Positions 1 through 60,167 of a stretch of DNA of 60,167 bases are shown here, in pieces. Origin of the DNA: a virus; IMG/VR virus record IMGVR_UViG_3300017989_000015, positions 1 to 60,167 of that record; one strand, written 5' to 3'. Within the stretch, counting starts at the first letter, position 1; each line of letters begins with the position of its first letter. The notes below the pieces were generated by a model. The model ran no database searches, was not told the DNA's origin, and saw only the letters and a program-made list of their open reading frames with translations. Both the position numbers and the translations under genes were made by a program.

Positions 1-123
1 CGTCATCTGACGATCTCCGACAGCCGCCGTCGTCGCCAATGACACCTGTATCGACAATAATTGCCAAACCTTGGAAGCCGTTACAGCGATCGTTTTGTCG
101 CTGTCGTCTGCCGTTACATCTGC
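1..123. repeat. Direct terminal repeat, left copy
   Basis: The first 123 bases are identical to the last 123 bases of the window. A coding frame runs uninterrupted through the join, so this is the overlap of a circular or circularly permuted assembly rather than two biological gene copies. The length looks like an assembly overlap. Whether the virion DNA has defined ends cannot be decided from sequence alone. Confidence 0.97.
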
Positions 124-291
124 CGTGACGACGGTATCCCAAGGATCAGTAACTGCCACCGGCAAATCGCCCTGGTCGCTGGCAATGGTAACAGCAAATG
201 AGTTGGCCATTGTCTTCTGGCCCAACGATGCAGGCAAAATCCCTGCGAGGAATGCGGCGACATTAGAAACGACCTGAGTGATTCTAGGCAT
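1..291 (-). CDS. Virion-associated protein, N-terminal part (gene crosses contig ends)
   Basis: The ATG overlaps the TAA of the upstream gene (TAATG), suggesting translational coupling. The frame runs off the left edge and resumes at base 60044, giving a full protein of 183 residues. The N-terminus contains ANSFAVTIASDQGDLPV, a motif recurrent in phage structural proteins that precede tail-fibre genes. The rest is Ala/Thr/Val-rich and beta-prone. It sits between a 160-residue beta-rich protein and a repeat-containing putative receptor-binding protein, so a role in the adhesion apparatus is likely (inference). No enzymatic motif is visible. Confidence 0.85.
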   Translation of the reverse strand, partial: MPRITQVVSNVAAFLAGILPASLGQKTMANSFAVTIASDQGDLPVAVTDPWDTVVTADVTADDSDKTIAVTASKVWQLLSIQVSLATTAAVGDRQMT

Positions 292-773
292 TATGCTTGC
301 CCCCATCCGTTGCCGTCAGCAGGTGTCAATGAGCAGACGATCTCTAACGTCCCAGGAGCCCCTACGTTGCCGCTCTCTCGGGCGCCGATGCGTATCCTCT
401 CAATGCCTGATAATTGCAGCTCGTAGGCAACCGATTCTGCGGCTGCTCCCGTTGCTGTGTATGTAATATGACCTGATCGTTGTAGATCGCTCGCCACGTC
501 AGCTCCGGCGGCAAATGCGCCCAATTGCTCGATGGAGACGTCATGCCAAATGCCTACGCCCAGCGTCCCCGCATCCGTGCTGTACTCGCTTACTTCGATC
601 CGAATGTCAAAGGCGCCCGCTGCGCCACCCCTGACGTAGCGACATAGGACCGTAACATGGCTACAGCCTGGCGTAATGACCTCTTCCGGATCTGTGTCCC
701 ATGCTCCAGCCGCTGCCAGTACCGCACTTGCTCGCTGTACACTGACGGGTACAACTCCTGGTATGAACCCCAT
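291..773 (-). CDS. Beta-rich structural protein, first gene of the late operon
   Basis: 160 residues beginning MGFIPGVVPVS. This ATG is chosen because a GGGGGAG ribosome site lies just upstream; a longer frame to 878 runs through a terminator hairpin and is unlikely. The product is rich in Ala, Gly, Val and Thr, as in small phage fibre or neck-decoration proteins. I do not recognise the family. It is the first gene after the 912-940 promoter and is coupled by TAATG to the junction-spanning gene, so it probably begins the virion operon. Confidence 0.8.
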   Translation of the reverse strand: MGFIPGVVPVSVQRASAVLAAAGAWDTDPEEVITPGCSHVTVLCRYVRGGAAGAFDIRIEVSEYSTDAGTLGVGIWHDVSIEQLGAFAAGADVASDLQRSGHITYTATGAAAESVAYELQLSGIERIRIGARESGNVGAPGTLEIVCSLTPADGNGWGQA

Positions 774-792
774 TCGCTCCCCCTTTGAATAA

Positions 793-830
793 CAAAAAAC
801 GGACCGACACATTTCTGTGTCAGCCCGTTT
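793..830 (-). terminator. Intrinsic terminator / attenuator hairpin
   Basis: Read on the minus strand, AAACGGGCTGACACA pairs with TGTGTCGGTCCGTTT around a short AGAAA-type loop and is followed directly by six T residues. This is a classical rho-independent terminator. It lies about 75-110 nt downstream of the promoter at 912-940 and only 20 nt before the next start codon. It therefore either ends the upstream head operon or attenuates the late operon, making a short leader RNA. Confidence 0.85.
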
Positions 831-911
831 AGATGGGCGGGTCTTCGATTGTAGTGAGAAACGAAGCAGAAGCCTCAACTAGAATATTGAAACCGGTCCC
901 GCCTCGCCTCT

Positions 912-940
912 ATAGTATCACGGATCGCCCTCATTGTCAA
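912..940 (-). promoter_or_regulatory. Sigma70-like promoter of the late operon
   Basis: Minus-strand TTGACA (935-940), 17-nt spacer, TACTAT (912-917), with TG one base before the -10 element, resembling an extended -10. It lies inside the end of the 78-residue gene. It differs from the other promoters here in its -10 and in lacking the shared ATATGT spacer. It is the only strong promoter before the roughly 25-kb structural block. Confidence 0.75.
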
Positions 941-1154
941 GGGTATCGTCAAGCAAATGTCCAAGTAGCTCGTACCCGCCCCCTTTGGGCTCGAACCGCT
1001 TGACCTCGGGAGTCTGCCACATGCGCAGGTTGCCGTCCATCAGAACGAGTGTCACCTTCATAATGACGAACCCATTGCCTCTCTGCGTCTCTGCTACTCT
1101 CTGGAGACGATGTAGCAGATTTTGCCAGTCCCCTTCCTCATTATGTGGTCTCAT
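918..1154 (-). CDS. Small hypothetical protein at the end of the head operon
   Basis: 78 residues, acidic C-terminus (LLDDTLDNEGDP), no recognisable domain. The start follows a GGAGGAC ribosome site, and the gene overlaps the preceding one by 14 nt, so it is cotranscribed with the portal/MuF genes. The late promoter is embedded in its last codons. It could be a virion accessory protein; function unknown. Confidence 0.7.
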   Translation of the reverse strand: MRPHNEEGDWQNLLHRLQRVAETQRGNGFVIMKVTLVLMDGNLRMWQTPEVKRFEPKGGGYELLGHLLDDTLDNEGDP

Positions 1155-1545
1155 CGTCCTCCAATTCTATCCTCATATAGACGAATAGCTTCTGGGCCGT
1201 CTTGGGACAATACGCCTCAGCTTGAGGCGGGAATCCTGGGAGCATCGTTCTCAGCGGCTGTGCGGCTAACTGCTCATGGCTTCCGCCACAGTGCGGACAT
1301 TCTACCACATCGACGAGCTGCTCAGGTAGATCCCTCGGTAGTCGGGCACTCTTGTAAACGATGCGCGGTAGGTCTGCGCTGATCTGCATCTCTTCAGTAG
1401 CCTGCTCGATCACGTAGGTTCTGTCTGAGAGTTCCTTGATCCCATCGATGTCGAACTGGCTATAGCCGTCAGAGTTTGGCGGTGTCGCCCAGCCTCGCAC
1501 TACGTAACACTGCTTAATGGTCGGGAACATGACTGCTACGATCAT
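1141..1545 (-). CDS. Hypothetical protein with a Cys/His pair
   Basis: 134 residues. A possible zinc-binding segment, CPHCGGSH, lies about two thirds along, with a later lone cysteine (AYCPKT). The start has a good AAGGAGGAC site. It lies directly after the MuF-like head gene and overlaps the next gene. I do not recognise the family. Confidence 0.75.
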   Translation of the reverse strand: MIVAVMFPTIKQCYVVRGWATPPNSDGYSQFDIDGIKELSDRTYVIEQATEEMQISADLPRIVYKSARLPRDLPEQLVDVVECPHCGGSHEQLAAQPLRTMLPGFPPQAEAYCPKTAQKLFVYMRIELEDDETT

Positions 1546-1554
1546 TCGTCCTCC

Positions 1555-2466
1555 TTATGGTAGTCTAGGCAAAGGGCCTTTAGAACAAGGTTCCTTAGTG
1601 AGCTGAAGCGTACAGGCGCAAGCCCAGCCGTGGCATTCAAGATAGTCACATCCAGGCACCTGCGGCAGGATGCCTTTCTCGTGCCAGTAGCTCATGCGCT
1701 TGACCTTGCCGTGTAGCTTCAAACACGAGGCACAATGCTCAGCCTCGCCTAAAGTCCACACGGCCTTTTGGTCACGGCACCCGTAGGTCATGCCCAAATC
1801 GAACGCCTCGATCCACCGGGCCTCCCACATTCGTAAGCGTCCAGCGACCGCTCCCCACGTGCCGCCTTTGTCCCTGGTCCGTTCCAGAATCCACTCGCCG
1901 AATCCGACGATGTAGACATACTGAGAGGCAATAAAGTTCCGCATCTCGTTCCGCTCGACGTCGGTCATGTCCTCTTTGGTAATGCCGCACTTTGTCAGGC
2001 CCATCAGAAAAGCTCGGCGCAATCCGGTCTCCAATACGTCGTGCATCCCGTCGAAAAATTCCTTGATCGTAAACACGTCCTGCCAGAGACCTCTTGCTAC
2101 CTGGCGTAGGTCGCGCCCGAATCTCTCCCGAGCGCCCTGCTCAGACTCCTCCAGCGAATCAACGGATAGCAGGAGACATCCTTCTCCTCGCCCAGCATCA
2201 TACGCTTCTCTGAACAGCTTGCGCAGGTACTGCGCCCGCTCCTTGATCTTACCCTCCACCTCTGCCATTAGAAGCACTCGGCGCTCGATCTCCTTCTGGT
2301 TCAGCGTCCAGCGTTCTAGCTCCCAGCCAGTCATCTCGTCAAAGACGACCTGCCTGGTTCTCTGTCCGTTCACATAAGCGTCCCAGCAGAGATAGATTAC
2401 CTGACCAGCGGATAGCTCCCCGCCTTCCTCAAACTCCTTGATGACGACCTTAAATGCCTCATTCAT
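1555..2466 (-). CDS. Minor head protein, MuF-like C-terminal domain
   Basis: 303 residues. The N-terminal two thirds are helical. The C-terminus carries HCASCLKLHGKVKRM, then a run of cysteines (GCDYLECHGWACACTLQL), matching the Cys-rich end of phage MuF/SPP1 gp7-type minor head proteins, which bind the portal and are packaged with DNA. The start overlaps the portal stop (ATGA), the usual portal-MuF order. The Cys pattern may bind zinc. The family assignment rests on this motif and on gene position. Confidence 0.8.
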   Translation of the reverse strand: MNEAFKVVIKEFEEGGELSAGQVIYLCWDAYVNGQRTRQVVFDEMTGWELERWTLNQKEIERRVLLMAEVEGKIKERAQYLRKLFREAYDAGRGEGCLLLSVDSLEESEQGARERFGRDLRQVARGLWQDVFTIKEFFDGMHDVLETGLRRAFLMGLTKCGITKEDMTDVERNEMRNFIASQYVYIVGFGEWILERTRDKGGTWGAVAGRLRMWEARWIEAFDLGMTYGCRDQKAVWTLGEAEHCASCLKLHGKVKRMSYWHEKGILPQVPGCDYLECHGWACACTLQLTKEPCSKGPLPRLP

Positions 2467-4070
2467 CGAGCGCCCCCCACGTAGGTCAGCTCTACCAGCG
2501 CCCGTAGTGCCCGCAATTCATCCTCTAGCCCTTCTTCCGTCTCTTCCTCTTCCGGCGCCTCTTCTGATTCCTCTTCCTCGCCCTCTGGATACATCTGCTC
2601 AATTGTCGCTGTGATGATATCCGAGGTCAGGCCAAGCTGAGGCTGCTGCAGTGCGATTGTCGTCAGCACCTTCTGATCGATCATCCCCGTATCCCAGAAT
2701 GTGCCCAACGCCGCCACCATCACGTCAAAGTCCACATCGACCACCGAGCCAAGGCTGACGATGATCTCTCTGTTGTAGTCCTCTGGAATTTGACCCTGCT
2801 CGACTGCCGCATCCATCACGATTGTAAAGATGTCCTCGAACACAGACCGCCATAGGTTCTGATATTCACCCCACGCTCGAAGAGTAGGTCTCATGGCGAC
2901 CTCAGCGATGGCGCGATTCTGGGCCATGTCCGTCCTGCCTAACATGAAGGCAGGCGACTGTGTTCCCGTCGCCGCTTGTCCAATCAGCATCATACTGTCT
3001 TGTGCAGCATCACTCGCCCCAGTGGACATCGGCAGCCGCCTGGTATTGACGGCCTCATTCTGGACGCGGTAACTTCCTGCGCCTGGAGGCGGGTTATCCT
3101 CATAATTCTGGCCGACCGTATTCAAGCCGCTCTGTAGCTGGCTCTTCAGCATATCGACCATGCGCGGCCCACCCTTGACCTCATACTCCTCAATGACTGA
3201 GGCCACATTGCGAGCCACTGCTGCACGGTCAGTGGCAAACTGCTTGTATGCTTTGGCCCAGGGCTCAGAAGCGGTACAGAGCGGCCAGCCTCGGCCATCC
3301 ATCCCATAGAGGGAAACGTGAATGACCACCGGCACCAGCTCGGCATTCTGATCCGCTCTATCAGCACTAGGCGGCAACTTGACCTTGGCGAGGTTATCTG
3401 GGCCTGCTAGCCAGTCAGGATAGTAGCGGGTCTGCTGCTTCGGCCCGTTGCCTCGGTCTTCCATCCACTCGCGCTTGTAGTAGAGCGGCTGATCCTTGTC
3501 GCCTTCCATCGAGATAATCTCAGTAATCTCTTCTGTCTTGATCGTCCTAATCGAGCATTCGCCGTTGACCTTCTTCTTCCAGATGACCAGGAATAGCTCG
3601 CCATCTGTCAGGAGGCTGTTCGAGAGCTTGCGAATATGCCGGTCGCCCAGAATGCGCCGGTTCGCCTTGCTCGTCCAGAAGGCGTCCCATATCTCCTGCT
3701 CTTGCTCTTCCGCCTTCAGTGAGACCTCTTGCCCGAATCCATAGGCCGTCCACAGTTTGGTCATGGCCGAGATGAGCGGATCATACACTGCCCACCACCG
3801 TGCCCATTGAACGATCCTCAATCGATCCTTCTCATTCGGCCCAGCGGTACTCCCGAACGGGCTGACGATGACCTCATTCTGTTGGAGCCTCTGTAGCCAT
3901 GAGATCATACGCGGATCAAGCTCGCTCAACAGATGTTGTGACGTCATATGCCAGGGTGCTTTCCGATAGGCCGCTTCGTAGCCTGCTGCCTTGGCCCTTA
4001 GCGTCGTTACCTCCGATGCCGTCTGGACAACGGGACGCTTCTCTGCCCACCACTCACTCAGACGACTCAT
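2463..4070 (-). CDS. Portal protein
   Basis: 535 residues, normal for a siphovirus portal. It has a helical stem-like middle, a Trp-rich N-terminal region (LRIVQWARWWAVYDPL) and a strongly acidic C-terminal tail of Glu runs. It would form the dodecameric DNA channel at one capsid vertex and dock the terminase. Position supports this: downstream of terminase and immediately before the MuF-like gene, with 4-nt overlaps on both sides. Confidence 0.88.
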   Translation of the reverse strand: MSRLSEWWAEKRPVVQTASEVTTLRAKAAGYEAAYRKAPWHMTSQHLLSELDPRMISWLQRLQQNEVIVSPFGSTAGPNEKDRLRIVQWARWWAVYDPLISAMTKLWTAYGFGQEVSLKAEEQEQEIWDAFWTSKANRRILGDRHIRKLSNSLLTDGELFLVIWKKKVNGECSIRTIKTEEITEIISMEGDKDQPLYYKREWMEDRGNGPKQQTRYYPDWLAGPDNLAKVKLPPSADRADQNAELVPVVIHVSLYGMDGRGWPLCTASEPWAKAYKQFATDRAAVARNVASVIEEYEVKGGPRMVDMLKSQLQSGLNTVGQNYEDNPPPGAGSYRVQNEAVNTRRLPMSTGASDAAQDSMMLIGQAATGTQSPAFMLGRTDMAQNRAIAEVAMRPTLRAWGEYQNLWRSVFEDIFTIVMDAAVEQGQIPEDYNREIIVSLGSVVDVDFDVMVAALGTFWDTGMIDQKVLTTIALQQPQLGLTSDIITATIEQMYPEGEEEESEEAPEEEETEEGLEDELRALRALVELTYVGGAR

Positions 4071-4462
4071 GCCTTCCCCCCAATGATATAGATAGTGTCT
4101 GTCTCATCCCGGCACTTGGCTAAGGCTTCTTCCAGGCTACCAAGCGGTGTGTCTGCCGAGTAGCCGTTCCCGTTACCCTTTCCAGGAGAGACGTAGAAAC
4201 AGGAGTCGGGATCATCCGCCCCGATCTCGGCCAGGTAACGAGTTATCTTCTCGCCCGTCTCCTCCAACTGAGCGAAGTACGAATCTCTGTCCATACCCAG
4301 ATCGTCTACTATCAAAGGTATGTCCATACCCAGATCGTCTAGTATCAAAGGTGAGCCATGAGCAACGAGAGGCTCTTCTACGTCGCGCACAAAGGCCCTC
4401 TTCGGCATGGCCGCGGCTGCTACCGCTAGCACTACCGACCTCAGAAATCCGCGTCTATTCAT
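4067..4462 (-). CDS. Exported protein with Tat-like signal and beta-helix N-cap motif
   Basis: 131 residues beginning MNRRGFLRSVVLAVAAAAM, a twin-arginine-type leader. The middle has two copies of LDDLGMD/VDDLGMD produced by a 33-bp tandem duplication. The C-terminus, FYVSPGKGNGNGYSADTPL, resembles the N-cap of the two parallel-beta-helix proteins encoded elsewhere in this genome, but the helix itself is absent, so this may be a truncated relative. It lies between portal and packaging genes. Function unknown. Confidence 0.75.
   Translation of the reverse strand: MNRRGFLRSVVLAVAAAAMPKRAFVRDVEEPLVAHGSPLILDDLGMDIPLIVDDLGMDRDSYFAQLEETGEKITRYLAEIGADDPDSCFYVSPGKGNGNGYSADTPLGSLEEALAKCRDETDTIYIIGGKA
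4288..4353. repeat. 33-bp tandem duplication
   Basis: Two adjacent 33-base units, each starting TGTCCATACCCAGATCGTCT, differ at only two positions. Being a multiple of three, they keep the frame and duplicate an eleven-residue segment of the Tat-like protein. The near identity points to a recent slipped-strand event. Confidence 0.9.
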
Positions 4463-4682
4463 CTTCCACCTCTATTCCCATGCCGGACACCCAACACCCG
4501 ACCTTGAGTAGCCATATGCCTAGCCGGACGCGCCAGTCGCGCTTGACGTGAACCACCACCTGCATCGTGATCTCCTTCGCCAAGTCGCGCTCGCAGATAC
4601 ACGCTGCCCGTCGCTGTAGCTTTGGCCCGTTCGGATGCTGCTTTTCGTACTCAGCTCCCCACTGCTCCAGCGGACTAGCCAT
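4455..4682 (-). CDS. Small hypothetical protein
   Basis: 75 residues from MASPLEQW; this ATG has a GGGGGGAG ribosome site. A hydrophobic stretch (LGIWLLKVGCWVSGMG) near the C-terminus could be a weak membrane segment or a buried helix. It overlaps both neighbours by 8 nt. No family recognised. Confidence 0.65.
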   Translation of the reverse strand: MASPLEQWGAEYEKQHPNGPKLQRRAACICERDLAKEITMQVVVHVKRDWRVRLGIWLLKVGCWVSGMGIEVEDE

Positions 4683-4977
4683 TACTCCCCCCCTCAGCGC
4701 AGTCAGGGCACATCGCGCCATAAGTATCCTCGCTGAGTATCCAGCGCCAGCCGCAAGCCTCAGCACAATCCGCATGATTAGACCGCTGATCCAGCAGGTT
4801 CTCCCCGCAGACGATCAGCGTCGCCGCACACCCCTCCGTATGGTTGACGCAACGGATGGTCGATTCATAGTAGCTCGTTCTTATCGTCTCACAAGCCTGC
4901 TTGACCATGATCTCCCCCCTGAATCCTCGCCTCTTGATCTCAGCGATGTAGGCGTCTAGTTGGCTCGTGCCGTCCAT
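4675..4977 (-). CDS. Small cysteine-rich protein
   Basis: 99 residues from MDGTSQLDAY. Several cysteines (CVNHTEGC, CAEACGW, CPDCAEGG) suggest one or two zinc sites. It overlaps the upstream glycosidase-like gene and the downstream 75-residue gene, so it belongs to the packaging operon. I do not recognise the family. Confidence 0.7.
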   Translation of the reverse strand: MDGTSQLDAYIAEIKRRGFRGEIMVKQACETIRTSYYESTIRCVNHTEGCAATLIVCGENLLDQRSNHADCAEACGWRWILSEDTYGAMCPDCAEGGSNG

Positions 4978-6011
4978 ATCACATTCCCCCAATCTCCGCA
5001 GGCGCAGTAGGCACACCACTGAATCTCTTCGTTCCCCGGCTCGATGAACATCTGCCCGACGTACTGAATGCCGCCGATCTCTTGCTGATATTCAGGCGAG
5101 ACCGGTGAATATCCTCTGGCCGTCCCTGCCTTGAGCAATGCCGCATTATAATTGAGAGGGATGATGTGCTGCTGCCCAATCTCAGCCATGACCTTACCGA
5201 TGTCCGCTGGCGAGCTTGCCAGCCAATCGACTATTCGCTTGGTCACAGATTCGTTATGGGCAAAGCTCGGCCAGGTCTCGTCCTGCCAGGTGAAAGGCGT
5301 TGCGGCTATAATGGCCTCGTCCTTATCCCACTTCTCTGATGTCTCCTGTAACTGGCGCACATACTCTGCCTCGTCGCCCTTGAGCTGGTAGCGCCAACCG
5401 CTTGTCTCTGGGTTGCCGTTCTCGTCGATGCCGGTCTCGCTGATGATGATGCGAGGCTCTGCGTATCCAGACTGAGCGAGAATCTCCAATACCCTGCGGT
5501 ATCTGCCCAGCCAGTAGGTATCCCAGTTCATCGTCTTATAGCCGTACTCGTGCAGGCCCAGGTAGTCGCCGATCCCTTGTCCTAGAATAGGCCAGAGGTT
5601 CAGTTCGGGATTGCCCACGCTGAAGCAATAGGAGAGCGTCTGGTGTCCTATCTGGTTCAGGTAGTACGTCCGCCACCTCTCGAATTGCGCAAGAGCATTG
5701 GCCTCTTCTTCTGTGACAATGTATGGCTCATTCGGCCCTTCGATGATCTGGCACCATCGGCACTTTGCTAGCTTCGGTTCGGCCATCGCCATCCACTCAT
5801 CCGCTCCCTGCTTGCCCTTGTAGATCAACTGCTTGTCAGGCTCGCCTTGCCCGAACCAGAGCCGCCCGATGTAGGTCATCCCTCCCAGCGGTGGCCCATC
5901 GTAGAGGTCGGGATGCATGATCTTTAGAAGGTTGACTCGTGACCGAACGATCTCCGTCTTGAGCCAGGGCTCGATGCCCGGCTTTTGGATATGGAACGTG
6001 AGCTTCGCCAT
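4956..6011 (-). CDS. Clan GH-A-type glycoside hydrolase-like protein
   Basis: 351 residues. The start is placed at MAKLTFHI, behind a GGAG site. Two motifs match the TIM-barrel clan GH-A: EGPNEP, whose Glu would be the acid/base, and, about 95 residues on, IISETGID, whose Glu would be the nucleophile. No signal peptide is seen, so the protein would be a virion component or a lysin released by holin. It sits between the large terminase and portal genes, an unusual place for a glycosidase. It could act on host surface polysaccharide; the substrate is unknown. Confidence 0.7.
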   Translation of the reverse strand: MAKLTFHIQKPGIEPWLKTEIVRSRVNLLKIMHPDLYDGPPLGGMTYIGRLWFGQGEPDKQLIYKGKQGADEWMAMAEPKLAKCRWCQIIEGPNEPYIVTEEEANALAQFERWRTYYLNQIGHQTLSYCFSVGNPELNLWPILGQGIGDYLGLHEYGYKTMNWDTYWLGRYRRVLEILAQSGYAEPRIIISETGIDENGNPETSGWRYQLKGDEAEYVRQLQETSEKWDKDEAIIAATPFTWQDETWPSFAHNESVTKRIVDWLASSPADIGKVMAEIGQQHIIPLNYNAALLKAGTARGYSPVSPEYQQEIGGIQYVGQMFIEPGNEEIQWCAYCACGDWGNVIWTARAN

Positions 6012-6012
6012 C

Positions 6013-7626
6013 TTAATAGTCTCCAATCCGATATTGGCTTTGACGCATATTCGACCTCGGCGCCGCGGCTTGTTCTGCGTTCAGTAGAATAGGCCCAAAC
6101 ACACCATGAAGGATGCTATCGCTCAGGTCAGTCGAGCGGCCTATGTCCGACCTTACGTCCTCCTTGGCAATTACGCTCTTCTGATTGCGAAGGTTGACGC
6201 CGGCACTCCTCATTGCTAGTAGCTCCATCTGTAACTCTTCGTTCTGTGGAATCCAGAGTCCGATGTCCCCTTTGCCGCTCAAAAAGTCGGCCAGCCCAAA
6301 CCAGGCGGCAGAGCGCCAATTCGTGAACCCAAATATGCCCGCTTCGTCCATAAGCTCTGTGCGATTCCCTGCCATAAAAGCAATCGCCGGACAGCCCTGC
6401 GTCCTCAACCAGTGCAGGATACCTGCGCCAATACCGATGCCGTCAACGCTCACCGTCGCCTGTGGATTCTTCCGCCACTGAGCCAGCACATAGGCGGCAA
6501 GCTCCATCGTGGCGATGTTCGGGTCTTCCGCGTGTTTGATCACTTCTAGGTCTCCAACGATATGCCCATCATAGATAAAGGCAATCGTCGAGCTATCATT
6601 CCCAGCCAGCCCGCCGCCCACGTCTATGCCTATGTGCGTCATCACACTAGCCGAGCCATGGTCCCGCGTCCGGCCTCGTGCCTCCCATTCTGCATGTAAC
6701 TCATTGCTCCTGGTAATCCAGCGCAGGGTCATCAGGCCATGAACGCTACCTTCTGAGAACTGGCCCTCGACGCGATTTTGAAACTCGGCACTCTCTTCGC
6801 CCCATTGCTCGCGCCTTTGATCGATCCATTCCTGAGCCACTCGCCCCGCCGCGACCGCCTCTTCCTTGGTAACGTGGCGTACCCACCAGTCGGTGTAACC
6901 TCTTTGCTGACTGTGGATCTGGTAGAATCTGCCCACTGGATCGCCTGGCGTACTGATTGCCAACACGAACGCTCGCCTATCCATCCCTACGCCAGCCTGA
7001 GAGAAGACTCCTTCCATCGCATCCCACATCGGATCCGGGATGGCCTTGGCCTCATCAAAGATGACCAGCACTTCCTTCGCGTGACCGCCCTCCATGCGGT
7101 GATGGTCCGAACTAGTCAACGCCGCTGCGTACCCATGCTTCAGGTTCAGCCGCTGATTCAGCAGTTCCTTGCCGATCCGGTAGGGCTGTGGGCGCGCAAT
7201 AATATCCCAGTTGAGATTCCTTGCTACCAGATGGATCTCCGGCCATAGAAAGAGGACGAGCTGCGCCCAGGCGGTGGCCGTCGTAAGCGCCTTCCAGTCG
7301 AGCCCGAGTGCGTCTCGTGTCAAGGCGAACCAATGAATAACCCCTGCTGCGATTCTCGTCTTGCCGAGTCCATGAATCCCTCTTGCTGATACGCGGCTCT
7401 CAGTAATCAGACTGCTGACGATCTCTAGCTGATAATCCGTCGCCCCTTGCTGGCTGTTCTCTTCAGGCCAGATAATACAATCGCGAAAGAAGCCCGCTGG
7501 GTCGTCGTAGTATTTCTCCCCAAACTCCTGGAAAGGCGTCTTGGGTTCCTGGAATGTGCCAGCCTCTTTGCGCCGGTCAATCTCGCGATCTATGAGCACT
7601 AGCTCCATCTCAGCTAGGGCATTCAT
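6013..7626 (-). CDS. terL: Terminase large subunit
   Basis: 537 residues. The ATPase half has a Walker A-like GIHGLGKT near residue 85 and a Walker B/catalytic Glu in VLVIFDEA. The nuclease half carries GIDVGGG and VSVDGIGIG, supplying conserved acidic residues of the RNase H fold. It pumps DNA into the prohead and cuts concatemers. It overlaps the small-subunit gene by ATGA. Length and order are normal. Confidence 0.95.
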   Translation of the reverse strand: MNALAEMELVLIDREIDRRKEAGTFQEPKTPFQEFGEKYYDDPAGFFRDCIIWPEENSQQGATDYQLEIVSSLITESRVSARGIHGLGKTRIAAGVIHWFALTRDALGLDWKALTTATAWAQLVLFLWPEIHLVARNLNWDIIARPQPYRIGKELLNQRLNLKHGYAAALTSSDHHRMEGGHAKEVLVIFDEAKAIPDPMWDAMEGVFSQAGVGMDRRAFVLAISTPGDPVGRFYQIHSQQRGYTDWWVRHVTKEEAVAAGRVAQEWIDQRREQWGEESAEFQNRVEGQFSEGSVHGLMTLRWITRSNELHAEWEARGRTRDHGSASVMTHIGIDVGGGLAGNDSSTIAFIYDGHIVGDLEVIKHAEDPNIATMELAAYVLAQWRKNPQATVSVDGIGIGAGILHWLRTQGCPAIAFMAGNRTELMDEAGIFGFTNWRSAAWFGLADFLSGKGDIGLWIPQNEELQMELLAMRSAGVNLRNQKSVIAKEDVRSDIGRSTDLSDSILHGVFGPILLNAEQAAAPRSNMRQSQYRIGDY

Positions 7627-8153
7627 TCAGGCCAGTTCTCGTCAGCCATAATCTCTGATGCTAATTTCCCTATCCTGATCCCTTCTCGCAGGGCAATGAT
7701 CTGAGCATCTGATAGACTCGCATAGTCTACGTTGACGTTGAAGCTCTCCATCTTGGTTGGCTCGCCTACAATGTCGCGAATCTCCCCGTTCGCTTCTAGC
7801 ACCATATCCAGGTCGCCTTTCGCCCAGGCTGCCCGCTGAACCTCGAAGGCGGTGGCGAGCATGTGGCCGTAGTACTCTTTAATCTTCTCAGCCGACTGAT
7901 CCCGCCATTCTCCCTTTAGTTCTTCGATGTCACGCTCGATGGTCTTCCTATCATAAGGATTGCCTGTCCTTGGGTTCACGGTATAGGATGGATTTGGTTC
8001 TTGGTATCCGTCGCGGCCCGCTCGTGTCTCCTGAGATAGTGCCGTCACAATCTCATGCGTCTTGAGACCACGAATCAGCAGCGACGCTATGCGCTGCCTG
8101 CGTACCTCGTGCATATTAGGTGACCATCGTCTATCTATCGCTCGTACGGACAT
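7623..8153 (-). CDS. Terminase small subunit (putative)
   Basis: 176 residues: an N-terminal HTH-like stretch (RRQRIASLLIRGLKTHEIVT), a basic middle and a helical C-terminus, consistent with a DNA-recognising small terminase subunit. It is directly upstream of terL with a 4-nt overlap. The start follows a strong stem-loop (8170-8193), and the spacing to a clear ribosome site is poor, so the true start or its control is uncertain. Confidence 0.8.
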   Translation of the reverse strand: MSVRAIDRRWSPNMHEVRRQRIASLLIRGLKTHEIVTALSQETRAGRDGYQEPNPSYTVNPRTGNPYDRKTIERDIEELKGEWRDQSAEKIKEYYGHMLATAFEVQRAAWAKGDLDMVLEANGEIRDIVGEPTKMESFNVNVDYASLSDAQIIALREGIRIGKLASEIMADENWPE

Positions 8154-8169
8154 ATATATGGGAGTCCTT

Positions 8170-8193
8170 TATAGGAGGCCCGTCCCTCCTATA
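8170..8193 (-). promoter_or_regulatory. Perfect stem-loop before the terminase genes
   Basis: TATAGGAGG and CCTCCTATA form a 9-bp perfect inverted repeat around a 6-nt loop, between the transporter stop and the terS start. It has no U tract. The left arm itself contains an AGGAGG ribosome-site-like sequence, so pairing would hide it. It may be an RNA processing site or a translational control element (inference). Confidence 0.6.
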
Positions 8194-8196
8194 TAT

Positions 8197-8829
8197 TTAC
8201 AAAATGGGCTTATCCTTGACCAGATAGATCGTTGGTAGGCTAACGATGGTTACGACAGCCTTCCAGAGGATTTGTCCTGCCACGATACTCATGGCCGCCA
8301 AGAAAGGTATGGGTTCTCCTCCTAGGATCGGAGGGAGCAGAACAAATGCCAGAACCCCGAATAGAAACGAATCAAGCGGTAGACTGATCGCGTTTGATAA
8401 CAGTACGGCGACCCATTGCGGCCCTCGATCCTTGAACACATGGTAGACCTCAGTGTCTACCAATTGGCTAATCACCTCAGAGATGATGCTTCCTGCCGTG
8501 ACTGCCGGGACGATCGCGAAGACCTGTCCCCATTGCTCCCCGAGGGCAAAGAAAGGAGGGAAAGGCATATTCGCTACCCATGCCAGATAGCCTGCTTGGA
8601 CCACATTGAAAATACCGCACATGATGATCACTGCGCGCGCCCATTCTTTCCCCAGTCTCTTGTGAAGCAAGTCTCGTAGCGTGAAAGTCAGGGCAAAGAC
8701 GAAGGTGCCCGCAGGGAAGGTGATCCCTCGGTAGAACACGAGCTTCGTCGCTCCGATGTCTGCAATAGCCTGACAGATCACATAGCCCCCCACTAGGACT
8801 ATGATGGTCCAGATAGTCGCTTTCTTCAT
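8197..8829 (-). CDS. yhhQ: YhhQ-family 7-cyano-7-deazaguanine (preQ0) transporter
   Basis: 210 residues with five to six hydrophobic helices. It has features of the YhhQ/VUT (DUF165) family: an early IADIGATKLVFYRG stretch, FTLRDLLHKRLG, and the SQLVDTEVYHV and NAISLPLDSFLFG motifs. Family members import preQ0, the shared precursor of queuosine and of 7-deazaguanine DNA bases. The gene overlaps the QueF-like gene by 4 nt, and DpdA is two genes upstream, so it probably feeds phage DNA modification. Phage-encoded members with this role have been reported. Confidence 0.88.
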   Translation of the reverse strand: MKKATIWTIIVLVGGYVICQAIADIGATKLVFYRGITFPAGTFVFALTFTLRDLLHKRLGKEWARAVIIMCGIFNVVQAGYLAWVANMPFPPFFALGEQWGQVFAIVPAVTAGSIISEVISQLVDTEVYHVFKDRGPQWVAVLLSNAISLPLDSFLFGVLAFVLLPPILGGEPIPFLAAMSIVAGQILWKAVVTIVSLPTIYLVKDKPIL

Positions 8830-9161
8830 GTCATACCTCTTTCGATAGTTGCGCTCACCGGCGCATGTACGGTTGTCCGTGCCCGTGCAGTCACGCGCAA
8901 CGGAATGTCACCAAGCGCCTTCGACAACACATCGAAAACGCGACGGGCCATATCTTCTACGGTCATGGCTTCGGTAGCTAGCCCGTTGAGCCAATCCTCG
9001 AAAGACTCGAACTCTAACAGCGTGTCCCCTGGTCGGTAGGTAATATCTAGGACTCCCCAGAAGGGCCGTTTTCCTATAGAGCAGAGTGTCGAGAACGGCG
9101 GCGTATACTCGATCAAATCTACGCAACTATCGTTGGCGATCGTCTTTATATTGTCTGACAT
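8826..9161 (-). CDS. Short QueF-like protein (T-fold)
   Basis: 111 residues from MSDNIKTIAN. FSTLCSIGKRPFWGVLDI aligns with the QueF segment that contains the catalytic Cys (TSLCPxTGQPDF). The Glu of the substrate site is kept in LEFESFEDWL, but the lysines of the NADPH-binding QueF motif are replaced, and the usual catalytic Asp appears to be Phe. Its size matches QueF-L proteins that make archaeosine-type bases without NADPH. It may convert preQ0 or preQ0-DNA to another 7-deazaguanine; the chemistry is uncertain. It overlaps its neighbours on both sides. Confidence 0.75.
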   Translation of the reverse strand: MSDNIKTIANDSCVDLIEYTPPFSTLCSIGKRPFWGVLDITYRPGDTLLEFESFEDWLNGLATEAMTVEDMARRVFDVLSKALGDIPLRVTARARTTVHAPVSATIERGMT

Positions 9162-9961
9162 ATGAATCCTATCTCCTTTGCTGACTTTGGAAATAATGGG
9201 CTGAGCATAGGCCCTAGCCACTTGGAGGGAATGAAGGTCGAGCATCGTTCGTATAATGTGTCCAGGCCGACCTTTTCTAGCTCTTCGCGCAAAACCTTCG
9301 CGTTATGCAAAAGCCCGTATTCGGCCTTGATCTCGAATCCCGCCTCAGTGAGTCCGGTAACCAATTCGCTGCGCTTCCATTCGTAGACGTGGGCAGCATA
9401 CTGGGTATCATAACCGTCTTGGCCTTCGGGCGTATTGGGGCAAGTAAGGTATAACATAGCCCCGTCCTTGCTAACCGCACGACATTCTCTCAGAGAGGCC
9501 ATGCCCAGATCACGGTGCATATGCTCGATGGAACTGGTATAGACAAGGAGGTCAAATCGTTGGGGGAGCAGACTAACAGCCATCTGTGCTACGTTTGACT
9601 CTATGAATCTCACCGGGAATGGGTAGTAATCATCCTTTATGGGCTTGCCATCCGTCACTCGCTTCTCTAGGAACTTGGCGTTCTTTGGCGCAATGTCTAC
9701 GCCCGTATAACTCCCCAAGTCTTTTCGTTGGTAGCGCAAGAGAGGGAGCAAGAGGCCGCGCCCACAGCAGACATCGAGCAAAGCCGTGCCCTTCTTGGCC
9801 CAACGGATAATCTGCTCATGCTGTATATAATTCATCACATCGAGGGCTGAGAAGAAGCCGTCCCCGAATTGGCGATAGAAGTTGCGCATCTGGTAAGTCG
9901 TTGCCAATATCTCGCGCACGTCCATTCCTGGCTCTACTTTATAGACAATCTTTTTACTCAC
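9146..9961 (-). CDS. Class I SAM-dependent methyltransferase in the deazaguanine cassette
   Basis: 271 residues, GTG start. Motif I is LLDVCCGRG near residue 60, followed by an acidic residue in YTGVDIAP, then SSIEHM and LYLTCPN, typical of Methyltransf_11-like enzymes. It has no DNA-methylase DPPY/NPPY motif, so a small molecule or modified base is more likely than adenine or cytosine. It lies between dpdA and the QueF-like gene with overlaps. Methylation of a preQ1-type base is one possibility (inference). Confidence 0.8.
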   Translation of the reverse strand: MSKKIVYKVEPGMDVREILATTYQMRNFYRQFGDGFFSALDVMNYIQHEQIIRWAKKGTALLDVCCGRGLLLPLLRYQRKDLGSYTGVDIAPKNAKFLEKRVTDGKPIKDDYYPFPVRFIESNVAQMAVSLLPQRFDLLVYTSSIEHMHRDLGMASLRECRAVSKDGAMLYLTCPNTPEGQDGYDTQYAAHVYEWKRSELVTGLTEAGFEIKAEYGLLHNAKVLREELEKVGLDTLYERCSTFIPSKWLGPMLSPLFPKSAKEIGFICQTI

Positions 9962-11051
9962 CTTGTAACTCTCCTATCGCCAAGGCTACATTGGGAGGCT
10001 TGTCAGTGGTATCTACGAGGAATAACTTCATTCCTCTATCCGCATCACTCCAATTGATCCCGTTTGAGGTGTCGGCTAAATGCAGGCGTGGTCCCACGCC
10101 TGCCTGTGCCAGGGCCGCGACGCTCATATTACCTCCACGAGAACTTCCTGTACCATCTCCATCCGCCCCCGTGACTAGATGAGCCTTCAATCCCGAAGGC
10201 TCATCTTCGCGTCCTGGAATCCTTACCTCGCCATGTCGTTTTCTCAACCATCGTTCTGCTAGCATATAAGATAATGCCGAGATTGCGCAGATCTTCGCCC
10301 TTTCGTTGCGTTCTCGGTCTATGAAATCCATTGGTTCGAATCCTAACGATCGAATGAGGGCCGAATGCTTTACTCCACTTTTGACGTCCCCCAGCCCTAC
10401 CTGTACAAATCGCCCTCGCTTCTCATCGAATAAGGGCACCCTCCCGTATCGAAATCCTGAGCCCCAAGAGGACGAGTCTACCGAGTACCAGGGAAAGCTC
10501 TTCATCACGTTCCAGGAGGTAAGCCCAAAGCCATGAAACACGCTCTCTCCCTTGGCAATCTGATAGCACTTGGTGATCCAAGCCATGATCTCATCACGTC
10601 GGGCCTGCATCCCTGCAACGCCCAAAGCAATATAGGGATACCGTTCTATATAATGCTCCAACCATAACCATTCTTCGAGAACATGAAAGCAGGGCAAGGG
10701 CGTCGTGCCCATATCTTCCATGATTTGCTGGTTTCGCCAGGTTGCTTCTGCGTCTTTGATGACGTCCAGATTCGCATAGCTCGAGAATAAGTGCTTCCAT
10801 CGCTTGATCCATTCTACATACTTGGGAATTGTTATCGTGACGCCTTGTGTCATAGCAGAGAAAGCCCCCGAATCAGCGAATACGTCTGGATAGGGCTCTG
10901 TAAAATACTTGGCGAATAATTGGTCCAGATCGGTGTCCTTGTAGTACCAGTAAGATAGCAAGATACGAAGGCGTAGTCCATTTCGTACAGCACCACGGCT
11001 TGCCCAGCCGTGGTGCTGTGGATCGCTATCTGCCAAATGGATCTTGGCCAT
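9954..11051 (-). CDS. dpdA: DpdA-like DNA 7-deazaguanine transglycosylase
   Basis: 365 residues from MAKIHLAD. The fold is tRNA-guanine transglycosylase-like: FADSGAFSAM near residue 60, LGVAGMQ near 145, FHGFGLT near 174 and YSVDSSSW near 190, the last containing a candidate catalytic Asp. Phage DpdA proteins exchange guanine in DNA for a 7-deazaguanine. About 90 C-terminal residues are Gly/Ser-rich and unlike the catalytic domain. The frame is open further up to an ATG at 11231 with a good ribosome site, but MAKIHLAD is the expected family start. Two strong palindromes lie in the C-terminal part and one near the start. Confidence 0.8.
   Translation of the reverse strand: MAKIHLADSDPQHHGWASRGAVRNGLRLRILLSYWYYKDTDLDQLFAKYFTEPYPDVFADSGAFSAMTQGVTITIPKYVEWIKRWKHLFSSYANLDVIKDAEATWRNQQIMEDMGTTPLPCFHVLEEWLWLEHYIERYPYIALGVAGMQARRDEIMAWITKCYQIAKGESVFHGFGLTSWNVMKSFPWYSVDSSSWGSGFRYGRVPLFDEKRGRFVQVGLGDVKSGVKHSALIRSLGFEPMDFIDRERNERAKICAISALSYMLAERWLRKRHGEVRIPGREDEPSGLKAHLVTGADGDGTGSSRGGNMSVAALAQAGVGPRLHLADTSNGINWSDADRGMKLFLVDTTDKPPNVALAIGELQGE
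10082..10103. repeat. Perfect palindrome inside dpdA (22 bp)
   Basis: GCAGGCGTGG and CCACGCCTGC are perfect inverse complements separated by two bases, in the Gly/Ser-rich C-terminal extension. No U tract follows on either strand. Confidence 0.85.
10177..10206. repeat. 12-bp perfect inverted repeat inside dpdA
   Basis: AGATGAGCCTTC and GAAGGCTCATCT pair perfectly around a 6-nt loop. It lies about 75 bp from the previous palindrome, in the non-catalytic C-terminal extension. Confidence 0.85.
10987..11019. repeat. 14-bp perfect inverted repeat at the 5' end of dpdA
   Basis: ACAGCACCACGGCT and AGCCGTGGTGCTGT pair perfectly around TGCCC. It lies within codons 11-21, so in mRNA it would form a very stable hairpin shortly after the start codon and could slow early translation. 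Confidence 0.9.
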
Positions 11052-11073
11052 TTTTTCAAATCCTTCCCATTGC

Positions 11074-11100
11074 TGAGTCCCGCTTACGAAGCGAGACTCA
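11074..11100. repeat. Imperfect palindrome just upstream of the dpdA start
   Basis: TGAGTC-x-CGCTT pairs with AAGCG-x-GACTCA around ACG: 11 bp with one mismatch. It lies between the ParB-like stop and the chosen dpdA start. With the three palindromes inside dpdA this makes four in about 1 kb. The interval 11052-11199 otherwise holds a run of nine C on the plus strand and no separate gene. Confidence 0.8.
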
Positions 11101-11199
11101 GGATTCTTGCTCTCCCCGTGCCCTTCGGGCCAGCTTGCCAAATATATCCCCGCGTGAGCCCTTAGCGAATTCACTAGTCGCCCTGCCCCCCCCCAGGCC

Positions 11200-11829
11200 T
11201 CAGGATAGCCCAGTGTCAAATAGAGAAACATCGACCGCCTCCAGAAGCGTCTGTACCTTGGCCGCCCCGTCCACGCCCGGCGCCTTCTCCATAAGAGAAT
11301 AGAAATAATCCAAGGTGTCCGGAGAGACCTGGATGCGGATAAAGGGCCAGAAGTCGCGCTCCTGGGGCTCTCCATACTGTGTTGCTAGATCATCCAAGTC
11401 AGGCGCCGCGGAAGCGGCCTTATCCAAGATGCCCAATAGTTCCTCCTCATAGAACATTCCAGAAAGATCAAGCTTTGCATCGAGGTCGGCTACAATCTGC
11501 TGGGCATCCCAGGAAGCCAGCTCCGCCGTGCGATTGTCGAAGTAACTCAATATCTGTTTCTGTTCATCGGTCAGGCCCGTCCGCCGTACTGCGATGATCT
11601 CATCCCCGTCTGCCTCGATCACGCGCACCTTCTCGATCCCTGCCTCAGCCGCCGCGTCTATAACGCCATTCCCAGCTAGGATGACGTCGTTCTCATCAAT
11701 AACGATTGACCTGGCTGCACCCACTTTGCGTAGTGAGTCCGAGATCATACCGATATTTCTGGGGCTGTGAATTCGTGGGTTCGTTGGATCCGGCTTGAGA
11801 TCACCGATATGGTCTACTTGTTTTGGCAT
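11200..11829 (-). CDS. ParB-like nuclease-domain protein
   Basis: 209 residues. The N-terminus has ParB/sulfiredoxin-fold signatures: LKPDPTNPRIHSPRNIGMI, then IVIDENDVILAGNGVIDAA. A linker (LTDEQKQILSYFDNRTAEL) is typical of phage ParB-like proteins that associate with DNA methylases or modification genes. It directly follows a promoter with a 20-nt leader and a GGAGGG site, so it is the first gene of the deazaguanine-terminase operon. Its role is unknown; DpdB of bacterial 7-deazaguanine clusters is also ParB-related. Confidence 0.82.
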   Translation of the reverse strand: MPKQVDHIGDLKPDPTNPRIHSPRNIGMISDSLRKVGAARSIVIDENDVILAGNGVIDAAAEAGIEKVRVIEADGDEIIAVRRTGLTDEQKQILSYFDNRTAELASWDAQQIVADLDAKLDLSGMFYEEELLGILDKAASAAPDLDDLATQYGEPQERDFWPFIRIQVSPDTLDYFYSLMEKAPGVDGAAKVQTLLEAVDVSLFDTGLS

Positions 11830-11844
11830 AATCCCTCCTGACTC

Positions 11845-11873
11845 ATTATAGCATATTCTGGGCTATATGTCTT
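11845..11873 (-). promoter_or_regulatory. Sigma70-like promoter, deazaguanine cassette
   Basis: Minus-strand AAGACA (11868-11873), 17-nt spacer, TATAAT (11845-11850). The -35 is the weakest of the set. It overlaps the end of the HNH gene and starts transcription just before the ParB-like gene. Confidence 0.75.
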
Positions 11874-12141
11874 GGTTCATAATGACGCCTTCCCATAATT
11901 CACCTTGATAAACATAGCCGTAGCGACTCCGCAGGATGTCTATATGGCGCTCTCTGGCTGCTCGATTGTGCGCCTCTCTGTGACAGGCGGTACAGAGCGT
12001 GACAAGATTCTCGATGCACCAGGCTCCGCGATGCCCTCGACCTACTATGTGATGAACCTCCTGCGAATAAGCCCCACAGTCAATACAGCAGTTATCATCC
12101 CTCTCCAGGGCTGCCAGTCTCAGCCGGGTCTGTCTCCTCAT
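11863..12141 (-). CDS. HNH endonuclease
   Basis: 92 residues. CIDCGAYSQEVHHIVGRG provides the first CxxC pair and the HH of the HNH motif, and ENLVTLCTACHREAHN gives the Asn, the second CxxC and the last His. All canonical residues are present. Small free-standing HNH proteins in phages may act in packaging or as homing nucleases. It is not beside the terminase genes, which argues slightly for homing or host-DNA attack. It overlaps the upstream gene by 47 nt. Confidence 0.88.
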   Translation of the reverse strand: MRRQTRLRLAALERDDNCCIDCGAYSQEVHHIVGRGHRGAWCIENLVTLCTACHREAHNRAARERHIDILRSRYGYVYQGELWEGVIMNQDI

Positions 12142-12319
12142 CTCGTGCCTCCATATACTCTACCGCTCGACGCCGCGGGCAGTCCACAACCTGCGCTCCG
12201 CTCTGATCTCGTTCCCAATGCTCACAATCAGAGCACCACCCGTCGCAAGTTAGCGCCAGCGCCAGGTCCGCCACGATCCGCTCGGCGGTGGTCAATTTGT
12301 CAGTAATCGGAATAGTCAT
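12095..12319 (-). CDS. Small cysteine-rich protein
   Basis: 74 residues from MTIPITDKL. CDGWCSDCEHW plus a later Cys (VVDCPRR) could bind zinc. The ribosome site is weak; the gene overlaps the upstream and HNH genes. No family recognised. Confidence 0.6.
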   Translation of the reverse strand: MTIPITDKLTTAERIVADLALALTCDGWCSDCEHWERDQSGAQVVDCPRRRAVEYMEARDEETDPAETGSPGEG

Positions 12320-12437
12320 AGTCCGCATCCGTCTGGTCATAATCTACAAGGTCCTCAAGCGTCGCCCCGGCAAAAAGGTTGAAAATGCCCACAAGGGCAG
12401 AGACCAAAGAGGCCAATGCGCCAATCAGCGCGAACAT
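12300..12437 (-). CDS. Small single-pass membrane protein
   Basis: 45 residues from MFALIGALASLVSALVG, behind a GGGGGCG site. It has one hydrophobic helix and an acidic, Tyr/Asp-rich tail (DYDQTDADYDYSDY). Function unknown; its form suits a membrane-acting accessory protein. Confidence 0.6.
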   Translation of the reverse strand: MFALIGALASLVSALVGIFNLFAGATLEDLVDYDQTDADYDYSDY

Positions 12438-12438
12438 A

Positions 12439-12786
12439 TCACGCCCCCTTCGGCTTGATCGACATACCCAATGCCAACTCAGATCGCACAACCAGCCGAT
12501 CAAGATCATCCCCTACCGGCTCGCCAGTGACAATGTGGCCAATGGCAAGGCTCAGCAGCGGCTCTATCTCTGACAGGCGGCTACTCAGCTCCTCTATCTC
12601 GGCGTCATAGGCGCGAGCATTCCAGCCGTCCGCTGCCGCCTCCTTTGATCGCCATGGCATCGTTATTACTGGACACTCACTGCAAGCTACTCGCCATCCC
12701 GTCGTGACCTGGCCTGGTTCCCAGGCCGAGTAGTACGCCTTCTTCCCACAAAACGGACATTCTCTCAGCTCTTCTAGCGCATTCAT
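12439..12786 (-). CDS. Lar-like zinc-ribbon protein
   Basis: 115 residues. The N-terminus, RECPFCGKKAYYSAW, then VACSECPV and GWNARAYD, matches the restriction-alleviation Lar pattern (CPFCG...C..C...WN.R). Lar proteins modulate type I restriction, which would fit a genome with other anti-restriction genes; many phage relatives are untested. The C-terminal half is a leucine-rich helix. ATGA overlap with the next gene upstream. Confidence 0.7.
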   Translation of the reverse strand: MNALEELRECPFCGKKAYYSAWEPGQVTTGWRVACSECPVITMPWRSKEAAADGWNARAYDAEIEELSSRLSEIEPLLSLAIGHIVTGEPVGDDLDRLVVRSELALGMSIKPKGA

Positions 12787-12983
12787 ATGGCCCTCCCTAG
12801 CATACTACCCACATATCCAATGGCCACCAATACAAAGGGCAGAATCGTCATCACACATCCACCACCGTTGGCCTCATATTCGGCCCTGCGCAATTCCGCA
12901 TAATAATTGTCCCACTCTTTCTGACCCTGCTCGGCTTCCTCATTGGAAACCGGCGTTGGTATGCTCACCGTTCTATCGCCCAT
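12783..12983 (-). CDS. Small C-tail membrane protein
   Basis: 66 residues from MGDRTVSIP with an AGGGAGG ribosome site. It has a charged helical N-terminal part and a C-terminal hydrophobic segment (ILPFVLVAIGYVGSMLG). It overlaps the Lar-like gene by 4 nt. Unknown function. Confidence 0.65.
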   Translation of the reverse strand: MGDRTVSIPTPVSNEEAEQGQKEWDNYYAELRRAEYEANGGGCVMTILPFVLVAIGYVGSMLGRAI

Positions 12984-13222
12984 GTTTCCTCCCTCTTGGG
13001 AATGGGCCGGGCTTTGTACGTTGCTCGCCACCCGGCCCACCGTGTGCCCCGCTGTCTCTGTTATCGGTCTCGATCTCCGGGCTCTGGGCTCCGAGCCCAA
13101 GCCATCCTTTTCGCCCTAGTCGCCGTGGCGGTCGAGCGCACCGTGCGCTCTGCTGCCCCCCACAAAAGCCGCTGGCCAGAGTCGCACTGGCCTAAACTGT
13201 GAGCGGCTATCTCTGCCATTCC
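12984..13222. other. 239-bp interval with short inverted repeats; possible 52-codon frame
   Basis: This is rich in short inverted repeats, for example GGGCTC/GAGCCC and GCGCACCGTGCGC. A 52-codon minus-strand frame starts at 13219, but its ribosome site is poor and its composition (Ala/Arg-rich) is unconvincing. I see no promoter. Confidence 0.4.
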
Positions 13223-13366
13223 CTATGGCCATACGATGCGGCGCCTCACCTTCCCGCACTTGACGCATTCCTGATTAGCGACCCACGAGCCCAACGGCTT
13301 GACGAATTGGCACACGCGATCTTCCCAGCGATGCCGACAGAACACTTGCCGCAACCAAATACTCAT
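13223..13366 (-). CDS. 47-residue mini zinc-ribbon protein (paralogue of 25360-25500)
   Basis: It begins MSIWLRQVFCRHRW and ends ECVKCGKVRRRIVWP. The Cys-His at the N-terminus and CxxCGK near the C-terminus would form one zinc site. The start overlaps the upstream stop (ATGA) and has a GAGGAG site. A 46-residue protein at 25360-25500 shares the same pattern, LRxxFCRHxW ... CxxCGKVRR, so the two are probable paralogues. Function unknown. Confidence 0.7.
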   Translation of the reverse strand: MSIWLRQVFCRHRWEDRVCQFVKPLGSWVANQECVKCGKVRRRIVWP

Positions 13367-13611
13367 CTAATCTCCTCCATGTCCGCCAAGCAGCGGCTCA
13401 CCACCTCTTCCAATGTATTCCCAAACCATGTCATGCTCTGACTCTGGTTGATCATCTCGATCTCAAATCCGGGCTTTACGCAACCTATCACCATCAGCAC
13501 AGCGTCTACTTTTCCCATTCCTGTCGGTCCAAACAATACCCGAGAAAGGCTCTCTGAGTAACGTATCTTCTTGCCCACCAGGGCGAATATCTGATCTAGC
13601 TCTGTGTTCAT
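13363..13611 (-). CDS. Small hypothetical protein
   Basis: 82 residues, no recognised domain, though RVLFGPTGMGKVDAVL is glycine-rich. It is not a Walker A match (GPTGMGKV lacks the final S/T). It overlaps genes on both sides. Unknown function. Confidence 0.65.
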   Translation of the reverse strand: MNTELDQIFALVGKKIRYSESLSRVLFGPTGMGKVDAVLMVIGCVKPGFEIEMINQSQSMTWFGNTLEEVVSRCLADMEEIR

Positions 13612-14318
13612 TTCTCGCTCCTCGCTTGGCTTGCCGCCAAGCGCTTGGCTTGCGCCTCAGCCACCATCTTTTGGTACGGCGTCCGCGTACCGGTGGCCAC
13701 TGGGCCAGCCTCTGTCGTCGTTACGACATACGGCCTACCAGGTATTTGCCGAACATTGTCATGGCCAGCAGATTTACGCCACGCCTCCCGCGTCGGCGTC
13801 ACGCAGCCGTCGCGCGTTAGCGCGCGATTCAATGAGTGGGAATTGCCATAGTAGAACGACGTGATGGGCGATCCGTCCGGGCCCATCACGGAAAACGCGT
13901 TGTTCACGTCGTTCCACCGGCGAATGCGCCCGTCGGCGCATCGGGCCTCGTGTACGTGCGGGTCACTGGTGGATGCCGTATCCGCCCAAGCCCCCACCGC
14001 ATCCTGGCCGTGCTTGACTACAGCGTGACTGTCTGGGCTCAATGTCTCGGGGCGTTGTACCACGGCGGTCGCTTGAGTTGCCATTCGCAAGCGGGCGCGC
14101 GCGTTCATCTGAGCGTATGGGCTTGTGAGTCCCTTCGCCGCGAGTAGGCCCGTGCCGATTGTCGTGATTGCGCCACCCCCACCACTGCCACCAGCAGGCC
14201 CTTGCCACTCCATGGTGGCCACACCCTGCGCGTGACTGGCGGGAGCTAGTATTAACAGGAGAAACACCACCAAGATCATCGCTCCAATTGTTAGTACGCC
14301 CCAAATGATCCTACTCAT
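13608..14318 (-). CDS. Exported or membrane-anchored protein
   Basis: 236 residues. The N-terminus is a long hydrophobic segment ending ILAPASHAQG, compatible with a signal peptide cleaved after AHA-type residues or a membrane anchor. Then come a Gly-rich stretch and a soluble domain with two cysteines (ARCADG, RDGCVT) that could pair outside the membrane. No family recognised. An envelope role such as superinfection exclusion is possible (inference). Confidence 0.65.
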   Translation of the reverse strand: MSRIIWGVLTIGAMILVVFLLLILAPASHAQGVATMEWQGPAGGSGGGGAITTIGTGLLAAKGLTSPYAQMNARARLRMATQATAVVQRPETLSPDSHAVVKHGQDAVGAWADTASTSDPHVHEARCADGRIRRWNDVNNAFSVMGPDGSPITSFYYGNSHSLNRALTRDGCVTPTREAWRKSAGHDNVRQIPGRPYVVTTTEAGPVATGTRTPYQKMVAEAQAKRLAASQARSEK

Positions 14319-15207
14319 TTTGCTCCTCCTCTGTTAGATAATCGAACAGCCGCTTCAACTGCCATGCCTTTGCCGCGTCCCATGCCGCGTCCCTTGCCGC
14401 GTCCCTTGCCGCGTCCCTTGCCGCGTCCCTTGCCGCGTCCCATGCCGCGTCCCTTGCCGCGGCCCTTGCCACGCCCCTTGCCGCGGCCCTTGCCGCGTCC
14501 CTTGCCGCGTCCCTTGCCGCGGCCCATTCCACGGCCCTTGCCGCGTCCCTTGCCGCGGCCCTTGCGGCGTCCCATGCCGCGTCCCTTGCCGCGGCCCTTG
14601 CCGCGGCCCTTGCCGCGTCCCTTGCCGCGTCCCTTGCCGCGTCCCTTGCCGCGGCCCTTGCGGCGTCCCATACGGCGGCAAGCTCTTCTTGTGTCGCATG
14701 TCCATTGGCGTAGCGCCGCGCTACCTCTATTGCTTTCCGTGGCCGGGCATCATCTGGATATGCCCGCTCGAATATCGGTAACACACGCTCGGCACAGTCT
14801 GAGGCGAATAGCCGCCACTTGCGCGCGGACATGCCACCGACCTTGCGCGGCAACCGGCCTTGATGCCCGTTTACTTTGTCACCGTACTCTTCTACGTCGC
14901 CCTTAAACTCGAGCTCATAGAGAACCCCCTCCTCACAGCAGTACGCCAGGAGGGACTCAATTTCTTCAAGGCTGCCGTGATACCCTTTTTCGCACTCGAC
15001 TAAATCATCGACGGAGTCAGTCCACTCGCCAGGTTCGTACTCTACCCAGCCGCCGTCGCCGTCGCAGCGATCACACCAGGCGCTGTCCTCTGTTCCTCCC
15101 TGCCCGTGGCAAAGCGGGCACTCCACCCATCGCTCTGTCGGCAAAGGCCATGCGAACTTTGCGTACGGCGACTTCCCGTCTGGCGATAACCATTTATAGT
15201 ACGTCAC
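14311..15207 (-). CDS. Zinc-finger protein with long AARD/AAWD repeat domain
   Basis: 298 residues. The first part carries ECPLCHGQGGTEDSAW and CDRCDGDGGW, a DnaJ-type CxxCxGxG zinc region. Residues about 180-280 are almost entirely AARDAAR/AAWDAAR units, predicted as one long alanine-rich amphipathic helix. Similar tails occur in uncharacterised phage and bacterial proteins, some annotated as putative immunity proteins. The repeat is coded by GC-rich 12-nt units. It overlaps neighbours at both ends. Confidence 0.75.
   Translation of the reverse strand: MTYYKWLSPDGKSPYAKFAWPLPTERWVECPLCHGQGGTEDSAWCDRCDGDGGWVEYEPGEWTDSVDDLVECEKGYHGSLEEIESLLAYCCEEGVLYELEFKGDVEEYGDKVNGHQGRLPRKVGGMSARKWRLFASDCAERVLPIFERAYPDDARPRKAIEVARRYANGHATQEELAAVWDAARAAARDAARDAARDAARAAARAAARDAAWDAARAAARDAARAVEWAAARDAARDAARAAARGVARAAARDAAWDAARDAARDAARDAARDAAWDAAKAWQLKRLFDYLTEEEQNE
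14372..14670. repeat. About 300 bp of imperfect 12-nt repeats
   Basis: Near-perfect 12-nt units, one per Ala-Ala-Arg-Asp, with variants changing Asp to Ala or Arg to Trp. The array leaves all frames on both strands open, explaining long spurious frames here. Such tracts expand and contract readily. Confidence 0.9.
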
Positions 15208-15578
15208 CTCGTGGCCTCCTCTTCAGCGATCCACTGATTGCAAAGAATCAACGCCATCTCCAGCCGCCCGCGCATATATTTCGCGAGCGACAGGTCATAC
15301 TGATGAGCTCCTGTCCAGGAGCCCAGGACATCGTCAAAGAGATAGCCGTCTATCTCCTTGACCGCATCGGAGGCATCCGCGTCGGCAGACATGCGCTGCT
15401 GCAAACGTAACCAGCGATGTATCCCCTCTGTCGCCTTTGTGTTTGACAAATAATTCCTTGCGCTTCCATCGATCCCATGAATGACGAGATTTAACGGACA
15501 ATCTTTTTGCCGTATCTCTGTGACCAAAAGCACATTATCAGTATTCAGCCATTCATGATCTGAAATCTTGACTAGCAT
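15204..15578 (-). CDS. Hypothetical protein, paralogue of the next gene upstream
   Basis: 124 residues. It opens with a small beta region (NTDNVLLVTEI, LNLVIHGIDGSARNYL) then HRWLRLQQRM, which is mirrored in the 166-residue upstream neighbour (RRWLLLQQRL), so they look like diverged copies. Good GGGGGAA site. Unknown function. Confidence 0.65.
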   Translation of the reverse strand: MLVKISDHEWLNTDNVLLVTEIRQKDCPLNLVIHGIDGSARNYLSNTKATEGIHRWLRLQQRMSADADASDAVKEIDGYLFDDVLGSWTGAHQYDLSLAKYMRGRLEMALILCNQWIAEEEATR

Positions 15579-15598
15579 CGCGTTCCCCCTTTGTTCTG

Positions 15599-16099
15599 CT
15601 AGACCAACTGTTGCTGCCCCTTTTCTTCCAGAAACGCCTTGACCACTTTGGCCGCTTCAGCCATCGCATCTGGATGCGGTACATGCGATCCGCTTTCGTC
15701 GATGGTCTGCGACCACTTGAGCAGCACATCACACTCGGCTTCCGTCCAGCCTGGCACGTTTTCTTTAGTAACACTGGATTGCTTCCCCAGCAAGTAGCCG
15801 GTTAGGGCGTGGCGGTTTTGTTCTGCCCCCTTCAGCCCAGAATCCTTTAGATGAATCCATGCCGGAATGAGATCATTGAATAGCGCCTCGTCTACTTTCT
15901 TCATCCAAGAGCTCATCCCTTTCTTGGTGAGTCTCTGCTGGAGCAAAAGCCAACGTCGCACCTCCTCATATTCAATAGAGCCCTCAGCGAATATGAGATA
16001 GTCATACGCAAACTGGACTATAGCGTAATCCTCTTCTATGACAACCTCTACCGCGCTATCCAGATTCACTGCTCGTAGCTCATCCACCATCAGCCACAC
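15599..16099 (-). CDS. Hypothetical protein (GTG start)
   Basis: 166 residues. A GTG start is chosen because AAGGAGG lies 5 nt upstream and the gene follows directly on the previous stop. The N-terminal beta segment and RRWLLLQQRL are shared with the downstream 124-residue protein. The C-terminal half, helical with WTEAECDVLLKW, has no counterpart there. Function unknown. Confidence 0.65.
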   Translation of the reverse strand: MWLMVDELRAVNLDSAVEVVIEEDYAIVQFAYDYLIFAEGSIEYEEVRRWLLLQQRLTKKGMSSWMKKVDEALFNDLIPAWIHLKDSGLKGAEQNRHALTGYLLGKQSSVTKENVPGWTEAECDVLLKWSQTIDESGSHVPHPDAMAEAAKVVKAFLEEKGQQQLV

Positions 16100-16321
16100 T
16101 TAGGCCTCCTTATACCAGCCGGCCATTTCATTCTGCTTCCGCCATTCTAGAGACGCCTCTCGATAGGTCTGCTTGCTCATGGACCTGACCCGCTGCTTGA
16201 ATCGTCTGGCCCATTCGTCTATCGCCTCTTCTACGTCCATGCCCACGCCCATCACGCCTACCCAAGAGTCTCTAACGATAATCCGGTTCTCCTTAGATGT
16301 TATTGATAGAGCACATTCCAT
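16100..16321 (-). CDS. Small hypothetical protein
   Basis: 73 residues: ECALSITSKENRIIVRDSW, then a helix (DVEEAIDEWARRFKQRVR). It resembles short antitoxin- or HicB-like beta-alpha folds only loosely. It is followed at zero distance by the GTG-started gene. Unknown. Confidence 0.6.
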   Translation of the reverse strand: MECALSITSKENRIIVRDSWVGVMGVGMDVEEAIDEWARRFKQRVRSMSKQTYREASLEWRKQNEMAGWYKEA

Positions 16322-16388
16322 TCAGTATCTCCTCTCAGGCTGTCTTCTAAAACCTACGTCCGGACGTATAATTGCCCTAGGAACCGTC

Positions 16389-16724
16389 TCAATTCTGCTC
16401 ATCGCGCTGCTTCCACATTTCCTTTACCAAGCTCAGCGCTTCGCCGCTCTTGATCGTGGTCGCCGTGGCGTACAAGATCATCCAGCCCAATCGCAGTGCT
16501 TCATTGTATTTTTCAATGTCCCGCGTGACGCCCTTGCCGCTGGTATGGCCGCCCTTTTTCAGCCACAACCCGCCCTGCACCTCAATGGCCAACTTGCGTT
16601 CTTTGTTGGCAAAGTCAAATCGCCAGCGTCGCGTCGGGTGAAACCGATGCTCTCGTACAAACGGCAAACTAACAGCCTTGAGCTGAAAGTCCAGTGTGTC
16701 TTCAAGCTCACTTTTTTTTGCCAT
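16389..16724 (-). CDS. PD-(D/E)XK endonuclease-like protein (Vsr/DUF559 type)
   Basis: 111 residues. RRWRFDFANKERKLAIEVQGG supplies the core motif (RxDFA...lAIEVxG) typical of Vsr-like and phage VRR-type small nucleases: Asp in DFA, Glu in IEV. A conserved late element (LGWMILYATATTIKSGEAL) follows. These proteins nick or cut DNA in repair or recombination. No partner domain. GGAGGAG ribosome site. Confidence 0.75.
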   Translation of the reverse strand: MAKKSELEDTLDFQLKAVSLPFVREHRFHPTRRWRFDFANKERKLAIEVQGGLWLKKGGHTSGKGVTRDIEKYNEALRLGWMILYATATTIKSGEALSLVKEMWKQRDEQN

Positions 16725-16764
16725 GCTGCACTCCTCCTCTCCGCCGCTACAGCGTCCTCCCTTT

Positions 16765-16791
16765 CTGATGGGGACCGAAGCCCCCCATCAG
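16765..16791 (-). other. Intergenic stem-loop
   Basis: CTGATGGGG pairs perfectly with CCCCATCAG around a loop containing TTCG, between two genes. There is no U tract, so a stabilising or processing hairpin is likelier than a terminator. Confidence 0.65.
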
Positions 16792-16792
16792 T

Positions 16793-17056
16793 CTACTCGA
16801 ACCAGCGTCGCCGCCGCTCACCACCATCTACCTGGTGCTTGACGGAATGGTAGCCGTTCGCTCGGTGCAGATCGCGGAGACGATTCGCTTCCGCCTCATC
16901 GAAATCCGCCTGACTCACGCCGTGGTTCCTGCCATGCCACCAGCCCACCTTGTAGGTTGGCTCGATCCCCAATTCCTCGTCGCTGTGCCAGGTATCGTCG
17001 CCCCCCTCCACCGTATCATTATCACCAAGTCCAACTAGCGCTGCCCAGAACCCCAT
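16793..17056 (-). CDS. Small hypothetical protein
   Basis: 87 residues from MGFWAALVGLGDN; the ATG overlaps the upstream TGA (TGATG). It is charged, with WWHGRNHGVSQADFDEAEANRL, a mostly helical look and an Arg-rich end. Family unknown. Confidence 0.6.
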   Translation of the reverse strand: MGFWAALVGLGDNDTVEGGDDTWHSDEELGIEPTYKVGWWHGRNHGVSQADFDEAEANRLRDLHRANGYHSVKHQVDGGERRRRWFE

Positions 17057-17253
17057 CACTCTACCTCCTCTTTCGTTCCGTCCCCGCTCTCCACCCAGAC
17101 GCGCCGCCTGGGTTCTTCTCCTTTGTAGCATTGGGCAATCCACCGAACCCACCCCCTGCTATCCCACCAAGAGCCGTGACCTTCCGTCTGATCCGTCTGC
17201 CACGCCATGCGCCATACGGAAATACGCCTAGGCTTTTCTGGATATGCTAACAC
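17056..17253 (-). CDS. Small tryptophan-rich protein (GTG start)
   Basis: 65 residues. The GTG start has GGGAGG upstream. It is rich in Trp and Arg (SVWRMAWQTDQTEGHGSWW). Coupled by TGATG to the next gene. Unknown function. Confidence 0.55.
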   Translation of the reverse strand: MLAYPEKPRRISVWRMAWQTDQTEGHGSWWDSRGWVRWIAQCYKGEEPRRRVWVESGDGTKEEVE

Positions 17254-17383
17254 GTTACGCCTCCCTTCGTGTATCTAACCAAACCTACTTCCACTTCACA
17301 CCGCCCCCTTAGGTTTCTGTAGATCGCTCGGGCTTTGGGAGCGCGAGGCCTTGTGCCTGCCTGGTAGAATCGCCATGAATATC

Positions 17384-17572
17384 TCAGTCATACCGTTCTC
17401 TCCCAGCCTTATAGGCTGAGCCTATCGCAAACAACTGTCCCAGCATAGCCGCCAGGAAGGTAATGATCTTCAGAATCAGCGCCATCTCAGAACCAGCTAT
17501 CAGCGCCGTTGCTATAACCAGGACCGCTAGAGCTGCTATACATGCCATCATCTCCGAGTCACTGGCTTTCAT
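17384..17572 (-). CDS. Small two-helix membrane protein
   Basis: 62 residues from MKASDSEMM with two hydrophobic helices (ACIAALAVLVIATALIAG and ALILKIITFLAAMLGQLFA), short loops and a basic tail. It overlaps the upstream stop. The form is holin-like, but it is far from the lysis genes. A further 31-codon frame (17391-17296) follows with ATGACTGA overlap; I cannot support it as a gene. The rest of 17254-17383 holds nothing I can identify. Confidence 0.65.
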   Translation of the reverse strand: MKASDSEMMACIAALAVLVIATALIAGSEMALILKIITFLAAMLGQLFAIGSAYKAGRERYD

Positions 17573-18198
17573 GATTCCTCCTTCATCTCTTCGTAAATCG
17601 CCCTGTAAAGATCGCTCGCCGATTCTCCCCATAACCGTTCATCCGCTGGCTTGGCTATATCCAGCGCAAAGCGCAGCGCCCAGCGCCTCTCTGTCATCTC
17701 ATCTGTCTCCCGCTTATTCACTCCCATCGAGAGGTCTGGTCCATCAAATAGCCAGCCCGTCACCGTACAGTAGGTAACAGGAGGGCTCTTGTACCAACGC
17801 ACGCAGAAATCCTTTTGCCGGCCTACATCAGCTACCTGCACAAATGTCTCTCCCCGAGGACGCCACTGCTGCTCAACCACGTTCGTCGCGGCGTCGGGCT
17901 TGATATGGCTTTGCTGCATGATCATGATGCGCTCCCGAATGTTCTGGTAAAACACCCGCCGATCATGCTTGCTCCAAAGGTTGCCTGTCATCCGACGCGC
18001 GGAAATCTTCATGCCCTGATAGATATTCGATTCTTCTTCGAAGCGACAATAGGCCGCTCCGAAGATCGTATTCGGAATGTCGCCGCCGCTCGGCACTTTC
18101 CACTGGGCGAAGCAGATCGTCTCTGCTCCGCAGAAATACCACTCTACCAGCGCCTCTATTCCATCGAATGGAATCCGTCTTGAAATCACTCCTGGCAT
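17569..18198 (-). CDS. Hypothetical protein
   Basis: 209 residues from MPGVISRRIP with GGAGGGG upstream. It has mixed alpha/beta composition and many aromatic residues (EWYFCGAETICFAQWKV). I see no catalytic motif. It follows the DnaJ-type zinc protein and overlaps the membrane protein. Unknown. Confidence 0.65.
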   Translation of the reverse strand: MPGVISRRIPFDGIEALVEWYFCGAETICFAQWKVPSGGDIPNTIFGAAYCRFEEESNIYQGMKISARRMTGNLWSKHDRRVFYQNIRERIMIMQQSHIKPDAATNVVEQQWRPRGETFVQVADVGRQKDFCVRWYKSPPVTYCTVTGWLFDGPDLSMGVNKRETDEMTERRWALRFALDIAKPADERLWGESASDLYRAIYEEMKEES

Positions 18199-18217
18199 AA
18201 CCCCTCCAGTAGATCTC

Positions 18218-18517
18218 TCATCTGCGAATTCTCCTTCTTGCTTGTGCTTTTCCAGAATCTGCCGGTCGCGCATTGTCCCTCAGCCACTGCTCGTGGGCCA
18301 TCATTCTCAGCTCGAAACGGCGCTCGATCACACAGTCGCACTCGGCCTCTTCCTCATCAGGGCGGTCCGAGCCACTGTATACGAGGCCCGTTCCATGGCA
18401 TTTCTGGCATCGTGAGGAGGGTCGGACCTTGCCGACCACTCCCAGCTCGTTGCGAGGTACCCAGACGGTTCGGTCCCGATCATAGGCATCCATAATCTCG
18501 ATCATGCCGTGCTTCAT
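18218..18517 (-). CDS. DnaJ-type zinc-finger protein
   Basis: 99 residues. SRCQKCHGTGLVYSGS and later ECDCVIE give a CxxCxGxG plus CxC arrangement, as in the zinc centre of DnaJ and many small phage proteins. The C-terminus is Arg-rich. AAGGAGGAG ribosome site follows a GC-rich intergenic hairpin. Probably binds nucleic acid or unfolded protein (inference). Confidence 0.7.
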   Translation of the reverse strand: MKHGMIEIMDAYDRDRTVWVPRNELGVVGKVRPSSRCQKCHGTGLVYSGSDRPDEEEAECDCVIERRFELRMMAHEQWLRDNARPADSGKAQARRRIRR

Positions 18518-18540
18518 TCTGCTCCTCCTTAGATATGATA

Positions 18541-18556
18541 GGGGCCTTGCGGCCCC
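18541..18556 (-). repeat. GGGGCC-tetraloop hairpin, copy 1
   Basis: On the minus strand GGGGCCGCAAGGCCCC forms a 6-bp stem closed by a GCAA (GNRA) tetraloop in the gap between two genes. The same element recurs at 33474-33491 and 33726-33743. Confidence 0.75.
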
Positions 18557-18573
18557 CGTGTCTATCTCCGCTA

Positions 18574-18906
18574 CTAGCAGCTTGCATCATCGTAACAGTT
18601 TACACAACAGCGCCCCATTGATGCCGACATCAGCGAGTTTCTTTGTACCCATAACCCGCAATGCGGGCATTGTACCGAATCGTCTGCCGAATCCCACGCC
18701 GCCTCTGCCTCTTCCCGTAACCTGGTTTCTATCGCTTTGATTCGCTTTTTCAACGGCCATAAAACTTTGTATATCCGAGCGCACTCTTCACGGCTACACC
18801 CGGCCACTCCCGGGTCATAATATTGAATCGAATACGCCATCTCCATCAGCTCGCTGTCCGAAATCGTAACTTCTTCCTGACTGTCCAATAATTCTCTGAA
18901 TTTCAT
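18574..18906 (-). CDS. Zinc-binding hypothetical protein
   Basis: 110 residues from MKFRELLDSQEE. Its C-terminus, QCPHCGLWVQRNSL and RCCVNCYD, makes a four-Cys site; a helical middle precedes it. GAGGACAC leader as in several neighbouring genes. Family not recognised. Confidence 0.7.
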   Translation of the reverse strand: MKFRELLDSQEEVTISDSELMEMAYSIQYYDPGVAGCSREECARIYKVLWPLKKRIKAIETRLREEAEAAWDSADDSVQCPHCGLWVQRNSLMSASMGRCCVNCYDDASC

Positions 18907-18926
18907 TGTGTCCTCCTCGTGTGTGC

Positions 18927-19151
18927 CTATTCTACCCAAAACCACTTGTCGCCGACCTTGGCGGAAAAAACGTTGTAGGTATAGACCGTGCCGGCTCTTG
19001 CTTGCGGATGGTATGAACAATTTACCCCGAATGTGTTGGGATCGTATCGGTTGGGCATTTCTACGATCTCGCCGATGCCCTCCACGTCTGCCTTGAATTG
19101 TACCAACATGCCGATTCTCAGTTCTGCTTTTGTGATCGTGTTAGCGTTCAT
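18927..19151 (-). CDS. Small beta-barrel-like protein behind a strong promoter
   Basis: 74 residues. GMLVQFKADVEGIGEIVEMP, then repeated beta strands ending DKWFWVE, suggest an SH3- or KOW-like small barrel. It is the first gene after the promoter at 19193-19221, with a GAGGGAG site. No known function. Confidence 0.7.
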   Translation of the reverse strand: MNANTITKAELRIGMLVQFKADVEGIGEIVEMPNRYDPNTFGVNCSYHPQARAGTVYTYNVFSAKVGDKWFWVE

Positions 19152-19192
19152 TTGGATACTCCCTCTTGTCTCTCTCCCTCAACTCTATGGAC

Positions 19193-19221
19193 ATTATAAC
19201 ACATGTTTGTCTATATGTCAA
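19193..19221 (-). promoter_or_regulatory. Sigma70 promoter (family member)
   Basis: TTGACA, 17-nt spacer, TATAAT on the minus strand; the spacer ends in TGT, giving an extended -10. The downstream GTCCATAGAGTTGAG is shared with the promoter near 35.16 kb. Confidence 0.88.
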
Positions 19222-19309
19222 GAGGCAAATAGGACTTTTTTTGCATTACGCGGAGCTTCATATAAAGAAAGGTCTTCCCAGCTACCACTGCATCACCGAC
19301 TAGCATCAT
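19211..19309 (-). CDS. Possible 32-residue peptide
   Basis: ATGATG is preceded by a strong AGGAGGG ribosome site just after a stable hairpin. The peptide is MMLVGDAVVAGKTFLY followed by a basic end. The stop lies inside the next promoter. It could be a genuine small protein or a leader peptide. Confidence 0.4.
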   Translation of the reverse strand: MMLVGDAVVAGKTFLYMKLRVMQKKSYLPLDI

Positions 19310-19318
19310 GACCCTCCT

Positions 19319-19340
19319 AGGGGAGCCGGAAGGCTCCCCT
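19319..19340 (-). other. Stem-loop after the annealing-like gene
   Basis: AGGGGAGCC pairs with GGCTCCCCT around a 4-nt loop, immediately after the stop codon of the 399-residue protein. No U tract; probably 3'-end stabilisation or weak termination. Confidence 0.6.
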
Positions 19341-19343
19341 TAT

Positions 19344-20543
19344 CTATCGCGCCTCATCCAGTTTCTCGCCTATCGCGTCGAACGCGGCGTCAGAATCCTC
19401 GTACTTGGTCAGATCAACCAGCTTGATGAGTTCCTCCGGCGCCTCGTCATAGGTCATTCCCAGATTTGCTATCAGCACGTCCAATTGATCCTGGTCCTGT
19501 GACCAGTGAGAAGGAATCAGAGCCTCCTCTAGCGCAGCCTGCGCCTCGGCCATCGTCGCAAACTGAGTGGCGTCTATCGCAGAAGCTACCTGCTGCGTGG
19601 TGATCTTGTAGGCGATGCTTCCCTGCTTGAGATAGTCCGCCCACTGCGCTGCGTCCCGATGCCACGGCTTGTCCTTGTCCTGCTTTGGTTCTGCCTGCTT
19701 AGGTTCTGCTTTTGATTCCGCCTTCGTTTCTTCAGGCTTGTCCTCGTGCTGACTCATTACAACGTGATCGATAACCTCACTCTCGCTCCAGCCGAACCCC
19801 GGCAGATCTTCGAAGTCCACCGTGAAGAACGCGCCCACTGCTGTAGCCGATAAGATGCAGCTCACATAGGCTCTCTTTACGGCCATCTTCAAAATCGTGT
19901 TGACCTGAGAGGCCAGATCAGGATTGCTGATCCGGTACGCTCGGTCGGTAACGATGTACCCGACGTCCTGCTCATTCGGATTGAACCGATTCGGTGCGGT
20001 GTACTGCTTGGCCTTCCCTGCTGCGAGTGCCTCATGAAACATCCGCCAGTATTCTACGGGCTTGGCATACTTGCCCGTCGTCTCGGCCTTCTGGAGCTGC
20101 CAGGCTAGACAGCGATACTCGACCTCTCGATAAGGCAGATCTTCCGCCCTCTGTCCTGGCGGGATGTCTCCCTCACTCACCCAACGGTAACGGTAGTTGC
20201 CCTCCCAAGAATTGGCCGAGCCCAGGCCCTCACCCAGATGTTGCCCGTTGCGCGATGCCTTGCAGCGGACGCGATAGTAGAAGAAGCTCTCACCGTCATG
20301 ATCCTTGCCTGTCCAATCCTCCACCTTCTCTTCGATCTCAATCTCGACGCCTAGCCGGAACAGCATCGCCAACTTCTGCGCTCCGCTCTGGAGCAGAGAG
20401 GGCTTGCCAGACGTGCCTGGGATCGTCATGTAATCCACGCCCTCCATCATCGCCTTCTCATAGAACTGGGCAATCATGCCCAGTCGACGCTCCACGTTCG
20501 CCATCGTCATCAACTCATCTCGAACCATCAACTGATCTTCCAT
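19344..20543 (-). CDS. Putative phage recombination / ssDNA-annealing protein
   Basis: 399 residues. The N-terminal third has GVDYMTIPGTSGKPSLLQSG followed by AQKLAMLFRL, a pattern in a phage family often found in recombination modules (GxIPGxxKPxLLKxGAEKL). A Glu/Lys/Gln linker near residue 275 separates a C-terminal domain. Behind it the gene order is 102-residue, 52-residue, then this gene from one promoter. The annealing role is inferred from context and I am not certain of the family. Confidence 0.6.
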   Translation of the reverse strand: MEDQLMVRDELMTMANVERRLGMIAQFYEKAMMEGVDYMTIPGTSGKPSLLQSGAQKLAMLFRLGVEIEIEEKVEDWTGKDHDGESFFYYRVRCKASRNGQHLGEGLGSANSWEGNYRYRWVSEGDIPPGQRAEDLPYREVEYRCLAWQLQKAETTGKYAKPVEYWRMFHEALAAGKAKQYTAPNRFNPNEQDVGYIVTDRAYRISNPDLASQVNTILKMAVKRAYVSCILSATAVGAFFTVDFEDLPGFGWSESEVIDHVVMSQHEDKPEETKAESKAEPKQAEPKQDKDKPWHRDAAQWADYLKQGSIAYKITTQQVASAIDATQFATMAEAQAALEEALIPSHWSQDQDQLDVLIANLGMTYDEAPEELIKLVDLTKYEDSDAAFDAIGEKLDEAR

Positions 20544-20544
20544 T

Positions 20545-20703
20545 CTAGTCTCCCTTGGTGATCTCTGTCACATAGATTCTCTGATTCGCCGCTCCTTGGA
20601 GCTTATCCACTGCCTCACGCATATTCTCGGCCTCTACCTCCTCTTCGCGTTTTGGCGTCTTGCCATCCTCAACGGTGTAATACTCGACCTTGAATCGCTT
20701 CAT
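20545..20703 (-). CDS. 52-residue hypothetical protein
   Basis: Sequence starts MKRFKVEYYTVEDGKTPKR and ends RIYVTEITKGD: strand-helix-strand, like small phage proteins with a DUF-type ferredoxin look. ATGA overlap with the upstream gene and one base before the next start, so it is certainly within the operon. Confidence 0.7.
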   Translation of the reverse strand: MKRFKVEYYTVEDGKTPKREEEVEAENMREAVDKLQGAANQRIYVTEITKGD

Positions 20704-21008
20704 TTGACCTCATCCATTGCCTGCTTGTAGGCACTGGCGTCCCTGATGAGAACGTGCAGATCCATATTCGAGACGCCCCACGTAATGATATGGGCGATGT
20801 TTGCCGCTACATCGATTGGATTCTCCTCACGCTCCATGTCCCGATCTATCTCCTCGATCATCGCGGCCAGACGATTTTTCACTCTCGTCACGTCGGCCTC
20901 GAAACGAGCCCCGAACCAGGCCGCTGCATAGGCCGTTGACGACGCCTCAACCTCTCTTCGCTCTGCTGCCTCTGAACTAAGAACCTTGAACTCTGCTGCT
21001 GATCTCAT
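20700..21008 (-). CDS. Helical hypothetical protein, first gene of recombination operon
   Basis: 102 residues from MRSAAEFKV; this ATG has a GGGAGG site 7 nt upstream. The central part (RFEADVTRVKNRLAAMIEEI) is a probable coiled coil. It follows the 21047-21075 promoter. No recognised family. Confidence 0.65.
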   Translation of the reverse strand: MRSAAEFKVLSSEAAERREVEASSTAYAAAWFGARFEADVTRVKNRLAAMIEEIDRDMEREENPIDVAANIAHIITWGVSNMDLHVLIRDASAYKQAMDEVK

Positions 21009-21046
21009 TTCCGTCCTCCCTGTTTGATTCATTTGACTCTATGGAC

Positions 21047-21075
21047 ATTATAACATATGTTCAACGATATGTCAA
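21047..21075 (-). promoter_or_regulatory. Sigma70 promoter (family member)
   Basis: Consensus TTGACA, 17-nt spacer with ACATATGT, TATAAT. It overlaps the stop region of the last gene of the csf operon and drives the recombination genes. Confidence 0.9.
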
Positions 21076-21512
21076 GAGGCAATTTCATAGCCAAGATGAA
21101 CCAGGCGCTCTTGGCTCAACTCGCCGTCAGTGTGCCGCTCGCCCTTGGTTAGCTCATAGGCGCAATAGTCGCAAAGTACCTCAGGATGTACATTCTTAGA
21201 TTCTGGGAATCGGCCATTGTCCCGAGGTATCCCGCACCGCTCGCATCGCAACGCCGGGTCCACCCTTGAATTGCGCAGTAAGCCCTCCTTCTTTCGGTCG
21301 CTGCGACGCCGATAGTCGAACGCCTCGAACGCCTCTCGATCCTCCCGACTCATGTGGGCGAGGGCATAGGCGCGCCCGTCCTTCGATGCCGCCGACCGAC
21401 TACGACCCTGCCTTTCACCGATCTCCACATACGAAAGCCCCTCTTCATAATGCAGCCGCCACGCCTCATACCGCAGATCGAGTCGTTCGCGTGTCCAGTA
21501 TGTCATCGTCAA
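21072..21512 (-). CDS. HTH and zinc-finger protein closing the csf operon
   Basis: 146 residues. SYVEIGERQGRSRSAASKDG resembles a sigma-region-4-like helix-turn-helix; CERCGIP and LCDYCAYELT supply a Cys4 zinc site. The start overlaps the csf3-like stop (ATGA). It could regulate the promoter that overlaps its own 3' end, or be a csf-associated DNA-binding factor (both inference). Confidence 0.7.
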   Translation of the reverse strand: MTMTYWTRERLDLRYEAWRLHYEEGLSYVEIGERQGRSRSAASKDGRAYALAHMSREDREAFEAFDYRRRSDRKKEGLLRNSRVDPALRCERCGIPRDNGRFPESKNVHPEVLCDYCAYELTKGERHTDGELSQERLVHLGYEIAS

Positions 21513-22267
21513 ACCGCCTCATACCAATCCACCTCAACCTGCGTTCCCACTCTCCATCCAGGCGCGAACAGCCCAGGCAGCCAATAGGGCGGCGTCCATC
21601 CCACGAGAGACGGATACCCCTGGGGCTGGTCTGCGTTCAATAACGAGGCCACGCAGCCCTCTGGGATTGTGCGCGCCAGGGCGAAGTTCTCAACCAATCG
21701 CCATTCCCGCTCATCCGGCTCGATCAGCCAGTGATCCACCGCCCCAAACCCTCTCGCCCGCTCTTTGCCCACCGCCCGCAGATACTCCAATAGCCGCCCA
21801 ACTTCAATCGCATTCCCCACACATCGAATTGTCCACCGATCCGCGATCTCTGTGGGAACGGGCACGCGCCGCTCCATGAATCGCCCATCAGATGGCGAGA
21901 TATTGAATCTCCCTTTCCGCCCTTTGACAAATCTGCCCGACGGATGCTTCTTGTGACGATAACTGACATCCTTGGTGCTCGCGCCTTCTGGATGCGCTGG
22001 GGTTGTGGCCCACAGAGGGAACCCTTCCGCGTCTCTCCACAAACACTGTAACGGCGTAGGCAATAAATATCCTTCCTCGCTCTGGGGGACGCCTTGCCCC
22101 AGCGTTAATTCATGTACCATGCACCAGGCCAGCACGCCGTCCAATAACAGCGGGTCATATCCCGCTATCTGCGCGCCCTGTCGCAATTTCAGCGTGATCT
22201 TTAGCGGCTGCTTTTCCATCGCCTCGTATTCCTGCCACCGTTTGTAGAATCCTGGTAATACAATCAC
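21509..22267 (-). CDS. csf3: Csf3-like (Cas5-type) subunit of a type IV-like CRISPR complex
   Basis: 252 residues from a GTG that overlaps the methyltransferase stop (GTGA) with GGAG upstream. Two hallmarks match Csf3/Cas5: an N-terminal LKITLKL strand followed by LLLDGVLAW (residues 40-48), and AVGKERARGFGAVDHW (165-180), the family's GKxRxxGxGxV-W signature after a VGNAIEVGRLLEYL helix. In type IV complexes this subunit caps the crRNA 5' handle. Length is slightly above average. The assignment is by motif only; a structure prediction would settle it. Confidence 0.78.
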   Translation of the reverse strand: MIVLPGFYKRWQEYEAMEKQPLKITLKLRQGAQIAGYDPLLLDGVLAWCMVHELTLGQGVPQSEEGYLLPTPLQCLWRDAEGFPLWATTPAHPEGASTKDVSYRHKKHPSGRFVKGRKGRFNISPSDGRFMERRVPVPTEIADRWTIRCVGNAIEVGRLLEYLRAVGKERARGFGAVDHWLIEPDEREWRLVENFALARTIPEGCVASLLNADQPQGYPSLVGWTPPYWLPGLFAPGWRVGTQVEVDWYEAV

Positions 22268-22989
22268 AGCGTCTCCACTTCTGCGCCCATCCGCGTCATA
22301 CGATCCAATATATGCGCCACATAGCGTGGCTCTTTCTCGATCCCAATGCACGATCTTCCCAGTTGGTCGCAGGCCGCCAGCGTGGTACCGCTCCCTGCAA
22401 ACGGGTCAACGACGATCAGCTCCGGCGCAAAGCAGTCGCCAATCAACAGCCGAATCCAGTCCAATGGCTTCTCATGGCGATGCGCCCCCCTCTTGTGCAA
22501 TGCCGAGATCGACTCGCGATAAATCTCCGCAAGACGATTGCCGCGTGCCTTTGTGCCACGCAACTCTCGCTCCGCATAGCGCCGATCCGCTACCCCCGCA
22601 AAATCGCTCCCCTCTTTGCCATAAAAAGCGCCTATGGGATTAAACTGCAACACATCGCCATACCACAGCGCCAACTTGACCTGCATCAGTGGACGGCCCT
22701 CAGCATAGTGGCCACTCATACAGTCCCACACGAACAGCCATGTAGGCGCGCCGAATCGCTCAATCGTTCGGTACATGTACTGTGGATTGGTAAATGCCAG
22801 CACCGACGCATGGCCGCTCGCGTCCAGCCCCTGCGGAATGTGCCACGGCGGATCATACACCAGCGCAGATGGGCGAGTGGGAATCACCCCACTCGCCATC
22901 GCCTCGACGCAATCGCCGCAAATCAAGAGATGACGCCCGCGCCCGCGAATGCGCCACGTCTTTCCCGGCTTGACATGCCATCTATCCAT
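22264..22989 (-). CDS. Beta-class DNA N6-adenine methyltransferase inside the csf operon
   Basis: 241 residues. The catalytic motif DPPW (residues 46-49) comes before the SAM-binding motif DPFAGSGTTLA (195-205), the order of the beta class. The N-terminus, RHLLICGDCVEAM, is typical of the N-6/N-4 DNA methylase family. DPPW favours adenine-N6. It is coupled by TGATG to csf2 upstream and GTGA to csf3 downstream, so all three are translated together. No restriction partner is adjacent. It may be a solitary anti-restriction methylase or part of the Csf assembly (inference). Confidence 0.88.
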   Translation of the reverse strand: MDRWHVKPGKTWRIRGRGRHLLICGDCVEAMASGVIPTRPSALVYDPPWHIPQGLDASGHASVLAFTNPQYMYRTIERFGAPTWLFVWDCMSGHYAEGRPLMQVKLALWYGDVLQFNPIGAFYGKEGSDFAGVADRRYAERELRGTKARGNRLAEIYRESISALHKRGAHRHEKPLDWIRLLIGDCFAPELIVVDPFAGSGTTLAACDQLGRSCIGIEKEPRYVAHILDRMTRMGAEVETL

Positions 22990-24407
22990 CAGAACCTCAG
23001 CTTGCCCGTACCCAACGTCCCGTCCACCAATCCCGCAACCAGCTCGTCGCGGTTGGCATCCAAATAGCTCTCATATTCGGTCTCGAACGCCTTGGCCTCC
23101 ACGTGGCGCGTCATCCACAGCGCCTCGTATCGACCATACCCTCTAGCGCCCTGGCCGCCTAATGTAGGCAACTGCTCTAGCGCGTATTGGGTCGCAGCCA
23201 GTAGCGCCCCATGCGTTCTCGCGTGCGTTTGGGGCAACACGTCCAGTTCGACATATACCTGCGCTCCTGTTTTGAGCGCCTCAAATCCCGTAATCATCTG
23301 CCCCAGACCCTGCTCCGTCGCTCTGCGCGTCAGGGTCACGTCGTCTAGCTGGTCAAACGCGCTCACCCCCGCCAGCGCCAATCCGTCTGGCAAAGCGGTG
23401 GCGTTCTCAGCGCATACCAGCCAGGCGCTCACCTGCAACCGGCTGTCTTGCAGAAAGAACGAGCCTACACACCCGCCCAGCAGATCGAGCAGCGGGTATC
23501 GATCCTTGATCTCGGCGGCCAACGCGAACGCATTAGACGGGGCTGCTCCCTCCAAATTGCCGCCATTGACAAACAGCGCCTCTACCATTGCCGGCAATTC
23601 CCCCTCGCCTGGCTTGGCCGCCAACAAACCCAGTCGATCCACCATGTGCATCCATCCGGGCTCTCGCACCAATGAATGGCGAATTGCGTTGCTGCTGATC
23701 GCCGGCACCTCGATCACCCTGGCAGAGCAATCGCTAGGGTCATCGTTCGCCCCAAACTCCATTTCGTGCATTGGCGTCACAAGCGCCATCTTTCCCACCG
23801 CCTGAGCGTACTCTTCGCTGGCTAGCTTTCGAATCTCTGCCCATCGCCGCGCAATAGGGATCACGCTATGCGATTGCGAAATCAAAACACGCAAGGCAGC
23901 CATCTGCGTTCCGCTAGGCACGGACAGCAAATCGAGCAGCTCCAGGTCGTGCTTCCCGCTATGCAACCCCACGTTGAGTAGTTTGCACAACCGGCTCCAG
24001 TAGGCGCGTAGCGTCTGGCTGGGAATCGCCGCCGTGCGCATCCTCGTCTCCAGGTAGCGATAGCGCTCCATCCCTGAGAACAGCCCCTCGCCGTCCTGGC
24101 CGCCGTGCATCTCGATGAACAATCGTGTTAGCGCGACTGCCACAAACTCCGGGAACGGCATGTCCTCAAATATCCCCACCAAATCAGCAGGGACAAGATG
24201 CGCCTGGGCAATGACCGCCATTTGATCACTGCTCGCAGTGGCTTTACTGCCCTCGCTGCGTATGATCTGCCCCTGCCGATTGAACAGCGATTGATTCGAC
24301 CCGTCCGCCGTCGCTGGGTCGTGGTGGCTGACCGGTTGCTGAAACGTCAACAGCAAGCTGTATCTCGCGCGCCTCGCCTCTACACGTAATACGTCACTCA
24401 TGATCAT
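22989..24407 (-). CDS. csf2: Csf2-like (Cas7-type) backbone subunit
   Basis: 472 residues. Cas7/RAMP features: an N-terminal strand (YSLLLTFQQPVSHHD), VPAISSNAIRHSLVRE (234-249) matching the family P-x-(V/I)-SGN-x-(I/L)R-xx-(V/L)R, a Gly-containing loop (VNGGNLEGAA) and YPLLDLLGGCVGSFFL, the PLxxLxG element. Between about 75 and 205 there is a helical insertion, making it over 100 residues longer than usual Csf2. The backbone subunit would bind the guide RNA in multiple copies. It overlaps csf1 (ATGA) and the methylase (TGATG). Confidence 0.78.
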   Translation of the reverse strand: MIMSDVLRVEARRARYSLLLTFQQPVSHHDPATADGSNQSLFNRQGQIIRSEGSKATASSDQMAVIAQAHLVPADLVGIFEDMPFPEFVAVALTRLFIEMHGGQDGEGLFSGMERYRYLETRMRTAAIPSQTLRAYWSRLCKLLNVGLHSGKHDLELLDLLSVPSGTQMAALRVLISQSHSVIPIARRWAEIRKLASEEYAQAVGKMALVTPMHEMEFGANDDPSDCSARVIEVPAISSNAIRHSLVREPGWMHMVDRLGLLAAKPGEGELPAMVEALFVNGGNLEGAAPSNAFALAAEIKDRYPLLDLLGGCVGSFFLQDSRLQVSAWLVCAENATALPDGLALAGVSAFDQLDDVTLTRRATEQGLGQMITGFEALKTGAQVYVELDVLPQTHARTHGALLAATQYALEQLPTLGGQGARGYGRYEALWMTRHVEAKAFETEYESYLDANRDELVAGLVDGTLGTGKLRF

Positions 24408-25153
24408 TCTCCCTTTCGCTGCGCAATCAGCAGCGCTACATCAAACCACGGCAATTGCCGTCCCGACACCAACGAATCATCTAGCCTCCGCGTTTCCGCC
24501 AGCCCCACCTCCGTTGCGATTCGGTAGTCGCTCATCAGGCTCTCCGAAATCGCTCTCTTTGTAAACCCCATCTCGTAAATGATCTCAATCGCCTGCAACC
24601 AAATCAATAGCGACGGCCAATCGCAATACACCGTTTGCGCCGCGCCGTTGGCGTACAAATACACGGGCGTCCTGCTTCCCAGCGGCCCCGTGGTCGCCAT
24701 CGGCCAGAGCCGCTTTTTCGGATCCGTTGTCAACAACATCGCCATCGTTTGCCCCGCCCGAGCAGGCCAAATCTCGCGCACGAGGTCGGACCAGCACGGC
24801 CTGGCTTGTTTCGCCGCCGATTCGCGGCTGATCAGCGGGTAATAATATGTCCCGTCCGCGAAAACCAGACATTGCCGTGACGTTGGCATCCCCTCACGCG
24901 GGTTGTTATTGCGAAAACAGATACCCTCGTTTTCGCTAATCCACCCGCCCGGGTTCCCGTGAAACTGCGTGAGAGGGTCTGATGTGGATTTGGTCGCAAA
25001 GTCAGCCGCGTGATACCCGTATGATAGCGACTGCCCGCTAATACAAGAGCGCGCCCCTTCTGGCGCATCTATCGGTCGCTCCTCTAATGGCCCCAGACCG
25101 AGGCCCTTGACCAACAAGTCTGCTACGGTTTCCATTCGCGTGTAATCCGCCAT
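24404..25153 (-). CDS. csf1: Csf1-like (small Cas8-type) subunit
   Basis: 249 residues with an AGAGGAGG site. The order fits Csf1: an N-terminal region with scattered Cys (SCISG, ICFRN, RQCLVF), a middle LLTTDPKKRLWPMATTG segment, then a C-terminal helix ending YEMGFTKRAI. The usual CxxC zinc finger is degraded to CxxG, so metal binding is doubtful. In type IV systems this subunit would recognise the target flank. It starts the csf set and is the least certain of the three by sequence, but position supports it. Confidence 0.7.
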   Translation of the reverse strand: MADYTRMETVADLLVKGLGLGPLEERPIDAPEGARSCISGQSLSYGYHAADFATKSTSDPLTQFHGNPGGWISENEGICFRNNNPREGMPTSRQCLVFADGTYYYPLISRESAAKQARPCWSDLVREIWPARAGQTMAMLLTTDPKKRLWPMATTGPLGSRTPVYLYANGAAQTVYCDWPSLLIWLQAIEIIYEMGFTKRAISESLMSDYRIATEVGLAETRRLDDSLVSGRQLPWFDVALLIAQRKGE

Positions 25154-25323
25154 CGATCCTCCTCTCGCGTAAACGGAACAAACAACGGGCTCCCTTGCAG
25201 TGCAGCAATATCGCGGTTAATCGTTCTGTGCGATACCCCACACCGCGCGGCGAGCTCCCTCGCCAAAAATCCACGCTCTCTGCATAAACGAATGATATAC
25301 AACAGCCGAAGGCCCTGGTTCAT
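25123..25323 (-). CDS. Helix-turn-helix protein (DeoR/HTH_11 type)
   Basis: 66 residues, almost entirely one winged HTH: RERGFLARELAARCGVSHRT then INRDIAALQG, as in WYL/DeoR regulators but lacking any effector domain. Overlaps csf1 by 31 nt. WYL-less HTHs near CRISPR genes are often regulators; here it may act on the operon. Confidence 0.75.
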   Translation of the reverse strand: MNQGLRLLYIIRLCRERGFLARELAARCGVSHRTINRDIAALQGSPLFVPFTREEDRWRITREWKP

Positions 25324-25359
25324 CTTTTCTGCGCACCCCTTAGCGCGATTGGCCGCTGC

Positions 25360-25500
25360 TCACAGCCTCACCTTCCTCCGCACCTTCCCACATCGCCCGC
25401 ACACATCCTCGATCACCCACGCCCCCAGCGACGCGCACCAACCCGCCGGCCCACTCGCCCACACGTGCCGGCAAAACAAACGCCTCAACCACCGCAACAT
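25360..25500 (-). CDS. 46-residue mini zinc-ribbon protein
   Basis: MLRWLRRLFCRHVWAS at the start and DVCGRCGKVRRKVRL at the end, with the same CRHxW ... CxxCGKVRR pattern as the 47-residue protein at 13223-13366. The start overlaps the upstream stop by one base (TGATG). A CxH plus CxxC zinc site is likely. GC-rich and Trp/Arg-rich. Confidence 0.7.
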   Translation of the reverse strand: MLRWLRRLFCRHVWASGPAGWCASLGAWVIEDVCGRCGKVRRKVRL

Positions 25501-25958
25501 CACGCTCCCTTCAGCCGTCTGGCCGCCTCTCTGTAAGGTGCCCCTGGATCGCTCTCGAATCCCTCAATCCCGTGTTTTGCCGCCCACGCCTCGGCGCTGA
25601 TGTCAAAGTTCGGGTCACGCGCCGCATAGTAGAGAGGCCGTTTGGACAACTCCTCCTGGTACATCTGTTGCCAAAACATCGGGCATTGTTTTTCCAGCCG
25701 CTTTTCGAGCCTCTGCTTTCTGGCCTTTGCTTTCCGCTCGCGTGACCAGCTCTTCCTCGCATCTGGCCCGTTGTCATCATAGAGCGATGTATAGATCGTA
25801 TAGCCCCAGCGCGACCGACTGAGCTGCTCAAGATCGTCTGGATACCGCTTGTCGCTGCTGTGCCAGTCTGGCACCAGGCTCTCGGCCAGGACACGCGGCC
25901 AGCCCGCTGGCGGCTCGGTGTATGGAGAATGCCACGCCACGCGGTAGACGCAGATCAT
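25500..25958 (-). CDS. Hypothetical protein between the nuclease and csf genes
   Basis: 152 residues from MICVYRVAWHSPYTEPPAGW; ATGA overlap with the nuclease gene. The middle is a highly basic helix (RKSWSRERKAKARKQRLEKR) that could bind nucleic acid. The end is charged. I do not recognise the family, and it lacks visible Cas6 features such as a Gly-rich loop. Confidence 0.7.
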   Translation of the reverse strand: MICVYRVAWHSPYTEPPAGWPRVLAESLVPDWHSSDKRYPDDLEQLSRSRWGYTIYTSLYDDNGPDARKSWSRERKAKARKQRLEKRLEKQCPMFWQQMYQEELSKRPLYYAARDPNFDISAEAWAAKHGIEGFESDPGAPYREAARRLKGA

Positions 25959-26320
25959 CTTCCCCTGATCCCCCGCTGCGCCGCGATCGCCACGTTCCTC
26001 AGCCACAGCGCGTCCCTGAGCGCATCCTCCAGGGTAAACTCGATGAACCCATGCACCCCATGTTCAGCGCATTCGCTCAGAAACGCCTCTTCCGATCCCT
26101 CGATCCGTCCCCCCTCGGCCTTGACCTCAACGAACGCGCCCACCGGCCCCATCCACACCAGCAGATCGCTGATCCCGCCGTGCACCCGTTTCTCCCGACG
26201 AACAAACGAGAACGTCGCCGCCGCCTTGCTCAGGTCCAACACCCAGAACCCGCAGCGCGACCAGACGTCGACGATCTCGGCCTGATTCGCGTCGGTGCGC
26301 GCGTCGTATCGTGGCGTCAT
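25955..26320 (-). CDS. VRR-NUC-type nuclease
   Basis: 121 residues. HGGISDLLVWMGPVGAFVEVK gives the catalytic GxSD ... ExK of the VRR-NUC PD-(D/E)XK family. The flanking helices fit the stand-alone phage form (about 100 residues), involved in recombination-junction or flap processing. Its start overlaps the next gene by ATGA, linking it to the replication operon. It is separated from csf1 by three small genes. Confidence 0.85.
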   Translation of the reverse strand: MTPRYDARTDANQAEIVDVWSRCGFWVLDLSKAAATFSFVRREKRVHGGISDLLVWMGPVGAFVEVKAEGGRIEGSEEAFLSECAEHGVHGFIEFTLEDALRDALWLRNVAIAAQRGIRGR

Positions 26321-26553
26321 CGCGCCGCCGCCCCCAACACCTCGCCCGTCTCGCGATCCACCAGGCTCACCGTATCGCCGGCCGGCGTCAGATCGAGCAA
26401 CCGGTACTGCACCAGTTGCACCGTCTCGTCCAACATCTCCTCCAGCTCTTCGCCGTACAGTTTCACCTGCTCCTTTGCCAATTGCTGTTCCTTGTACGCA
26501 TCCGTCTCTTTGAGGTCGCGCTTGGCCGCCACCAGCCGATCTAGGTCACTCAT
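26317..26553 (-). CDS. Small coiled-coil protein
   Basis: 78 residues from MSDLDRLVAAKRD, an Ala/Glu/Lys-rich helix (EQQLAKEQVKLYGEELEEML), then a short beta tail (VSLVDRETGEVLGAAAR). AGGAGAGG site; 8-nt overlap with its upstream neighbour. Unknown. Confidence 0.65.
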   Translation of the reverse strand: MSDLDRLVAAKRDLKETDAYKEQQLAKEQVKLYGEELEEMLDETVQLVQYRLLDLTPAGDTVSLVDRETGEVLGAAAR

Positions 26554-26746
26554 CGTCCTCTCCTGTCTCTTTGGAGCAGGCTGGGCAGACCAACGCATCA
26601 TCTGCGCCTACCCACCCGCGTCGATGAAGCTCGTTTCGTGTGGCCGCGCCCAGCTCAATCAGTTCGTCTATATCGCCATCATCTACATAGACGAGTCTGG
26701 CTTTCCCGCAAGCGGCACAAAATGTAAACACAGCAAACCTATTCAT
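26546..26746 (-). CDS. Zinc-ribbon protein
   Basis: 66 residues from MNRFAVFTFCAACG. CAACG at the start and CPACSKE at the end form a two-knuckle zinc ribbon around a helical middle. ATGA overlap upstream. Common phage architecture, role unknown. Confidence 0.7.
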   Translation of the reverse strand: MNRFAVFTFCAACGKARLVYVDDGDIDELIELGAATRNELHRRGWVGADDALVCPACSKETGEDDE

Positions 26747-27108
26747 AATACCACCCCCATCGCCCGCAGCGTCGCCATGCAGACGGCGTGAGGAAAAGAA
26801 GGGACGCTTGCCCAGTCCCACTCGCATCCCCCCGTCCGAAAGTCACAATCAATCTGCCCATTGTCATGAGACAGATTGATTTCATACCCCTTCGCCCACA
26901 TCGCCTTCACAACATTCCAAGCCGCATCATCGTCGGTTGAGTAGTGGCAATCTCTATCGCAGTAGACCATCGGATCATAATAGTTACAATATCCCTGATA
27001 CGTCCGGCCACAATGAGGGCAATTCGTCTTGCCGCCGTTCCACGGAATAAACTTCCAGCCCATCACATGCTCTGCAATGAGCGCATCCATCTCTCTCCCT
27101 GGTTGCAT
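26743..27108 (-). CDS. ABA-sandwich-type phage protein with CxxC inserts
   Basis: 121 residues from MQPGREMDALIAEHVMGWKF, which follows a GGAGGAT site. The opening (MDxLIAExVMGW) and the later VPSFPHAVCMATLRAMGVV match the phage ABA sandwich family, whose role is unknown. An insert with NCPHCGRTYQGYC and VYCDRDC probably binds zinc. Confidence 0.75.
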   Translation of the reverse strand: MQPGREMDALIAEHVMGWKFIPWNGGKTNCPHCGRTYQGYCNYYDPMVYCDRDCHYSTDDDAAWNVVKAMWAKGYEINLSHDNGQIDCDFRTGGCEWDWASVPSFPHAVCMATLRAMGVVL

Positions 27109-27146
27109 TTTATCCTCCAATTCTACGTCGGGATGTACCTTCTTCT

Positions 27147-28136
27147 CTACCACTCCTGTATCGGCCATATCTCGTTAGCCTCATAGTCGATGTGCATAGG
27201 CCAGAAGCCGCCCGCTGGCCCTCTCTTTTGTTTCAATAGCGCCATAATCATCAGATTTTCCGTGACCTCAAGCCGTGTCCCCGCTGGCGTAGAGAGCCAG
27301 GTTGCTTGATTCACTGGGTCTGATAATCCCTCTGTCTTGTGCGGAATCCATAGCGACAGCATCAAGGTGGCGAATTGCTCCAAGGCGCTTGTCTCTTGAG
27401 CGTGCCAAGGTTGCGGCACTTTCCATTTTGACTCATTACTGGTCCGCCCAGACTGCGCTCCCATGATGATCGGCGCGCCTAATGCCCCGCCTAGCTGCTC
27501 TGCTCGAAATGTGTTCTCCATCACGTCTGTCCTGCGTCCATCGCGGCCCCAGCTCCCCTTGCCCTCGGGCATGATCTTCTGCACATAGTCCAGAAATATC
27601 GCCCGGATCGTCACGCCCATTTTATCAGCCACCCAGGTCAGCACGTCCTCCGTCTCGGTCATGGTCAATCGCTTTGTCTCTCTCGGTCTGGCCGAGCTGT
27701 TGCCTACGATCCACAATGGCAGAGCCCCACGTGTAAATGACGCCGCCTTTAGCCGCTCCATATCCTGCTCACTGATCGTCCCGGCGGTAATGGCGTCCAT
27801 CTCGATCTTGGCGGCATTGGCTAGATCATAGATGCCCATATCCTCTACCGTATCCTCCCACGATACAAATACCACAATCTCCCCGCCCTTGCTGGCGTCT
27901 CTCAACTTCTCGGCCAGCCACCGCGCCCAAAAGGTCATCAGTCCCGTCTTATAGTTGCTCGTGTATGCCTGGATCACCGCCAGCTTGCCGGGCCTCAAGG
28001 GCTTGATCTTCTTGTTGCAGTGCGGCCACGGCGTGATGATGCCCAGACTGGCCTGTTGTATACATCGCTCAATCTCCGCCAGCGCCAACGCCCCGACCTC
28101 TTGCGGCGCATAAGCCATCTTTGGACGCATTACCAT
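27147..28136 (-). CDS. DnaB-like replicative helicase core
   Basis: 329 residues, only the RecA-like half. The Walker A region reads QAYTSNYKTGLMTFWARWLA: Lys-Thr are kept but the usual glycines are replaced. VFVSWEDTVEDM, IFLDYVQKIM (Walker B) and IIMGAQSGRT (the Q-sensor region) are as in DnaB. It would unwind at the phage fork. Lack of an N-terminal domain and the altered P-loop are unusual. The start follows the initiator gene with overlap. Confidence 0.8.
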   Translation of the reverse strand: MVMRPKMAYAPQEVGALALAEIERCIQQASLGIITPWPHCNKKIKPLRPGKLAVIQAYTSNYKTGLMTFWARWLAEKLRDASKGGEIVVFVSWEDTVEDMGIYDLANAAKIEMDAITAGTISEQDMERLKAASFTRGALPLWIVGNSSARPRETKRLTMTETEDVLTWVADKMGVTIRAIFLDYVQKIMPEGKGSWGRDGRRTDVMENTFRAEQLGGALGAPIIMGAQSGRTSNESKWKVPQPWHAQETSALEQFATLMLSLWIPHKTEGLSDPVNQATWLSTPAGTRLEVTENLMIMALLKQKRGPAGGFWPMHIDYEANEIWPIQEW

Positions 28137-28996
28137 TGTTGAGCCCTCCCTGTTTGGCTAAATCCCACAGCCGCCAATGCTCGACACGTCTTCAAGATAC
28201 TGTTCGGATCGCTTATCGTCATTCCTTCCAGCTTGATCACCGCAGATGATATAAGTTGCTTGGCTCTGTTTACGTCCCATTCGGCCATTACGCAAATCTC
28301 CCTAATCGGTGACCACCAGAGTCTCCCTAATGCCTTGGCATTCGTAGCGGGTGGCTTCAAATGTGTTACCTCTTGGAAATGCTCACCCACCGCCTTCCTG
28401 ATCGCGTTCTGCTGCGCTCGCTTGGACGGAGCCTTGGGAGAGGCCGGAGCGGGCTCGGCCCGTGTCAGCGTACTCGCTGACGAAGTATTGCTGTGTGTCT
28501 GGGTACTCACAGACACACTCGGTAAGTCAGTACTTAGTAAATCAGTACTTATTATATGTTCAGGTTTTCCATCAATGGATTTACTATCTATGGATTTACC
28601 ATCTATAGGTTTTCTATATATGGTCTTCCTGGTAATGGGAACCTCATAGACCGTTGTCGTCCAGATGAACCGGCCCTTCCTAGATGTCCTCGTTCTAACG
28701 ATATGCCCAGCCGCCTCGATCTCCTTAAAGATGCGCCTTGTCTTGGTTGCTCCAGCAGGCGACTGTCTCACTAAGTCAGTGAATCGTACTGTCCAATCAT
28801 TGGGCTTGCTCAGAAGGTAGCCCAGCATCCCGCGAGCTTCCCAGGATAACTCGGCATCTTCCAACACGGCTTGGCTTATCATGGTATAGGGATTCTTGCG
28901 GTTATGCTCTACCCGGATGATCCCAGATGTGGTGCCCTTTGTATCGTCAGGAATGACTATATCCTCAACGCTATACTCTTGCTCTTGCTCACTCAT
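28130..28996 (-). CDS. Replication initiator-like HTH protein
   Basis: 288 residues from MSEQEQEYSV. The core NPYTMISQAVLEDAELSWEA, RGMLGYLLSKPNDWTVRFTD and EIEAAGHIV is the helix-turn-helix common in phage replication proteins. A repetitive Lys/Ile/Asp linker (KPIDGKSIDSKSIDGKP) leads to a C-terminal helical domain. It overlaps the helicase, matching an initiator/helicase-loader arrangement. The ATGA overlap with the short upstream frame decides the start. Confidence 0.8.
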   Translation of the reverse strand: MSEQEQEYSVEDIVIPDDTKGTTSGIIRVEHNRKNPYTMISQAVLEDAELSWEARGMLGYLLSKPNDWTVRFTDLVRQSPAGATKTRRIFKEIEAAGHIVRTRTSRKGRFIWTTTVYEVPITRKTIYRKPIDGKSIDSKSIDGKPEHIISTDLLSTDLPSVSVSTQTHSNTSSASTLTRAEPAPASPKAPSKRAQQNAIRKAVGEHFQEVTHLKPPATNAKALGRLWWSPIREICVMAEWDVNRAKQLISSAVIKLEGMTISDPNSILKTCRALAAVGFSQTGRAQQW

Positions 28997-29157
28997 CTCG
29001 GATCTCCAATCATCCCACGCGTACGTGGGGCGCACTTTTTGTAGGCCCTAAGTCGCTTCATGTGTTCCGGCTCCAGTAAATGCAAAGCCCAGGTCCGGCG
29101 GTGCTGTAAGATAATCGCAGAGGCGATGTCTTCCGCCGGGCCTGGGCTAATTGCCAT
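28993..29157 (-). CDS. Possible 54-residue protein with embedded stem-loop
   Basis: Starts MAISPGPAEDIASAII and ends MIGDPR, coupled by ATGA to the initiator. It follows the 29196-29224 promoter. A 16-nt-arm stem-loop begins 7 nt after the ATG and would hinder ribosomes, so this may instead be a structured leader RNA. There is no strong ribosome site. Confidence 0.5.
   Translation of the reverse strand: MAISPGPAEDIASAIILQHRRTWALHLLEPEHMKRLRAYKKCAPRTRGMIGDPR
29086..29148 (-). promoter_or_regulatory. Stable two-tier stem-loop near the initiator promoter
   Basis: AGCCCAGGCCCGGCGG pairs with CCGCCGGACCTGGGCT (15 of 16 bp). Inside the loop AAGA/TCTT and ATCGC/GCGAT pair again. It lies about 40-100 nt downstream of the predicted transcription start and just before the initiator gene. 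It could be a regulatory RNA structure or part of a replication origin. Confidence 0.7.
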
Positions 29158-29195
29158 GTTATTATACCTCTGCTTTCATACCTTACAGCAAAAAC

Positions 29196-29224
29196 ATTTT
29201 ATCATAGATATCTCTAAATGTCAA
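29196..29224 (-). promoter_or_regulatory. Sigma70 promoter of the replication-csf operon
   Basis: TTGACA, 17 nt, TAAAAT on the minus strand, overlapping the primase-like stop. It is the only promoter I can see before the chain of overlapping genes that ends with the csf set, so csf expression is probably early. Confidence 0.8.
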
Positions 29225-30180
29225 CCTGCGGGTACCGCTGTTCTGATCATGGTCTCCAGATCGCGCTTGCTCATCCCAGAGGCCATAATCCCGTCGTCTA
29301 TCTTCATGCTTGGTATCAGCACTCTGCACCGCTGGCGGCCCAGCTTGCCCGTCATCCGCCAGGTCTCGCGCCTTGCGCCAGGGTCCATAATCAGCGTTAC
29401 GCTATCCGCCTGGGCCAGCTCCGTAATCACGTCATCGCTCGGATTGGTGCCTGGCAGTCCTACCACTTTGGCGTTTGCATTGTCCAGCGTTACCATCACC
29501 ACCATGGCCTTGACCTCTCCCTCAACGGCTATCACATGCTCAGATAGGTCCAGATCAGGATTGCACCGGAACAGCCCTTGGCCTTGACCAGCTAACTCGT
29601 AACGATACTTTCCGCCATTTGGGGGCACCTTTATCAGCCGATGCTTTATATTCAGCGGCGCCCAATCCTTGCCCATGATCGGGATAGTCGCCGTCGCTGT
29701 GTGCCACGGCTCGCCACGCACAAAGAACCTATGATCCGGGTCATAGCCTAGTTGCCACCACATACGATACGTTTTTGGTATACCGCGCTGCTCCCAGTAT
29801 CGTTCACCTACGTCGCCCATCTGATCGTGGTATCGCTCCCAGAATCGGTCTCGCCGTAGATGCTCTAGGGCTCTCTCGGCGGATCGTTTGCGCTCCTGCT
29901 CGCGCTTCTCTTGACGCTGCCGCCACTTTTCCAGCGCTTCCGGGTCTGGCTCATAGCCATCCGCATCGGACCAGAAGACGCCACCACACCTTCGACAATA
30001 GCCGAGAGGCTTGCTATCAGCGAACCACACACAACGGTCTGGCCATTCGCCGCCTGGGTGAACGTCACCACCACACTGAGGACAGCTTGACGTCCAGGTC
30101 GTGTCGCTCTCGCGCTGAATATAGGAGACCTTACCAAGATAGGCGTTGAATACTGCTGGCAAACTGTCCTCTCGCGGCAT
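29221..30180 (-). CDS. DnaG-like primase with zinc finger and TOPRIM
   Basis: 319 residues. CPQCGGDVHPGGEW ... CRRCGGVFW is the zinc-binding domain near residues 34-70; a long Arg/Glu helix follows. The TOPRIM part has HVIAVEGEVKAMVV with the catalytic Glu, but the usual DxD becomes LIMDPGA, leaving only one Asp. It may be a primase-derived protein with weakened or altered catalysis. The helicase lies two to three genes downstream. Confidence 0.78.
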   Translation of the reverse strand: MPREDSLPAVFNAYLGKVSYIQRESDTTWTSSCPQCGGDVHPGGEWPDRCVWFADSKPLGYCRRCGGVFWSDADGYEPDPEALEKWRQRQEKREQERKRSAERALEHLRRDRFWERYHDQMGDVGERYWEQRGIPKTYRMWWQLGYDPDHRFFVRGEPWHTATATIPIMGKDWAPLNIKHRLIKVPPNGGKYRYELAGQGQGLFRCNPDLDLSEHVIAVEGEVKAMVVMVTLDNANAKVVGLPGTNPSDDVITELAQADSVTLIMDPGARRETWRMTGKLGRQRCRVLIPSMKIDDGIMASGMSKRDLETMIRTAVPAG

Positions 30181-30265
30181 GGCTATGCTCCTTTAATGGC
30201 ACGCTCATCATATTTCTACCTCTTCGTCGAACACGCTCTCAGGCAAGTCATAGCCACGAAAATAT
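30181..30265. other. 85-bp leader of the primase-like gene
   Basis: This stretch between the structured RNA and the primase-like start contains no frame, promoter or repeat I can support. It would be the mRNA leader if transcription reads through the hairpin terminator. Confidence 0.5.
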
Positions 30266-30439
30266 AAAAAGCCCTTTGCTTCTCTAGGGCGGCGACCCGG
30301 CGGCACATACCAGCATTTCTATGTTGGTTAGACATAGATCCGTCTCTGCCGCCCTAGAGAAATCAAGGGCTCTTGCTGGTAGTGTTGCCTAGTTTTTCTA
30401 TCCCTCAAGTTACCATCTTAAAGGCTGTGATCTGCTCAC
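30266..30439 (-). ncRNA. Promoter-driven structured RNA with possible pseudoknot
   Basis: A predicted transcript of about 170 nt from the promoter at 30446-30474. Arms at 30348-30371 and 30270-30293 form a 14-bp and a 7-bp helix separated by a 3x3 internal loop, and UUUUU (30266-30270) follows. Inside the loop UCUAUGU/ACAUAGA form a hairpin. TACCAGCA (minus strand, 30374-30381) is complementary to TGCTGGTA (30308-30315), which would cross the main stem as an 8-bp pseudoknot. GGCGGCA can alternatively pair with TGCCGCC near 30300-30305. No good frame is present. It could be a small RNA, riboswitch or attenuator before the primase gene. Confidence 0.7.
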
Positions 30440-30445
30440 ACCCAC

Positions 30446-30474
30446 ATTATACCACATGTGTGGCTAAATGTAAA
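30446..30474 (-). promoter_or_regulatory. Sigma70-like promoter of the structured RNA
   Basis: TTTACA (30469-30474), 17-nt spacer, TATAAT (30446-30451) on the minus strand. The spacer shares ACATGTG with other members of the family. Confidence 0.8.
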
Positions 30475-30487
30475 CCCTTTTCTCGGA

Positions 30488-30634
30488 TCAAACGACGCGG
30501 GCTGTGTGACGAGTCCCACGTCGTGCAGCTTTTGGGCACATAATTGGACACAATAGAATCCGCTCCGCTTCGCTCGTAGGCTCTTTAGGCCCGGTTACAT
30601 AACACACCTCCTTTTCGAGTATCTCAATCCTCAT
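30488..30634 (-). CDS. Possible 48-residue protein
   Basis: MRIEILEKEVCYVTGPKEP is a plausible protein opening, and the frame then stays open to an Arg-rich end. The ribosome site is weak. An overlapping AAGGAGGTGTGTT-ATG-TAA start-stop element occurs in another frame. The rest of 30475-30708 shows nothing else I can support. Confidence 0.4.
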   Translation of the reverse strand: MRIEILEKEVCYVTGPKEPTSEAERILLCPIMCPKAARRGTRHTARVV

Positions 30635-30708
30635 CTCAGCAATCTCCGTCCCGATGTAGATTCCTGGCCCTCTTCATCATCCTATCGCACGCGATGCGAA
30701 CGTTTGTT

Positions 30709-31377
30709 CTATATTGAGAGCCACAGTGTCTCGATCTTCTCGAAGACTGCCTGCTCGCTAGGCGCCATCTCCTCCTCACGACGGGCAAAGAACGTCCACA
30801 AAATCCCTACCTCACTCGTTGATAGGGTCAGCGTAAACTCCCGCGCCCAGGGTAACGGAGGATAACTAGACGGGAACGCGCCAGCTACTTCTACGACAGG
30901 TTCGATGATGGGCTCTACCTCTACGACTTCTATGGGCTTTGCTTCTGCCTTTGGTGCCTCGATCTGCTCTAGGGACCTGATAGCTACCCTCAGCTCGCCG
31001 GTGTCCCACTGATTGACCTCAGCACGATCTAGCCAACACTCCTGTTCCTCTGGCTCGAACTTTGCTACCAGGACGTGATGCGTCCAATTGAGGCCTTCCC
31101 GTCTCCGCTCTGGCGCGACCTTGGAACATACGCTCTTATAATTCGTCAATGTCTGCACACTATATCCGGTGTCCTCAACCGCCTGGGCGTAGGTCTCTCC
31201 ATAGTGCGCCTCGCCGTAGTTCAAGAGATCTCCCACATAGTAGGGTAGGGCGTTCTGAATCCGGCGCACCTGCTGGAACGTTGTTTCCCACTCTTCAAAG
31301 GATACGCCTTCTCTCATTGTAAGTGAGACCGGAGTCAGTGTAAATAGCTTATCCTTCGACACTAACCAGCCTGTCAT
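30709..31377 (-). CDS. Putative DNA-binding protein of the early region
   Basis: 222 residues from MTGWLVSKDKL, where AAGGAGC precedes the ATG. The N-terminal half has a helical domain (YYVGDLLNYGEAHYGETYAQ then VEDTGYSVQTLTNYKSVCSK) resembling the HTH domain of phage and plasmid replication/partition proteins. A Glu/Pro/Val linker (EVVEVEPIIEPVVEV) leads to a short C-terminal domain. The exact role is unknown. Confidence 0.65.
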   Translation of the reverse strand: MTGWLVSKDKLFTLTPVSLTMREGVSFEEWETTFQQVRRIQNALPYYVGDLLNYGEAHYGETYAQAVEDTGYSVQTLTNYKSVCSKVAPERRREGLNWTHHVLVAKFEPEEQECWLDRAEVNQWDTGELRVAIRSLEQIEAPKAEAKPIEVVEVEPIIEPVVEVAGAFPSSYPPLPWAREFTLTLSTSEVGILWTFFARREEEMAPSEQAVFEKIETLWLSI

Positions 31378-31451
31378 GTTGCTCCTTGCTATCGCGCTCA
31401 CGATGTGCTATTATGAATATGAAGAAGGGCTTATCCGCCCATCTGAACTGT

Positions 31452-31483
31452 AGACGGAGACCGGTCACCTCCGTCTCTTTTTT
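31452..31483 (+). terminator. Intrinsic terminator on the plus strand
   Basis: AGACGGAG pairs with CTCCGTCT, followed by C and six T reading rightwards. On the minus strand there is no U tract. It would stop antisense transcripts from entering the HTH gene, though no plus-strand gene is seen. Confidence 0.7.
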
Positions 31484-31859
31484 ATGCTATGTCTTGATAC
31501 GACTCGCCTCGCCACACGCGCCGAAAAGCTCTCTCGCTGACCTTGGCTAGGTAATCCTGGTAGACCTCCTCCAACGTCTCGCCCTTGCGCTTTCTCGCTC
31601 TAATGGTCTTTACGTCAGACCGTCGCAATTTCGCGCCGTGGGTGAATGTTGGCTGCCTCCAATCTCGTATCTTGTCCAATGGTACGTACATAAATCTGCC
31701 CTCTCGATAGAATGGGATCTTCCCAGTAATCGCCCAGTATCTCACGGTGCTCCAGCTTCTGCCGATCGTCGTTGCTAGTTCGGCCAGATGCGGGTCTCGA
31801 TTATACAGACGAGAGATGGTCGCCAATCGCTCGAACTGCTTGTCAGTAATTTTGTTCAT
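31482..31859 (-). CDS. Helix-turn-helix excisionase/MerR-type protein
   Basis: 125 residues. The N-terminal HTH (LAELATTIGRSWSTVRYWAI) and the wing-like GKIPFYREGRFMYVPLDKI look like an excisionase/MerR DNA-binding fold. The basic C-terminus (KLRRSDVKTIRARKRKGETL) is a second HTH-like region. It follows the 31883-31911 promoter, so it may control early transcription. Confidence 0.75.
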   Translation of the reverse strand: MNKITDKQFERLATISRLYNRDPHLAELATTIGRSWSTVRYWAITGKIPFYREGRFMYVPLDKIRDWRQPTFTHGAKLRRSDVKTIRARKRKGETLEEVYQDYLAKVSERAFRRVWRGESYQDIA

Positions 31860-31882
31860 ACTTCCCTCCTTTCAATAATAGC

Positions 31883-31911
31883 ATTATAACATTATTATCA
31901 TATAATGGCAA
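31883..31911 (-). promoter_or_regulatory. Sigma70-like promoter
   Basis: TTGCCA, 17-nt AT-rich spacer, TATAAT on the minus strand with TG one base upstream of the -10. It overlaps the end of the 320-residue gene. Confidence 0.8.
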
Positions 31912-32860
31912 GCCCAGGAACCCGATAGATTGTGCAGGTCTCACCCTCGATCTCGACCTCAGTAAACCAGGGCGAGTCCTGCGGCTCATAGAGATACGAG
32001 GACTCTATTACATACGGCCCATTGATCGTTACCAAGTGGCCCTCGATCTCGCCATCCTTATCGACGCCAGTGATAGTGAACCATGGGCCGTCTTGGGTCG
32101 CCTGATCCACATGGTAGCACCGATCTATTCCGGGAACCCTCAGCAGGTGCTTCTGATGCCCGCCCTCGAATGCCGCCGCCTGGATCTCCTCACATGCCTT
32201 GGCGATTCTAGCACGCTTCTCGGTCCATTCTTCTTGAACGAGAAGCGTCGCGATCTTCTGTTGAGTGTACTGGCGGATCGTCTTGGCCTCAGCGGGTTCT
32301 GCTAGGGCAAGCCACTGCTGCTGCAAATACTCAATCTCAGCGGCCCTCCACTTGCCCTCAGCCTTAAGTGTACGGAATGCCTCATTCATCATCGCGACCG
32401 CGTTCTGCTGGAGCAGGCTTCTCCGCGTATCACGAGCCTCCTCAATCCAAACGGATCGCGTCGCCAGAAACATCGCCAGGTCGAATGTGTAGCTGCTCGC
32501 CTGCTTCCGGAGCTCTTCCTTCTCATCGCTAGGATTCAGCTTTGTGTGTTCAGAGATCCACCCGACTAGCCAAACGTCGGCCCAGAAAGCAGGCGGCGAT
32601 ACCTGCGCATTCCGGAACTCGACATCAGGCCCGTCACCGCTGTGAGGCCGGAACCGAATCACCGGATTGCCAGATTTTGTCGTCAGCTCATACTCCTCAG
32701 CGAACGCCCGTCCCTCGTCCGTCTCCTTGGTCCAGAGTAGAACCTTTTCAAATACATCTCTAATCACCACCAGCTCTCGCGCCTGACGAGCCTTCCGTTC
32801 CTCTTCATTCACGGCCTTCTTCGCGGCCAGCTGCTTATCCATTACCTGCTGCAATTGCAT
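31898..32860 (-). CDS. Hypothetical protein of the early region
   Basis: 320 residues. It has a long helical N-terminal part and a C-terminal beta-rich domain (GPWFTITGVDKDGEIEGHLV, YVIESSYLYEPQ). I do not recognise it and see no catalytic motif. AGGAGG ribosome site. The upstream 212 bp hold an inverted-repeat cluster and no secure gene. Confidence 0.65.
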   Translation of the reverse strand: MQLQQVMDKQLAAKKAVNEEERKARQARELVVIRDVFEKVLLWTKETDEGRAFAEEYELTTKSGNPVIRFRPHSGDGPDVEFRNAQVSPPAFWADVWLVGWISEHTKLNPSDEKEELRKQASSYTFDLAMFLATRSVWIEEARDTRRSLLQQNAVAMMNEAFRTLKAEGKWRAAEIEYLQQQWLALAEPAEAKTIRQYTQQKIATLLVQEEWTEKRARIAKACEEIQAAAFEGGHQKHLLRVPGIDRCYHVDQATQDGPWFTITGVDKDGEIEGHLVTINGPYVIESSYLYEPQDSPWFTEVEIEGETCTIYRVPGLAII

Positions 32861-32982
32861 ATTGCCTCCTCATAGACTAGCCCAGCCTCTTCACCTGCCT
32901 CAGCTACCGTCACGAATACATCTACCAGCCCGGTCGCTCGATGATACGTCCCATCCTGGAACCGCTCATACTCCTTATAACT

Positions 32983-33055
32983 GGTACGGTACGTGGTATG
33001 AATCTAGATATATCCCAATCTTGCCGTACCGGTCAACCGTACCGGGATATATCTA
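32983..33055. promoter_or_regulatory. Operator or iteron cluster in a 212-bp gene-free gap
   Basis: A perfect 12-bp inverted repeat, TAGATATATCCC (33005-33016) and GGGATATATCTA (33044-33055), brackets two direct copies of CCGTACCGG (33024-33032, 33037-33045). A third copy in reverse (GGTACGG) lies at 32983-32989. A short frame here lacks a normal start codon. It looks like a repressor operator or replication iterons. Confidence 0.65.
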
Positions 33056-33072
33056 TTCCGTGCCACCCATTC

Positions 33073-33447
33073 TTACCACCCGCGCAATTCTTCCATCTCG
33101 GACTCAATATCGGCAACCTTGTCGTAGCACTGCCCGAACAGCTCGATCAAATTGTCTTTCGAGGTACCTGCATCCTCGTCACACGCCAGCCACAACGCTT
33201 CGTTATCCAATTCTTCTGCAATCTGCGCCAGGCGGAGCATCGCATCTACGTATGCTGGGTCGATAAGCTCCAGCGGACTCATCTCCCTCAGCAAGCCTTC
33301 GCCCTCTTCGATCAGGGAGTCGACCTCTTCCTTGCGATCTTCTAGATCAGCGTACCCGCTCTCGGCGCGCCATCGCGCATCTATTTCGTCGTGCGAATCA
33401 CTGATGCTCTGCTCCCAGTCGGCTCCCAATCCTGTGACCTTTGCCAT
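33073..33447 (-). CDS. Acidic helical protein
   Basis: 124 residues, rich in Asp and Glu, mostly helical (LEDRKEEVDSLIEEGEGLLR, LRLAQIAEELDNEA). GGAGGAAT site; the leader carries a GGGGGCC tetraloop hairpin. Could be a DNA-mimic or an interaction protein, but no family is recognised. Confidence 0.65.
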   Translation of the reverse strand: MAKVTGLGADWEQSISDSHDEIDARWRAESGYADLEDRKEEVDSLIEEGEGLLREMSPLELIDPAYVDAMLRLAQIAEELDNEALWLACDEDAGTSKDNLIELFGQCYDKVADIESEMEELRGW

Positions 33448-33473
33448 CTATTCCTCCGCCTTGCTTGTATAGT

Positions 33474-33491
33474 GGGGGCCTTGCGGCCCCC
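33474..33491 (-). repeat. GGGGGCC-tetraloop hairpin, copy 2
   Basis: A 7-bp GGGGGCC/GGCCCCC stem with GCAA loop, between two genes, followed by ACTATACAAGCAAGG which is nearly repeated after copy 3. Confidence 0.8.
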
Positions 33492-33500
33492 TCGTCTGTC

Positions 33501-33701
33501 TCAACTCTGAAATTCATCGTGTCTGTCTCTGTCTCCGCCCAGTTCAGCCCCCTCCAGGTATGCCCCGCGCAGTTCAGCCCCCCCCAGGTCCACCCCGCGC
33601 AGGTCCGCCCAACCCAGTTCAGCTCTGCGGCCTTGCTGTCCATCAGTCTCTAGCCAGACTTTATGCGCCTTCAATACCACGTTCAACTTTTCCTGCTTCA
33701 T
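33501..33701 (-). CDS. Pentapeptide-repeat protein (short)
   Basis: 66 residues with about six A(D/E)LxG(A/V)-type units (AELGWADLRGVDLGGAELRG). Pentapeptide repeats form a right-handed beta-helix that mimics DNA; some inhibit gyrase. This one is very short, so it would need to oligomerise. AGGGAGGACACG leader. Confidence 0.8.
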   Translation of the reverse strand: MKQEKLNVVLKAHKVWLETDGQQGRRAELGWADLRGVDLGGAELRGAYLEGAELGGDRDRHDEFQS

Positions 33702-33725
33702 CGTGTCCTCCCTTGCTTGTGTAAT

Positions 33726-33743
33726 GGGGGCCTTGCGGCCCCC
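33726..33743 (-). repeat. GGGGGCC-tetraloop hairpin, copy 3
   Basis: Same 7-bp stem with GCAA loop as copy 2, again between a stop codon and the next ribosome site. Confidence 0.8.
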
Positions 33744-33749
33744 TACTTC

Positions 33750-34001
33750 CTAATCGACGTGATAACCCACTGTCTCCCAGGCAATCCCATCCGCCGCTGG
33801 TTCGCGCAAGGCGCGGCGTGTACATGCCCGCCATAGCTCGCGCAATCGGCGCTGTTCGTCGCTGGGCGCTGTGTTGTCCTCAATCGCAATAGCCCAGTCC
33901 AGGTCGTCCTGTAGGTCGTGCCGCTCGGCGAATCGCGCCTTTGCTGCTGCCAACCGATCCCCGTCCTCTATTGTTGCCTTCCGAATGATTACCCATGCCA
34001 T
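33750..34001 (-). CDS. Small hypothetical protein
   Basis: 83 residues: a helix (GDRLAAAKARFAERHDLQDD), an acidic middle and an Arg-rich C-terminus. GAGGAGGACACG leader behind the 34043-34071 promoter. Unknown. Confidence 0.65.
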   Translation of the reverse strand: MAWVIIRKATIEDGDRLAAAKARFAERHDLQDDLDWAIAIEDNTAPSDEQRRLRELWRACTRRALREPAADGIAWETVGYHVD

Positions 34002-34042
34002 TTCGTGTCCTCCTCTGTCTGTGTGTCTCTCAACTCTGAATC

Positions 34043-34071
34043 CATTATAACACAGGTTCAGCGATATGTCA
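34043..34071 (-). promoter_or_regulatory. Sigma70 promoter (family member)
   Basis: TTGACA, 17-nt spacer with AACCTGTG, TATAAT. Downstream sequence CAGAGTTGAGAG is a diverged copy of the block shared with 19.19 and 35.16 kb. Confidence 0.88.
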
Positions 34072-34082
34072 AGGCTGTTTTA

Positions 34083-34940
34083 TCAATATGACAAAACTGT
34101 AATACTGTGTTCTATTTTTGTTCTACATAGCGCCATCTCGACCTCGGCGACCATCTGCTCCGCAGTTTCTTGAATCCGGCTCATCGAGGTCTTGAAGAAC
34201 TGCTCCAGCTTATCCTCATCTTGATGTGACCAGAAGGCGAGGTAGGCGAAAGAATATCCCTCAGTCTCGACGCCTAGTAGGTTGGAGACCACATAGGCCA
34301 CCGACTCGGCTTCCAATTCTCTCGCCTCATGCTCGGTATTCCCGTCAGAGTGGAGGCGCATATGAGCCAGCTCGTGGATGAGCGTCTTCATTCTCATTCC
34401 CGTCGAACCTGTCTCATCTAGGACAATGGCCTTCGTCGTATGATCTGCCCAGCCTCTCACGCCAGGGTGGTATGCTGTATCAGTGACTTGCTCGGTCACC
34501 GTATAACCCTCAGCCTCGGCAATCTCCTTCAGTGCGGCCAACTTCTCAGGAACCTCTGTCGCTTGGATCAGGCTCTCGTCTGCTATCTCAGGCAGGTCAT
34601 CGCCGTCTGTCTGACTGATGTCGAATACCGCGACTGATCGGTAATAGGCCACTTGCTCTTTTTCGTCATCCGTCTTCTTTTTGTAGAAGCAGGGAGCCAG
34701 AATGGATAGGCCCTGCTCTCCTTTGCGAACCTGCCGGCCCAGAGATTGCCAGGTTCGGTATCCTGCGACTCTGGTAGCGTCTGGGCTCTGGAGCATAATC
34801 AGCATCAGGTTCTGGAACGAGTAACGGTGGAACCGGCTATAGAAGGATAACCAGCTCTCCCACTTCTCAGTATCGGAGGCGGCTAGTGCCGCACCCTTCT
34901 TTGCCTGCTGGATTAGACTCGCCACTTTGCCCTTGCTCAT
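34083..34940 (-). CDS. ArdC-like antirestriction protein with zincin motif
   Basis: 285 residues. The N-terminal ArdC-type ssDNA-binding domain has FHRYSFQNLMLIMLQSPDAT, then RVAGYRTWQSLGRQVRKGEQ and SILAPCFYKK, the family signature. The C-terminal half holds a zinc-metalloprotease motif, LIHELAHMRLH, plus EAESVAYVVSNLLG, as in ArdC. ArdC protects entering plasmid or phage DNA. It is preceded by a 60-residue gene behind the 35159-35187 promoter, so it is expressed early. Confidence 0.88.
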   Translation of the reverse strand: MSKGKVASLIQQAKKGAALAASDTEKWESWLSFYSRFHRYSFQNLMLIMLQSPDATRVAGYRTWQSLGRQVRKGEQGLSILAPCFYKKKTDDEKEQVAYYRSVAVFDISQTDGDDLPEIADESLIQATEVPEKLAALKEIAEAEGYTVTEQVTDTAYHPGVRGWADHTTKAIVLDETGSTGMRMKTLIHELAHMRLHSDGNTEHEARELEAESVAYVVSNLLGVETEGYSFAYLAFWSHQDEDKLEQFFKTSMSRIQETAEQMVAEVEMALCRTKIEHSITVLSY

Positions 34941-35119
34941 GCGAGCCCTCCTGCGATATAAGCGACCTTCTTCACCTTGCGCTGGCCCTCTGCGCTCTCA
35001 GACCAGTCCTTGCTCGCTAGGCAATACCCGCCTAGTGAACGATCCCAGTAAACGAGCCACTGGTCGCCCGTCATCTCCGCCTTGATATTCGCTCTCTTGA
35101 TTGCTCTACTTTTAGACAT
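34937..35119 (-). CDS. 60-residue basic protein
   Basis: Starts MSKSRAIKRANIKAEMTGDQ, with a GGGAGGC site; later YWDRSLGGYCLASKDWSE, beta-type. It overlaps ArdC by 4 nt. The whole looks like a small phage protein of the DUF type; function unknown. Confidence 0.7.
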   Translation of the reverse strand: MSKSRAIKRANIKAEMTGDQWLVYWDRSLGGYCLASKDWSESAEGQRKVKKVAYIAGGLA

Positions 35120-35158
35120 TTCATGCCTCCCTTGTTTTCGTGTCTCAACTCTATGGAC

Positions 35159-35187
35159 ATTATAACATAGGTTCAGCGACATGTCAA
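35159..35187 (-). promoter_or_regulatory. Sigma70 promoter (family member), first early promoter
   Basis: TTGACA, 17 nt, TATAAT, then GTCCATAGAGTTGAG. It comes right after the end of the late operon and its stem-loop, so it opens the early region. Confidence 0.9.
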
Positions 35188-35203
35188 GAGGCAATTTATA
35201 GCA

Positions 35204-35233
35204 GACCCCCCTCTCAATGGCGAGAGGGGGGTC
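35204..35233 (-). terminator. Late-operon end hairpin
   Basis: GACCCCCCTCTC and GAGAGGGGGGTC pair perfectly (12 bp) around a 6-nt loop just downstream of the last late gene. The T-rich tail is weak, so it may be a less efficient or factor-aided terminator. Confidence 0.65.
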
Positions 35234-35270
35234 ACGGAGGAACCCGAGGCGTCGCAGGCCCCGGCCAAAC

Positions 35271-35627
35271 CTACCGCCTGTCGAGAGCTTCCCGCAGGTG
35301 GTAGCGTTCTACAGGGTTCTCTCCTTTATCGACCTTGCCATGCGCTAGCGTACTTCCAGCAAAGGCCGCTATCGTATAGCCCACCGTGGCGACGAGCCAT
35401 TCTCGCCATGTAGCAGGCGCAGGCATGAACAGCATCCCAATGGCTGCCCAATAGAACGCCTGGACGACGACGAAGGCCAGGACAGCCACCGCTATGCGCT
35501 TGAGCGTGATCTCAAGTTGCGCTGCCCAATAGAACGCTTCCTCCATTTTCTTCCATAGGTACGCCGTCACGATCCCGATTCCCGCTCCTGAGAGCCCCCA
35601 TCCGATCAGCAATTCTTCGAATGTCAT
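35271..35627 (-). CDS. Holin-like membrane protein
   Basis: 118 residues with three hydrophobic segments (GLSGAGIGIVTAYLW, IAVAVLAFVVVQAFYWAAIG, WLVATVGYTIAAFAGSTLA) and a charged C-terminus. Size, topology and place at the end of the late operon fit a class I-type holin. No homology claim is possible. Confidence 0.7.
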   Translation of the reverse strand: MTFEELLIGWGLSGAGIGIVTAYLWKKMEEAFYWAAQLEITLKRIAVAVLAFVVVQAFYWAAIGMLFMPAPATWREWLVATVGYTIAAFAGSTLAHGKVDKGENPVERYHLREALDRR

Positions 35628-35628
35628 G

Positions 35629-35967
35629 CTACTTCCCCTTTCGCTCTTGGCTTATGCGAATGCTCACTATACACATCGCTATTAGCCCAATGTCTATGAT
35701 GATCATGCTCAATATTTGGATTAGCGCCGGCCATAGCGTTACGCTCGCTCGTATCATAATCAGCCATAGCGCAACCGAAGAGTTCCCAACTAACAGAATC
35801 GCCAACGCGAGTGCAAGCCCGAAGAACAGGCTGGCAGTTTGACGTTCCGCTTTCCTGCGAGATCGTCTCATCGTATCAAACGTAACCGATAAGAGAACTC
35901 CCGCTGGCGGAATGCCGATCATACCCAGGACAACGTATCCGAAGCGGATTGCCGTCAACATATTCAT
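35629..35967 (-). CDS. Multi-pass membrane protein of the lysis region
   Basis: 112 residues with about four hydrophobic helices (FGYVVLGMIGIPPAGVLLSV, LFFGLALALAILLVG, LWLIMIRASVTLWPALIQIL, IDIGLIAMCIVSI). ATGA overlap with the upstream gene. Probably a holin or antiholin partner (inference). Confidence 0.7.
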   Translation of the reverse strand: MNMLTAIRFGYVVLGMIGIPPAGVLLSVTFDTMRRSRRKAERQTASLFFGLALALAILLVGNSSVALWLIMIRASVTLWPALIQILSMIIIDIGLIAMCIVSIRISQERKGK

Positions 35968-36281
35968 TTGGGCCGTTCCTGGAGAAGGGCGATTATCCGC
36001 TCCTGCCTCTCGGCAGCGCGCTCTTCGTTTCCAAGTCGCTCGAATGCCGTAGAGTTTCTATCCAGCGCAGCTGCTACTTTCTCCAATATCTCTGCCTGAC
36101 AGGTCTGGATATCCTGGACTAACAGTCGATACGCCTCCAGTTGCTCCTCCTTGTCCTTCGTACGCTCTTTCTTGTGAATCTCTCGGTCTTTCAGCCATAG
36201 CCTCCCCACTATGATTATCCCCACCAGGAGAATCGCAGGGGTTCCGCCTGCTAGCAGTTGCTGAATCAGTGCAAAGTCCAT
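35964..36281 (-). CDS. Single-pass membrane protein with coiled coil
   Basis: 105 residues: one N-terminal membrane helix (GTPAILLVGIIIVGRLWL), then a long charged helix (EQLEAYRLLVQDIQTCQAEI). Its layout suits a spanin-like or holin-accessory protein. GGGGGAG site. Confidence 0.7.
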   Translation of the reverse strand: MDFALIQQLLAGGTPAILLVGIIIVGRLWLKDREIHKKERTKDKEEQLEAYRLLVQDIQTCQAEILEKVAAALDRNSTAFERLGNEERAAERQERIIALLQERPK

Positions 36282-36302
36282 CCTCTCCCCCTCGTCTCTC
36301 CG

Positions 36303-36539
36303 CTAGTCCATGGTCATCCGATCTTGCTCACTAAACCCCAGCTTGTGCAATGGGCTCGCGTCGTTATCAGTCGCTTGGCTCGCTGGTCGAAAGTAACAAT
36401 CTTCCGCCCAGCCTCGAAGCGCTTCTTGGGCATCACTGCCAAAGCCGAAGCAGAACGTCGTATCATCGCTGACGACAATCTGCCCACGTTCATCTCGCAC
36501 AATAGAGAGCTTGATATGGCCAAGGAGTTGATCGCTCAT
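36303..36539 (-). CDS. Small soluble hypothetical protein
   Basis: 78 residues with beta segments (HIKLSIVRDERGQIVVSDDT). ATGA overlap with the large lipoprotein gene. Function unknown. Confidence 0.6.
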   Translation of the reverse strand: MSDQLLGHIKLSIVRDERGQIVVSDDTTFCFGFGSDAQEALRGWAEDCYFRPASQATDNDASPLHKLGFSEQDRMTMD

Positions 36540-39500
36540 TCTGTCTCCAACATCGGCGGCGGCTCTCGATCCTCAATCACCACCAACCTGCTGCCCTCTA
36601 CACTGCTAAAGTAGAACTCGGCCAAAAAATCATCCCACTGGCTCGCCTCAGTGAACGTGAACAGCGTCCCACCGACGTATTCGTCAAACTCTAGTGCGCT
36701 GCTTGTTTGTGGGAAGTAGATGGCCACACCCTTTGCGTCTCGCAGCTCCACATAGGCGCTATAGCCTGGCCCGTACATCATGCCGCCCACTGCGTGTGAG
36801 ACCAACACATAATCGTCTATTGCCGCGATCAGAGCCTGACACGCCGTCTTGAGCGATTCATCCTCTGCTTTCCGTAATAGCTCTAGCGCAAAGTCGCCCA
36901 GGTCGATGTATTCATCCGCAGGTGTCAGGTAGAAATAGTCCAACGTATCGAACCGCTGCGCCCATTTGCGGCCTGCCAGCACCATCGCTCTATCGGTTTT
37001 ACGCAACACATCGACAAGATCGTTCAATCTGTCCATAACTGGTCCGATTTTCGACAGGTCAACCGCTGAGGAGGTGCGCGGATCGCCTTTGAGCTTTTCG
37101 TGCGCGTGATAGGCGTCGGCGATGCCGATTGCCAACTCTCTTGGCGTCACGCCCGTGTCCGCGATCTTGGCGTATTCGTCATAGGCGAACACACTCCAGC
37201 CTAGGTTCTCATAGGCGACATAATAATCTGCCACGTCCCTGACCTGGTAGCCGTTCTCCAGCATGGCCATCAGGCAGGCGTCGGCGTGCAATACGTCGAT
37301 ATGCTGGCCTGTAAGCGCCGCCCGCAATTCGCTGGGGCTCAGATTATCCTTGTAACTCGTATCATCATAGGCGATGCCATGCGTGCCACGACCGTGATCC
37401 GAAACCGCCAGATAGGTGTACTCGCTGGGATACCGCGCCGTGGCCCAAACGACGAAATCCCTGAGCGTGGCCGTTTCGCCGGTATTGACCTCGCCCAAGT
37501 CCCAACTGTTCACCAGGTCGGTATACGGGCCGTCGCTTTGTGGCTCGACATAGTAGGCCAGCGCCTCGTATGGCCCGTCAACAAACAATATAACATGCGT
37601 GTTATTCAGTGGCAACAGCATTTCCAGGTAGCCGATAGCCCTGCCAAAGTAGTAGGCCAGATTGTTGTCGCCAGCCATGTAGATCATCATCGTCCAGGTC
37701 TTCTTTTCCTTCGGCGTCACGCTCGGCTCACGAAACGCTTCGACCTTGTGCGTATAGCGCGAGCCGATCACTGAGAACTCGGTACAATCAGGTACGTCGA
37801 ACCCGAGCGTTACCCAGTCGCCGGTCGATCCCACTTCCTGGCCAAACGCCTCGCCTCCAGCGATGACTGTCACCGTCTGGCCGACCGGGAACACTGTGAC
37901 CTCTACCCTGCGCACCACAAAGGGCGCCTCGGCCTGGAACGTCTGTTCCTCGATGATGTCTCGGCACTGTCTACCATAAACGCCGCCGCCACCTCTTGGT
38001 AGCTCGTCTCGCCATACCCGCTCTGCAGGGCCTTCCGTCTGCAGTCCCTGGGTCCAGTTACCCATGTAGCCTGAGACGCCGCCTGTCCCCCAACTCTGCT
38101 TCTCGAACTCTCGGTCGCGTAGCACTGCCCAGATGCTAGGCGTGTCCTCAATAGATACGCCGATATGCTGGCCTACCCAGCGAGTCCATTCGCTCTCGAT
38201 GGTTAGGTATTCCGGATGAACACTGATCACGTCGGGCCAGTAGTGGAGCCCCGCTAGGTAGGCCCAGTAGCGCTTCTCCTCATTGCCCAAGCCTGTTGGA
38301 GATTCTACCCAAATGGGCAGCGTCCTGGAGTAAACTCTCTCCATGTCCCATGAGCCCGGCCAGAAGGTGCCGTATCCCTGATGGCTATCCAGATCAACAA
38401 CCATCCCTGAATGCTTGAGTCCGATGGGCGGATCATAGGTCGCCGCCGCGTTAGCCGTTACCTCTCGTAACTCTTTTGGTGCGTTATTGATAAAGATGGT
38501 CTTGCTCGGCAAAGCCTCTCGGTAGACGCCCATCAATTCCAGCACGAACTCCTCAAATGTCTTTTCCAGTCCTGGATACTGCTCATTCATAGCCTTTGTC
38601 TTCCAGGCGTAAGCGCCAGCGTCCTTCGTCGCCTGGCTCTCCCCATCTATGCCCGTAGGGATGACGACTGCCTTTACGCGGTCGTCGTTGTTGTACCTCG
38701 CTCCAAATGCCCTAGCGATGTCGTACTGAATTTCTCGCCACTGGGCGTTGTCGTAGGGAGGAATCACTGCTGTTCTGTCCAGGTAGGTCATCACGTATGG
38801 AGCTGGCCAATGAGGAGCGCCCCAGTAGATAAAGTCATGGCCGTCCTCTCCTGGGATGTCGCTGGTATACCCAATCACGCCAGCGAACACAACCGGCTTG
38901 GCCACCTCTGAGCCGTCCCAAAGCGTGACCATCAGCCCGTCCTCTTTGGCAAGGTTCGCCTCCATCGCGTCCCAATTATAGATACCTGGCGAGGGATTCG
39001 TCCTGCACGTATCTATCCACTGATCGCTGCCAATCGGCCCGTATTCGGGATACGTTGTCTGATAGTCCGTGCCATAGTCGAACATCTTATAGATGATCGG
39101 CAGAGGCGTCTGATTCGGACCAGGCGTCGGCGTTATCGTGGCCGTCGCTGGCGGAACCGTCGGTCTCGGCGTATAGGTGCGGGTGGGGGCAATTGTACGT
39201 GTGGATGTAGGTTTGAGAGTCTGCGTGGCGGTCGGGACTGGTGTCGGGATATAAGCCCACAGACTTTCCTCATATACGCACCCCCTAGCGTAGATGTAGA
39301 CGATTGCATTGGTACCCACAGTCCAGCAGAACGTCTCGCTGTCAATCTCGATCTGCATCACATAGTTGAGCGGAGCGGCTTTGGATTCAGAATCGCCTCC
39401 ACCGCTCATGCTCAACCATATGTCCCTATCGGTATGCCAGTCAATACCTAGCCGTTCCTGTGCTTCACGGGCAATAGCAACAGCGTATCGGGCAGGCAAA

Positions 39501-39982
39501 CTTGCCCACGGCGTGGCCGTAGCGATAGGAACAGTTGGCACAGATGTCTGGGTATCCGTAGGAATAGGTGAAATTGTCTTCGTAGGCCGAGTAGTCTCTG
39601 TAGGAGTAGGCGGCGTCGTGGGCGTTCCCAACGACGAGACGTGGATCACCTCCTTCGCATGAGACATGGTAAACGGATACGTCACCGGCTCGTAGCCTTC
39701 CGCCTCTGCCCATATAGTGTACTCCTCTCCTATGACTCCCCACGCTGTTCCGCAGCCATTCGTCGTATTTGTCGTGTATCTGATCCCACCTCCTCGTCCA
39801 AACTCGAACTGGTCAATCACTGGTGGCTCGAAACAGATCAATGGATAGGCGTAGTCAGCCAGCACTCCGACAGACCCCGGATAAGAAGTCGGGACATATG
39901 TCGGCCTGGGCGCAGGCGTGGGATGACACCCACAAAGGATCGCCACAATCAGCGCCAGCACCGCCGTGAGTCTCAGTTTCAT
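36536..39982 (-). CDS. Large lipoprotein with glycosidase-like and clostripain (C11) domains
   Basis: 1148 residues. The N-terminus has a lipoprotein signal ending ILCGC. Two Thr/Pro-rich linkers (TPPTPTETTRPTKT and TRTYTPRPTVPP) separate beta domains, then a TIM-barrel-like glycosidase region (about 300-640). The C-terminal third has WTMMIYMAGDNNLAYYF, SDHGRG and HADACLMAML, the peptidase C11 (clostripain) His/Cys dyad. It could process host surface proteins or modify the cell envelope. Clostripain-lipoprotein hybrids of this style are common in Chloroflexota. It lies between tail and lysis genes. Confidence 0.85.
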   Translation of the reverse strand: MKLRLTAVLALIVAILCGCHPTPAPRPTYVPTSYPGSVGVLADYAYPLICFEPPVIDQFEFGRGGGIRYTTNTTNGCGTAWGVIGEEYTIWAEAEGYEPVTYPFTMSHAKEVIHVSSLGTPTTPPTPTETTRPTKTISPIPTDTQTSVPTVPIATATPWASLPARYAVAIAREAQERLGIDWHTDRDIWLSMSGGGDSESKAAPLNYVMQIEIDSETFCWTVGTNAIVYIYARGCVYEESLWAYIPTPVPTATQTLKPTSTRTIAPTRTYTPRPTVPPATATITPTPGPNQTPLPIIYKMFDYGTDYQTTYPEYGPIGSDQWIDTCRTNPSPGIYNWDAMEANLAKEDGLMVTLWDGSEVAKPVVFAGVIGYTSDIPGEDGHDFIYWGAPHWPAPYVMTYLDRTAVIPPYDNAQWREIQYDIARAFGARYNNDDRVKAVVIPTGIDGESQATKDAGAYAWKTKAMNEQYPGLEKTFEEFVLELMGVYREALPSKTIFINNAPKELREVTANAAATYDPPIGLKHSGMVVDLDSHQGYGTFWPGSWDMERVYSRTLPIWVESPTGLGNEEKRYWAYLAGLHYWPDVISVHPEYLTIESEWTRWVGQHIGVSIEDTPSIWAVLRDREFEKQSWGTGGVSGYMGNWTQGLQTEGPAERVWRDELPRGGGGVYGRQCRDIIEEQTFQAEAPFVVRRVEVTVFPVGQTVTVIAGGEAFGQEVGSTGDWVTLGFDVPDCTEFSVIGSRYTHKVEAFREPSVTPKEKKTWTMMIYMAGDNNLAYYFGRAIGYLEMLLPLNNTHVILFVDGPYEALAYYVEPQSDGPYTDLVNSWDLGEVNTGETATLRDFVVWATARYPSEYTYLAVSDHGRGTHGIAYDDTSYKDNLSPSELRAALTGQHIDVLHADACLMAMLENGYQVRDVADYYVAYENLGWSVFAYDEYAKIADTGVTPRELAIGIADAYHAHEKLKGDPRTSSAVDLSKIGPVMDRLNDLVDVLRKTDRAMVLAGRKWAQRFDTLDYFYLTPADEYIDLGDFALELLRKAEDESLKTACQALIAAIDDYVLVSHAVGGMMYGPGYSAYVELRDAKGVAIYFPQTSSALEFDEYVGGTLFTFTEASQWDDFLAEFYFSSVEGSRLVVIEDREPPPMLETE

Positions 39983-40350
39983 GACGACTCTTCCTGAGTC
40001 ACTACCCTCACCGGTACAGTGAAAGTCAGCCCGTCCAACTGCTCCCGCAGCGCCTGAATACGCGCCAGGGAGATTTCGACAGCGGTATTCAGTTCTCGCA
40101 ACCCAGGCAGGGATACCGCCAGCGGATCAGGAACCTCCTGCCCCGCCGCTTCCAACTGTGCGGTATATGCCCGTCGCACTTGCTCCTCTATGCGGTCGAT
40201 GGTGCCGTCCTGGTGACGGATATTTCCGTCACCATCGTCCAGGTCTCGGCCGCAAATCGACATCAACTGGTTTTCAATCTGCTGGAATCGCTCGGATAGA
40301 AACCCCATGCTCCTATAGTCCACCGTCATCTGCTCCATTTGTTCAGCCAT
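39979..40350 (-). CDS. Helical hypothetical protein
   Basis: 123 residues from MAEQMEQMTVDY; this ATG has AAGGAGC. Long helices (RIEEQVRRAYTAQLEAAGQE, EISLARIQALREQL). ATGA overlap with the lipoprotein. Possibly a virion or chaperone-like factor. Confidence 0.65.
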   Translation of the reverse strand: MAEQMEQMTVDYRSMGFLSERFQQIENQLMSICGRDLDDGDGNIRHQDGTIDRIEEQVRRAYTAQLEAAGQEVPDPLAVSLPGLRELNTAVEISLARIQALREQLDGLTFTVPVRVVTQEESS

Positions 40351-40747
40351 CTCGCTCCTTGTTGGCTTGCGCCAATGCTTTTCGCTTTTCGTCTTCTGGT
40401 AGCGCGTCAAAAGCGTCCTTCGCCTGCGCGTCCTTGATTAGTCCCGCCATCCGCTCGATCAGCTCCCCGAATGCGGCCATGATCTGATCTGTCCACTTGG
40501 AGAATGACCAGTGCTGGCCGTTCTCCAAGTGCCAGTGCAACTGGGCCAACTCGTTGACGTTCAAGTCAATGCTGAGGCTACGTTCTCCTCTCGGATCGAG
40601 CCTGGTGCTTCCTTCCGGCGCAATGGCCTGGAGCCGCCGCGCCAGGTCGCGAGAGGCCATGGCCTCGGCGTATGATTGACCCGACTGCGCCATCTGCGCG
40701 GCCTGAAACAATATCGCGGATTCGAACACGTTGAGCTTGACGTGCAT
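40343..40747 (-). CDS. Hypothetical protein after the tail-fibre gene
   Basis: 134 residues; MHVKLNVFESAILFQAAQMA opens it, with a WHLENGQHWSFSKWTDQIM middle and a helical charged end. AGGGAGGA site. Cotranscribed with tail genes. No family recognised. Confidence 0.65.
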   Translation of the reverse strand: MHVKLNVFESAILFQAAQMAQSGQSYAEAMASRDLARRLQAIAPEGSTRLDPRGERSLSIDLNVNELAQLHWHLENGQHWSFSKWTDQIMAAFGELIERMAGLIKDAQAKDAFDALPEDEKRKALAQANKERDG

Positions 40748-40756
40748 TGTTCCTCC

Positions 40757-42940
40757 CTATGGTGCTATTTGTGTGCCCGTGTTGAGCGCCAACGCATGTG
40801 TGTGCGAGCTGGAAAAGGTGTGCGTATGACTGGTCGATTTGATGTATCCTATTTTTGTACTCTGGTCGGTATCATATACATCGATCCACCCCCTATCGCC
40901 CTCAGACCCCGCTGTCCAGTCGCTCGTCGTACCCGACGCAGTCCCAGGATTCGTATTCCCGTTTATCGCGTGTTTGTGGTCTGCCAGGTCCGCCAGCACC
41001 ATCGCTCGGAATGTTGGCGCAGCCGCCCCGCCCGATGTTGGTCCCGCGAAAATCGTGTTGGCGCTTTGCGTGTCCAGACCCAGCTCCTGGCCGGTCAACG
41101 ACAAAAGATTGCTGTTGAGCGTTGCGCTCAGTGTCACCGCGTCGTGGCCGTCGCTCAGGTCGTCCATGGAAAGCTCCGCGCCAATGTAGCGCGTCCCATC
41201 GGACTTGAGCACGTAATCGAGCGTGTTGTCGTTTAGGATCACGCCCTTATTAGCGGCGGTAATCCGCACGTCGTTGTTGAAATACGCGCCGTTCCACTGA
41301 TAGGTCGCGTCGCCCAACCTCAGCGCTCCCGTCCTGGACTGCAGCGTTGTTGTCACGAGTCGCATTTGCTCGACGCCGCCCACAAAAAACCGTTGCCCTA
41401 ATGGCGCGTCGTACGTTATGTATGATCCAAATTGCATCCACGCATCTGTTTCCGTTGTGCCCACCGCTCTCAGCAGGTACACATAAGCCGTGCTGCTATC
41501 GAGCCAGATGTTTGCGCCGACCTTGACATCGTCGCCGGCGTTGGCGGGATACAAGAACGGGTCTCCCGCCGTGTCGCGGTCCCAAAGCAATGCGCCTGGA
41601 ACAGATAAGTCAATCGTATTCGTGGGCACATCGCCAGTAATGACTGTAGATAGATCCGCGCTCTCGAACGTGACATAAGAAGGATTGGTATTGGTAAATG
41701 GCACCCTTGTCAGTTCAGCATATAACGCCAGCTCGACCGGGCTCGGTGGCGTTCCATCATTTGCCAGCCCACCTCCTCCACTCGATTCCTCAATGTTATT
41801 GGAGAGCGTCTTCTCATATCGCCCGAACGTTAGTCCGATTGTCTCTTCCCCATTGATATCCAGGGTGAACTGAATGCTCTGAACCTCGCTATTCTCAGCC
41901 GGGATCGAGAGATATTGGCTGGCTATCGTGACCTCATCTCCTGGCTCAAACTCCCAATCCTCGGTCTGTCCCACCGACATCATTTCTGACTCTGCAAAGT
42001 CGAACTCGAATCCGATGCGCTGCGCTCGCGCCTTGAGCAACATATCCAATGCGTCTGTATCATCTGTCTGGGCCTGAATCTCATGCCTTCCATAAAGGGC
42101 GATGCTGGCAGCGTCTTTGACCTCGGTTTGCAGGTCTTTCGAGAATACGACGTTGGCAAATCCAATTGCCGGGCGATAGCGCCTGGCAGCGGTAATCTCA
42201 CCACTGGCATCGTTGATGATGATGGGCGCTCTGACCCCGTTTCCCTCCGTCTTATCTACGCCTCGCGACGGATAGAACGTCTCGAACACCATCTGATTTG
42301 CGATGCCGCCCGTCTTCTCTAGCCGGACGCGCCAGTCCACATCCCAATTGACGCCATACTTCTGTAAAAACTGATAGAGGTCAACGCCGCTTCCTTGGTC
42401 GAGGGCCTGAGAGACTGGGTGAGAACTCGTGTCTGCAGCAATCGTGAGGCCTGGAATGGCCCGTGAACTAGCGCCAGGCCCATCGTAGGCGTTCGGGCCA
42501 CACACATGATCGACCATCCATTTTATGTTATCGTCTATCGTACCTGCCGGCGTCGTGAGCTTATCCGTCCCGCCATCAGGATAGCCGAACTTGCCCAGGA
42601 ATATCTGGTCCAAGGGTACCAGATTGAACATAATATACTCATCTAGATACTGGCTAGTGATAGTATAGCCGCGGTCATCCTTTGCCAGCATAAAGTCGCG
42701 AATCTGAACGCCATCTCGGAAAGAGCGAATGTACCAATTCCCCGCGGCAAGAAAGTCCTCCGCAACGGTAGATTCGATATGAATAGAGAGCGAGCCATCA
42801 CCGTATCCGTAAATGCCCCACTTGACAGCCCAGCCTACGGCTTCGTCCAGTAGGCCGACTGTATCTAGTGAGGAGTCAATCAGCTCTAACTCCCAATCTT
42901 CCCATCTATGCGGTCGCCAGATTCCAGATTCATATGGCAT
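40757..42940 (-). CDS. Tail protein: Gp37-like base domain and fibre-like C-terminus
   Basis: 727 residues. The N-terminal 330 match the siphovirus Gp37-like/Tal base domain by the stretch DWELELIDSSLD, later QYLDEYIMFNLV and WKW-like Trp patterns. A beta-rich central part (TTLQSRTGALRLGDATYQWN) is fibre-like. The C-terminus ends HTHTFSSSHTHAL, His pairs that could hold metal as in short fibres. It overlaps the Dit gene (TAATG). It would form the tail tip and bind the host. Confidence 0.8.
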   Translation of the reverse strand: MPYESGIWRPHRWEDWELELIDSSLDTVGLLDEAVGWAVKWGIYGYGDGSLSIHIESTVAEDFLAAGNWYIRSFRDGVQIRDFMLAKDDRGYTITSQYLDEYIMFNLVPLDQIFLGKFGYPDGGTDKLTTPAGTIDDNIKWMVDHVCGPNAYDGPGASSRAIPGLTIAADTSSHPVSQALDQGSGVDLYQFLQKYGVNWDVDWRVRLEKTGGIANQMVFETFYPSRGVDKTEGNGVRAPIIINDASGEITAARRYRPAIGFANVVFSKDLQTEVKDAASIALYGRHEIQAQTDDTDALDMLLKARAQRIGFEFDFAESEMMSVGQTEDWEFEPGDEVTIASQYLSIPAENSEVQSIQFTLDINGEETIGLTFGRYEKTLSNNIEESSGGGGLANDGTPPSPVELALYAELTRVPFTNTNPSYVTFESADLSTVITGDVPTNTIDLSVPGALLWDRDTAGDPFLYPANAGDDVKVGANIWLDSSTAYVYLLRAVGTTETDAWMQFGSYITYDAPLGQRFFVGGVEQMRLVTTTLQSRTGALRLGDATYQWNGAYFNNDVRITAANKGVILNDNTLDYVLKSDGTRYIGAELSMDDLSDGHDAVTLSATLNSNLLSLTGQELGLDTQSANTIFAGPTSGGAAAPTFRAMVLADLADHKHAINGNTNPGTASGTTSDWTAGSEGDRGWIDVYDTDQSTKIGYIKSTSHTHTFSSSHTHALALNTGTQIAP

Positions 42941-43734
42941 TAGATAAACGCCTCAAAATAGTTGTACCAGTATAGCGTCAATACGCCTGTCCCCGCTGCG
43001 GCTACCATGTCGAGCGTCCCACTTCCGACAGGGAGCTTTGCCTTCCTGAAACTCGTTGCGCTTGTGCGATACCCATACGCCTTGGAATCAGCCCCAACGT
43101 TGGGACGATACCAGACAGTGGCCGGTGTGCGCGTATTTACGTCCAGCTCATCGTTGAGCGGAATATCCAGGTCGAACTCGATCTCCCATTCTGTAGAATA
43201 ACTGACCTTTGGATCTGTTACCGCCCCGGCAAAGTTGAGCCGTACCCAGGTAGGAACCGTGCCTTGATTATCGAAGGCGATCGTCGTAGGCACTGCTGCG
43301 GTATAGGCCACAGAATCGCTCTGCTCTGCCGATTCCTTCCAGAGCGGGAGTGCTGCCGTGTAAACCTGTGTCACGGTTGCATAACGAATACCTACTTCGC
43401 TCCACTGTGGTGTCTCTGGAACAGCCGTCAACTGAAGAACTCGCCCAGAGGTCATCACGCGCTCGACCGTCCTCTCCCCTCCGTTCTTCGTGTGCAGGTC
43501 TTCCCACCAGTTCATCAGCTCAGGAATGGATTTGGTTCGGCTCGCGCCTAGCCTCATCACAAGCGTGTATTCTCTGTTCAGCGCCTTGCTGTCCCGGTAA
43601 AGGTTCATCTGACGGTCGCCCTGCTCCTCGATGGCATTCAGACGTCCGTTCAGGTCAATCTCTGATTCGATGTAGGCGTGTTCCCATGAGCCGTCGTTCG
43701 CCCAGATTGTCTCCGAGTCAAACTTGATATACAT
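42940..43734 (-). CDS. Distal tail (Dit-like) protein
   Basis: 264 residues. It starts MYIKFDSETIWANDGSWEHA, and VMRLGASRTKSIPELMNWWE and FDNQGTVPTWVRLNFAG resemble Dit-type siphovirus proteins in the tail-end block. It lies between tape measure and tail-tip genes as expected. Confidence 0.75.
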   Translation of the reverse strand: MYIKFDSETIWANDGSWEHAYIESEIDLNGRLNAIEEQGDRQMNLYRDSKALNREYTLVMRLGASRTKSIPELMNWWEDLHTKNGGERTVERVMTSGRVLQLTAVPETPQWSEVGIRYATVTQVYTAALPLWKESAEQSDSVAYTAAVPTTIAFDNQGTVPTWVRLNFAGAVTDPKVSYSTEWEIEFDLDIPLNDELDVNTRTPATVWYRPNVGADSKAYGYRTSATSFRKAKLPVGSGTLDMVAAAGTGVLTLYWYNYFEAFI

Positions 43735-43735
43735 G

Positions 43736-46700
43736 CTACACTCCCGCCGTATCTAGGCGCATCGAGATCGTCTGTAGCGACCGCTCAATCCGACCAATCC
43801 GGAATGTTACCATACGCCGTTCTGCCTGATCCTGGACGATGTTCAGCTCCATCTCCATTCTCGTTCCCTCGAAAGCGGATCTAACCGCTGTCCGTATTTG
43901 ATCTGCCCAGGCCGCGCCTCCCATGAGATTGTCTGATTCCGCTTGAAGAGCCTTGATAACGCCCTCTTGAACGATAGAGACGCCGTCTGTCCCTACTGTC
44001 TTGGTTGTAGCCGGAACGTCCTCAATTCCAATAGACCCAAGCCCTGACGCTATAGGCGTCAGGTTGTTGATGGCATTGATGGCCAGCTCCAAGTCCGCAA
44101 TACGGTTCAGTAGCAAGTTGATGTTCCAGATGTTGTCCTCATCGCTCATATTCATGATTTCCATACCGGCTGAGATTGCGTTGCCGATATTGCTGAACAC
44201 GGCTGCGATATTCTCAGAGACCTGGATGCTATAATCAAAGCCGTTCGTAAACAGGTCATCAACGATCTTGAGATGCTCCTGAATGTAGGCGGCGTTCATC
44301 TCCAGATCCGTGAACAGTTCTACTACCACATTCGAGAAGGAGGTGTAATGCTGTCCCGGCTTGAGCGGCGTCTGTACCTGGAGGTCGTTTATCATGCCTG
44401 CAAGATCGAGGATAGAGAATACCTTCTTGATCGTTTCGGTCAGACCAGCGTCCGCCTCGATGTCCGCGCCTGCCTTTTCCCATTCTTCCTTGACTGCCTT
44501 GATGCCCTCACGAACGATAGGCGCTCCCTGTTTCAGCGCCTCGAAGAATCCCGTCAATCTAGTGATAAAGCCCACGCCCGGAGATGTCACGGCAAGATTG
44601 ATGTCCAGCACGGCGAACACTTTTGTGACGTTATCGGCAATCCCAGCAGCCTCGGCCAGTGCCTGCGTCCAAACAGGGTTACTGCTGATCTTCTTGAGAT
44701 AGTCCATGATATAGATACCGACTAACTCAACCTGGCCCATCTTCACCTGAAGACCTCTCCGATCCAGAGAGGCTACCGGCTTTAGATCAGCGAACTCAAG
44801 CTCAATGACCTTGAACACTTTGGTCACATTCTCAGCCACATCCGCAGCCTCGGCTAGTGCCTGCGTCCAGACAGGATTATCCGCAATCTTGCGCAGGTAA
44901 TCCATGATGTAGACGCCAACTACCTCGATCTGGCCCATTTTTACCTGAAGCCCTCGCCGATCAAACGATTTTATCGGCTCTAGGTTGGTAAGCCCAATAT
45001 CCAGAATCTTGAATACCTTGACCACGTTATCAGCGATAGCTGAGGCTTCGTCGAGCGCCTGAACCCAGACCGGATTACTGGCAATAGTGCGCAGATAATC
45101 CATGATCTGCCGACCGGCTATGTCGACCTGTCCCAACTTCTCGTCGATCCCGCCAATACTCAAGTCCTCAAAAGCGCCTACGCCTTTATAGGGTTGGGTC
45201 ATTTGCTCAGTCAGCGTAACCCCAAGCACCTTGAACACTTTGACAATGTTATCAGCAATAGCCGCTGATTCAGCCAGAGCCTGCGTCCAAACGGGATTGC
45301 TTGCAATCTGCCGCAGGTAGTCCAGAATCTGCCTACCCGCCATGTCAATCTGACCCAGCTTCTCCTTGATGCCGCCTATGCTCAAGTCCTCAAAGGCTCC
45401 CTCTCCCCGATAGGGCTGGGTCATTTCCTCAGTGAGGGTAATCCCCAGAACCTTGAAGACCTCAACGACATTATCGACAATCGCAGCCGCCTCCTCCAGT
45501 GCTTGTGTCCAGACAGGATTATCCGCAATCGTTCGCAGATAATCCAGGATGTGCCGGCCTGTGAACTCGACCTGCCCGAAGTATGCGTCAACGTCGGACG
45601 CATATGATTCCGATGAGGCCGGCACAGCCTTATTCAGGCCCACGTCTAATAGCCTGAATACTTCGGTAAGCGGTGCAATGTAATCCTTCACATCGTCGAT
45701 CATGGCTTTCAGATTGTATTGCGGATCGTCGAACCAGCCATAGATAGAGGTCATGGCCCTCTTCACGAACTCGCCCATCCGTTCTAGTCCAGCATATGCC
45801 GCCTCGTCTACCTCTATGTCAGGCAAGGCATCAAGCGCATCCTGAACAGCCTTGATGCTTGAATCGAGGTCTCTTGCAACTTCATCGAGAGTCGCGGTAA
45901 GAGGCTTGGCCGCAGCCTTTGTTTTGGCCGCCGTCCCAGAGAATCCCTTCCCAGTATCTCCCCCGCCATAGTCTCCACCACTCAGCTCAGGTAAGGTGAT
46001 ACTGAAATTGTCCCAGTCCGATTGTAGCTGATCTCGGATTCCTCTTGCCGCGTCTAGCTCGAAGTTCAGAATCTTCAGCGCAGCCTCGGCAGTTGTCTCC
46101 ATCTGATTCAGAACGCCAACGCCGCTATCATGGGCAATCTGTACGCGATTGATGCCGTGCTGTAGCTCGATCTTTTCCTGCTCCGCTAGATCGATGCCCA
46201 GCTCGGAGAGCATTAGCGCCTTCTCTGCACGATTCAGCGCCATGAACTTCTCAGAGCCTTCGAGCTGATTCATGATTCGATCTATGAGGAACTGACGCTG
46301 TTTCTGTAGCTCTTCAACATAGGCTCGCGCCTGATCAAGCTGCTGCTTGAGAATCGTCCTCTGACGAAGTTGCTCCTGGACGCTATAGGCTGCGGACGCC
46401 TTGCTCTCTTGATCTGCAAACTTAGCGGCAAGGTCAGCTGCTTCCTGCTCTCGACCCGCCGCGATGAGCGCATTGTATTCCGCCTGGAATGCCTGCTCTG
46501 CCTGTTGTCGCTCCAGGTTGAAGTTGAACTGAGCGTCGATCTCTGCGTCACGCGCTCCCTGCATAATGTCCGCCAGGCTCTCATTCATGGCATCAAACTG
46601 TGTCTCAGCGGTGTCCTGCATGTCCTCCAGGGCCTCAGCGAACTCATCACTATCAAATGCCTCAGCCAGAATCCCGTCTATCTCTTCCACTTTCCGCGCA

Positions 46701-48154
46701 TGGTCTACCAATCCTTGATAGAACTCGCTGGCCGCACCAACCTGGGCCTCCATTGCCGTCTGCGTATCCATCATGCCGTCTTTGAGCCCTTGAAGAGCTG
46801 GCCCCACTTCGCCCTCTATAATCTGGGCGTAGGATGACCAGTGCTGCTCGGAGACCATCAGGCCCTTGGCCTCGGCCTCTTGTAGAATCAACTGCTCTGG
46901 ATAGTGTTCTCCAACGTCCATAGAGACACGTAACGCCTCTAGCATTCGTTCCTTGTACTCGGCATAGGACTCCGATGTACTAGCAATGCTGCGCGACATA
47001 TCGTCCTGCTGTTGGATAAACTGAGCCTCTTCTTCCCGGATGCGCTTTACAGATTTTGCGATGGCTAACCCGGCGGCAGCAATCGCCGTTGCCACTAGAA
47101 TGACCGGATTCGCCATCATTGCCGTAGTCAACGCGCCAAGGGCACCTATAAGACCGCCAGCACCAGAGATCGCAGACACTACCCCTACGATAGAAGGCGT
47201 CATTGTAAGCAGAACGCCCGTGACCGCCAGCACCTTCAGATCGAATTGTCCTAGGAAATCAGCCACAGAAAGTAGGGCATCCCCAAGCTCTAGCATTTTA
47301 CCCAGAGCAGGGATAATTCCCGCCTGCAATTTAGGCCCAAAGTCCTCAGCCCAGGCGATCACCTGTGGCCCATAGGTCCCCGCCAAATCAGCAAGCACCT
47401 TCATAACCTCTTGGAGGGCTGGCAAGAGGGCGACGCCGATACTATCCTTCACGTCTTGGAGCGTGTTCTTGAAGCTGCCCCAAATCTGATCTACAGACCC
47501 CATCGCATCAGGCATCGAGGCAGTATTGGTGGCAAGCTTCTCCATTACGACATTCATCAGAGCGGTCTGCTGTTCGGCCTTCGTCAGCGAATCGACTTCT
47601 CTCCCTAGCGATTGAGCATAGGCTTCGTTCGCCTCGGTTAGGTTCACTTGGACGCCCAAGTTGTCCAGGATCATAGGCGAGAGACGGCCCACACCCAGGA
47701 CGAGCGCGTTGAGCATATACTCCATAGACTCGCCCGTAGCCCGGGAAACCTTACCTAGATAGCCCATTGCGTCCGGGAGCTTCTGAGCGAAATCCACGCC
47801 GACAAGCTGGGCAGCCTGGTTGAATGTCTTCATCAACTCGGTACTGCCCACCATGCCCTGAGTTGCCTCGACCATCACGTCAATGGACCCACCCAGGTTA
47901 TCGAATGTTTGCGCGATGACAGGAATCTCTTTAGCGTCCAGAGCGAGCTTGACCATGCCAGCGCCAGCAGCAGATAACGCCGTTCCAGCCACGCCGAGAA
48001 CCTTCCCCACCGTGGAGAATAGGTTTTTTGTGGCCGCGGCAAGTTGCTGATTGCTTGCGTCCATCTGTTCGTTCTTTTTGACATACTCGCTCTGAGCCTT
48101 GATATACTGGCTCAGGTCGAGTATGGCTTGGAGACCAAACTTCTCATATGCCAT
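43736..48154 (-). CDS. Tape measure protein
   Basis: 1472 residues, predicted tail length of roughly 220 nm by the usual 0.15 nm per residue rule. The N-terminus has the standard YVKKNEQMDASNQQLAAATK coiled coil and hydrophobic segments near 300-370. The second half contains about five repeats of 65-80 residues around MGQIEVVGVYIMDYL and NPVWTQALAEAA. It sits between the tail-chaperone and Dit genes. The ribosome site is weak (AAAGG). Confidence 0.92.
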   Translation of the reverse strand: MAYEKFGLQAILDLSQYIKAQSEYVKKNEQMDASNQQLAAATKNLFSTVGKVLGVAGTALSAAGAGMVKLALDAKEIPVIAQTFDNLGGSIDVMVEATQGMVGSTELMKTFNQAAQLVGVDFAQKLPDAMGYLGKVSRATGESMEYMLNALVLGVGRLSPMILDNLGVQVNLTEANEAYAQSLGREVDSLTKAEQQTALMNVVMEKLATNTASMPDAMGSVDQIWGSFKNTLQDVKDSIGVALLPALQEVMKVLADLAGTYGPQVIAWAEDFGPKLQAGIIPALGKMLELGDALLSVADFLGQFDLKVLAVTGVLLTMTPSIVGVVSAISGAGGLIGALGALTTAMMANPVILVATAIAAAGLAIAKSVKRIREEEAQFIQQQDDMSRSIASTSESYAEYKERMLEALRVSMDVGEHYPEQLILQEAEAKGLMVSEQHWSSYAQIIEGEVGPALQGLKDGMMDTQTAMEAQVGAASEFYQGLVDHARKVEEIDGILAEAFDSDEFAEALEDMQDTAETQFDAMNESLADIMQGARDAEIDAQFNFNLERQQAEQAFQAEYNALIAAGREQEAADLAAKFADQESKASAAYSVQEQLRQRTILKQQLDQARAYVEELQKQRQFLIDRIMNQLEGSEKFMALNRAEKALMLSELGIDLAEQEKIELQHGINRVQIAHDSGVGVLNQMETTAEAALKILNFELDAARGIRDQLQSDWDNFSITLPELSGGDYGGGDTGKGFSGTAAKTKAAAKPLTATLDEVARDLDSSIKAVQDALDALPDIEVDEAAYAGLERMGEFVKRAMTSIYGWFDDPQYNLKAMIDDVKDYIAPLTEVFRLLDVGLNKAVPASSESYASDVDAYFGQVEFTGRHILDYLRTIADNPVWTQALEEAAAIVDNVVEVFKVLGITLTEEMTQPYRGEGAFEDLSIGGIKEKLGQIDMAGRQILDYLRQIASNPVWTQALAESAAIADNIVKVFKVLGVTLTEQMTQPYKGVGAFEDLSIGGIDEKLGQVDIAGRQIMDYLRTIASNPVWVQALDEASAIADNVVKVFKILDIGLTNLEPIKSFDRRGLQVKMGQIEVVGVYIMDYLRKIADNPVWTQALAEAADVAENVTKVFKVIELEFADLKPVASLDRRGLQVKMGQVELVGIYIMDYLKKISSNPVWTQALAEAAGIADNVTKVFAVLDINLAVTSPGVGFITRLTGFFEALKQGAPIVREGIKAVKEEWEKAGADIEADAGLTETIKKVFSILDLAGMINDLQVQTPLKPGQHYTSFSNVVVELFTDLEMNAAYIQEHLKIVDDLFTNGFDYSIQVSENIAAVFSNIGNAISAGMEIMNMSDEDNIWNINLLLNRIADLELAINAINNLTPIASGLGSIGIEDVPATTKTVGTDGVSIVQEGVIKALQAESDNLMGGAAWADQIRTAVRSAFEGTRMEMELNIVQDQAERRMVTFRIGRIERSLQTISMRLDTAGV
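44570..45600. repeat. Tape-measure coding repeats
   Basis: About five diverged tandem units of about 200-240 bp. Each encodes a GQ(I/V)-x5-Y-IMDYL helix, NPVWTQAL and NV-KVF. Unit boundaries alternate between two linker types (MTQPYKGVGAFEDLSIGG and LDRRGLQVK), suggesting duplication in two steps. Confidence 0.8.
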
Positions 48155-48155
48155 G

Positions 48156-48458
48156 CTATAGCCTTTGCTCTGCGTCCACTAGGGCCATCTTAGATTCGAC
48201 GTCTACAAATGCGATCATCTGCGCCTTGTCATCAGGCTCTAGGTCATCCCACTGATTTGGCGTCAGGCCCCACGCCTTCGCCGTCTTCAGCTCCTTGAAC
48301 CTGTAGCTCGTCTGCCAACTGCTTAGCTTCTTCTTGCCCAGTCGAGCGATTGAAGAGGCGTATAGCTGATCCAAGTCTTTGTTCTGCGACGCCCCTTGCC
48401 GCACTCTCAGCGCCCTTGCGAAAGCTGGCCACCGTTTCAGGATCAACCGCCTTCCCAT
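48156..48458 (-). CDS. Tail assembly chaperone extension (frameshift frame)
   Basis: This frame overlaps the upstream chaperone gene by 215 nt and continues the same region in the +1 (or -2) frame. The non-overlapping part, AWGLTPNQWDDLEPDDKAQM with AFVDVESKMA, is typical of the T part of siphovirus GT chaperones. It is probably made only by a ribosomal frameshift, not from its own start. I could not locate the slippery site with confidence. Confidence 0.7.
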   Translation of the reverse strand: MGRRLILKRWPAFARALRVRQGASQNKDLDQLYASSIARLGKKKLSSWQTSYRFKELKTAKAWGLTPNQWDDLEPDDKAQMIAFVDVESKMALVDAEQRL

Positions 48459-48936
48459 AGGACGCTACCTGTAGCTCGACCATGATTCGCTGTAATTCGA
48501 TAGGCGTTAGGCCATAGTAGAGGAGATACATCCACCGGCGCTCCGATGTCTTATCGGGTACGTCTATGAACGCTCCTTCTAACTGCTCAATCCAGGAGTC
48601 ATCTTCAGGTAGGTCAAATGAGATACCATAGGTCAGGAGGTATTTCTGTTTGGCCTCTTCTTGAGCAAGAGCTAGGTCCACGAGAGCGGCCTTGTGTGCG
48701 GCCCAGAGGCTCTTGCGCATCTCGGTCTGCTCCGGGTCTGCTGACTGCAGAACGTCCTCGGTCAGCACAAATTGCTGCACGTCGCCTAGCGCATTGGGCA
48801 AAGAATAGGTCGGAACATCTACAGGTTCTCCCCGTTCGCGGAATTGTCTTTCTACTTCGATAGCAATACGCTCAAGCAAAGCGGGCGATACCGCCTTGAG
48901 TTCGAGGGTTACGCCTTGTTCTGTTTCAAATTGCAT
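48244..48936 (-). CDS. Tail assembly chaperone (G-like)
   Basis: 230 residues beginning MQFETEQGVTLELKAVS, between tail tube and tape measure, the standard position. The middle has LLYYGLTPIELQRIM. The C-terminal end (QVQGAEDGEGVGPDAKSVG) is low-complexity, as expected where frameshifting occurs. AAGGGAGA site. It would coat the tape measure before tube assembly. Confidence 0.82.
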   Translation of the reverse strand: MQFETEQGVTLELKAVSPALLERIAIEVERQFRERGEPVDVPTYSLPNALGDVQQFVLTEDVLQSADPEQTEMRKSLWAAHKAALVDLALAQEEAKQKYLLTYGISFDLPEDDSWIEQLEGAFIDVPDKTSERRWMYLLYYGLTPIELQRIMVELQVASYGKAVDPETVASFRKGAESAARGVAEQRLGSAIRLFNRSTGQEEAKQLADELQVQGAEDGEGVGPDAKSVG

Positions 48937-48964
48937 GTGAGGTCTCCCTTAGAGGATTTATGCC

Positions 48965-49010
48965 CTCCTCTGACGGCTACCCAGGGAGACGGGAAGGGCC
49001 GCCAGAGGAG
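48965..49010 (-). other. Stem-loop between tail tube and chaperone genes
   Basis: CTCCTCTGACGGC pairs with GCCGCCAGAGGAG (12 of 13) around a 20-nt loop. No U tract. It may reduce read-through from the tail-tube gene, whose product is needed in excess. Confidence 0.65.
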
Positions 49011-49046
49011 AAAGCATCGAGGATATTAGAGGATCTATTCGGTTGT

Positions 49047-50591
49047 TTAGCCGACGATCTCAGCAACTTCCATAACCAGGCCAGTACCGGCGACGACATC
49101 GCCTACTGCAAATGCGCGGTTATAGTCACAGGCGATCATGCTATTCATGCCTACGACCGCTCCTGTAGCAGGAGCCAGCCAATACTCCCAGTTCCGCCCG
49201 CCGTTGATCGTGCGACCAACCACTCCGAACGGGTTACCACCAACTGTAGCGGTACCACAAATCCAGAAACAGTAAGAGTCGATTACGGCGATGTCCCTGA
49301 TGTCGGTGATGGCCGTCGCGCCCTCTGGCAGTGGAAGATCCCGCTCGGCCCAGGTGTCGCCGCCATCCTGCGTGTACCAAACCTCACCATCATCGTAGCC
49401 TACCCACCAGTTATGCTCGTCCAAGACCCCGCAGGAAAGCGCATCCGCAGCCGCTTGTGCAGCAGGTCCCGTAATGACCGACCAGTGAGCGCCACCATCA
49501 GCCGTCCATTGGATCTCGTTCGTATCTCCTACGGTTAGCACCTGGTAGCGGCTCGCAGCGTCTAGCGCATTCAGTGAGTCCGTCGCGCCAGTTAGCTGAA
49601 TCGTCCAGGTCGCGCCCGCATCAGCAGAGAAGTATACATTCCCACCAGCGCCAGCGCCCGTATCTGTGCAGACCCAAATCGCCTCATTACTCCAGGCAGC
49701 AATATCGTTGATCCACTCAGTATTCGTCGAGCCGACGTTTACGAGCGTCCAGCTCGCGCCTTCATCATCTGTATAGGCGACTCGAGCAGGCGTCCCAGCA
49801 ACGGTTATAGAGCAGGCTGCGAAGGCTCGCATGGTCGATTTATCAATCGGTACTGCGGCCAGTGGGCCTGCATCCTCAGCGACCGCAAACGGGTCTGCAG
49901 CTGAGGCTGTCCAGGTGTGACCAAAATCAGTACTCCAATAGATGATCGTCTCCTGAGCCACTGCCGAGGTATCTGAACAAATCAGATGCTCACAAACCTC
50001 TTGAGCAGGCCCGCAAGCGCCTCTGCACCGGTCTCGACCAACCGTAGCGACTCCCAACAGCGCCGTAGTCGCAGCATGAGCCCATCGTGTCTCGACCAAC
50101 GAGAAGTAGTCCACCGCGGTCATATAGGTGAACGTGAAGGTGCGCATCGACTCGCCAGCCGGAGCGCCATCTGGGTTACGTGATGCTAGTCCGGTCCTAG
50201 TCCCTGCCGAGATCAGCGTATCCTCATATACGATTCCTCGGTCATAGTTGTTAAATACGTTACGCTCGCCGCATTCTGACTGCTGGACGTAGACGGGCAC
50301 AGTACAATTGCGCCGGTCCAGAACCTCCAGCCAGTCAGCCGTCTTCCCAACTGGGAAGGTGATGTCAAACGTACCCTCTGCTCGCTGTCCCTGTGTGCGC
50401 AAGGCAACCAGGTGACGGCCTCGCCCAGATGGGTCAGGACAGAATGTTCTCGTCGTATCCCTCGACTGGCCGCTGTCATCTCCCATATCATGGCAGCCTA
50501 GCCAGTAGGTATCCCCGTTCGGCCCGTCAGGCTGAATGAAGATAGCCCCCATGTCGTTGTCCAACACCTCTGCAAAACTCGTTCGTGGCAT
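49047..50591 (-). CDS. Major tail tube protein fused to a BNR/Asp-box beta-propeller
   Basis: 514 residues. The first about 170 residues look like a siphovirus major tail protein (HLVALRTQGQRAEGTFDITF, FTFTYMTAVDYFSLV). Residues about 180-510 contain six Asp-box units: STDFGHTW, TDDEGASW, SADAGATW, TADGGAHW, TQDGGDTW and TINGGRNW. These mark a six-bladed sialidase-like propeller. Being part of the tube subunit, the propeller would decorate the tail surface. GGAGGAG site. Confidence 0.82.
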   Translation of the reverse strand: MPRTSFAEVLDNDMGAIFIQPDGPNGDTYWLGCHDMGDDSGQSRDTTRTFCPDPSGRGRHLVALRTQGQRAEGTFDITFPVGKTADWLEVLDRRNCTVPVYVQQSECGERNVFNNYDRGIVYEDTLISAGTRTGLASRNPDGAPAGESMRTFTFTYMTAVDYFSLVETRWAHAATTALLGVATVGRDRCRGACGPAQEVCEHLICSDTSAVAQETIIYWSTDFGHTWTASAADPFAVAEDAGPLAAVPIDKSTMRAFAACSITVAGTPARVAYTDDEGASWTLVNVGSTNTEWINDIAAWSNEAIWVCTDTGAGAGGNVYFSADAGATWTIQLTGATDSLNALDAASRYQVLTVGDTNEIQWTADGGAHWSVITGPAAQAAADALSCGVLDEHNWWVGYDDGEVWYTQDGGDTWAERDLPLPEGATAITDIRDIAVIDSYCFWICGTATVGGNPFGVVGRTINGGRNWEYWLAPATGAVVGMNSMIACDYNRAFAVGDVVAGTGLVMEVAEIVG

Positions 50592-50592
50592 G

Positions 50593-50940
50593 TTATGCCT
50601 CCTCCTCTACCGCTCGAATGAGCGCCCCGAGATCGAATTGAATGGCCCCCCAAACTGCCTGCTTCGCAATAGGCCCCTTGGCTCGCAAGTCGTCGATTGT
50701 CCAAATGCCTATGCGTCGCATCTCCCTGGCGATCCGCTTGGGAGTAAGTGCCTTGATGTCCAAGAAATCTTCCCAAGGAACGCCATAAGGGATCGCCGCC
50801 TCAAGGACTGTCTCATCTACCTGTCCCTCCTGGAGGGTCTCAGGCGGCACGAATGCTCGCTTGTAGTCCTCTCCGTCAGGCCATTGGATCAGCGCCGCAC
50901 CCTCGACTCGGCCCACTATTTTGACAGCCACCTTCTTCAC
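50593..50940 (-). CDS. Head-tail completion region protein
   Basis: 115 residues from a GTG overlapping the previous stop (GTGA). EMRRIGIWTIDDLRAKGPIA resembles a helix-hairpin-helix. It lies between the HK97 gp10-like gene and the tail tube, so a tail-terminator or neck role is likely from position alone. Confidence 0.65.
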   Translation of the reverse strand: MKKVAVKIVGRVEGAALIQWPDGEDYKRAFVPPETLQEGQVDETVLEAAIPYGVPWEDFLDIKALTPKRIAREMRRIGIWTIDDLRAKGPIAKQAVWGAIQFDLGALIRAVEEEA

Positions 50941-51446
50941 TTTGCGGCGTGGCCTGTCGTCTGTATGTACTCGCTCATCGCGTCCTCGATCTGTCTCTTG
51001 AACCATGGTATCCTCTTTTTCATTATCGCTACACCGAAACGACGCGGCTTAGTTCCCGGATGGTTCACATAGATTCTAAATACTGTATCCCCACCCCTCT
51101 TGCCCTTCGTCGAGCCGATCACGCCTGGCCTCGTCTTCGGTGAAAATATACTCGGGAAGGCCAACGCCTTCTTGTTGCTCTTGCCGGTATAGGCTCCCGC
51201 CCAAATCTCGTGAGGCTTTGTACCCCCTTCGACATAGGAGAAGATCTCGCCTTCTACATCGATCTCGATCCAAGGCGACGGCTCCTTGGTTGCCCAGACG
51301 TGCGTATGAAGCGTGATCTCCGGCTTGTTCTTCTCAGACCAATTCTTGAGAATGGCTCCATAATCCTCGCGGATGACGGTTCGGCCAGTACGTCGAGAGG
51401 CATTACGAATAACCCTCCTGAAGTCCTTGTCCTCGAACCGCTTCAT
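50937..51446 (-). CDS. HK97 gp10-like tail completion protein
   Basis: 169 residues from MKRFEDKDFRRVI with AAGGAG before the ATG. VRDGTKPHEIWAG-type sequence (VEGGTKPHEIWAGAY) and a late HPGTKPRRFGVAIMKK match the gp10 family signature (GT-xPHxI; HPGxxxxPF). It forms the head-tail joining ring or tail completion factor. Confidence 0.78.
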   Translation of the reverse strand: MKRFEDKDFRRVIRNASRRTGRTVIREDYGAILKNWSEKNKPEITLHTHVWATKEPSPWIEIDVEGEIFSYVEGGTKPHEIWAGAYTGKSNKKALAFPSIFSPKTRPGVIGSTKGKRGGDTVFRIYVNHPGTKPRRFGVAIMKKRIPWFKRQIEDAMSEYIQTTGHAAK

Positions 51447-51654
51447 CTTGATCTCCTTCATCAGGAGAACCATCTGCCATCTCCAATCTCAGGAACCGTT
51501 GTCGCATTCCCAGAGCGTCCCAGTCTCGCAGATCAACGTATAACCTGTCACCTGTTCGCCTGTACCAGATTCCAGTGATAGGCCCCTTGAACTTGCGCGT
51601 ACCCTCTCCGATCATGACCAGAATCAAGGGCGCCTCGCCCAACCTCGGTACCAC
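51403..51654 (-). CDS. Head closure protein candidate
   Basis: 83 residues from a GTG (GTG GTA CCG AGG). GIWYRRTGDRLYVDLRDWDA is beta-rich. Position between the gp6-like adaptor and the gp10-like gene fits the head closure gene. The start is uncertain; an internal ATG (MIGEGT) is also possible. Confidence 0.55.
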   Translation of the reverse strand: MVPRLGEAPLILVMIGEGTRKFKGPITGIWYRRTGDRLYVDLRDWDALGMRQRFLRLEMADGSPDEGDQDEAVRGQGLQEGYS

Positions 51655-51701
51655 CGGTGCCGTCGCAACTGGACGGCTTCTCGCTGCTCTGCATCAACCC
51701 A

Positions 51702-52349
51702 TTATGAGGATTCTCTGAGCAGCCTGTCAACAATGATCTCTGCCGCTCTCCAATCCGTCCATGCCATCTGAGCAAAGCCCACTGCGGGCACTGAAGATCC
51801 GCCATATCCTGAGCAAAGCTCCATCGCGCCTGTCCTGATGTTGTCTAGCTGCTCGGTGATCCAGAATAGATACCCTTGCCTCTGTGTGTCGCTCAGGTTC
51901 GGTCGGGCGCAAGGGCAATTGTGCCAGATGGCCGCGTCAATCACGTTGAGCTTGCGCATGTACATATCCATCGCCGGACTAATCGTACAGTCACAAGCGG
52001 CTGCGGATTCCCTGGCAGCGTTGATGTCGCCCGCTGCTATGCGCAGATAGGACTCGATCATTGCCACCGTATCCGCCTCGACCCTGGCTATCTGGTAAGA
52101 GTCTCCCAGAGTCCAAGTGATCGTCGTGCCTAGTGTCGTGTCTGCGACACTCGTGATCTTGCCGTACGTGTTAGCCGTAGCGTTATACAGAGGCATTCCT
52201 ACCTCTAGCCGGTCGCCCGTCAAGAAGGTAGCCGTCGCATCCGTCAAGGTCGTTCCAGCGCCAGCGGTGTCTATGCCAGAAATGATGGACGCGCATTGCC
52301 ATATTAGACTGTAATCGAACGCCTCGGCATAGCGCAGGTCGCAGGACAT
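51702..52349 (-). CDS. Head-tail adaptor (gp6/SPP1 gp15-like)
   Basis: 215 residues, starting one base after the preceding stop. Helical C-terminal half with CSGYGGSSVPAVGFAQMAWTDW, and LIEW-like Trp pattern. It comes after the 58-residue gene behind the capsid genes, as expected for the portal adaptor. Confidence rests on context. Confidence 0.65.
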   Translation of the reverse strand: MSCDLRYAEAFDYSLIWQCASIISGIDTAGAGTTLTDATATFLTGDRLEVGMPLYNATANTYGKITSVADTTLGTTITWTLGDSYQIARVEADTVAMIESYLRIAAGDINAARESAAACDCTISPAMDMYMRKLNVIDAAIWHNCPCARPNLSDTQRQGYLFWITEQLDNIRTGAMELCSGYGGSSVPAVGFAQMAWTDWRAAEIIVDRLLRESS

Positions 52350-52526
52350 CTATCGACGCCCCTGAGCAGAAATAGCCTGCATCCGCCCGTATATAGCCAT
52401 AGCTACTCTGCGATTCTTCCTCACTGAATCTTCCAGAGAGGCGGCAAAGGCGGACAGGTCTATCATCGTATTCATCTCGTCGATCTTTGCGAGAGCCTTC
52501 TTGATACTCTCTTGCTGACTAGGCAT
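52350..52526 (-). CDS. 58-residue helical protein
   Basis: Opens MPSQQESIKKALAKIDEMNT and closes AIYGRMQAISAQGRR; nearly all helix. It lies between the beta-helix protein and the adaptor with a zero-base junction to the latter. Unknown. Confidence 0.65.
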   Translation of the reverse strand: MPSQQESIKKALAKIDEMNTMIDLSAFAASLEDSVRKNRRVAMAIYGRMQAISAQGRR

Positions 52527-52536
52527 GTTCCCCCCT

Positions 52537-53511
52537 CTACGCTGGCCGTGCCACTGTCCAGCCGTCAGCGGTCACCTCAGCCTCAGCAACGTCGTCTGAG
52601 CGATTGCCCATCCAGTAGTCTGCCGCGCCTGCAGTGAATCCTCCGGCAATGCTGTAGTCGCCCTCAAAGATGTTTTCCGTCACGATGTTATCATCGCCTG
52701 GATTGCCACCGACGCTCGTCTGAAGCACCTGGGTAGCCGCATAGGCGTACCCGTTCTGCTGGAATCGGTTGCCCACGACCTCCGACCCGTTCATGGGGCA
52801 TATCACGTGGTTGTCGTTATCCCAGAACACATTGCCATTGATATGCTGACGATACGGGATAGCCAGCGGCGACGTCTGTAGCCATACGGCAATAGCTCCG
52901 CCCGCCACTGCGTTATGGAACAACTGGAATACGTTATTGACGATCCAAACGTCATAGCACCCATGCGTAGCGATGCCGTAGCGCCCGGTCGTCAACCCGT
53001 CAAACAGGTTGTCTGAAATCTGCGTCCGGATTGCAATGTCGTTGGCTCCCGTATCGGTGTGCCTTAGCTGAATACATGCTTCCGTCGTTGGAGCAAGAAA
53101 GCGGAATCCGCTCACTCGCCATCCAACAGCTCGCATATCCAGGCAAGGACTGGCTGCCGCACCGCTCTCCCAAGAAGGTGAATACCCCGATGGGCCTACG
53201 CCGATTATCGAGATATAACTGGGCGCCTCGGTATAATCGGGCGTTACTACGGTTTCGCTCAGAGAGTCTAGCACGTAGATCACGTCATAGCTGGTCATCA
53301 GCGAATTATCCACAGCTTCTTGCATGGTGGAAAAGGCTGACAAGGGGGTCTCTCCATTGCCCCCTACAGCGCCTGTCGCGGGAGACACGAACCACGCCTT
53401 GCTGTTGCAATTCGTGACCTGAGGCTCTGCCCCAGTGTTATCTACACCCCATATGAAGTGCCGGCCGTCTGTAACGAGCTGCGGCACTGCCACATTCTGC
53501 GGATAAAGCAT
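52537..53511 (-). CDS. Right-handed parallel beta-helix protein 1
   Basis: 324 residues from MLYPQNVAV, after GGAGGAG; a GTG at 53535 is in frame but lacks a site. WFVSPATGAVGGNGETPLSA is the N-cap, and the rest shows Asn/Gly-rich strands (IVNNVFQLFHNAVAGGAIAV) typical of pectate-lyase-like or tailspike helices. It probably degrades or binds host glycans. Related to the second beta-helix at 56945-57913. Confidence 0.8.
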   Translation of the reverse strand: MLYPQNVAVPQLVTDGRHFIWGVDNTGAEPQVTNCNSKAWFVSPATGAVGGNGETPLSAFSTMQEAVDNSLMTSYDVIYVLDSLSETVVTPDYTEAPSYISIIGVGPSGYSPSWESGAAASPCLDMRAVGWRVSGFRFLAPTTEACIQLRHTDTGANDIAIRTQISDNLFDGLTTGRYGIATHGCYDVWIVNNVFQLFHNAVAGGAIAVWLQTSPLAIPYRQHINGNVFWDNDNHVICPMNGSEVVGNRFQQNGYAYAATQVLQTSVGGNPGDDNIVTENIFEGDYSIAGGFTAGAADYWMGNRSDDVAEAEVTADGWTVARPA

Positions 53512-53581
53512 AACTCCTCCTATCGTGATGGGCACGTTCGAGCCAGAGACGGAATGATCGGCCCTGGATATTGCTTCATAG

Positions 53582-53827
53582 CTATCTCCTATTCCCCACC
53601 CGCCACGCCTTCCGAGTGCTGACTACCTCAGGCTTGGCCTTCCAAGCCTCAAGCATCGCCAGCGCATTCTCGTAGACATCGTAGGGCCAGGCGGCGGGGT
53701 TCTCTTCGCGTTCCTTAATGATGGTCTGAGCCTTCTGAATACTTATCCCATACCCCGCCTCAAGGAACGCTGCCATCTCTTTTGAGCCTGGCTTGAATTG
53801 TACAGTCACATGATCTGATCTAACCAT
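53582..53827 (-). CDS. Small protein after the capsid gene
   Basis: 81 residues: MVRSDHVTVQFKPGSKEMAA opens it, with KAQTIIKEREENPAAWPYDV in the middle. AAGGGAGA site. Position after the major capsid suggests a head accessory factor; unknown. Confidence 0.65.
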   Translation of the reverse strand: MVRSDHVTVQFKPGSKEMAAFLEAGYGISIQKAQTIIKEREENPAAWPYDVYENALAMLEAWKAKPEVVSTRKAWRVGNRR

Positions 53828-53874
53828 TATCTGTCTCCCTTATCTACCGCTCACTCACATCAAAGACTCCGCTG

Positions 53875-54963
53875 TTAGGGCGTTGTACCCGAACTAAAAT
53901 AAACTGCCCGGAAGTCAGTTACGCCCACGTATGAGGCATCGTCCCACGCGCCTACAATATCCTCGACCATGAACTCGATGTCTCCGGTAGCGAAGGAGCC
54001 CATTCGCATTGCGGCAGGCATGGTGCCCGTCAGAATGCTGATGTCACTCGTCTTCTGCATCACGGCAGGGCCATCGACTCCCTGGAGGCGAACCAGCGTG
54101 ACCGCTCGCGCCTCGCTCACATCAGCGAATAGATACCAGGGCACATTTGCACCAGCGGTCGTGATGTAAGGATCAACGTGAACGTCGTTGCCGGTCAGGA
54201 ACTGCCCCAGCACATTCCCGCCTGCGCCGCCATAATTGATGAGGTCTTGCAGGATCGACGCAGCCTGGATCTGGAGAATGGGCGGAATCACCAGGTGAAG
54301 CCGGCTCCACTCAATCGGGTTCCCCAAAGCGTCGGTACGCTGCATCATAGCATTGATACCGATAGCCAGATTCGCGGCTGTCAGTCGTCCGGTACCAGCC
54401 CAAGGCGCACCGAGGGCGGCCAGTGTAGCCTGAGTCGTCGCGTTGTCATAGAGAGCCGAGACATAGCTGTTCAGCCATCGTCCAGCAGCGCTCGCCATAC
54501 GCATCGGCGTGTCTTGAATCTTAGCCAGGTCGTCATTGAGCAAGGTTCGCCAGGAGAAGTCCATCTGACGGCTCCACTCTTCGACACCGTAGTAGATCAC
54601 ACTATCCACAATCGAATCCGTCTCAGCCTCACCCTTCTCGCCCCTCTTATAGAGAGTACCGGGCTCGGTCATGCGGAGCCGATCAACGTCTCGGAAGTCG
54701 GGAGCCCTGTCCAGATAGACATAGGCAGGCCACGATCCGATCTTGTACTGGTAGTCGGCCAGAAACTCTTTGCTCAGCGCGTCTGCAAAGTAGTATTGGA
54801 AATGCGCTGTGGTCATGGCCTCCTGAAACTGCTCACCGGTCATAGTCCGGTAGTCCCGGGACAGGTCTCTCAGTGCCGCTACATGCGTATCTACAGCAGC
54901 CTCGTTGAGAGGCGTCCGAGAAGCGATGGCGACATCCTCAATCCATCGAATGGTTCTATACAT
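53875..54963 (-). CDS. Major capsid protein (HK97 fold)
   Basis: 362 residues. MQKTSDISILTGTMPAAMRM and the late DIEFMVEDIVGAWDDASYVG fit the HK97/Mu gpT-like capsid C-terminus. YLFADVSEARAVTLVRLQG is a typical P-domain strand set. It follows the protease/scaffold and decoration genes. TAGGAGGACA site. It would assemble the icosahedral shell. Confidence 0.85.
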   Translation of the reverse strand: MYRTIRWIEDVAIASRTPLNEAAVDTHVAALRDLSRDYRTMTGEQFQEAMTTAHFQYYFADALSKEFLADYQYKIGSWPAYVYLDRAPDFRDVDRLRMTEPGTLYKRGEKGEAETDSIVDSVIYYGVEEWSRQMDFSWRTLLNDDLAKIQDTPMRMASAAGRWLNSYVSALYDNATTQATLAALGAPWAGTGRLTAANLAIGINAMMQRTDALGNPIEWSRLHLVIPPILQIQAASILQDLINYGGAGGNVLGQFLTGNDVHVDPYITTAGANVPWYLFADVSEARAVTLVRLQGVDGPAVMQKTSDISILTGTMPAAMRMGSFATGDIEFMVEDIVGAWDDASYVGVTDFRAVYFSSGTTP

Positions 54964-54972
54964 TTTGTCCTC

Positions 54973-55461
54973 CTATGCACCAGCGCCGCGTTGCATCACG
55001 GGCACTTCCTGAGTAGACGCCACACCAGCTGTGCCGAGCGGGTAGGTCACGCGTCCGCTATAAACCGCCGTACCATACAAGTCGTTTGCCGCTCCCGTAT
55101 TGTCCAGCGGCGATAGGCTCAGCTTCGTGCCAGCAGGCATGGTGGCCGACCCATCATAGTAAATCCGTTGGCCGATATTGATGACGCCCCAAGTGTCCTC
55201 TACTGCCGCAGCATAGGTCAGCACGTTCCGAACCTCGTGCAGGTAGACCATGCCGCAGGTAAAGTCCACGACCGCGATGCTGTCCGAAGGGTCAATGGAA
55301 AGCACTGTGCCACAGACGTTAGAGCCCGCCGTGATCCCAGTCAGTCGAGCAGGCTGGGTCGGCGTTGGCGTCACGTCCGTCATTCTGGCGTAAGGCACCG
55401 GCCAATGCCGTACTGCCCCCTCGCTAGAAACCTCGTAATCGTTTCTGATCTCTTCAGCCAT
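54973..55461 (-). CDS. Capsid decoration-like protein
   Basis: 162 residues. It is beta-rich (VCGTVLSIDPSDSIAVVDFT, IYYDGSATMPAGTKLSLSPL) and resembles head decoration/stabilisation proteins encoded before capsid genes. AGGAGGAGATAAC site. Confidence 0.72.
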   Translation of the reverse strand: MAEEIRNDYEVSSEGAVRHWPVPYARMTDVTPTPTQPARLTGITAGSNVCGTVLSIDPSDSIAVVDFTCGMVYLHEVRNVLTYAAAVEDTWGVINIGQRIYYDGSATMPAGTKLSLSPLDNTGAANDLYGTAVYSGRVTYPLGTAGVASTQEVPVMQRGAGA

Positions 55462-55473
55462 TGTTATCTCCTC

Positions 55474-56736
55474 CTACCTAGTGCCGCCGCCCAGATGCTT
55501 CCGGTTGGCCGCTAGAATCCGCTCCGTCACTTGAGCCTCTGTTACAGGCTCGGTTACAACTGACCCGCCCCCACCATTGTCTCTCGCTGCTGGAATGAGG
55601 GCAGCCAAGTCTTCCTTCATCTGCCCAATCGCTTCCCTCAGCTCCGTCTCGTTCTCATAGTTCGCCTTGAGCAGCGTCCGCTTGATGGCCGGTGGAAGGT
55701 GCTGCTCTTCGATGATCGGCGCCCCGTCAAATGGCTCCTCTATTGGTTCTTCCACAGGTTCTACCATAGGTTCCGCCGATTCATTGACCTCGGACACTTC
55801 GACCGCATGGCCACCTGCCCCAGCCCAGGTGACCCAATCGACACTGCCTACCTCATCAATCGACTGAACAATCTCATACTCCTCACCCTCAATCTCGCCA
55901 GTCGATACCGACCCGACTGCATGAAGCGAACACTGGAGCATATTCATAATGCTGGCGTCCTTCATGTTCCGGACCTTCTCACAGAAGTCGGGATCATAGG
56001 CTACGACATTGGCAATCAGTCCGTGAGCCGGATCATAGCCCTCAATCGATTGGATGACGGATGCCTCAGAGCGAACGCCCTTCTCTTCCTGGACATGCTC
56101 TGTCATATACATCTTGGCACCCACAAATCGGTCAGCCGACGCCTCGATGGTCTCTTGAGGATACCAATGTCGGTCTCTCTTATTCCCCGCACCTGCTCGA
56201 ATGAGCGCCGTGCGAATGTTGAGCGGCCCACGCCGATTTCCCTCTGTCACAGACTGCGCTTCCAGGATAGCCCCGGTATTGGCATGCTCCTCGATAGTAG
56301 CTGGTCGCGCCTCTTGCAGTACAACCTTGCGCGTCTCTGCTACCTCGGCCTCTTCTACTTCTTCCAATTCCGCCTCATCCACTTTCGCCTCATTGATCTC
56401 CATAGGCTCTTCGTCCATCTTTGCCTCCTCTACAGGAACATTGCCGATCATTGTGGCCAGCTCTTGGGCGGCGTTGATAATGGCTGGACCCTTGGCAGGC
56501 ACCTCTTCCTCAGTCGCCCACAGGATGTTAGCCGCTACATCCATAAACAAATACGCCAATTCGTTGTACTGTTCTTGTAGCTCCGCGGCCTTCCTCGCAT
56601 CCAAGGCATCGCCCATCGAGGTCGCCCAGCCGATTCCATACTGCTCCTTGACTCGGGTAATGTTCTCCGCGAGTGAGGATACGGGAGCCCCTCGATCCTC
56701 TTCTTCTGTCCTCATAATCGTAATATCATTCGGCAT
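55474..56736 (-). CDS. Prohead protease with scaffold-like ends
   Basis: 420 residues from MPNDITIM with AAGGGGG upstream. The middle (NKRDRHWYPQETIEASADRF, MYMTEHVQEEKG, NMKDASIMNMLQCS) looks like phage-type prohead protease (His in TEH, Ser in SIMNMLQCSLH region). The N- and C-termini are Glu-rich coiled-coil-like, as in a scaffold fusion. It is placed before decoration and capsid genes. Confidence 0.78.
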   Translation of the reverse strand: MPNDITIMRTEEEDRGAPVSSLAENITRVKEQYGIGWATSMGDALDARKAAELQEQYNELAYLFMDVAANILWATEEEVPAKGPAIINAAQELATMIGNVPVEEAKMDEEPMEINEAKVDEAELEEVEEAEVAETRKVVLQEARPATIEEHANTGAILEAQSVTEGNRRGPLNIRTALIRAGAGNKRDRHWYPQETIEASADRFVGAKMYMTEHVQEEKGVRSEASVIQSIEGYDPAHGLIANVVAYDPDFCEKVRNMKDASIMNMLQCSLHAVGSVSTGEIEGEEYEIVQSIDEVGSVDWVTWAGAGGHAVEVSEVNESAEPMVEPVEEPIEEPFDGAPIIEEQHLPPAIKRTLLKANYENETELREAIGQMKEDLAALIPAARDNGGGGSVVTEPVTEAQVTERILAANRKHLGGGTR

Positions 56737-56746
56737 CAATCCCCCC

Positions 56747-56932
56747 TTAGTTGCGAGACGGGAGAGTCTGTCGCAGGGTCGCCCGCTTCGCGCTGCCCAC
56801 TACGTCTTCCAAATCAACGTTGGAGGCGGCCTGAATCTTGGCAGGCGTGTCATATCCCGCATTTGTCAGGTCTTCAGCTACGTCTTGTGCTAGACCCTTC
56901 CGAACCAATTTGTCCACTTGTGCCTGGCTCAT
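56747..56932 (-). CDS. 61-residue helix-hairpin-helix-like protein
   Basis: DKLVRKGLAQDVAEDLTNAG and DTPAKIQAASNVDLEDVVGS resemble an HhH/SAM-like DNA-binding motif. GGAGATAAG site. It precedes the protease gene. Could be a small head protein; function unknown. Confidence 0.65.
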   Translation of the reverse strand: MSQAQVDKLVRKGLAQDVAEDLTNAGYDTPAKIQAASNVDLEDVVGSAKRATLRQTLPSRN

Positions 56933-56944
56933 CTTATCTCCTCA

Positions 56945-57913
56945 TCACGTCGGGTTGGTCACGGCTAGGCCGTCCATGCAGTGGTTGTTGATCCAGGCGT
57001 CTGTCGCCCCAGCCGTGTTCAGGTCGTCCCAGTCTCCGTTAGCTGGCACTGGGAGCAAGCACGAAAACGAGCAGTTCTCTACCACGTTATCGTCTCCGCC
57101 TGTAAAGTTGAATCCCTCATTCGCCGCAGCCGCAGCGCCCTGGGCGTTGGCGTTCCAAACTTGACAATCCTTGACCAGATTCTCGTCACAGCCGCCTAGC
57201 GCGCTGATCGCGCCTGTGGCAACATCGCGGAAGATGCACCGCCTAATGATGCAGTAGGAAAAGCCGCTCCCTCCCGGATCTGAATAGATGCCATAATCCG
57301 TCTCTTGGAACTGACAATCCTCAATGAGATTATTCCAGCTATATTCTAGCTGAATCGCTTCGTCCAGAGAGCCGTCAAAGAAACAGTGGTGAATGCGTGC
57401 GTTCTCTCCAAAGGTGGCCGTTCCGTCCCACTCGCAATAGATACCTCTGGCCGCACCCCAGTCAGGGTCTTGGAAGCAGAAACCTCCAACCTCCACGCCG
57501 AGCGCAGTAATCGTCAAGCACGTGCCCCCATCAGTCGCCGGTTGCCAAGGGACGCCGAGCGGGTCTGGGCTAATCCCTAGAATCGTCACGCCTTCCACGG
57601 TCACGGTAACATCCTCAGTAATCGGCGTGTTCCAGGCGGAGCCTCCGCCGTACTGCCAGGCATCATTCGACCCTACGAGGATCGTGTCCCCTCGGTTGTT
57701 CACGCATTGCGCAAGCGCAGCCGCTATCGTGATGAACGGGCATTCTGAATCTTCGCCCGTATTGCCATTGTCCACCGCAAGCGTTGAGTTGGGCTGCACG
57801 TAGAACACACGCCCATCTGTGCCTGCAATCCTAGATCCTCTGCTCGTATTCGCCACGCCCCACACGCCCATCTGTGCGGCCATTGACCCTTGTGGATAGC
57901 TCAAATTAGGCAT
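56945..57913 (-). CDS. Right-handed parallel beta-helix protein 2
   Basis: 322 residues. FYVQPNSTLAVDNGNTGEDS begins the cap, then repeated strand turns (GIYSDPGGSGFSYCIIRRCI, NLIEDCQFQETDYGIYS) typical of the pectin-lyase fold. Related in cap and layout to the beta-helix at 52537-53511. Probably a tailspike-type or head-fibre glycan-binding protein. GTGGAGGAT site. Confidence 0.82.
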   Translation of the reverse strand: MPNLSYPQGSMAAQMGVWGVANTSRGSRIAGTDGRVFYVQPNSTLAVDNGNTGEDSECPFITIAAALAQCVNNRGDTILVGSNDAWQYGGGSAWNTPITEDVTVTVEGVTILGISPDPLGVPWQPATDGGTCLTITALGVEVGGFCFQDPDWGAARGIYCEWDGTATFGENARIHHCFFDGSLDEAIQLEYSWNNLIEDCQFQETDYGIYSDPGGSGFSYCIIRRCIFRDVATGAISALGGCDENLVKDCQVWNANAQGAAAAANEGFNFTGGDDNVVENCSFSCLLPVPANGDWDDLNTAGATDAWINNHCMDGLAVTNPT

Positions 57914-57935
57914 ATTTATCCTCCACGGTCTTGTA

Positions 57936-58031
57936 CTATTCCCCCAGCCTGAACCAGATCAGCGCCAGCGCCAAGAGCATCGCCAAGATCAATCCGCCGT
58001 TTCCCATCCAGAACCTGTCAAACTTGCTCAT
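57936..58031 (-). CDS. 31-residue single-pass membrane peptide
   Basis: MSKFDRFWMGNGGLILAMLL then ALALIWFRLGE. The ATG overlaps the preceding stop (ATGA). One hydrophobic helix with a positive N-terminus. It is well supported by coupling and composition despite its size. Confidence 0.65.
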   Translation of the reverse strand: MSKFDRFWMGNGGLILAMLLALALIWFRLGE

Positions 58032-58660
58032 AGTTTAGTCCATCCATAGACGCCCGGCTCCCAGCTATTCGCCCCAGAAGCATCGCCAGCGGTGCACTCC
58101 CACGTCGAGCCGTTATGCGTTACCCTGTCGCCTATGTGGTACACATCATGCGCCCCAGTCGGCTGCACCCAAGGCTGCGGCTCTTCGCTTGTCTGTACCA
58201 CCTTCCACAATGCAGGGGCCGCCGAAGGGACAAATGCCGCGTCGGTCACGTGCGCCTGAACGCATTCGTACATTTTGCCATCGTAGATGCGCCGCATACC
58301 AACCGCCACCTTCTCCGCTGGTATCCACTCCAGGTTATCCGCGTCCTCTCGATACGTCACAAACAGGTTCAGCGTCTCATCAGGTGGATAGATCGTGCGC
58401 CAGTGTGATTGCCTCACCATTACCGCCGTGTCGTTCCAGGCGTAGACCGCGCCCGCCTCTAGCCAACCTGTGCTCGGTAGCTCTGGCAGTTCGGCCACGT
58501 GCTCGGCCAAAGCCCCGACGTAGGCGTTCTCGTCCTCCGCCGTTACGACGGTCAATCCCGTCGCCAAATAGTCGCCACTTCGCAGGACGCCCGACGTTAC
58601 GATCTCGCCGTCAGCAAATATCGCGTATCGCTTACCGCGCTCATCTGTTGTTATCCTCAT
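58028..58660 (-). CDS. Carbohydrate-binding-module tail accessory protein
   Basis: 210 residues from MRITTDERG; ATGA overlap. The C-terminus has two CBM5/12-like modules: IYDGKMYECVQAHV with ALWKVV, and IGDRVTHNGSTWECTAGDAS ending YGWTKL. These bind chitin-like polysaccharides. The N-terminal half (FADGEIVTSGVLRSGDYLAT) is beta-rich, and is probably a fibre docking domain. Likely host-surface recognition. Confidence 0.78.
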   Translation of the reverse strand: MRITTDERGKRYAIFADGEIVTSGVLRSGDYLATGLTVVTAEDENAYVGALAEHVAELPELPSTGWLEAGAVYAWNDTAVMVRQSHWRTIYPPDETLNLFVTYREDADNLEWIPAEKVAVGMRRIYDGKMYECVQAHVTDAAFVPSAAPALWKVVQTSEEPQPWVQPTGAHDVYHIGDRVTHNGSTWECTAGDASGANSWEPGVYGWTKL

Positions 58661-59787
58661 GGAGCACTCCCGCCGTTCCAAACGACGCTGGCAAATTCCG
58701 GCCCTGCTGGTGTGCAGTTGCCATTGACCAGATCATAGACCTCTTCTAGCGCCGTCGTTGGCGGGCATACCGCCTGATAGGTGCCACCTGGCGTAGCGTT
58801 GCCCGCGCCACCAAGATCTAACTCTGGCGTCGCGTCCGTCATGGTGGCTTTTAGCGCGAGGAATCCAGCGATGATGTTCTCAGCGCTGGCCTGGGTCATA
58901 TTGCAATCGTTGGCCGTAAACTCCTCTATCCCTGTCCAAACGATGTCTGCCGAATTAGCGCAAGCGACAGTTATCAGCGGGCAATCGGATAGGGAAAACC
59001 AGGACGACAGTCCCCAGCCGACCATGTCGGCACTGTCCAATTGCCCCGTTACACTCGGGCAATTGTATAGGAGAAACCGGTACGACAGGCCCCAGCCGAC
59101 CATGTCGGCACTGTCCAATTGCCCCGTTACACTCGGGCAATTGTATAGGTAAAACCAGTGCGACAGGCCCCAGCCGGTCATGTCTGCCGAATCCAATTGG
59201 CCAGTCATCAACGGGCAATTGTAAAGGGAAAACCGGTACGACAGTCCCCAGCCGGTCATGTCTGCCGAATCCAATTGGCCAGTCATCAACGAGCAGTTGT
59301 ATAGGGAAAACCGGTACGACAGGCCCCAGCTGGTCATGTCGGCACTGTCCAATTGCCCCGTTACACTCGGGCAATTGTATAGGAAAAACTGATACGACAG
59401 TCCCCAGCCGACCATATCTGCCGAATGGACCGTCTGTGCTTTGGACAATCCGTTCAGATAGAATGTTTCCATGCTGCGGCATCCGCGCAGGTCGCGGGTA
59501 TTCAGTCCGCCGAGCTTGTCATCGCGCAGGTCTAGCGTCGTGATGGCGCTGGCCTTGTACACGACGATGGCGTATTCTCCCGTCGCCGCGTAGACGTGCG
59601 ATAACGCGGCTACATGGCCCGCCGCGACCTGCTCCCGGCTCCCGTCCCCCCAGTCGATGGCGGTTGGAACGGAATGCGTGATTTGTTGCAGCGTTACGGT
59701 TTGTCCTGCGCCCGTCGTTGTGGCGGTTAGGTGCAGGACGGCATTGTCAGGCGCTCGGATTTGGCTCAATGGCAATGCGCCTATCAT
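58657..59787 (-). CDS. Repeat-containing receptor-binding protein candidate
   Basis: 376 residues with six near-identical 26-residue repeats of the type SADMTGWGLSYRFSLYNC, PSVTGQLD, resembling leucine-rich or BspA-like solenoid units. The N-terminal region (DWGDGSREQVAAGHVAALSH) is PKD-like, and the C-terminus (GGAGNATPGGTYQAVCPPTT) is a short cap. The adjacent CBM and junction proteins and late-operon position suggest an adhesin. Confidence 0.78.
   Translation of the reverse strand: MIGALPLSQIRAPDNAVLHLTATTTGAGQTVTLQQITHSVPTAIDWGDGSREQVAAGHVAALSHVYAATGEYAIVVYKASAITTLDLRDDKLGGLNTRDLRGCRSMETFYLNGLSKAQTVHSADMVGWGLSYQFFLYNCPSVTGQLDSADMTSWGLSYRFSLYNCSLMTGQLDSADMTGWGLSYRFSLYNCPLMTGQLDSADMTGWGLSHWFYLYNCPSVTGQLDSADMVGWGLSYRFLLYNCPSVTGQLDSADMVGWGLSSWFSLSDCPLITVACANSADIVWTGIEEFTANDCNMTQASAENIIAGFLALKATMTDATPELDLGGAGNATPGGTYQAVCPPTTALEEVYDLVNGNCTPAGPEFASVVWNGGSAP
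58976..59444. repeat. Six tandem 78-bp repeats
   Basis: Exact 78-bp spacing, marked by the SADM codons at about 59020, 59098, 59176, 59254, 59332 and 59410. Two subtypes alternate in a mosaic: one with TCGGCACTGTCCAATTGCC, one with TCTGCCGAATCCAATTGG. Pieces are nearly identical, implying recent recombination. Confidence 0.93.
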
Positions 59788-60167
59788 GCGGCACGCTCCA
59801 TAACGGTTACGCGCACCGTCATGTCGTCAGCAGCCGCCGCAATTGCCGCCGAGTCATAGACACGAATTTTGTAACCAGCAGGCAGAATCAGCGGCAGCAA
59901 TGGCGTGGTCAGGTGTAAGGACAAGACCGCTGGCTGATCAGACAAGCCAACGCCGAATGTATAGGTATATGTAAGACTTGCCGCTTGGGTCACACCCGCT
60001 CGCATCCTCGCGAGCAGATTGTCCGAGGCATCAGTTACATCCACCGTCATCTGACGATCTCCGACAGCCGCCGTCGTCGCCAATGACACCTGTATCGACA
60101 ATAATTGCCAAACCTTGGAAGCCGTTACAGCGATCGTTTTGTCGCTGTCGTCTGCCGTTACATCTGC
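59784..60167 (-). CDS. Virion-associated protein, C-terminal part (gene crosses contig ends)
   Basis: Continuation of the gene that starts at 291; the bases from 60045 on duplicate the left end. The part unique to this end encodes TLTYTYTFG-type beta strands and ends VRVTVMERAA. The stop overlaps the next start (ATGA). An apparent ATG at 60101 is internal to the real gene. Confidence 0.85.
   Translation of the reverse strand, partial: ADVTADDSDKTIAVTASKVWQLLSIQVSLATTAAVGDRQMTVDVTDASDNLLARMRAGVTQAASLTYTYTFGVGLSDQPAVLSLHLTTPLLPLILPAGYKIRVYDSAAIAAAADDMTVRVTVMERAA
60045..60167. repeat. Direct terminal repeat, right copy
   Basis: Identical to bases 1-123, closing the genome at 60,044 bp. Confidence 0.97.

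Follow-up and report, generated by a model that had tools for sequence, protein, structure and literature searches.

A candidate salvage-fed 7-deazaguanine DNA-modification operon with a predicted methylation step in an uncultivated tailed phage

The 60-kb genome of an uncultivated tailed phage (IMGVR_UViG_3300017989_000015), analysed computationally as a single stretch of 60,167 nucleotides (the window), carries on its minus strand five genes in the order ParB-like, DpdA, methyltransferase (MTase), QueF-like and YhhQ, each overlapping the next and followed by the terminase genes:

11200..11829, minus strand: ParB-like protein, 209 aa, first gene of the cassette (PHROG 620, E = 3e-24; neighbourhoods; alignment A4)
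9954..11231, minus strand: predicted DpdA-type DNA guanine transglycosylase, 425 aa from the ATG at 11231 (PHROG 887/7068; tblastn; alignments A1 and A7; start site)
9146..9961, minus strand: class I SAM-dependent MTase, 271 aa, GTG start (Pfam Methyltransf_23; alignment; AlphaFold2)
8826..9161, minus strand: QueF-like T-fold protein, 111 aa (below-cut-off family hits, relatives' profile, AlphaFold2 fold)
8197..8829, minus strand: YhhQ/COG1738 predicted queuosine-precursor transporter, 210 aa (Pfam Vut_1 and NCBIfam TIGR00697, both above cut-off)
7623..8153, minus strand: probable terminase small subunit (context; placed by position, preceding TerL as in L003 and L136)
6013..7626, minus strand: terminase large subunit (context; PHROG 2, E = 1e-18)

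All five genes named in the original prediction (DpdA-like TGT, SAM MTase, QueF-like, YhhQ and ParB-like) were found, and all lie on the minus strand. The MTase gene overlaps the DpdA gene by 8 nt and the QueF-like gene, which starts at 9161, by 16 nt; the YhhQ and QueF-like genes overlap by 4 nt. When the window genes were compared with their relatives, most substitutions fell on third codon positions, most clearly in MTase, DpdA and YhhQ, and the cassette genes are therefore under selection. A PHROG search with the candidate small terminase subunit (7623..8153) gave no match. A riboswitch upstream of the operon, of the preQ1 class or any other, was also considered and rejected, as no Rfam family matched positions 8000-12500 at E<=1; a scan of the whole window at the gathering threshold likewise gave no riboswitch match.

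The DpdA protein matched PHROG families annotated as 'queuine tRNA-ribosyltransferase' (E=9e-47 and 6e-39), and tblastn with it matched 231 phage records; Mycobacterium phage Typha gp3 was 35.5% identical over 94% and the DpdA of Escherichia phage CAjan 30% identical. Both catalytic Asp motifs of the TGT/DpdA type (DSG and D-S-[ST]-[ST]-W) are present, their Asp residues (D120 in DSGAF and D252 in VDSSSW) are invariant in a seven-row alignment (A7), and extra 'hLAD' segments flank the core before and after. By its relationship to proven phage DpdA proteins, the window protein is predicted to be a DNA guanine transglycosylase that exchanges bases in DNA. In CAjan, dpdA is required for dPreQ0 in the phage DNA, and dPreQ0 protects against restriction enzymes (PMC6884629). 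The original prediction had the right genes within its cassette bounds, but it began DpdA at 11051 (365 aa) and left the ParB-like gene outside. The most likely start is the ATG at 11231 (425 aa), which has a GGAGG 6 nt upstream and overlaps the end of the ParB-like gene; the N-terminal segment gained, FLYLTLGYPEAWGGAGR, matches L002. The ParB-like gene (11829-11200) is now counted as a cassette member because it adjoins or lies near DpdA in relatives as well (L002, L003, Typha, phiSM, L085 and Faecalibacterium prophages), and its product is probably a DNA-targeting partner of DpdA.

The MTase has a Rossmann MTase domain with a glycine-rich SAM motif. It scored above the cut-off for Pfam Methyltransf_23 (E=9e-10) as well as Methyltransf_11/25, and its AlphaFold2 model (pLDDT 91) matched class I MTase folds. 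The top structural match was the tRNA carboxyl-methyltransferase CmoM (Z 17.4), tied with others, so that the modelled fold does not separate N- from O-methylation. Kinship with the cap guanine-N7 methyltransferases was considered from the best sequence match (1ri1, E=1.6e-4; profile 1.6e-6) and rejected, many class I enzymes being tied structurally. No close relative was found among 50,697 phage records; the partial matches in phage isolates (Stenotrophomonas phage AXL3 and others), at just 23-27%, were discarded as close DNA or protein MTase relatives, and have no DpdA nearby. The family itself comprises 40 viral loci and 6 in bacterial genomes, and in a 28-row alignment its motifs, including a D-CCGR core, are invariant. 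DpdA was present by clustering in 31/40 of the viral loci, mostly adjacent, and the MTase was absent from 50 other DpdA records examined. As judged by sequence, the window MTase is thus the founder of a new, previously unstudied DpdA-linked viral family, and methylation, which had been proposed as a possibility, gains from this linkage across ~40 loci far stronger support than the sequence alone had shown. A fusion of MTase and QueF-like genes in L009 was rejected as a 'Rosetta stone', since DpdA is frame-split and the MTase C-terminus missing in that record, which may contain an assembly error.

The QueF-like protein alone fell below the family cut-offs (PF14489, 2e-5; TIGR03139, 3.5e-6), a search with it alone found no viral relative, and a 13-row alignment was too diverse to be used as a query. 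However, a profile of its relatives from which the window protein had been excluded scored it at 53.7 bits, compared with <=9.0 for 2000 shuffles. The nearest solved structure to its AlphaFold2 model (pLDDT 91) was QueF-L (5jyx; Z 16.2, rmsd 1.6, 104 aligned), which was also the one deazaguanine enzyme that a profile search picked up (E=0.005), and HVTV-1 QueF was a close viral fold match. As QueF lies within 1.2 Z units of QueF-L, and the model gave good matches (Z 12-14) with FolE and further T-fold enzymes too, the modelled fold by itself does not set the reaction. The FolE Zn-site, Cys-x-His-His, is not present in the window protein (CSIGKRPF, compared with CEHHLLPF/CEHHMLPF in phage FolE).

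Three residues, Cys27, Glu69 and His99, are conserved in the QueF-like family. C27 is invariant and corresponds to the catalytic Cys55 of B. subtilis QueF, Glu69 is the QueF substrate Glu, and His99, near the C-terminus, is invariant and particular to this family. The QueF NADPH-binding motif, E(S/L)K(S/A)xK(L/Y)(Y/F/W), is present in L124 (ESKSLKLY) and phiSM (ELKSLKYY) but absent from the window protein, which has EFESFEDW. In the alignment, QueF His96 is absent from the window protein and the general-acid Asp62 is replaced by Phe, with Tyr or another residue in relatives; this Asp, common to QueF-L and QueF (PMC5485725), is missing from the window protein and its relatives alike. Thus the QueF-like assignment made originally stands as regards fold and profile, but the protein is without the residues of an NADPH-dependent reductase, and from its conserved residues the family is an aberrant QueF homologue that has itself not been studied before.

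YhhQ was matched over its whole length by Vut_1 (2e-28, 100.3 bits; cut-off 27.2) and TIGR00697 (7e-23, 81.5 bits; cut-off 50.95), and is a predicted preQ0/preQ1 importer. The phage record contains no QueC or QueD detectable with Pfam and no FolE, QueE or QueF detectable by tblastn. With FolE, QueD, QueE and QueC all lacking from the record, the phage must obtain its 7-deazaguanine precursor from elsewhere, and the salvage-fed 7-deazaguanine cassette that was originally proposed has good support from sequence and gene context. Across the MTase family, de novo modules (FolE/QueD/QueE, usually without QueC) alternate repeatedly with salvage modules (YhhQ or QueT), which often include the QueF-like gene; that gene is found only together with precursor transporters. 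The MTase tree shows five changes between salvage and de novo supply, at least two of them forced by starred branches, and the supply modules are interchangeable because the nearest MTase relative (68%) has the order ParB-DpdA-MTase-QueD-QueE-FolE.

The original prediction had named preQ0 as the imported compound. Import of a precursor holds up, but the compound need not be preQ0, since both preQ0 and preQ1 are carried by YhhQ proteins (PMC11625349), some relatives (L099 and L131) have only QueT, which carries preQ1 only (PMC11625349), and in L092 a preQ1 riboswitch lies directly upstream of the YhhQ gene. The Faecalibacterium/Gemmiger hosts of the QueT-only members have QueA but neither QueD nor QueF, which makes preQ1 the likeliest base to be methylated, at its aminomethyl group. 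The QueF-like gene is also kept in prophages with the preQ1-specific transporter, although no substrate for a nitrile enzyme is evident there.

The reading that we favour, with a probability of roughly 0.5, is an operon for 7-deazaguanine DNA modification that is fed by salvage and includes a methylation step of its own, in which the MTase acceptor would be the preQ1 amine. From the gene content we infer the following substrates and order of steps. During infection, YhhQ would take preQ1 and/or preQ0 up into the cell; the QueF-like protein may process the salvaged base through its Cys, Glu and His, making preQ0 or other salvaged forms usable; and DpdA, probably with its ParB-like partner, would swap guanines of the phage genome for the imported base shortly before packaging. 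The MTase, acting either on the free base or on DNA, would add a methyl group to the 7-substituent; its most likely target is the amine of the aminomethyl group at position 7, which would give a 7-(methylamino)methyl-7-deazaguanine-type base. DNA modified in this way would be protected from restriction enzymes that recognise G, and the cassette would probably shield the phage from bacterial defences. The use of preQ1 is carried over to the window phage by analogy with relatives in which DpdA has diverged, and retention of the QueF-like gene beside a preQ1-specific transporter counts against this reading.

The same cassette could instead methylate the carboxylate of 7-carboxy-7-deazaguanine (CDG) to leave a methyl ester in DNA, the QueF-like protein acting as a nitrilase that converts imported preQ0 to CDG. 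QueC is missing from 16/19 de novo MTase-positive records, most of which end at QueE, which fits a carboxylate acceptor and counts against preQ1; among QueD-positive DpdA records without the MTase it is present in 30/46 (compared with 3/19, Fisher p=3e-4, the rows not being independent). The tied match to CmoM, and a Cys nucleophile with no NADPH motif, would also suit this chemistry. However, four de novo MTase loci carry QueC (L086, L088, L094 and L132), a host QueC could finish the pathway for phages that have none, and QueT-only loci would supply preQ1, which known enzymes cannot convert back to CDG. CDG as the single common MTase substrate was rejected, being weakened by the relatives with QueC and by the QueT-only relatives, and we regard this alternative as unlikely.

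If the QueF-like protein were an amidinotransferase of the QueF-L type, preQ0 in DNA would become deoxyarchaeosine (dG+), known from phage DNA (PMC6884629), and the MTase would N-methylate the amidine. This is decidedly improbable: QueF-L is the closest structure and the only deazaguanine enzyme picked up by profile search, but its general-acid Asp is absent from the family, and >20 records have the MTase but no QueF-like gene. A further alternative is an ordinary phage QueF converting preQ0 to preQ1, alongside an MTase of unrelated role (canonical base, tRNA or protein). In its favour, phage proteins first named QueF-L can make dPreQ1 (Dp-1 and HVTV-1; PMC6884629), and HVTV-1 QueF is a close fold match. 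The generic families matched by the MTase and the position of 23-27% similar phage MTases away from DpdA agree with this, but linkage to DpdA at ~40 loci, among which supply genes have been exchanged repeatedly, does not, and neither does a QueF lacking the NADPH motif, Asp62 and His96; we find it improbable. A preQ1-amine acceptor thus remains our preferred reading. We propose only tentatively that the MTase and QueF-like protein jointly make an undescribed DNA base, the QueF-like family acting on a salvaged 7-deazaguanine by a T-fold reaction that is neither nitrile reduction nor amidination.

The system is of a known kind, the uncharacterised parts being the MTase family and the aberrant QueF-like enzyme. 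It points to a branch of phages whose DNA would be modified with salvaged queuosine precursors and also methylated by a class I MTase, and it connects the protection of phage DNA with a micronutrient shared, and competed for, among gut bacteria. The range of reactions known for the T-fold may be widened by a QueF homologue in which the QueF residues are missing and a new His is conserved. Since cultured Faecalibacterium carry prophages with the MTase cassette (APC923/51-1, contig NZ_PRLD01000001, locus L133, and Faecalibacterium sp. I4-1-79), the chemistry is directly testable.

Cellulophaga phages of the phiSM group, in which mdPreQ1 and DpdM, a dPreQ1 methyltransferase, were reportedly described by Cui and colleagues in 2023, have DpdA, ParB-like and QueF genes together, as in the window, and share with it a predicted methylated preQ1-type end product. 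Unlike the window phage, phiSM has genes for making the precursor itself (FolE, QueC, QueD and QueE). Its gp53, a CxxCxxCC protein beside QueF, and gp55 showed no resemblance to the window MTase, so methylation here would be a separate invention. CAjan, Mycobacterium phage Rosebush and Enterobacteria phage 9g (PMC6884629) likewise have a DpdA with both catalytic Asp residues and linked deazaguanine genes, but the window has no FolE, QueD, QueE or QueC and adds the class I MTase and the non-canonical QueF-like protein; that survey makes no mention of a methyltransferase, although it records a transporter in some phages, as here. With archaeosine synthase QueF-L (Pyrobaculum calidifontis, 5jyx) the QueF-like protein shares fold, Cys nucleophile, Glu and lack of an NADPH site, but at 16% identity it is missing both the general-acid Asp and the His, and near its C-terminus it carries an invariant His peculiar to its family. 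With the bacterial nitrile reductase QueF (4f8b) it shares fold (Z 15.0), catalytic Cys and substrate Glu, but not the NADPH motif, Asp62 or His96. The window YhhQ is a full-length match to the COG1738 preQ0/preQ1 importer, but is phage-borne and lies within a modification operon.

The window spans the entire IMG/VR record of 60,167 bases and includes terminase, portal and head-maturation genes. Five of its genes, each overlapping the next (by 32, 8, 16 and 4 nt in turn), make up an operon that we regard, with a probability of about 0.9, as a salvage-fed deazaguanine DNA-modification cassette.

Genes of the overlapping operon
11829-11200, minus strand, ParB-like, first gene
11231-9954, minus strand, DpdA, second gene
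9961-9146, minus strand, methyltransferase (MTase), third gene
9161-8826, minus strand, QueF-like, fourth gene
8829-8197, minus strand, YhhQ, fifth gene

YhhQ is followed by a probable small terminase subunit, called from its position, and then by the large subunit. The YhhQ-family gene scored over curated thresholds, and the cassette therefore appears to be built for salvage; a Pfam search of the record gave no match to QueC or QueD, and FolE, QueE and canonical QueF gave noise only. In two related loci, L002 and L003, whose DpdA is 57-58% identical to that of the window (tblastn), ParB-DpdA-YhhQ leads into the packaging genes, with MTase and QueF-like absent.

The window DpdA belongs to the PHROG transglycosylase families and matched 231 annotated phages. 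Aligned against CAjan, Typha, phiSM and further sequences, it keeps both catalytic aspartates, D120 (DSGAF) and D252 (VDSSSW). The base swap in CAjan requires DpdA, and phage DNA modifications of this kind shield against restriction enzymes (PMC6884629). Translation of DpdA likely starts at 11231, because L002 shares the N-terminal FLYLTLGYPEAWGGAGR and because a GGAGG resembling a Shine-Dalgarno site lies upstream; the ATG at 11051 would also be possible since it too has a possible ribosome site. Short 'KIHLADSD'-like segments, resembling the first strand of DpdA, are repeated before and after its core, at residues ~28, 63, 382 and 402 of the 425-aa protein. They were also seen in L085, L002 and L007, and in L085 a separate 56-aa ORF ahead of DpdA (4713-4883) holds two.

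A single viral scan with the MTase gave 40 loci; for nearly all of them, identity lay between 44 and 68%. A 28-row alignment revealed unusually strong invariants beyond the SAM motif (TYQMRNFY-Q, GFF, D-MN-QH, D-CCGR, YPF, YTS--EHM and YEW). Among the 40 loci, clustering of neighbouring genes, with assignments additionally checked by Pfam, counted 31 with DpdA, 23 with FolE, 18 with QueE, 17 each with QueD and with ParB-like genes, and 10 with YhhQ. The MTase was found in 0/50 other DpdA records, in a search without its own positive control using an alignment that detects the family elsewhere, and 50,697 phage records held no close relative. This pattern makes it most likely that the family serves DpdA as a dedicated partner, and membership of the MTase in the modification cassette is highly probable.

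Its closest relative (68%), in locus L085, lies in the order ParB-DpdA-MTase-QueD-QueE-FolE, the window counterpart being ParB-DpdA-MTase-QueF-like-YhhQ. The MTase tree contains five switches between salvage and de novo supply, at least two of them forced by well-supported branches. QueC occurred in 3/19 de novo records with the MTase versus 30/46 QueD-positive DpdA records without it (Fisher p=3.4e-4, indicative only, given the relatedness among records and the presence of fragments); L132 is a fourth case. In L085 (3145-11911) the cassette is surrounded by glycosyltransferases, a sulfotransferase-like protein and three further methyltransferase-domain proteins.

The base 7-(methylamino)methyl-7-deazaguanine, along with the enzyme DpdM, was reportedly described by Cui et al. 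in 2023. In phiSM, the gene adjoining QueF encodes a CxxCxxCC protein, unlike the window MTase. A bacterial genome scan identified the order ParB-DpdA-MTase-QueF-like-QueT-terminase in two Faecalibacterium prophages (L133 and L136), carried by culturable gut bacteria, and ParB-DpdA-MTase-QueT in a Gemmiger contig (L131), QueT being assigned from the similar L099, where Pfam recognised it. In these three genomes, draft or binned except for the complete I4-1-79, QueA was present and QueD and QueF were not found, a pattern classed as preQ1 salvage (PMC6593275); QueT is preQ1-specific and YhhQ dual (PMC11625349). A viral contig, L092, has a preQ1 riboswitch (RF00522, 42.5 bits; 3087-3130) directly before its YhhQ gene. 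Judged from these QueT-bearing loci, hosts and riboswitch, the MTase thus seems to operate where preQ1 would be the only likely precursor, which favours the preQ1 aminomethyl group as candidate methyl acceptor.

Alone, the QueF-like protein gave a weak family match. Against a profile excluding itself it scored 53.7 bits (2000 shuffles, <=9.0), and 24.2 bits when its nearest relative was also excluded (2000 shuffles, <=7.8), so that on sequence grounds these proteins clearly appear to form a real family. The Cys and Glu of QueF are retained, Phe/Tyr replaces Asp62, Val/Ile/Leu replaces His96 and the NADPH motif is gone; H99, a C-terminal His, is invariant across the nine-row family alignment. 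The best structural match of the predicted model was QueF-L (Z 16.2, rmsd 1.6, 104 aligned), followed by QueF (Z 15.0) and FolE (Z 14.1). QueF-like was present in 9/40 records, with a transporter in 9/9 and FolE/QueD/QueE in 0/9; by MTase loci, it occurred in 12/17 salvage versus 0/19 de novo. The complete scheme, in which imported precursor would be swapped into DNA by DpdA, the MTase would methylate the preQ1 amine before or after insertion, and the QueF-like protein would act on the salvaged base, we give an even chance.

L126, which has QueF-like and a transporter, also carries a QueC-like gene. With L123 and L125 it represents salvage cassettes lacking the MTase, with DpdA, QueF-like and YhhQ, to which QueC or a glutamine-amidotransferase-QueC fusion is added along with putative glycosyltransferases (Pfam-confirmed in L126 only), suggesting that the DNA of these phages may contain sugar-bearing deazaguanines. 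In another locus, L124, a viral YhhQ gene is preceded, at a distance of ~0.6 kb, by a canonical-looking QueF (ESKSLKLY; 4951-5331). Elsewhere in the window, 14311-15207 encodes a protein with a long AARDAARDAA-type repeat, through which several reading frames on both strands stay open.
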